A stretch of 22,790 nucleotides of DNA from a virus (IMGVR_UViG_3300006565_000043:1-22790), one strand, 5' to 3'. Positions 1 through 22,790 are shown, counted from the stretch's first letter. Made by a program: numbers and translations. Notes: generated from the letters alone by a model not told the origin.

Positions 1-371
1 GCAGTTACACAAATAGTGTCATTTCTTTTTTCTGCAATTTCACATACTAAAGAACCAAATACATCTTGAAAAATTGGAGAAGCTTTTTCTTTCACCTGAA
101 TTTCTAAATTTTTATTATTATTTACTAAACTTTTAATATCAATCTTTCCAGTTTTCCCAAAATCTTCGACAGAGTTTTTAAATTTCTTGACCTGTTTACT
201 CTTGTTTAATGTATCACCAAATTCACTTGCATTCTTTGTAATTATATCACTATAAGATTTCTTCTTATCTTCTTTAATCAAATCACCATCAGCAGTAACT
301 TTATGTCCAGCAGGTATAGATTTACACTTACCAGATGTTCTACAGTAGTATTCTCCTTTAGGGCAACTCAT
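1..371 (-). CDS. Hypothetical protein with N-terminal Cys motif (C-terminus beyond window)
   Basis: I translated this frame by hand from an ATG at 369-371. It stays open for 123 codons to the window edge, so the C-terminus is not visible. The protein begins MSCPKGEYYCRTSGKCK and continues SIPAGHKV, giving three cysteines in a compact C-x6-C-x6-C arrangement that could hold a metal or form a small knuckle. The rest is lysine-rich and hydrophilic (residues about 30-100), with one more Cys pair near residues 109 and 120. There is no signal peptide or membrane segment. It lies 8 nt downstream of gp16, where T4-like phages usually carry the large terminase gp17, so it either sits between gp16 and gp17 or replaces the usual neighbour. 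Small CPKG...YC...KC proteins recur, as far as I recall, among marine T4-like phages, but I know no function for them. Confidence 0.8.
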   Translation of the reverse strand, partial: MSCPKGEYYCRTSGKCKSIPAGHKVTADGDLIKEDKKKSYSDIITKNASEFGDTLNKSKQVKKFKNSVEDFGKTGKIDIKSLVNNNKNLEIQVKEKASPIFQDVFGSLVCEIAEKRNDTICVT

Positions 372-379
372 AGCAATTA

Positions 380-811
380 CTATTCTTCCTTATTATTTAG
401 AATCTCTTGTTTCAGCATCTTTTGAAGTTCTGATGTACTACCAACAAAAACAGCATTATTAGTAACAGTACTTGGACCTTTAGGTTTATCTTCATCCAAA
501 TCTTTCATCTTCTTTTGAAGATCTGCTAATTTATCAGTAATATCTGCAGTTGATTTTAATACTTGTCCAGCAACTTCATATGCTCTTGGACTCGCACTTT
601 CACCAGCAAGTTCCATAACTCCATTTAAAGTTTCTTGCCCCTTTTCAATTAATGAATATAACTGTGCTCTTGCATACTTATAATCTTGTTCAGCCTCGTT
701 AGTAACATCAGTTAATTTATCTTTTCTTCGGACACAACCACCTTCATTAACTTGCTGAACTTCTATTTCAGTATTAAATGCATCATTCAAATCGTCATAA
801 TTATCTTTCAT
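380..811 (-). CDS. gp16: Terminase small subunit gp16
   Basis: The 143-aa product matches T4 gp16 (about 164 aa) in layout. In T4-like phages gp16 forms a ring that recognises concatemeric DNA and stimulates the gp17 ATPase and nuclease during headful packaging. Visible signatures are an acidic N-terminus, a central helical region (residues about 40-105) with an ASPRAYEV segment comparable to ADSPRHMEV in T4, a KKMKDL segment comparable to HKDMKDI in T4, and a C-terminal NNAVFVGSTSELQKML comparable to T4 NATVFMGSPTELMDEI. The gene starts 2 nt after the gp15 stop, as expected for the gp13-gp14-gp15-gp16 block of marine T4-like phages. The ATG at 809-811 is the natural start. The short length is normal for marine members. 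Confidence 0.93.
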   Translation of the reverse strand: MKDNYDDLNDAFNTEIEVQQVNEGGCVRRKDKLTDVTNEAEQDYKYARAQLYSLIEKGQETLNGVMELAGESASPRAYEVAGQVLKSTADITDKLADLQKKMKDLDEDKPKGPSTVTNNAVFVGSTSELQKMLKQEILNNKEE

Positions 812-813
812 GA

Positions 814-1656
814 TTAAATATCTATCTTACGAGTTGGACTGAATTCTTTACCGTCACCAAAGAAAGTTGAAGTTTCAGTGAACCCAAAATCATCTCCCAA
901 TGGAATTAGTGGATCATCTGCTTCATCAATTACTTTATCATCATTATAATCTTTTTTCGCTTTAGCAGCAACGGTATACCTCATTTCACGAGATGCTGTT
1001 CTTGTATCAGTATCAGTATAGTAATCCAATTGAACCTTACGAATAAGTCCATCTGTAGTATCTGCAATAGGACCAAACATATAAGTCTTAGCAGTAAAAG
1101 TAAGAGTGTAAATTAATGCTCTTCTGGTTTCAAAATTTCCTTCATAATCATCAGTAAATTCTATATTATCAAGAACGATTGGAACATCTCTTTTTTCACC
1201 AATAGATTTTGCTAAATCTATTGATAAAGTAAATCCTGGTTGAAAAAATGGTAATACCTGCTCAATTATTTGTAGCGAATCATCCTGCAATTTAGTAAGG
1301 ATATTTAATTCAAATCCCAAATTATATGGGACTGGCATAAAAACTTTCTTATAATTTTTACCATCTTTTGCTTTAAATGTTTGTGTTACACCAGCCTTTC
1401 TACTTGGATCATATGAAATATTATTAACTTCAAAAGACATTCTTGGAAGTTCTATTTGAACTGCCCTATTCAAGTCTGGTTGTTGTTCCAATCTTGCTAA
1501 AAACTTTTGTCGTGGTCCATATGATATAGGAACCTTTATATCATTAAGATCCTTCCCAGAAGCATCTTGATGTCTAACATGAACATCATTAAACAGTGTA
1601 CCGAAAGCAATAACGGTTTTTCTTATTATCTCGTGATAAAAATAAGTTCCTAACAT
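814..1656 (-). CDS. gp15: Tail sheath stabilizer / tail terminator gp15
   Basis: This protein of about 280 aa aligns along most of its length with T4 gp15 (272 aa), the hexameric ring that caps the tail tube and sheath and joins the tail to the neck. Matching blocks are the N-terminal YFYHEIIRK and GTLFNDVHV (T4 YFYNSSFRR and GDLFSNIQI), VPISYGPRQKFLARL (T4 VPITYASKEHFMMKL), LPRMSFEV, SYDPSRK, QIIEQVLPFFQPGF (T4 QIVEQILPYFQPHF), KRDVPIVL, RRALIYTLTF and DGLIR. I place the start at the ATG at 1654-1656, which shares one base with the gp14 stop (TGATG) and so suggests translational coupling. A TTG directly upstream would add one residue and is less likely. The acidic tail (residues about 235-280) is not shared with T4. 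No strong Shine-Dalgarno sequence is visible. Confidence 0.95.
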   Translation of the reverse strand: MLGTYFYHEIIRKTVIAFGTLFNDVHVRHQDASGKDLNDIKVPISYGPRQKFLARLEQQPDLNRAVQIELPRMSFEVNNISYDPSRKAGVTQTFKAKDGKNYKKVFMPVPYNLGFELNILTKLQDDSLQIIEQVLPFFQPGFTLSIDLAKSIGEKRDVPIVLDNIEFTDDYEGNFETRRALIYTLTFTAKTYMFGPIADTTDGLIRKVQLDYYTDTDTRTASREMRYTVAAKAKKDYNDDKVIDEADDPLIPLGDDFGFTETSTFFGDGKEFSPTRKIDI

Positions 1657-3062
1657 CAATAATTACCAAATGGATTTGTTTCAGTGAAGTCTAAAATATC
1701 GTCTCCAAGTCCTTCAAACTCATCACCAGTGTTATATTTATCGTCAATATCTTCTTGCTTAAATATAGCAACACTATATTCAGCACCAGATTCTTTACCA
1801 ATTATAGATTCTCCTGTACGGAATCCAGCAATAGTCGAACCTATACCAACATTGGAAATCTTAAGTATAAGGGTATCTCTATCCCAAGATTTAACTATTG
1901 CTTGTGTCTTAGAAAGAGAACCTTCAATTGTTTCATTAAATATATAAGTTCCAATACCGACCATAGATTCTGGATCAGCAATTGTTACTGTTGGTGCTAC
2001 AGAATATCCAATTCCTGGATTCTCTACGTATATACTTCTAACAATCCTGTCTGATCCAGATAGTCCAAGAGATGTTATTCCAGTTGCTCTGGTTCCTGCA
2101 CCTGGAGCCTCTATTGTTACTGTTGGTGCAGTTCCATATCCAACACCACCATCATTAACACTAAATCTTATAGCACCATTATATACAGTTTCAATAGAAC
2201 AAGTAGCTGCTGCACCTGCACCACCTCCACCACTAATAGTAATAGATGGTGTCATAGTATAACCAGCACCAGCACTTGTTAGTAAAATCTTCTCAATTGA
2301 TGTAATATTTGCTCTAGTTGTCAAAAGTCCAACTGCTCTTGCAGTATCTCCTGTAGGGGATTCTGTAAATGTAATTATTGGATTTGCTGTAAATCCATAA
2401 CCATCATTATTCAAAAATACTTCTCTTACATATCCAATACCTATTGTGGATGTTGCTAATGCAGTTCTACCAACACCAACTAATTGTAATTGTGTAATAT
2501 ATCCTTCATCTTCAACTTGTGTGTCAATTGCATCAATAGAAGTATCAATAACCTCATCCTCATATTCAAAGAGTTCGCATTTAAGTTGATAGACATAATT
2601 TTTTCCCAACTGATAGAAAGGATCTTCATGCTCTACAAACTTTATTTCAAATAATCTTTGTCCTAATGGAAAATAAACTAAATCTCCTTCTCTTGGTCGA
2701 GTAGCAAGAGTTATTCCAGTATCACTTCCATCTACCAATCCAGCCATAAATGGAGAAATAAAATCTTCAAATCTTTCTTTTGAAACGGTAAGAGTAACTT
2801 CATCCCTTAAACTCATTCCAAATTTAGTCATTAAATCACCTTGTCCACTATATCCATCATAAGTATTAACATACGCTTCTATAGTAAAGTTATCATCAAA
2901 TTTAGATGATTGAACTTCATTTAATATATTATCAACTTCTACAAATTTTCTGGGTATGTAAGTTACATCAACTCCATAAATTTTTAATTGTTCATTAATT
3001 AATTCTTGAACTAATCTTTGTTCACTAGAAGAACCTTGTAGAAAAAACGGATTTAATGCCAT
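1656..3062 (-). CDS. gp14: Neck protein gp14 with large GxGY-repeat insertion
   Basis: T4 gp14 (256 aa) is a neck protein that, with gp13, closes the portal after packaging and accepts the tail. Residues 1-175 clearly match it: YGVDVTYIPRKFVEVD (T4 RGVECYYVPREYVSPD), AYVNTYDGYSGQGD (T4 AYLNSFEGYEGAKS), FGMSLRDEVTLTVS, EGDLVYFPLGQRLFEIKFVE and DPFYQLG. The end, around TETNPFGNY, resembles the SSPFDNDF tail of T4. Between them lie about 200 extra residues, making this 468-aa protein almost twice as long as T4 gp14. The extra part holds four GxGYxxxPxxTI motifs at residues 221, 265, 306 and 350. It then has a segment with GFRTGESIIGKESGAEYSV (about 413-431), of a kind common in marine phage structural proteins. 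The gene begins 6 nt after the gp13 stop and overlaps the gp15 start by one base. The insertion probably forms a beta-rich surface domain; that is inference. Confidence 0.95.
   Translation of the reverse strand: MALNPFFLQGSSSEQRLVQELINEQLKIYGVDVTYIPRKFVEVDNILNEVQSSKFDDNFTIEAYVNTYDGYSGQGDLMTKFGMSLRDEVTLTVSKERFEDFISPFMAGLVDGSDTGITLATRPREGDLVYFPLGQRLFEIKFVEHEDPFYQLGKNYVYQLKCELFEYEDEVIDTSIDAIDTQVEDEGYITQLQLVGVGRTALATSTIGIGYVREVFLNNDGYGFTANPIITFTESPTGDTARAVGLLTTRANITSIEKILLTSAGAGYTMTPSITISGGGGAGAAATCSIETVYNGAIRFSVNDGGVGYGTAPTVTIEAPGAGTRATGITSLGLSGSDRIVRSIYVENPGIGYSVAPTVTIADPESMVGIGTYIFNETIEGSLSKTQAIVKSWDRDTLILKISNVGIGSTIAGFRTGESIIGKESGAEYSVAIFKQEDIDDKYNTGDEFEGLGDDILDFTETNPFGNY
1980..2402 (-). repeat. 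Four GxGY-x3-P protein repeats inside gp14
   Basis: Translated on the minus strand, this part of gp14 contains four copies of a beta-type unit: GYGFTANPIITF, GAGYTMTPSITI, GVGYGTAPTVTI and GIGYSVAPTVTI. They begin at residues 221, 265, 306 and 350, a regular period of 41-44 residues. The flanking pattern is also repeated, with a hydrophobic strand before each GxGY and a Gly/Ala-rich turn after it. The DNA copies have diverged, so this is an old amplification at protein level. Related units occur in the gp8, DUF4815-type and gp7-position proteins of this window. Confidence 0.85.
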
Positions 3063-3068
3063 ATCCCA

Positions 3069-3914
3069 TTAACCTACAAAATCATATGGTGGTAATTCAT
3101 ACTCATTTGCCATTCTTTGCCTAATGCTATCAATTTCTCTTTCAGCATCATCATATATTTCTCTCCCATTCAATTCTATGCCACCTGGAAGTTTAACTCC
3201 TTTAAACTTAATTAGATTTTGACCCCATTGCCTTTTAATCAATGCAGTTAAATATAGTTTCAAGAAACTATCATTATAGACTTGAGTAAATGAATTTGGA
3301 TCTAATGCCCTATAACAATCAAGAACCAAATACGTATCAGCACTTTCTGAACCCCAATCAATATCCAAATATAATCTATCCTGTCTCTTATTAAATCTTA
3401 CTTGCTTATCAGTTGTTAATAGAAAATCAATATCCTCAAGATATGATTTTACCATAGCATATTGAAGAAGTTCTACTGAATTAAAATTATAAAGATCATT
3501 TAAAAATAACTGATATTTAATACTAAACATACCACCTGAAATGGTATTACTATCAAATCTAAATATCTTTTCTATACCAACTACAGAATCTGGTACTTGT
3601 AAAAAATTAGAAGTCTCATACCAGTTACTTGTGGTAGTTCCATAACCTGATATATTTGTAGAAGTAGCAGTTGTAGTTACAATACCAACTCCATCAGTAC
3701 TTTTTGCTTGCCCTCTATCAAGATCTGCTTGTGTAAGTTTGTACTTCAAGTACATTCTCTCTACACCATCAAAATGACGTTCTTGAAATAATTGCAGAGC
3801 ATCATCAACTAAGTCATCAATTTGATCATCATCAATATTGATTTCTAAAACAGGAGCACCCAGTTTTCTTAAACAGTAATCTACTAATTGTGTTCTACTT
3901 GCTGGTTTTGCCAT
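3069..3914 (-). CDS. gp13: Neck protein gp13
   Basis: The 281-aa product corresponds to T4 gp13 (309 aa), which binds under the portal and, with gp14, completes the DNA-filled head for tail joining. The N-terminal block VDYCLRKLGAPVLEINIDDD, followed by QIDDLVDDALQLFQERHFDG and VERMYLKYKLT, is the hallmark of this family. The C-terminal half has the family-like KLYLTALIKRQWGQNLIKF and a terminal charged helix with EIDSIRQRMANEYELPP. The start at 3914 lies inside the preceding 73-aa gene, giving a 20-nt overlap in another frame that points to coupled translation. gp14 follows after 6 nt. The middle (residues about 75-110, Thr/Ser-rich) looks like a variable loop. Length and gene order both agree with the assignment. 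Confidence 0.95.
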   Translation of the reverse strand: MAKPASRTQLVDYCLRKLGAPVLEINIDDDQIDDLVDDALQLFQERHFDGVERMYLKYKLTQADLDRGQAKSTDGVGIVTTTATSTNISGYGTTTSNWYETSNFLQVPDSVVGIEKIFRFDSNTISGGMFSIKYQLFLNDLYNFNSVELLQYAMVKSYLEDIDFLLTTDKQVRFNKRQDRLYLDIDWGSESADTYLVLDCYRALDPNSFTQVYNDSFLKLYLTALIKRQWGQNLIKFKGVKLPGGIELNGREIYDDAEREIDSIRQRMANEYELPPYDFVG

Positions 3915-4116
3915 CTTTAAGTTTCAGTTTCTGATTTTCTTCTTGTAAAGTAACTATCTCTTGTTGAAGAAGTTTTGTTTCTTCGTCAAAATCATTTTTT
4001 AAGGTTTGTAACTTTGCTTCTAAAAGTACATTTTGATTTAATGATTGTGCCAATTTACCATTATATAAACTCACAAGAACATTAACATCAACGTCACCAT
4101 TATTTTGTTGTTGCAT
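3895..4116 (-). CDS. Small coiled-coil protein upstream of gp13
   Basis: This 73-aa gene fills the space between the fibre-like 533-aa gene (11-nt gap) and gp13 (20-nt overlap). After a polar Gln/Asn-rich start (MQQQNNGDVDVNV), residues about 30-68 form a clear heptad pattern of Leu, Val and Ile (LLEAKLQTLK, LLQQEIVTLQEENQKLKL). This indicates a dimeric or trimeric parallel coiled coil. There is no signal peptide or transmembrane segment. I do not recognise a function. Small coiled-coil genes are common immediately before gp13 in marine T4-like phages, as I recall. It could be a trimerising accessory piece for the neighbouring fibre-like protein, or a neck assembly factor. Both are inferences from position. 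Confidence 0.8.
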   Translation of the reverse strand: MQQQNNGDVDVNVLVSLYNGKLAQSLNQNVLLEAKLQTLKNDFDEETKLLQQEIVTLQEENQKLKLKDGKTSK

Positions 4117-4127
4117 AATTTTTAAAG

Positions 4128-5729
4128 TTAGAACGTACCCCCATCAAGTGTTGAAGTCCAATGAGGCTTATTAGTATATATCACAGAAATTGAATCGGGT
4201 ACTACAGAAAGATTTTCAACCGAACCATTTTGTCCTTCTCTTCTAATATTGTAAGTATCAGTAAATGTACCTTCAACACCTATCAAAGATAATGCTGCTG
4301 TACTTCCACCAGACTCAACAATACCATAAGCATTAGTAGTATCTTGTCTAATAATATCTCCAGTAGTTACTGTTACATTACTTGGTAATGCAAGAGTATT
4401 CTTAGTAATGGCAGTCATTACCTGCTTAGATGTTATTACTGGAGATGCTGCTGCATTAGTTGATGTTTGTAAACCATTTTCATCAAAGTATACAACACCA
4501 TGAGTATTATAATCAGGAGTCTGATAATAGATTCCTTTAATATCTAAGAATCCTCTTGTACCAGCTACTGTATTGCTTGCTGTAGTTGCATCAGGAACAT
4601 AAGTCCATGATCTTTCTGGTGCATTACTTGCAGGATTTGTATCAGCATCTACATAACCAAAGAAACCAGTTTTATTATTTGCAGTACCAATACCAGTATT
4701 ATAATTAAATGCTATACCACGATCAGTATTAGTATCGTAAGCATGAGTAATTGTTAATTCTGTTGTAGTTGTAATACCTGCACTTGTAGACCCTTCAATT
4801 GTAATAATTTTATTTGTTATATCAATAGCAGTTGTTGTTGTTAATCCACTATTAGGTAAGGAATTACTACCTGTAATTGTATCTCCAGTATTAATACCTA
4901 TAACAGAGTCAAGTCTTATAGTAGAAATACCAGTTGCTACTGGAGTCATTACAGTTCTTACACTTGTAACATCACCAATAGTAAATATTGGGTCATTAAC
5001 AGTAACAGCAGTTGAATTAACAGCAGTTGTTGTACCATCAACTTGTAAGTTACCTTTAATAATAACATCACCCTGATTACTCAATCCATCGGGAAATGGG
5101 TCAATAAACAGTTTATCACCAGCACCACTTACAGTTGAAATAATATTATCTTCTATTCTAACTTTACCAAAATATGATGCAGTAGATACATTCAACGGGG
5201 TGTTGAACATAACTTCAGCACCAGAAAATGTTAATCTATCATCTCCATCTTCATTATACTCAATCTTAGCATCCTTATCACTACCAAATGACATAAACTG
5301 ATCATCTGGAATATTAATATGCCCAACACCTGCTGGATCTAAAATGATATCTCCATCAGAATTAGTAGAAGATACTGTATTTCCATCTATTCTAATATTA
5401 TCTACATTCCATTGATCAACTTTAAGTGATTCAGCACCACCTAATGCAGAGTTTGCTGACGGTCCCATAACCGCAACAATACCTCTATCAGTATTTCTTG
5501 AATTTTGAACACCTTCAACCGTACCTGGACTGTGCTCCATCATTGAAGTATAATAATGTCCACCTACTGGGAAAACATTACTACCATCATCACCAACAAA
5601 TATCCTGTCCTTATATTGATTTGTACCACCGTAACTACCTATGCCAGTTACATAGGCCATTTCACCCCAATTTAGACTGGCTGGTTTAGTAGTTCCAGAG
5701 GATCTTTTGATCCTAATTATACTAGCCAT
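4128..5729 (-). CDS. Fibre-like virion structural protein (RIKRS N-terminus)
   Basis: The 533-aa product starts MASIIRIKRSSGTTKPASLN and then WGEMAYVTG. This RIKRS...GE(M/L)AY leader is found on many tail-fibre-like proteins of marine T4-like phages and probably docks the fibre to the virion. Residues about 45-55 (DRIFVGDDG) complete the leader. The middle has fibre-type beta repeats: NVDNIRIDGNTVSSTNSDGD, then DIILDPAGVG, DDRLTFSGAEV and VIIKGNLQVDGTTTAVNSTA. A DRGIAFNYNTG...KTGFFGYVD segment (residues about 338-362) is another recurrent marine-phage element. The protein ends TLDGGTF, close to the tail of the 75-aa protein just upstream. ATG follows the TAA of that gene with no gap, and a GGGGGAAA run 10 nt before it is a plausible ribosome site. 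It could be a receptor-binding or whisker-like fibre; the exact T4 equivalent is not evident. Confidence 0.85.
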   Translation of the reverse strand: MASIIRIKRSSGTTKPASLNWGEMAYVTGIGSYGGTNQYKDRIFVGDDGSNVFPVGGHYYTSMMEHSPGTVEGVQNSRNTDRGIVAVMGPSANSALGGAESLKVDQWNVDNIRIDGNTVSSTNSDGDIILDPAGVGHINIPDDQFMSFGSDKDAKIEYNEDGDDRLTFSGAEVMFNTPLNVSTASYFGKVRIEDNIISTVSGAGDKLFIDPFPDGLSNQGDVIIKGNLQVDGTTTAVNSTAVTVNDPIFTIGDVTSVRTVMTPVATGISTIRLDSVIGINTGDTITGSNSLPNSGLTTTTAIDITNKIITIEGSTSAGITTTTELTITHAYDTNTDRGIAFNYNTGIGTANNKTGFFGYVDADTNPASNAPERSWTYVPDATTASNTVAGTRGFLDIKGIYYQTPDYNTHGVVYFDENGLQTSTNAAASPVITSKQVMTAITKNTLALPSNVTVTTGDIIRQDTTNAYGIVESGGSTAALSLIGVEGTFTDTYNIRREGQNGSVENLSVVPDSISVIYTNKPHWTSTLDGGTF

Positions 5730-5957
5730 TTAAAAATTTCCCCCATTGATGTCTAAATTCTGCTCCGATCCTGGAGTCAGTGTTAATGTAGCGTCCCATT
5801 TTTGGGTTGCACCGTTATATACCAAAACCATGCCATTTAGTAAGTTCGAGGCGTTGACATCGCTGAGTTCAGCTAAGGAAAGACCTTGGGCTCCTGCAAG
5901 CGAAGAAAGAACTTTAACAGCATTTTGTTGCCCTACTCTGACCTTTATATCTGCCAT
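5730..5957 (-). CDS. Small virion-type protein, 75 aa
   Basis: The product begins MADIKVRVGQQNAVKVLSSL and contains LSDVNASNLLNGMVLVYNG, followed by ATQKWDATLTLTPG. The LSDVN...NGMVLVYNG...W/F-A element is a short beta motif often seen in fibre and structural proteins of marine T4-like phages, where it usually occurs in longer, repeated proteins. The final residues, LDINGGNF, resemble the LDGGTF end of the downstream 533-aa protein. The gene is the first after a late promoter and abuts the 533-aa gene exactly (TAA then ATG), so the two are very likely co-expressed and may act together, for example as adaptor and fibre. No strong Shine-Dalgarno sequence is present before the ATG. Function is unproven; presence in the virion is inferred from motif and context. 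Confidence 0.85.
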   Translation of the reverse strand: MADIKVRVGQQNAVKVLSSLAGAQGLSLAELSDVNASNLLNGMVLVYNGATQKWDATLTLTPGSEQNLDINGGNF

Positions 5958-5986
5958 TTATGTAAGCAATTCAGAATCTATATATT

Positions 5987-5994
5987 TATTTATA
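5987..5994 (-). promoter_or_regulatory. T4-type late promoter (TATAAATA)
   Basis: The minus strand carries an exact TATAAATA, the -10 element used by the gp55-type late sigma factor of T4-like phages. It sits in one of the only two 39-nt gaps in the window, between the 68-aa gene stop and the 75-aa gene start. Transcription would begin near 5981, leaving a leader of roughly 24 nt before the ATG at 5957. It likely drives the 75-aa gene through gp16. The surrounding DNA is very AT-rich, so chance occurrence is possible. Confidence 0.65.
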
Positions 5995-5996
5995 TT

Positions 5997-6203
5997 TTAT
6001 GAGATTGGTTTATTATTAGTTAATTGCTTCAAGAGCATTTTTATTTCATCAATATCTTTTTTCATTTCATCCAATTCTAATTTTTGATCAACTTTCTTAT
6101 TTCTTGATGAAATGTAACTATAATATTCTTTATTATCAGTATTTAATATAGCACCTGTTTTTTCATCACGAAACAGGTTTTTATGTCCTTCAACTGGTAT
6201 CAT
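5997..6203 (-). CDS. Conserved small protein, 68 aa (MIPVEGHKNLFRDEKTGAI)
   Basis: The N-terminus MIPVEGHKNLFRDEKTGAIL is a compact basic/acidic motif that I recall in small proteins next to structural genes of many cyanophages. Residues 15-30 form a polar stretch with NTDNKEYYSYISSR. Residues about 36-62 form an amphipathic helix (LELDEMKKDIDEIKMLLKQL) suited to a short coiled coil. No signal peptide or membrane segment is present. The ATG overlaps the stop of the 45-aa gene upstream (ATGA), so the two are probably translated in a coupled way. The gene ends 3 nt before the late promoter at 5987-5994. Its role is unknown; co-location with baseplate genes suggests a small virion or assembly component. 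Confidence 0.85.
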   Translation of the reverse strand: MIPVEGHKNLFRDEKTGAILNTDNKEYYSYISSRNKKVDQKLELDEMKKDIDEIKMLLKQLTNNKPIS

Positions 6204-6337
6204 ATCTGATTAAAAGGATAATGTTTTAATTTTTCTTCAACCGTTCTAAAATCAAAAGGTAAAAAGAATTTAATCAATTTTCCAGATCCAAATGGGTCTA
6301 AAATAAATTTAACTGGAGGATTAATAGTATTCCTCAC
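6200..6337 (-). CDS. Small basic protein, 45 aa, GTG start, overlapped at both ends
   Basis: This small gene was found by reading the otherwise unexplained 130 nt between the DUF4815-type gene and the 68-aa gene. It starts with GTG at 6335-6337, which overlaps the TGA of the large gene (GTGA). It ends with TGA at 6200-6202, which overlaps the ATG of the 68-aa gene (ATGA). An in-frame TAG lies five codons upstream, so no longer start exists. The product reads MRNTINPPVKFILDPFGSGK, then a hydrophobic LIKFFLPFDF, then RTVEEKLKHYPFNQI. It is basic, with many Phe and Pro residues. The two 4-nt overlaps are strong evidence for a real, coupled gene, because random frames rarely fit both junctions exactly. 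I recognise no family. Confidence 0.75.
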   Translation of the reverse strand: MRNTINPPVKFILDPFGSGKLIKFFLPFDFRTVEEKLKHYPFNQI

Positions 6338-9300
6338 GCTAAAGCAATTGCTCTAAAGTCTTTCAATCTGACTGGAACAGATTCATTAGTAGAAGTCATT
6401 ACTATCTTAATATTAAATCCACTGAATTGTTCCAAATCATTTACCGTAAATTGATATTCTGAGAAACCATCTATATTATTAGATTCAACTTTAGCATCTG
6501 CTCTACCATCATTCTTAGAAGAATCTATAATCTCATCACCAAAACCATCACCATCCAAATCAATTAAATTCGTATATCCTGGGAATGGTCTGTATGATTG
6601 AGAAACCTCTGTAGAATCTGCACTATACAATCTATAGAATACTCTTATATCTGCTTCTGATCTAACATTAGCAGCAACTAACACTCTAATTGAAGTTGCT
6701 GGTTGTGCCAAATTAACTCTCTTAGATATAAACATAGATCCATGAGGATCATCAAGTACAGCATTTGTTCTACTATCTGTATCATAATTATCAACACCGA
6801 TAGGATTATTGATCTTATTTCTACCCAATTCAAACATAGCATTCTTAATATCCAATACAGGAGATAAATTCTTATCTGTTGAAGTCATATCAACTTTCAA
6901 AGTAACTGATTTATGCTTAGGAAGATTTGTCAATCTTTCTGATTCATTTGTCTTAGAACAACATAATCTTGGAGTTGGGAAGAATGTAGTCTCATTTAAT
7001 ATAGTTGGTTCAAATCCTTGATCAATAAAGGATATTTCATTTCCACCAGCACTTGTACCACTAACAGTTCTTATTGATGCAGAAGCACGAGTTCCATTTC
7101 CAGGTGTAATTACATTAAATTTAGGTGATAAAGAACTAAACTGGTGATTTTGAGATACTTTTACGGAATTTCCACCAACTCCTTTTTCATCAGTAAAACA
7201 TAACATAGTTTTACCTGATGATCTTGAACTTGTACCTCTATCAATTTCTAAGAAATAATTGTCAATATTTGAAGCATTTCTTAATGTTGTATTAGATGGT
7301 AAATTTATTGTGCTATTAATTCCGACTAATGGGAATCCATTTATTTGATAAGGTTGAATAGTTGATCCTTTTGCATGAACTGAAGCAGTTGAATCCTCAA
7401 GACCTCTGGAAGATAGTGCTAATTTATTCTGATGATCCAATACATATTCGACAATTTCTTGACCAATAAGTGCTTGACCTCTATCAGTAACAATACCAGC
7501 AAACTGTACAAAACATGAAGTATCAGCAACAGATACTGATGTTGAAGATTCAGTTATTTCTAAAGAAGTTTGAGTTAAAATAGAATCTGGTTTAATATTT
7601 TGTATCTTAACAACATTATTAATCCCATGATGTGCATGATTAGGTTGAGTAATTTCTAATACATTACCTGTATTAATATCACTAAGTACTTGAGAACCAT
7701 TAGAACCAATTGTAGTACCAGCAACTTCTGTTCTGGTATCATTAGATGCTCCATAATGAATTAATTGATCTCCATTTGTAAATTCTTGTCCCTGAACATC
7801 TGTTAGATACAATGTATCAAGTGCAGAATTTATTTTAGCAACAGCAAATCTTGCTCCATATCCACTGGTAACAAGAGCACTACTGTTATCAATAGTAAGA
7901 ATGTCTCCTACAACATATCCAGTACCTGATGTAATATTAGTTAAACCATTTGCATCTATAATACCATTAGTAATACTAACAGATACTGTTGCTCCAGATC
8001 CATTACCAGTTACTGCCTTAAGTGGTATTAAATTAGTATTAGTAAATGCATAGTCATTTCCTCTTGCAATAATTTCAAGTTCACTTTCGGCTGGAGATGC
8101 GTTAGTATCTAATCCAGAACCAATTCTTTCAATAATTCCAGTAACACTAGAATCTTCTGGATCTGCTATAGCACCAGTACTTACCTTTCTTCCTATAGGA
8201 AGTGTTGCAGAAGCTGCTGTTCCACTTAAGGAAACTTTAAGTTTTCTTGGATGAGTTCTAATTGGATTATTTGATAATGTTTGAGTATTTTCATTACCTG
8301 GTTCAATAGGACTATTATAGAAGGTAACAGTACCTGAAGGAACGAATGATGCCTTATAAAGTGTAAAGGTTAAATCTTGATATTGACTTGGAGTCCAAAT
8401 AGTTCCGTTTTGTGACTTAAATAAACTACCACCAATATATTGTTTCGTAACAATAGCACTCTCAACATCAGGTAAATTAGCAGTCCTAATAGTCTTCTGA
8501 CCCATTGTAGAAACCCACATCTCATATAAGTCTGAAGAAGGAGATAAGAATACAATAGCATATTCTTTACCTGCTTCCAAATAAACAGGAGATGGGAATC
8601 TAATATTTGTTGCTATAGATGCATCATCTGATACTTGAATATCATCTGGACTTAATGCAACTTGAGCATAATCTTGCACAAGGAAACTTGTTGGAGTACC
8701 TAATTCAACATCTCTAAGTTCTACAAATACTCTGGCATTAGGATCTTTACTTGCAAAATAAACATCAAATGATGTTAAGAATGCTCCACTTTCATCAACA
8801 GCAAATGACTGTGCCAAGGGATCTCTATATGGAGCTTCAACTCTCACAGTATCTGATTCTTGATTTACAGAAACTTGATGTGTTATGGAATTAGGTTTCT
8901 GTGTAGGTGCAGGTGGAACTCTAACTCCAACCGTTGATGTTGCCTGAGTTAAAATACTACCTGTTCCAGTATAAGTTCCAGATGCATCACTTGCATAAGC
9001 AGTGCTTCCTGGTAAAGTAACAGTTCCAGGAGGTGTAGCAGTTATCCTAAAGGTTTTAGTTCCAGTATAGAATAAATTATGTGGCATTGGGGACTGGTTA
9101 GCATCTCTAAAGAAAAATGTTCCTAATACATCACCCCAATTATCAGAATATAATGAAACATCAGTTACAGTAGCATTAGCACCACTTTGCTCACCTACAA
9201 TATTAGCACCATCAACAACATATCCATAGTAACTTGGACTGTTTGCCAATGCAACTATATCAATATTAAACAGTTTAGAAGTTGCTGAATATGATACAGA

Positions 9301-12300
9301 AGGTGCTGGTCTTGTTCTATCAAAAGGATCTACTGTATATTTTTCTACCTTTCTACCTGAACTAATTTCTGGTGGAAGTTCATATACGCCTCCACCTACA
9401 CCTGCTATAAGACTATCCAGAATATAAGATTGAGGAACAATCTCCCAAGATTCACCAATCTTATGTTCTGGTGCTTTAACTCTTACATATCCAATCTGTA
9501 CACCATTTTTCATAATCTTTGCATTTTCACCTATAGTGAAAGATCCAGATTGCATTTCAATTTCAATCAATTTAGGGAATATATCAGGTATTCCACTATC
9601 CAATTTATGATAATGTTTAGTAAATGCCTTTAATCCATTAGCGTTAAATCCAACGTTTCTGGATCTCATAAATGGATCCGTTGCACCACTAATCTTAATA
9701 CTTTCAACATAATCAAATTCTTTAGAAGGTCCTTCTAATGTATTAGTGAAACTTGTTTCAATAGTCCTTGTAGTGGTTGTAGTTTTAGTAGTTGTGGTAT
9801 CAACATGATTTCCTATCCAATCTCTACTATCATCAGGTTCAACCTCGACAGAAGTTACATCAACATCAGTTTTAGATGCAGTTGTATCAGACTCAACATT
9901 AGATGATTCTACCCATGTTGCCCCAGTAGATTCTTTTCTCCAATTATCAACATAGATTGTTCTTATCCAGTTATCTGATGCTGGATCAAGTATTATACCA
10001 CCAACATAAACAATAACATTAAATGGATTAATATTTTCAACATTTGATGCTTGAGTATTTTTAATCCAATCAACTTCACTATATGCTAAAGTTAATAAAT
10101 CACCTGTTTTTTGGCAATTTTCATCTAATAGTTTATAATTCGCTGAAGTATCTACTATTCTTTCATCAAGACTTGGCATAAGTGCCAATTCAGCAGGAAT
10201 TGACCACATATCAACTGCACTAATCAATTCTTTATTAACTACATCAACATCACATCTAGAACCATCTTCAGTTCTCTTTCCAGTAGCATTAAAATCTATA
10301 AAACTTCTATCTTTAAAATCATTTACTACAAACCCACTCTTAAATCTATCAATACCATCAGCATCTGTAACTTGTAATGATTTTGTATCAAGTTCAAGTG
10401 CTGTAAGAGAAGTCATAATCTCAAGATTATCAATTCTTTTTTCAAGTTTACCAATATCTCTCATGGTAAATCTTCTATTATCAAATAATTTAATATTAGG
10501 ATCAGTAATAGGATTATAAAGATAAGGTGGAAGACTTATCTGAGCTACCTCCATAGAATCACCAATTTCTGTTGGTGGTGCTGGTTTGTCAGCAGAAACT
10601 CCTTTAATAAGTTTAACTTGTTCAAATTTATTAATAACAAGTTTATCAATTCTTGGAAGATAATAAGTATATCCCAAAATAGAACTTTCATTTGGAGTTA
10701 TTGAATATTTTGTATTCGTTTCAAATGATCTTGATTCAAACGCAAAAGGAGATCTATCTGTAGTTGTAGATGAATCAAAAGGTCTTACCCTTGGTCTAAA
10801 ATCTAATATATCAGAGGCTCTATCCCTACCTATTGCTGGTATATCCGAAGTATATCTTTCTTTAGTATATGAATTTACTGTAAATAAATCTCCATTATTT
10901 CCACTTGCTACTTTATAGTAATCAAATATTACTAATAGTCTCTTAGATGGTACAGATCCATTATTTTTTCTAACCAATCTCGAATAATCTGAATATTGTT
11001 TCTTATGTCCTTTATCAAGACTATAATTACTGGTCTTATCAATATAATTACCTGCAGTATAAGTTTGAAGAACAGATTCAATATTAGATTCTTTAAAGTT
11101 AATTGTCTCACCAACAGTAAAGGTATTTCCATTTAAATATACAAATTCTATATTTTCTCCATCAACTCTATTAACAATTTGTCCTATTGCTCTACTATCA
11201 TTTCCAACAATCTTTTCACCTACAATTGAATTTTCATTTAAACTAAGTCCAGATACAAATGTTAATTTATCAAGAGTTGGTGCTACAGTATTCTTTGATT
11301 CATAAACAGCATGAATCTTAACAACGTCAGGAACATTTAATGATATATTATCATCTTCTACTCTCAAACCATAATACTTATTCTGAACCAACCCACCATT
11401 AGTAGAAACACCAACAGTTTTTGATACTTCTAATTGAGAACTTCTTACATAATCTTTAGATTTACTAGTTAATCCAATTTTCTTTAGAGTTGTATTTAAA
11501 ATTACCGCAGTAGAATTATTTAATCCAATAAATTCAATATCATTACCATTATTTTTAACATTGACTTGATTTGAACTTAATTTTTCTATAGCACCAGTAG
11601 CATACATTAATGAATATTTTTCATCATCATAAGGTTCAAAAAATGCACTTGAAATACCAGTAGAAACATCTAATACATCAGAAGTAGATAGTTCTAATGT
11701 ACCACTTGAAGAAGTTAACTTACCAGTAACTTGTTTTGAAATAATAACATTTGAATCTGATGTATCAACAGCAGAAATATTTTTCTTAGGAAGTTTTGTA
11801 TATAATCCAGACTTATTAAGATTAATAATAGCAGGTCTTTTAATTCTAAATGTTGATGTAGTTGTTATACCTGCAGGTAAATATTGTGGTTTTCCTCCAC
11901 ATACACCTTCAACAACTTCAACTGGTTTAAGTGTCAGTTCACTCCCATCTGAACTTATAGCATCTACTATATTATAAGTATCATCACTTGCTAATCCAGT
12001 TGAAAATCCTACAATAGCACCAGTACTTATTCCAACTTTACCTGAAAATCTTCTTCTTGGGCAAGTTGCTTTAGATGTAGAAGAATCTACACCTTCAATT
12101 GTTAACTGATCAAATCCAGAAAAATTAGGTAATATTTTATCATATAATACTGCATCAGCATTAAAATTAACTGCTAATTGGTTATTTAATGTAGATGACT
12201 TTTGATGAACTGATTTTATATCATCAACAGTATACGATTTTGCTGTAATAACTGTTGATTGTGAAGATGTATTCTGTTCGTTAATTTTTAACGACTCACC

Positions 12301-13893
12301 TTGAACAAAAGTACCTGTAGTTTGGGATAAAATAAGTTCACTTGGATTATGTCCAGAAACATAACCAACCGCACCACTACTTACACCTCTAACTCTACTA
12401 TGCAAAGGTATTTGAGTTGCTATTGTTCCTGGATTTGATATTTGAAGATATGTATAAGTTTGTACATCAAATAGATATAAATCCCATACAGTAGAACTAC
12501 CAGTATATGGAGCATCTGCTAAACCAAACCAATAAACTCTAGCCTGACCTACCTTAACACCAGGACCCTGTGCAGGGTTAGAAGAAGATAATCTTCTTTC
12601 ATTATGCAATGATACAACATTTTCACCACTACCAACTGGATCTCCAATGTTTATATAAGGGAATCCATCAATATTATTAATCTTAAGTAAACTTCCCATT
12701 TGGAAACCAACTGAAGAAGATTTTATAGTTTTAGTATCTCTTGGTTTGTCAATATCTAAAACAGTTGTTCCTGGTAAATTTACATCAAAACCTCTAACAT
12801 ATGCTGTACCTGGAGATAACTTAACACACATTGTATCTTCAGAAGGATCATTACCTTCGTCAGTTTTTTCAGTATCAAGATATAATCCAGCAGAATCAAT
12901 TTCATTATTCAAAGAATTTTGAATATTTACTCTAAATGGTTTTACAGCATAATTTCCAGATTCTTCATATGTTCTTTTAGCAAAATACTTCTTAATTTCA
13001 GAATAAACTGATGTATCTTGAAGTTTCTTTATTTCACCCTTACGTATTCTTATTAATTCTACAAAATTAGTATCATTAAAATCTAAAAGAGATTTTTTGG
13101 CTAATTTAACTCTTATTCTAAATCTATCAGCACCTGGTGCAGCATAATTAGTAAATCCTTTTGCATTATCATTTAATGATGGATCATCATTAGCATTAAC
13201 AACTTCTTCAATAACATCAAAACCTACTCTATAAGAAGGTTTATTTGAATAAGGTTCAAGAACAATAAGAGACTTTTCAACATCTACAAATGTTCCTCTT
13301 ACAAAATAAACACCATTATCAACACCTACAGCAGATCCTATTGAAGTTGCATCTTCTGTTGATAATGTTAATACAGTTTCACCTGCAACCAAAGTTGTAT
13401 TTCCGTAAGTAACATTCTCCTCTAATAAAAGTATTTCAGCATTTGGAAAAGAAGTACTTTCTCCAGTTGATCCAGACTCAGTATACTTAATAAAAATAGT
13501 AATATCATCAATACCATCATTAGGTGGTAAAATATAATTCTTGATAGTTCCAACTATTTGAGAATTCTGCCCCTTTACTCTTGTACCTTTACCATTATTA
13601 TTATTAATTAAAGCATCAAGATATACTGTAATATCAATTCCAAGATGATCTGGATTTACTTTAGCTGAAAAATATGTGCTATCATACGTTACAGATCCTG
13701 GTATAACCATAGATCCTTCTTTAAAAATATGACTTCCAAAAGATTCTAATTGGTTTTGTAATATTGATTGCAGACCTGTTAATTCTCTAGCCTGAACAGG
13801 ATGTCCTGGCTTAAATAAAACCTTATAAAAATTATCTGCCTTATCAAAATCATCATAATAAGGACTTATATTTAAGTTAGTCTTTTGTGGCAT
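6334..13893 (-). CDS. Giant baseplate/tail structural protein, DUF4815-type
   Basis: This 2519-aa protein lies where T4 carries gp9 and gp10, directly after gp8 (6-nt gap). The N-terminus has SPYYDDFD...KVLFKPGHPVQARELTGLQ followed by SILQNQLESFGSHIFKEGSM, which I recognise as the DUF4815 signature of large phage tail proteins. Further along are a DPFMRSRNVGFNANGLK element (near 9650), which matches the FMR-R...GLKP motif of many baseplate or fibre proteins. Next comes DPLAQSFAVDESGAFLTSFD (near 8800), usual in the same family, then a GxGY module (7876-8020) and an Ig-like RG...HAKG module (about 7350-7560). Near the C-terminus, residues 2445-2453 read DLDGDGFGD, a likely calcium loop. It probably trimerises on the baseplate rim and may replace gp10/gp9 as fibre attachment; that is inferred from position. 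No signal peptide or enzyme motif is seen. Confidence 0.9.
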   Translation of the reverse strand: MPQKTNLNISPYYDDFDKADNFYKVLFKPGHPVQARELTGLQSILQNQLESFGSHIFKEGSMVIPGSVTYDSTYFSAKVNPDHLGIDITVYLDALINNNNGKGTRVKGQNSQIVGTIKNYILPPNDGIDDITIFIKYTESGSTGESTSFPNAEILLLEENVTYGNTTLVAGETVLTLSTEDATSIGSAVGVDNGVYFVRGTFVDVEKSLIVLEPYSNKPSYRVGFDVIEEVVNANDDPSLNDNAKGFTNYAAPGADRFRIRVKLAKKSLLDFNDTNFVELIRIRKGEIKKLQDTSVYSEIKKYFAKRTYEESGNYAVKPFRVNIQNSLNNEIDSAGLYLDTEKTDEGNDPSEDTMCVKLSPGTAYVRGFDVNLPGTTVLDIDKPRDTKTIKSSSVGFQMGSLLKINNIDGFPYINIGDPVGSGENVVSLHNERRLSSSNPAQGPGVKVGQARVYWFGLADAPYTGSSTVWDLYLFDVQTYTYLQISNPGTIATQIPLHSRVRGVSSGAVGYVSGHNPSELILSQTTGTFVQGESLKINEQNTSSQSTVITAKSYTVDDIKSVHQKSSTLNNQLAVNFNADAVLYDKILPNFSGFDQLTIEGVDSSTSKATCPRRRFSGKVGISTGAIVGFSTGLASDDTYNIVDAISSDGSELTLKPVEVVEGVCGGKPQYLPAGITTTSTFRIKRPAIINLNKSGLYTKLPKKNISAVDTSDSNVIISKQVTGKLTSSSGTLELSTSDVLDVSTGISSAFFEPYDDEKYSLMYATGAIEKLSSNQVNVKNNGNDIEFIGLNNSTAVILNTTLKKIGLTSKSKDYVRSSQLEVSKTVGVSTNGGLVQNKYYGLRVEDDNISLNVPDVVKIHAVYESKNTVAPTLDKLTFVSGLSLNENSIVGEKIVGNDSRAIGQIVNRVDGENIEFVYLNGNTFTVGETINFKESNIESVLQTYTAGNYIDKTSNYSLDKGHKKQYSDYSRLVRKNNGSVPSKRLLVIFDYYKVASGNNGDLFTVNSYTKERYTSDIPAIGRDRASDILDFRPRVRPFDSSTTTDRSPFAFESRSFETNTKYSITPNESSILGYTYYLPRIDKLVINKFEQVKLIKGVSADKPAPPTEIGDSMEVAQISLPPYLYNPITDPNIKLFDNRRFTMRDIGKLEKRIDNLEIMTSLTALELDTKSLQVTDADGIDRFKSGFVVNDFKDRSFIDFNATGKRTEDGSRCDVDVVNKELISAVDMWSIPAELALMPSLDERIVDTSANYKLLDENCQKTGDLLTLAYSEVDWIKNTQASNVENINPFNVIVYVGGIILDPASDNWIRTIYVDNWRKESTGATWVESSNVESDTTASKTDVDVTSVEVEPDDSRDWIGNHVDTTTTKTTTTTRTIETSFTNTLEGPSKEFDYVESIKISGATDPFMRSRNVGFNANGLKAFTKHYHKLDSGIPDIFPKLIEIEMQSGSFTIGENAKIMKNGVQIGYVRVKAPEHKIGESWEIVPQSYILDSLIAGVGGGVYELPPEISSGRKVEKYTVDPFDRTRPAPSVSYSATSKLFNIDIVALANSPSYYGYVVDGANIVGEQSGANATVTDVSLYSDNWGDVLGTFFFRDANQSPMPHNLFYTGTKTFRITATPPGTVTLPGSTAYASDASGTYTGTGSILTQATSTVGVRVPPAPTQKPNSITHQVSVNQESDTVRVEAPYRDPLAQSFAVDESGAFLTSFDVYFASKDPNARVFVELRDVELGTPTSFLVQDYAQVALSPDDIQVSDDASIATNIRFPSPVYLEAGKEYAIVFLSPSSDLYEMWVSTMGQKTIRTANLPDVESAIVTKQYIGGSLFKSQNGTIWTPSQYQDLTFTLYKASFVPSGTVTFYNSPIEPGNENTQTLSNNPIRTHPRKLKVSLSGTAASATLPIGRKVSTGAIADPEDSSVTGIIERIGSGLDTNASPAESELEIIARGNDYAFTNTNLIPLKAVTGNGSGATVSVSITNGIIDANGLTNITSGTGYVVGDILTIDNSSALVTSGYGARFAVAKINSALDTLYLTDVQGQEFTNGDQLIHYGASNDTRTEVAGTTIGSNGSQVLSDINTGNVLEITQPNHAHHGINNVVKIQNIKPDSILTQTSLEITESSTSVSVADTSCFVQFAGIVTDRGQALIGQEIVEYVLDHQNKLALSSRGLEDSTASVHAKGSTIQPYQINGFPLVGINSTINLPSNTTLRNASNIDNYFLEIDRGTSSRSSGKTMLCFTDEKGVGGNSVKVSQNHQFSSLSPKFNVITPGNGTRASASIRTVSGTSAGGNEISFIDQGFEPTILNETTFFPTPRLCCSKTNESERLTNLPKHKSVTLKVDMTSTDKNLSPVLDIKNAMFELGRNKINNPIGVDNYDTDSRTNAVLDDPHGSMFISKRVNLAQPATSIRVLVAANVRSEADIRVFYRLYSADSTEVSQSYRPFPGYTNLIDLDGDGFGDEIIDSSKNDGRADAKVESNNIDGFSEYQFTVNDLEQFSGFNIKIVMTSTNESVPVRLKDFRAIALA

Positions 13894-13899
13894 TTTTCT

Positions 13900-15474
13900 T
13901 TAGAATTCCAGGATGATTTTAATGTCTTCTTTTTGACGAGAATTTCGAGCAATCAAAGGTCTATTATCTAAGTAGATTATTTCCCCTGATCCTTTATTTA
14001 TCTCACTATCAGATAACCCTGCATTAAAGGTTACTCCTAAATTGATTAATTTAGTTCCAGTTGGATTTGTTGATATTCCAGAAAAGTCAGTATGAACAGA
14101 TCCAGAGAAAGCAGATGTAGATCCTTTTATCTGATTTGCTGTTCCTACAGATTCAAACCCATATATTCTACCAGTAGTTGATATACCAGAATAATCAGTC
14201 TGATCATCTGTTGTAGTATAATTTAAAGATCTATCTCTAAAATACTTTAGAACTTTAGTATCTTTATCATAAGAAGCAACATAAGCAGTAGCAATTTTTC
14301 CATTATTTGGTGCTACAGTTAGAGTTTGCTTAATTTCTTCACCAACTTGTGGTGTACCTGTAACAGTATCAAACTTAACTGCTTGCAGTGAGGAGAAAGT
14401 ATTGTCTGTATATGTAACAGCAGTTCCTACTTTAGTGGGATTCTTTACAATACCAACTTGTGCAAACTTTGAATCTGTTGGAAAATCCTTGGTAGAATCA
14501 TCAAATCTTGCATAGATTAGAACTCTATCAGTTCCCAACTCAGTATAAATGTCATAACCATGACCTAATGATGGTGGAATTACTGGAATTAATTTTGCTC
14601 TATTTGTGGTAGAGACATTACTGTTTAAAGTTCCTAAGTCAACTAAGGCATAACTATATCCATTACCACCAGAACTAACGTTTGCATTAGTTATTTTACC
14701 ATTAACAACATCAATTATCGCCTTTGCACCAGTTCCATCACCAATTATGTCAACTTCTTGACCATATCCATTAGCATATTGAGCACCTTCCTTTTCTATA
14801 AAGATATGCTTAATTTGATTATTATTTACAGAAGAATCTCCATTTTCTCTAACTGCTCTAATACCAGAATCTGTATTTGATCCCCAATTATTAGGAACTG
14901 TTATATATTCTGTTGAGTCAAACTTAATAATATCACTTGGTGAGATTGTAAATAGATATTTCCAAATATATCCATCACCACTATTACCAGCCTTTGTTGG
15001 TTCTAAATCAGTAAAAGTTGGTTCATCTTGCGATATACTACCTTTTGGATTAGATCCATCACCACCATTATCAATACAAGCATAAACTTTAAAATCAGAA
15101 TTTATTACAAAATAATTTGCTTCATATAATCTAGCAGCAGAATTTATTGGACTAGGATTAGATACACTATAATCATCTCTATAAATTTCATACCTATTAC
15201 CAGAAACCCAATCTACCTTTCTTACAATTCTTCTAATATTTGCGGAAGATATTTTCTTACCAAACATCATAGTATCACCAACGTGTGACCTATAAGAAAA
15301 ATTATCTACAGGTGAAGGTGTATTTGACTGCCAACCAGAAGATCTACCATAACCAACTGTTGCTGGATTAGATAAACCAATAAAAACATAATAAGAATTG
15401 TTATCAGATTCTACTGATTCTACAAAATTATTCGCATTTAGAATTCTAAATTGATCAGTAACAATTGCCGACAT
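13900..15474 (-). CDS. gp8: Baseplate wedge protein gp8
   Basis: T4 gp8 (334 aa) forms dimers in each baseplate wedge, binding gp7 and gp10. This 524-aa protein shows the family pattern: AIVTDQFRILNANNFVESV (T4 AIVTSKFRTEKMLNFYNSI), YYVFIGLSNP, a HVGDTMMFGKKISSANIRRI block (residues about 64-83, T4 THMMGTVKVLPSMLDAVIPR), VDWVSGNRYEIYRDD, GDGYIWKYLFTISPSD (T4 GDGYVWEYLFEIPPDV) and EYITVPNNWG. The C-terminus is GEIIYLDNRPLIARNSRQKE and then DIKIILEF (T4 GEMIYMENRPPIIMAMDQTE). About 190 extra residues in the middle include a paired GxGY module (residues about 226-281). The start ATG at 15474 follows a TATAAATA promoter by 24 nt. The next gene begins 6 nt after the stop, with the two presumably forming part of one wedge operon. 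Confidence 0.95.
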   Translation of the reverse strand: MSAIVTDQFRILNANNFVESVESDNNSYYVFIGLSNPATVGYGRSSGWQSNTPSPVDNFSYRSHVGDTMMFGKKISSANIRRIVRKVDWVSGNRYEIYRDDYSVSNPSPINSAARLYEANYFVINSDFKVYACIDNGGDGSNPKGSISQDEPTFTDLEPTKAGNSGDGYIWKYLFTISPSDIIKFDSTEYITVPNNWGSNTDSGIRAVRENGDSSVNNNQIKHIFIEKEGAQYANGYGQEVDIIGDGTGAKAIIDVVNGKITNANVSSGGNGYSYALVDLGTLNSNVSTTNRAKLIPVIPPSLGHGYDIYTELGTDRVLIYARFDDSTKDFPTDSKFAQVGIVKNPTKVGTAVTYTDNTFSSLQAVKFDTVTGTPQVGEEIKQTLTVAPNNGKIATAYVASYDKDTKVLKYFRDRSLNYTTTDDQTDYSGISTTGRIYGFESVGTANQIKGSTSAFSGSVHTDFSGISTNPTGTKLINLGVTFNAGLSDSEINKGSGEIIYLDNRPLIARNSRQKEDIKIILEF

Positions 15475-15497
15475 CGTAATTAAACTACTTTTTTCTC

Positions 15498-15505
15498 TAT
15501 TTATA
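15498..15505 (-). promoter_or_regulatory. T4-type late promoter (TATAAATA) before gp8
   Basis: The minus strand reads CACTATAAATAGAGA here, with an exact TATAAATA late -10 element. It lies in the 39-nt gap between the stop of the giant gp7-position gene and the gp8 ATG. Transcription would start near 15492, giving a leader of about 18 nt. The leader contains GAGAAAAAAG but no strong Shine-Dalgarno sequence. The site should drive gp8, the DUF4815-type gene and the two small genes as a late unit, possibly on top of read-through from upstream. Confidence 0.7.
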
Positions 15506-15513
15506 GTGATTTA

Positions 15514-18500
15514 TTATGGAAGTCCAAAGACTCTCAATGATCCAGTAGATCTTAATCCCTTCAAGGATGTATCCTTGAAGTTCCTTCTTTGAACAGTTGG
15601 GAACGTTGTTAATCCAGAATTAACTGTAAATCCAGTAATTCCTATTGAAACTGGAGTAGTACCCCTAACACCATTATATAGTCTACCCCAAGATAACCTA
15701 CCTAATGATGTTGTTAATCCAGTGTTAGATGGATTATGGAATCCAGTTGTTGATATTCCACCAATATTTGATCCATTCTTAACATTACATACAATTTCAC
15801 CATTTTCTCCTGAAGAAGTAATCGAATGTACTATGTAAATATTATCCAAGAATGTTGTACCAACACTAACTATAGAATCATTATGAGTATTAACTGAGGT
15901 TACACCATGTCCAACTTTAGTGTCTGTTATGAATACTGGATATCCATCATTACCACTCTCTGGAGGTTTTAATGAATTAGCAGTTTTATCTGCTCTAAAG
16001 AAGAATCTAAGTGCAGTTAAATGTCCACCTATTCCATTTGACGTTGTAATACCAGTAATAACTCCAGTATATCCTTCAACATTTTCAATAGTGTTAATCC
16101 TTTCAATTAGATTTTGTGGTTGTTGTACAATAACGTGTGGTGGAGTAGTAAAGGTATATCCTAAACCTATATTTTCAATTGAAACTGCTGATACAGAACC
16201 ATTAGTAATAGTTGCTTTAGCAAATGCTGTTGTTCCAACACCTACTCCAACTGATTGTGGAGCAGCAAAGTTAATATGAATAGGACCAGCAGTATAACCA
16301 GATCCTACATTAGTTGTAGTTACTGATTGTATTGTTCCTGCAGCAGAAACTACAGCAGTAAATGCAGCACTAACTAAACTTGTATCACCTTCAACTATTA
16401 AAGCATCAACGGCATTGATACCAATTCCATATCTATCACCAGAATCTAATGCTGGATTATCTGTATCTTCATAATAGAATGCTTCTGCATCATCAACAAA
16501 TATTCCACCAACACCACCAATACCTGAAGATGTTGTTAGATCTCCAATAATTTTAGCAGTTGGATAAATTTGTGCTTCAATATTTGATCTTGCCTTACTA
16601 ATTACTTCACCTTGAATAACCTTATCAACTTTCTGTTTAGTCCATTGTATTGGTTTTTCTTGATCTTCAGTAATACCAACACCAACATAAGTATCAGTCT
16701 CAACTATATCAGAACCTAAGAAAGATTTAATAATCCTATTCCTTTCCTGATCTACAGTATCTGTAAAATCAGAATGCTTAAGGAGTCTAAGATCATCACC
16801 AACTTTTACTGATTCTTGAACATCAACAATTTCAATATCAACTCCTCTTTGTCCAACATAGAAGAAAATATCAACTTTATCACTTGGTGAAGGTGGTCGA
16901 GTAAACAATACTGTTGTTCCACCAGTAAATTGATACGCAATTTTAGGTGTTTGTATTACACCATTTACAAATACTATAAGAACAGCGTCAAGATCAATTT
17001 CTGATGATAATGCATCATTATTATCTTTCTCGAAACTAATTAATTGTCCATTTAAGAATAATGGGAATCTTCTTCTAGAACCATTCTGTAATAACTTAAT
17101 ATCATCAATAAAATCTATTTCACCAAACTGCCAAGCAGAGAAGTAATCATTATATGTCTGTACCACTTCTAATTGGAAGTCATCCAATGGTCTTTGTAAG
17201 TTTGCAGCAGTTACAAGACCAACTGGTTTAAACTTATCACCAACATTGAATGAATGTCCATCCCTTGTTACTTTAAAGTCGTATATACCAAATCCAGTAG
17301 CACCAATTCCAGTAGTAGTTTGAGCAGCACTAACACTAGCACTAACTAACATATTCTGTCCAGTTTCTGTAGTATTACCAATACCCAATCTTGAAACACC
17401 AACAACAGGAAGATTCTGATAAACTGGATCTGGAGTTACAATTAGAGGATTGACATAATTACCACCAACTTCATTAATATTAATATCTAAAGCACCACCT
17501 GTTCCTGCAGGTGATTTACCAACATTTACTCTAAACCACTTAGCACCAACTCTTCCAACAGGTAATTCAACTCTATGAGCAGGATCTGCTTCACCAGAAG
17601 TACCAACTCTAACAGTAATTGTATTTGTAGTTACTGATCTAATTGGTATTGTTGTATTATTATATACAGGATCTGTTACACGAGGATATGGATGAATAGT
17701 TGCATAATTATCTCTCTCACAAGTTAATTTTATACCACCAGTAGCAATACCAACTGTATTGGATGTATTTAATCCATGACCATTAATAGTTAATACTAAA
17801 TCACCTGTTGTACCATCATAAGTTGCATTAGTAGGAGTTTTTGGTGATCCACCAGTTACAGTAACTGAATTAGCGTCAGCAGAAGAGAATGAATGTGCAA
17901 ATCCAACACGAGGATATGCGTGATCAGTAGTATGAGCATCTTTAGCACAAGACATTACTAATGATCCAGTAGCAATACCAACTGTTTGATTTGATTTTTG
18001 AATACATCCATTTACAGTTTTACCTGCTACAAATGTATGATCAAACTTCTGATATGATGGATTTGGATTAACATTAACTTTAAATGTATTTACAGTCTTA
18101 TTTGTAATTTCTAACCACTTACCACTAGCATAATCTGTAGGTCTTGGATATGAATGCTCTGTAGCACCACCATCCTTTGTACAAGTAAATGTAAGACCAT
18201 TATCATCAATTAAAATCTTATCACCAACATTAAATCCGTGAGAATTTTTTGTGAGAGTTAAAACACCAGTATTCTTGTTATAGGCAGCATTTGTTGGTGT
18301 AATTGTAGAACATCCAACAAAACCATGTGAAGTACTTTCTACCTGAAGCCATCCAGTTGCAGGATCATAATTTGAATCAGTAATATTACGAGTTACTATT
18401 GGTGATTTACCAACAAAAACACTAAATGAAGTATTAGATATTTTTGTAATCGCAAGATTACCAGTATTAAGATCTGAATTATTAACAGATGCAGGGTCTG

Positions 18501-21500
18501 TAGGACGAGGATAAGTATGTTCTGTTAAATGTTTGTCTCTATCACAAGTAAAAGTTATTGAATTATCAGTAATTCTAATAACATCACCTGTACTCATTCC
18601 ATGATTTGATGCAAATGACAGTACTAGAATACCAGTTACTGCATTATAAGTTGCTCCATTTGGTGTCTTTTGATTACCATTCTCTGCTCCACTCTGAACA
18701 CTAACTGCATTAGTATTTTCAGATCCAGCAACAAATATATGTTCATAATTACCACCAGTAAATGCAGCACCTACTGTAGCACTAACAAACTTATGCTTAT
18801 TATCTGCAGCTTTAGCACTAACAACTGCACCAGTTCCACCTCCACCACCAGAACCAACATTAACAACAATTGCTTCTGAATTTACTTCTTCTACACCTAA
18901 ACTTTGTCCAGATGCTGGATCAGTAGTACGTGGATATAAATGTGTTCCTCTATGATTATCTCTAGAACAAGTAAATCCTAAAGAATTATTTGCAATCTGA
19001 ACAGTATTACGTGCTCTTGAAAGACCACTTGCTGTTGCTGATTCAAATGCATGGACATATTCACCACCAGATATCACTGCACCTGCAGAAGCAGATACAA
19101 AGGTATGTTTAGTTGTATTTGTTGATGGTATTGTTGTTAGAACCTGTAGTGTAATAGATGTATCAGTTACAGATTGAATCTTAATTGCAGTATTATGTAA
19201 AGGATCACCTGATCTTGGATATGTCTTAGTAGTTGCGTTATTATCAACATCACAAGTAAATCCAAGTGAATTAGCAACAAGTTTAATACTTGATCCTGCT
19301 TTCAAACTATGAGCACCAATTTCCAATTCCATTAAACCTGTTGTAGGATCATAATCAGCACCTGTTGGTGTAAAAACTGCTTTAGGTGAAGTTCCTACAT
19401 TAACTCTAAATGTATTAGTAGTTTTATTTGAAATTGCTAACCACTTATTGCTAACTGGATCTGAAGATCTTGGATATGAATGCTCTGAAGAATTACCATC
19501 CATTGCACACTTAAATGTCAATGAATTATCTGCAAATTTAACAAAATTTCCATTACTAAATCCATGACTAGGAATAGTAACAGTCATTATACCAACACGA
19601 GCATCATATTCAGCACCAGTTACTGTATGATTAGTTGCTGCTTGTAGTGAATGACTACCTACAGTCAAACTTAATCTACCTGTAGAAGAAGTATAATTTG
19701 ATGCAGTTGGAGTTAATTGTGATCCTGTATTAGGAGTAATAGAATTATTAGTAGAACTTACAAATTTATGATCATATTCAATATCACTAACACCAATAGC
19801 AACAGTTCCATAGTATCCACTACCAAAGGTTAAGTCGTTGAAGAATTCCCAAGCATTGCCACCAGTCTTGTAATTATGTGGTATGGTACAAATACCAGCA
19901 TCAACCTCAAAGGTTCTTTCTGATATTATTCCAACTAAATGAAGTGGACGTTCATGATCTTGGAAGAATGTTGTAGTTACACCAGCGTGTGGAGCAGCAC
20001 AAGTAAATTCCAAATCCCTCAATTTAACCATAGAAGGGGTTTCTAAGGAGAATCCATGAACTCCAGTAGTTGTAACTGTAATAATTCCAGTTATATGATC
20101 ATAAACTGCAGTTTGAATACCTATTCTAGAATTGGCAGGTACTTTAGCAAGAGAACCTATAGAAGTACCAATCCCAACAAGAGATGTTAAAGATCCTTCA
20201 GCGTTGATCTTAGGTTTAACTTCAGCACCAATAAGAGGAGCATATCCTAAACCAGGTGTAGAACCAAGAGATACAATCAGACCACCTCTAGGCAATTGAT
20301 TCTGGTTAATATCAAAGTCGGATTTAATATAGTCTCCATTAACAGAAGATATACCTGTAAATACAACGCTTGAAATACCTGCAGTTGTATCATTTTCAAA
20401 TTCATAATTATTACCTGTATTATTAACAGTTCTTGGTGTTTGGAATACTCCATTGATGAATAAAACACCATTACCAATTCCAACTCCAGTACTAGTATTT
20501 GCTCCACCTACAGTTAGACTATATGTTCTACCAATACCTGTGAAATTATCTGATATATCATCAAACAACATATTAGTCGTATAATCACTTCTTAAGAAAG
20601 TTCTACCACTAAATTTTGCTCTTACAAAAGGTAAATTATCATCTGCTCTTCTTGATCTAGTATTTCCTTTAGGAGGATCTAAGAAATAAACTGTACTATC
20701 AACAATGTTAAATGATCCTCTATGCACCCTTACTGCCGCATTATCACTATGTGGAGTTGCACCTATACCTAAAGATCCTCTCTGTACCCTTACAACGGGC
20801 AGTGTAGCAATTCCAAGAGCAACTGCTGTAGAATCGTTAATAAAACCATTTTGAACGCTTGCAAATCCAACCTGGTCAACTTTCATATACTCATTATCAA
20901 TCTTCAATACATCTCTAGGTTGTACTGAACTAATACCACTTAATACAAACTGAGTAACTCCGATACCAATAGCACCATCCAAATTGTGTTGAATTGATGT
21001 GTATGTAATTGGTTGCTGTACTATTCCATCTAAACCAATAACAGTTTTTGATAATTTTTTGGTTAAATTAAACTTATGAGCGTTTCCAGATCCAGTTCCA
21101 GTAAATGTTACTGGAAGTGCATCAGTGAGGGTCAGAAAACCAACTCTACTGAATAACTGGAACTGTCTCTCATTTATTACTTTAGTGAATACTTTACTTG
21201 GTAAAATTGTAGTTACAATACCTGCACTATTTGTAGTAGATGCTATAGAAACTGCAGTTGCAGCTAATCCTATAATTGTTGATCCTGGTGTATATTCTAA
21301 CTCCTCACCATTATTATAAAAATGATTCTCAATTGTGAATATTCCAGTTGTAGTACTAAGAATACCTGTATTTGTAGGATTAAATGTCTTAGTATAAATT
21401 GGAGTATTCTCGTGAGTTAAAGTAAAGTCTGTCTTATTTGCTCTATTTCCATTAAGTCCATCATATGCTGATAAGAATATTCTCTTCTCAGATTCACCAA

Positions 21501-22790
21501 ACCTATAAACAGGTGGAGTATTGTCAAAATCGTTTGTGGTATAAAGAACTTGATTGAATGATTGTACTTCAGTTACTGATGAAGCATACTCTGAATCTGG
21601 ATAGAATTTAATGTTTATATTACTACCACTTATTTCTCCACCAAATGTACCAATACCTGTTGTTGATCCAGCAGAAACGAATGGATATTGAACAGTCAAA
21701 ACATCATCAATATCTCTCATTCCAATTAATTGATGAATAGCAGAAGTTTCACCACAAGATACCCTAACAAGAGACTTAATACTACTATCCAAATCTTTAT
21801 TTAAAGTTGAGAAAGTATATGCACCAGTACCAGATGAATAATCAGAGTGGAATCTAGCAGTTCTTTCTGAACCAGGTGATTGACCAGCAACTGCAAATCT
21901 ATGAGTTCCTATACCTGTGGTTGTAGTTCCTAGTCCAACAACATTTGCACTAACAGTAAGAGTACGTTCTTGATCATTTAAACATTGCAATCTAATTCTA
22001 TTGTCTTCAAATACTGCAGTAACTAAACCAACTTTAGTTGTAGTGGATGAATTTTGTCTAGTATCAATAAATGTCTCAGCAATATAAGTATCAACACCAT
22101 CAAAATCAACAATTACTTCACTATAATTTACATCTTTAGTGAAGTCATTTTGTATAATAAGACTTGCGTGTAATCCATTAAAATCAGTCTTAGGATATTC
22201 AACAATAGTAGTTGTTGTAAATCCTACAGTCGTACTACCAACACCAACAATTGTGGATGATAACTCAACTTGTCCAATTTCATTTGTAGATGCAGCAGAA
22301 ACCTGATCAGTTCTAAAATCAGTCTTTAATATTTTAAGATCATGATCTTTATTGAATACTTCAGTTGGATAGAAGTTTATTGATTTTGATCCAGAATTTG
22401 TGTCTACTTCTGCTGTAAAATCACCTAACTTCATTGTTGTAAAATCAGTTGATTTTTCAAGTAAATATGCGTTATCAGTATCAGTTAGAACAACTAATTC
22501 AGAAACCTGAGTATCAAAGGTATCTGGATCTATTATTTGTACAACATAATGTGAAAATGCACTATCTAATTCCTCTAATTCAGTAGTAGATGCTTGGAAT
22601 CCTTTACTTGAGAATTTAGCACTTATATCATCATGAATAAGAACTCTATTACTCTTACACTTAGTAAAGTCAGTTAATTGCTTGTTAGATACTTGTATAA
22701 ATTTAGATTGAGTTTTTCTTGTATCAAAATCAATACCAAGATCAAAAACATTAATGGCATCAACTCTCTTAGGATCTCCAAGAATATCTA
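15514..22790 (-). CDS. Giant baseplate-type protein in gp7 position (N-terminus beyond window)
   Basis: The reading frame has no stop from 15514 to the window edge: at least 2425 codons, about 2424 residues. The ATG at 22434 is internal, since about 118 residues upstream of it are protein-like (for example KSNRVLIHDDISAKFSSKGF). The true start is upstream of the window. The protein precedes gp8, the place of wedge initiator gp7 (1032 aa in T4), but I see no direct residue match to T4 gp7, so this is a positional assignment. It is rich in Gly-Ile-Gly-Thr strings. It has two FxNGVxQTP hairpin motifs (about 20430-20463 and 16942-16974) and a DVLKIDNEYMKVDQV...VRVQRGSLG module (about 20700-20980). 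It also has a GLGYAPLIGAEVKPKI segment (about 20215-20270), the seven-copy C-D-H-YPR repeat, and a GxGY pair (about 16114-16330). It ends LRSTGSLRVFGLP. It likely forms the outer wedge scaffold and carries surface domains. Confidence 0.88.
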   Translation of the reverse strand, partial: DILGDPKRVDAINVFDLGIDFDTRKTQSKFIQVSNKQLTDFTKCKSNRVLIHDDISAKFSSKGFQASTTELEELDSAFSHYVVQIIDPDTFDTQVSELVVLTDTDNAYLLEKSTDFTTMKLGDFTAEVDTNSGSKSINFYPTEVFNKDHDLKILKTDFRTDQVSAASTNEIGQVELSSTIVGVGSTTVGFTTTTIVEYPKTDFNGLHASLIIQNDFTKDVNYSEVIVDFDGVDTYIAETFIDTRQNSSTTTKVGLVTAVFEDNRIRLQCLNDQERTLTVSANVVGLGTTTTGIGTHRFAVAGQSPGSERTARFHSDYSSGTGAYTFSTLNKDLDSSIKSLVRVSCGETSAIHQLIGMRDIDDVLTVQYPFVSAGSTTGIGTFGGEISGSNINIKFYPDSEYASSVTEVQSFNQVLYTTNDFDNTPPVYRFGESEKRIFLSAYDGLNGNRANKTDFTLTHENTPIYTKTFNPTNTGILSTTTGIFTIENHFYNNGEELEYTPGSTIIGLAATAVSIASTTNSAGIVTTILPSKVFTKVINERQFQLFSRVGFLTLTDALPVTFTGTGSGNAHKFNLTKKLSKTVIGLDGIVQQPITYTSIQHNLDGAIGIGVTQFVLSGISSVQPRDVLKIDNEYMKVDQVGFASVQNGFINDSTAVALGIATLPVVRVQRGSLGIGATPHSDNAAVRVHRGSFNIVDSTVYFLDPPKGNTRSRRADDNLPFVRAKFSGRTFLRSDYTTNMLFDDISDNFTGIGRTYSLTVGGANTSTGVGIGNGVLFINGVFQTPRTVNNTGNNYEFENDTTAGISSVVFTGISSVNGDYIKSDFDINQNQLPRGGLIVSLGSTPGLGYAPLIGAEVKPKINAEGSLTSLVGIGTSIGSLAKVPANSRIGIQTAVYDHITGIITVTTTGVHGFSLETPSMVKLRDLEFTCAAPHAGVTTTFFQDHERPLHLVGIISERTFEVDAGICTIPHNYKTGGNAWEFFNDLTFGSGYYGTVAIGVSDIEYDHKFVSSTNNSITPNTGSQLTPTASNYTSSTGRLSLTVGSHSLQAATNHTVTGAEYDARVGIMTVTIPSHGFSNGNFVKFADNSLTFKCAMDGNSSEHSYPRSSDPVSNKWLAISNKTTNTFRVNVGTSPKAVFTPTGADYDPTTGLMELEIGAHSLKAGSSIKLVANSLGFTCDVDNNATTKTYPRSGDPLHNTAIKIQSVTDTSITLQVLTTIPSTNTTKHTFVSASAGAVISGGEYVHAFESATASGLSRARNTVQIANNSLGFTCSRDNHRGTHLYPRTTDPASGQSLGVEEVNSEAIVVNVGSGGGGGTGAVVSAKAADNKHKFVSATVGAAFTGGNYEHIFVAGSENTNAVSVQSGAENGNQKTPNGATYNAVTGILVLSFASNHGMSTGDVIRITDNSITFTCDRDKHLTEHTYPRPTDPASVNNSDLNTGNLAITKISNTSFSVFVGKSPIVTRNITDSNYDPATGWLQVESTSHGFVGCSTITPTNAAYNKNTGVLTLTKNSHGFNVGDKILIDDNGLTFTCTKDGGATEHSYPRPTDYASGKWLEITNKTVNTFKVNVNPNPSYQKFDHTFVAGKTVNGCIQKSNQTVGIATGSLVMSCAKDAHTTDHAYPRVGFAHSFSSADANSVTVTGGSPKTPTNATYDGTTGDLVLTINGHGLNTSNTVGIATGGIKLTCERDNYATIHPYPRVTDPVYNNTTIPIRSVTTNTITVRVGTSGEADPAHRVELPVGRVGAKWFRVNVGKSPAGTGGALDININEVGGNYVNPLIVTPDPVYQNLPVVGVSRLGIGNTTETGQNMLVSASVSAAQTTTGIGATGFGIYDFKVTRDGHSFNVGDKFKPVGLVTAANLQRPLDDFQLEVVQTYNDYFSAWQFGEIDFIDDIKLLQNGSRRRFPLFLNGQLISFEKDNNDALSSEIDLDAVLIVFVNGVIQTPKIAYQFTGGTTVLFTRPPSPSDKVDIFFYVGQRGVDIEIVDVQESVKVGDDLRLLKHSDFTDTVDQERNRIIKSFLGSDIVETDTYVGVGITEDQEKPIQWTKQKVDKVIQGEVISKARSNIEAQIYPTAKIIGDLTTSSGIGGVGGIFVDDAEAFYYEDTDNPALDSGDRYGIGINAVDALIVEGDTSLVSAAFTAVVSAAGTIQSVTTTNVGSGYTAGPIHINFAAPQSVGVGVGTTAFAKATITNGSVSAVSIENIGLGYTFTTPPHVIVQQPQNLIERINTIENVEGYTGVITGITTSNGIGGHLTALRFFFRADKTANSLKPPESGNDGYPVFITDTKVGHGVTSVNTHNDSIVSVGTTFLDNIYIVHSITSSGENGEIVCNVKNGSNIGGISTTGFHNPSNTGLTTSLGRLSWGRLYNGVRGTTPVSIGITGFTVNSGLTTFPTVQRRNFKDTSLKGLRSTGSLRVFGLP
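17593..19605 (-). repeat. Seven-copy C-xx-D-x5-H-x-YPR protein repeat array
   Basis: Within the giant gp7-position protein, a 16-residue core recurs seven times without gaps: [FLM]-[TSK]-C-x2-D-x5-H-x-Y-P-R. The cores lie at 19468-19515, 19213-19260, 18928-18975, 18505-18552, 18142-18189, 17908-17955 and 17680-17727. Cys, Asp, Tyr, Pro and Arg are present in all seven and His in six (Lys in the second copy). Most copies have an upstream half of type YDxxTGxLxLxxxxHGxxxGDxIxIxDN and a downstream half ending in TxNTFxVNVGxSP, so a full unit is about 75-95 residues. Units are spaced 85, 95, 141, 121, 78 and 76 residues apart; the longer gaps hold H-F/YVSA-type inserts. A degenerate eighth unit (EFTCAAPHAG) is near 20000-20015. 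Confidence 0.9.

Follow-up and report, generated by a model that had tools for sequence, protein, structure and literature searches.

The closest described relatives of the protein analyzed here are the giant gp7-annotated proteins of the Kyanoviridae, represented by T4-GC107 of Prochlorococcus phage P-SSM2, which has 5,195 amino acids and is annotated as gp7 or baseplate wedge initiator. In those gp7 annotations the repeat discussed below is not defined as a domain, and our search of annotations and literature found no description of the unit or of its cysteine, nor, among the matches listed, of nested domain insertion. Other phage tail systems offer functional background: the endosialidase beta-barrel contains a polysialic acid binding site and is a hotspot of host discrimination (PMC12632334), the tail of Agrobacterium phage Milano holds an extensive disulfide network (PMC10811340), and iron binding by phage tails is an idea under discussion for marine phages (PMC11705849).

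The window, that is, the whole stretch of 22,790 nucleotides of viral DNA analyzed here (IMGVR_UViG_3300006565_000043:1-22790), encodes the counterpart of T4-GC107, 5'-truncated at the end of the contig. The gene order follows that of P-SSM2 (gp6-gp7-gp8), with the repeat protein directly upstream of gp8, and 85% of the region aligns to gp7-gp8 of P-SSM2 at 69.5% DNA identity, while the genes of the window share about 69% DNA identity with P-SSM2 and with Marine virus AG-345-E02 (Salacisavirus). The profile phrog_2885 (baseplate wedge subunit) matches the 2,424-residue frame, and both the similarity along the protein and the position upstream of gp8 place it in the P-SSM2-type gp7 (T4-GC107) family. 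This synteny upholds the earlier assignment of the giant protein to the baseplate region; the name gp7 follows annotation and gene order, and a location in the baseplate itself would follow from gene order. Searches with the whole protein returned only sub-threshold DUF4183 and FlgT_C matches in Pfam and no sequence match in the PDB. Two genes downstream of the repeat protein, a second giant frame of 2,519 amino acids (T4-GC109, window 6334-13893) contains DUF4815 according to the annotation of a relative. Additionally, in phage S-SSM7 two adjacent genes are both annotated as gp7 baseplate wedge initiator, and the repeats lie in the second one.

The preliminary description had reported seven cores of 16 residues with invariant Cys, Asp, and YPR, and His in six of them. 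The pattern F/M/L-x-C-x2-D-x7-Y-P-R indeed occurs seven times on the minus strand, always over exactly 16 residues, with C, D, and YPR invariant, His in six of the seven cores and Lys in copy 2; shuffling the protein 2,000 times never produced it, and each of the seven YPR tripeptides of the frame falls inside a core. The repeated unit, however, covers about 81 amino acids rather than 16, copies 3 and 6 are each divided into separate parts, and a degenerate eighth unit lies upstream. A unit profile (HMM) built from the copies in the window gave the following map, in which the array including its half-units spans 17509-19713:

15514-22788, minus strand: C-terminal 2,424 amino acids of the giant virion protein (open frame; truncated at its 5' end where the contig stops)
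19954-20118, minus strand: degenerate upstream unit, "copy 0", YDHITG..HGF..EFTC, without YPR (unit HMM)
19636-19713, minus strand: N-terminal fragment of split unit 3, profile positions 2-27 (HMM)
19384-19629, minus strand: unit 1, whole, profile positions 1-82 (HMM, iE 2e-37)
19132-19374, minus strand: unit 2, whole, profile positions 1-81, with Lys for His (HMM)
18850-19017, minus strand: C-terminal part of split unit 3, profile positions 25-80 (HMM and orthologue alignment)
18400-18666, minus strand: unit 4, whole, profile positions 2-82 (HMM)
18313-18384, minus strand: N-terminal fragment of split unit 6, profile positions 3-26 (HMM, weak alone)
18061-18300, minus strand: unit 5, whole, lying within the beta2-beta3 loop of unit 6 (HMM and AlphaFold2 model)
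17902-18018, minus strand: middle part of split unit 6, profile positions 18-56 (HMM)
17596-17838, minus strand: unit 7, whole, nested in unit 6 just after YPR (HMM)
17509-17589, minus strand: C-terminal tail of split unit 6, profile positions 56-82, ADPAHRVELPVGRVGAKWFRVNVGKSP (HMM, weak alone)
19468-19515, 19213-19260, 18928-18975, and 18505-18552, minus strand: cores 1-4 (motif)
18142-18189, 17908-17955, and 17680-17727, minus strand: cores 5-7 (motif)

Copy 0 matched the profile with an iE of 2e-10, which became 0.009 with the Cys column masked. The short fragment at 18313-18384 had an iE of 0.058 (4e-4 in another profile search) and is retained in orthologues, and the tail at 17509-17589, with an iE of 0.061, matches the contiguous unit-6 tail of the relative L028. 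Most orthologues also retain the Lys of unit 2. The C-terminal part of unit 3 is followed by a conserved linker, GSGGGGGTG (window 18805-18860), which does not vary in any of the 18 orthologues, a constancy that would be unusual if it served only as a flexible linker. In unit 6 (17902-18018), Cys replaces the usual His22, giving two Cys in one unit, and the extra Cys is found at the same position in most relatives.

The consensus of the unit reads T-P-T-x-A-x-Y-x2-x-T-G ... H-G-L-x2-G-D-x-V-x-I ... L-T-F-T-C-x2-D-x5-H/K-x-Y-P-R-x-T-D-P ... V-x-V-G. The repeat was found in 292 of 50,697 phage records, all of them bearing the name of Synechococcus, Prochlorococcus, a cyanophage, or an unassigned marine virus, and in at least 583 stretches of viral contigs. 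Nine matches in cellular genomes came from one Prochlorococcus single-cell assembly and from marine metagenome-assembled genome (MAG) contigs, and probably represent phage DNA. The single-cell assembly (AG-418-C09, QCLS01000003.1) is represented by a contig of 189,106 bases with two repeat proteins, which from its size and content may be a cyanophage genome, and the Red Sea "Euryarchaeota" MAG contigs carrying the repeat (L077, L083, and L084; PBPH01000042.1 and others), one of whose proteins has about 29 units, are probably mis-binned phage DNA. Copy number counted with the profile in long frames ranged from 1 to about 29 per protein, in agreement with the earlier expectation that it varies between relatives.

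Across 442 non-redundant units, Cys41 was conserved in nearly 100%, Pro53 in 99%, Tyr52 in 97%, and Arg54, Asp57, and Asp44 in about 94% each, whereas residue 50 was His in 71% and Lys in 23%; part of the patterns used for scanning demanded Cys or HxYPR in the unit that they matched, and the other units of the same proteins were free of that selection. When the profile was masked at the Cys column, Cys was still found in 437 of 439 units, one of the two exceptions being a misalignment and the other a Ser accompanied by Glu at residue 50. Thus, of the strict retention of Cys and His proposed at the outset, the Cys part stood, while the free replacement of His, named beforehand as refuting, was what the Lys in 23% of the units revealed. 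Cys is also present in short-loop units that have no D44 and in units with I, L, or E at residue 50.

An AlphaFold2 model of one unit (unit 5, with 72 alignment rows) predicted seven strands with a pLDDT of 94.9 and a pTM of 0.81, and in a multi-unit model the modules were connected by linkers with pLDDT below 50. The nearest, though weak, fold matches in the PDB were the endosialidase barrel (Z 5.6-5.8), the phage FCWL1 head-tail protein (5.5), and the E1 FCCH domain (5.0-5.4), with about 60 of 81 residues aligned; the endosialidase alignment had an rmsd of 2.2-2.4 over 61 residues, and Z values below 6 may only reflect a common small barrel. Among predicted viral structures, the sole matches below E 0.001 were cyanophage proteins. 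All Pfam matches of the unit were below cut-off (PF12195 at best 17.8 bits against 35; PF16190 12.7-13.4 against 29.5), and these weak matches (End_beta_barrel in 11 and E1_FCCH in 5 of 72 units) were confined to residues ~12-38. In the comparison of the unit profile with PDB sequences, TALE Hax3 and iota-carbonic anhydrase were rejected as chance-like sums with no single significant stretch.

The unit is best read, from model and fold matches, as an all-beta barrel of about 81 amino acids nearest in fold to the endosialidase beta-barrel and E1 FCCH, with an extra hairpin (strands 37-40 and 49-52) predicted to carry C41, D44, H/K50, and Y52-P53-R54; the roughly 20 unaligned residues would fit such an additional element. 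D44 co-occurs with H/K50 (Fisher 4e-12) and R54 with D57 (2e-11), values uncorrected for kinship, and the couplings link core position 15 to residues 37, 39, and 52, with 38/40 and 49/51 paired on the opposite face. The conserved polar residues may mainly stabilize the module, D44 with the basic residue 50 in a pattern as a salt bridge would give and R54 with D57, while L37, F39, and Y52 would face the barrel. Because the couplings place these three on the barrel side, Cys41 should also lie on the barrel-facing side of the hairpin.

Many repeat units lie within other units. In the window, the N-terminal fragment at 19636-19713 lies upstream of whole units 1 and 2 and is complementary to the part at 18850-19017, so copies 1 and 2 interrupt copy 3. 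Copies 5 and 7 interrupt copy 6, whose N-half at 18313-18384 is followed first by unit 5, then by its own middle part, by unit 7, and by its tail. This explains why copies 3 and 6 looked odd. Complementary fragments bracketed whole units 206 times in 118 proteins, against 62 +/- 6.5 in shuffled arrangements (maximum of 83 in 1,000 shuffles), and after an N-half and one or more whole units a C or M part came next in 132 of 165 cases. Insert lengths clustered at ~98-107 amino acids for one unit, ~210 for two, and ~309 for three, and three insertion sites were in use, near residues 20-27, 44, and 55. Moreover, filled and empty sites coexist among close relatives: the window, L007, L008, and L010 have unit 7 together with its linkers, and the site of this unit is empty, with unit 6 contiguous, in P-SSM2, AG-345-E02, L028, L035, L023, L051, and L031. 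Copy 4 of P-SSM2 contains an in-frame insert of 218 amino acids, whereas that of AG-345-E02 is intact with flanks 92% identical; the insert itself has a unit within the hairpin loop of another unit, and nearly identical inserts occur in L107 and L109. Arrays would have grown largely by cassettes of a unit plus linker (~100-107 amino acids), one to three at once, entering an existing unit at one of three loops (around residues 20-27, within the hairpin at about 44, or immediately behind YPR at about 55), and it is this entry into loops that would produce units nested within units.

A plain tandem array, in which each half-unit is a degenerate copy in its own right and a recent duplication links copies 1 and 5, would account for the abundance of partial units and for the closeness of copies 1 and 5, which are the most similar pair (62% in the core and 52% over 79 amino acids) and share an identical run of 20 bases. 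That likeness, pointed out in the preliminary description, is real, but a 20-base run is likewise common to copies 6 and 7, and the recent duplication drawn from it is rejected by a tree of 79 units, built on 61 columns only and with some forks open, in which copies 1 and 5 are not sisters. They belong to different, older clades, each copy of the window grouping with the same-position copies of other phages (the clade of copy 5 includes P-SSM2), so the 20-base match would reflect conserved residues or a small conversion. The tandem reading also draws on the halves themselves: swapped partners scored almost equally (median of 83.2 against 84.5 bits, 90 of 160 better, p 0.016), for which reason the sequences do not strongly prove co-folding partners, and the match of joined halves to intact units in 215 of 215 cases is uninformative. 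Nevertheless, complementary pairs surround whole units far more often than in shuffled arrangements and sites are filled or empty among relatives, which renders a plain tandem array quite improbable; under the nesting that these observations reveal, the split halves probably co-fold into one barrel.

The function of the conserved residues invites further alternatives. If Cys, Asp, and His of each unit bound a metal such as iron or zinc, either inside one chain or across a presumed trimer, this would suit the near-constant Cys, the ~94% of units with Asp, the occasional Cys at His22, a classic ligand swap, and the discussion of tail iron binding in marine phages (PMC11705849). But the ligand residues are not all retained across homologues: 23% of units have Lys at residue 50, Cys stays in short-loop units devoid of D44 and in units carrying I, L, or E at residue 50, D44 elsewhere pairs with His/Lys, and His22 is associated neither with D44 (Fisher p 0.83) nor with H50 (0.34). 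These patterns, together with the couplings and the D44-H/K50 and R54-D57 pairing, favor ordinary structural roles, and the metal site suggested earlier appears very improbable. Ordinary packing does not readily explain a Cys kept in 437 of 439 units, the one invariant residue that the structural roles leave unaccounted for. A reactive or crosslinking thiol, forming interchain or neighbor disulfides in oxidizing seawater and hardening the baseplate, would agree with the almost unfailing presence of one Cys in each unit, with the scarcity of Cys elsewhere (15 in 2,424 amino acids), with its presence in single-unit proteins (S-RIM2, S-RIM8, S-RIM50, ACG-2014b, and Syn33), and with the precedent of phage Milano (PMC10811340), yet the Cys is predicted on the barrel-facing side of the hairpin and no partner Cys was identified, so we judge this role unlikely. 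Disulfides between units of one chain were rejected as a general role because single-unit proteins keep the Cys. Somewhat less doubtful, although still no favored option, is that the modules are carbohydrate-binding domains for the cyanobacterial surface, by analogy with the endosialidase beta-barrel and polysialic acid; that barrel is the best structural match and units occur in proteins annotated as tail fiber or short tail fiber, but the fold similarity is weak and says nothing on function, and a structural role explains most of the conserved residues better.

Altogether, we consider it reasonably probable that nested barrel modules form a modular, lengthening arm or platform of baseplate and tail proteins. 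In the giant baseplate and tail proteins of cyanobacterial myoviruses, the modules would build beaded stretches that add length, most likely giving the rim of the baseplate an adjustable arm or platform for spacing and perhaps for weak attachment to the host surface, with adhesion to surface glycans as a possibility suggested by analogy. Within this account, the fold and the nesting are the firmer parts, and the putative arm or adhesion function is the weaker one. That the units represent a self-inserting barrel family with three tolerant loops and up to about four nesting levels, lengthening and diversifying cyanophage baseplate proteins and carrying a functional near-invariant Cys in each unit, is proposed tentatively, with slightly more doubt than confidence. 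The repeat scores below every Pfam cut-off although it is among the commonest unnamed domains in the structural proteins of marine viruses, and tandem-repeat counts of such giant proteins are wrong. Knowledge of the unit, its boundaries, and its nesting makes thousands of giant proteins labeled "hypothetical" or "structural" readable, and the empty and filled sites in close relatives offer a natural example of domain growth by self-insertion.

Compared with known systems, phage Milano (PMC10811340) provides a precedent for functional Cys in a contractile tail, but its proteins are unrelated to the repeat, and the disulfides demonstrated in Milano are hypothetical for the units described here. 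The E1 FCCH domain (PF16190; UBA1 and UBA6) is a similar small barrel with a weak match over the HG-x2-GD stretch, differing in its eukaryotic enzyme context and in having no YPR hairpin. The endosialidase beta-barrel (PF12195; PDB 3ju4, 1v0e, and 4hiz) is the closest solved fold, but no propeller or sialidase surrounds the unit, and the C-D-H/K-YPR hairpin is outside the sequence match. Finally, the gp7-annotated giants of the Kyanoviridae, including T4-GC107 of P-SSM2, are the same protein as that of the window by position and sequence; the PHROG profiles 2885, 5342, 701, 1276, and 18802 already include the repeats, and P-SSM2 carries copies orthologous to those of the window.
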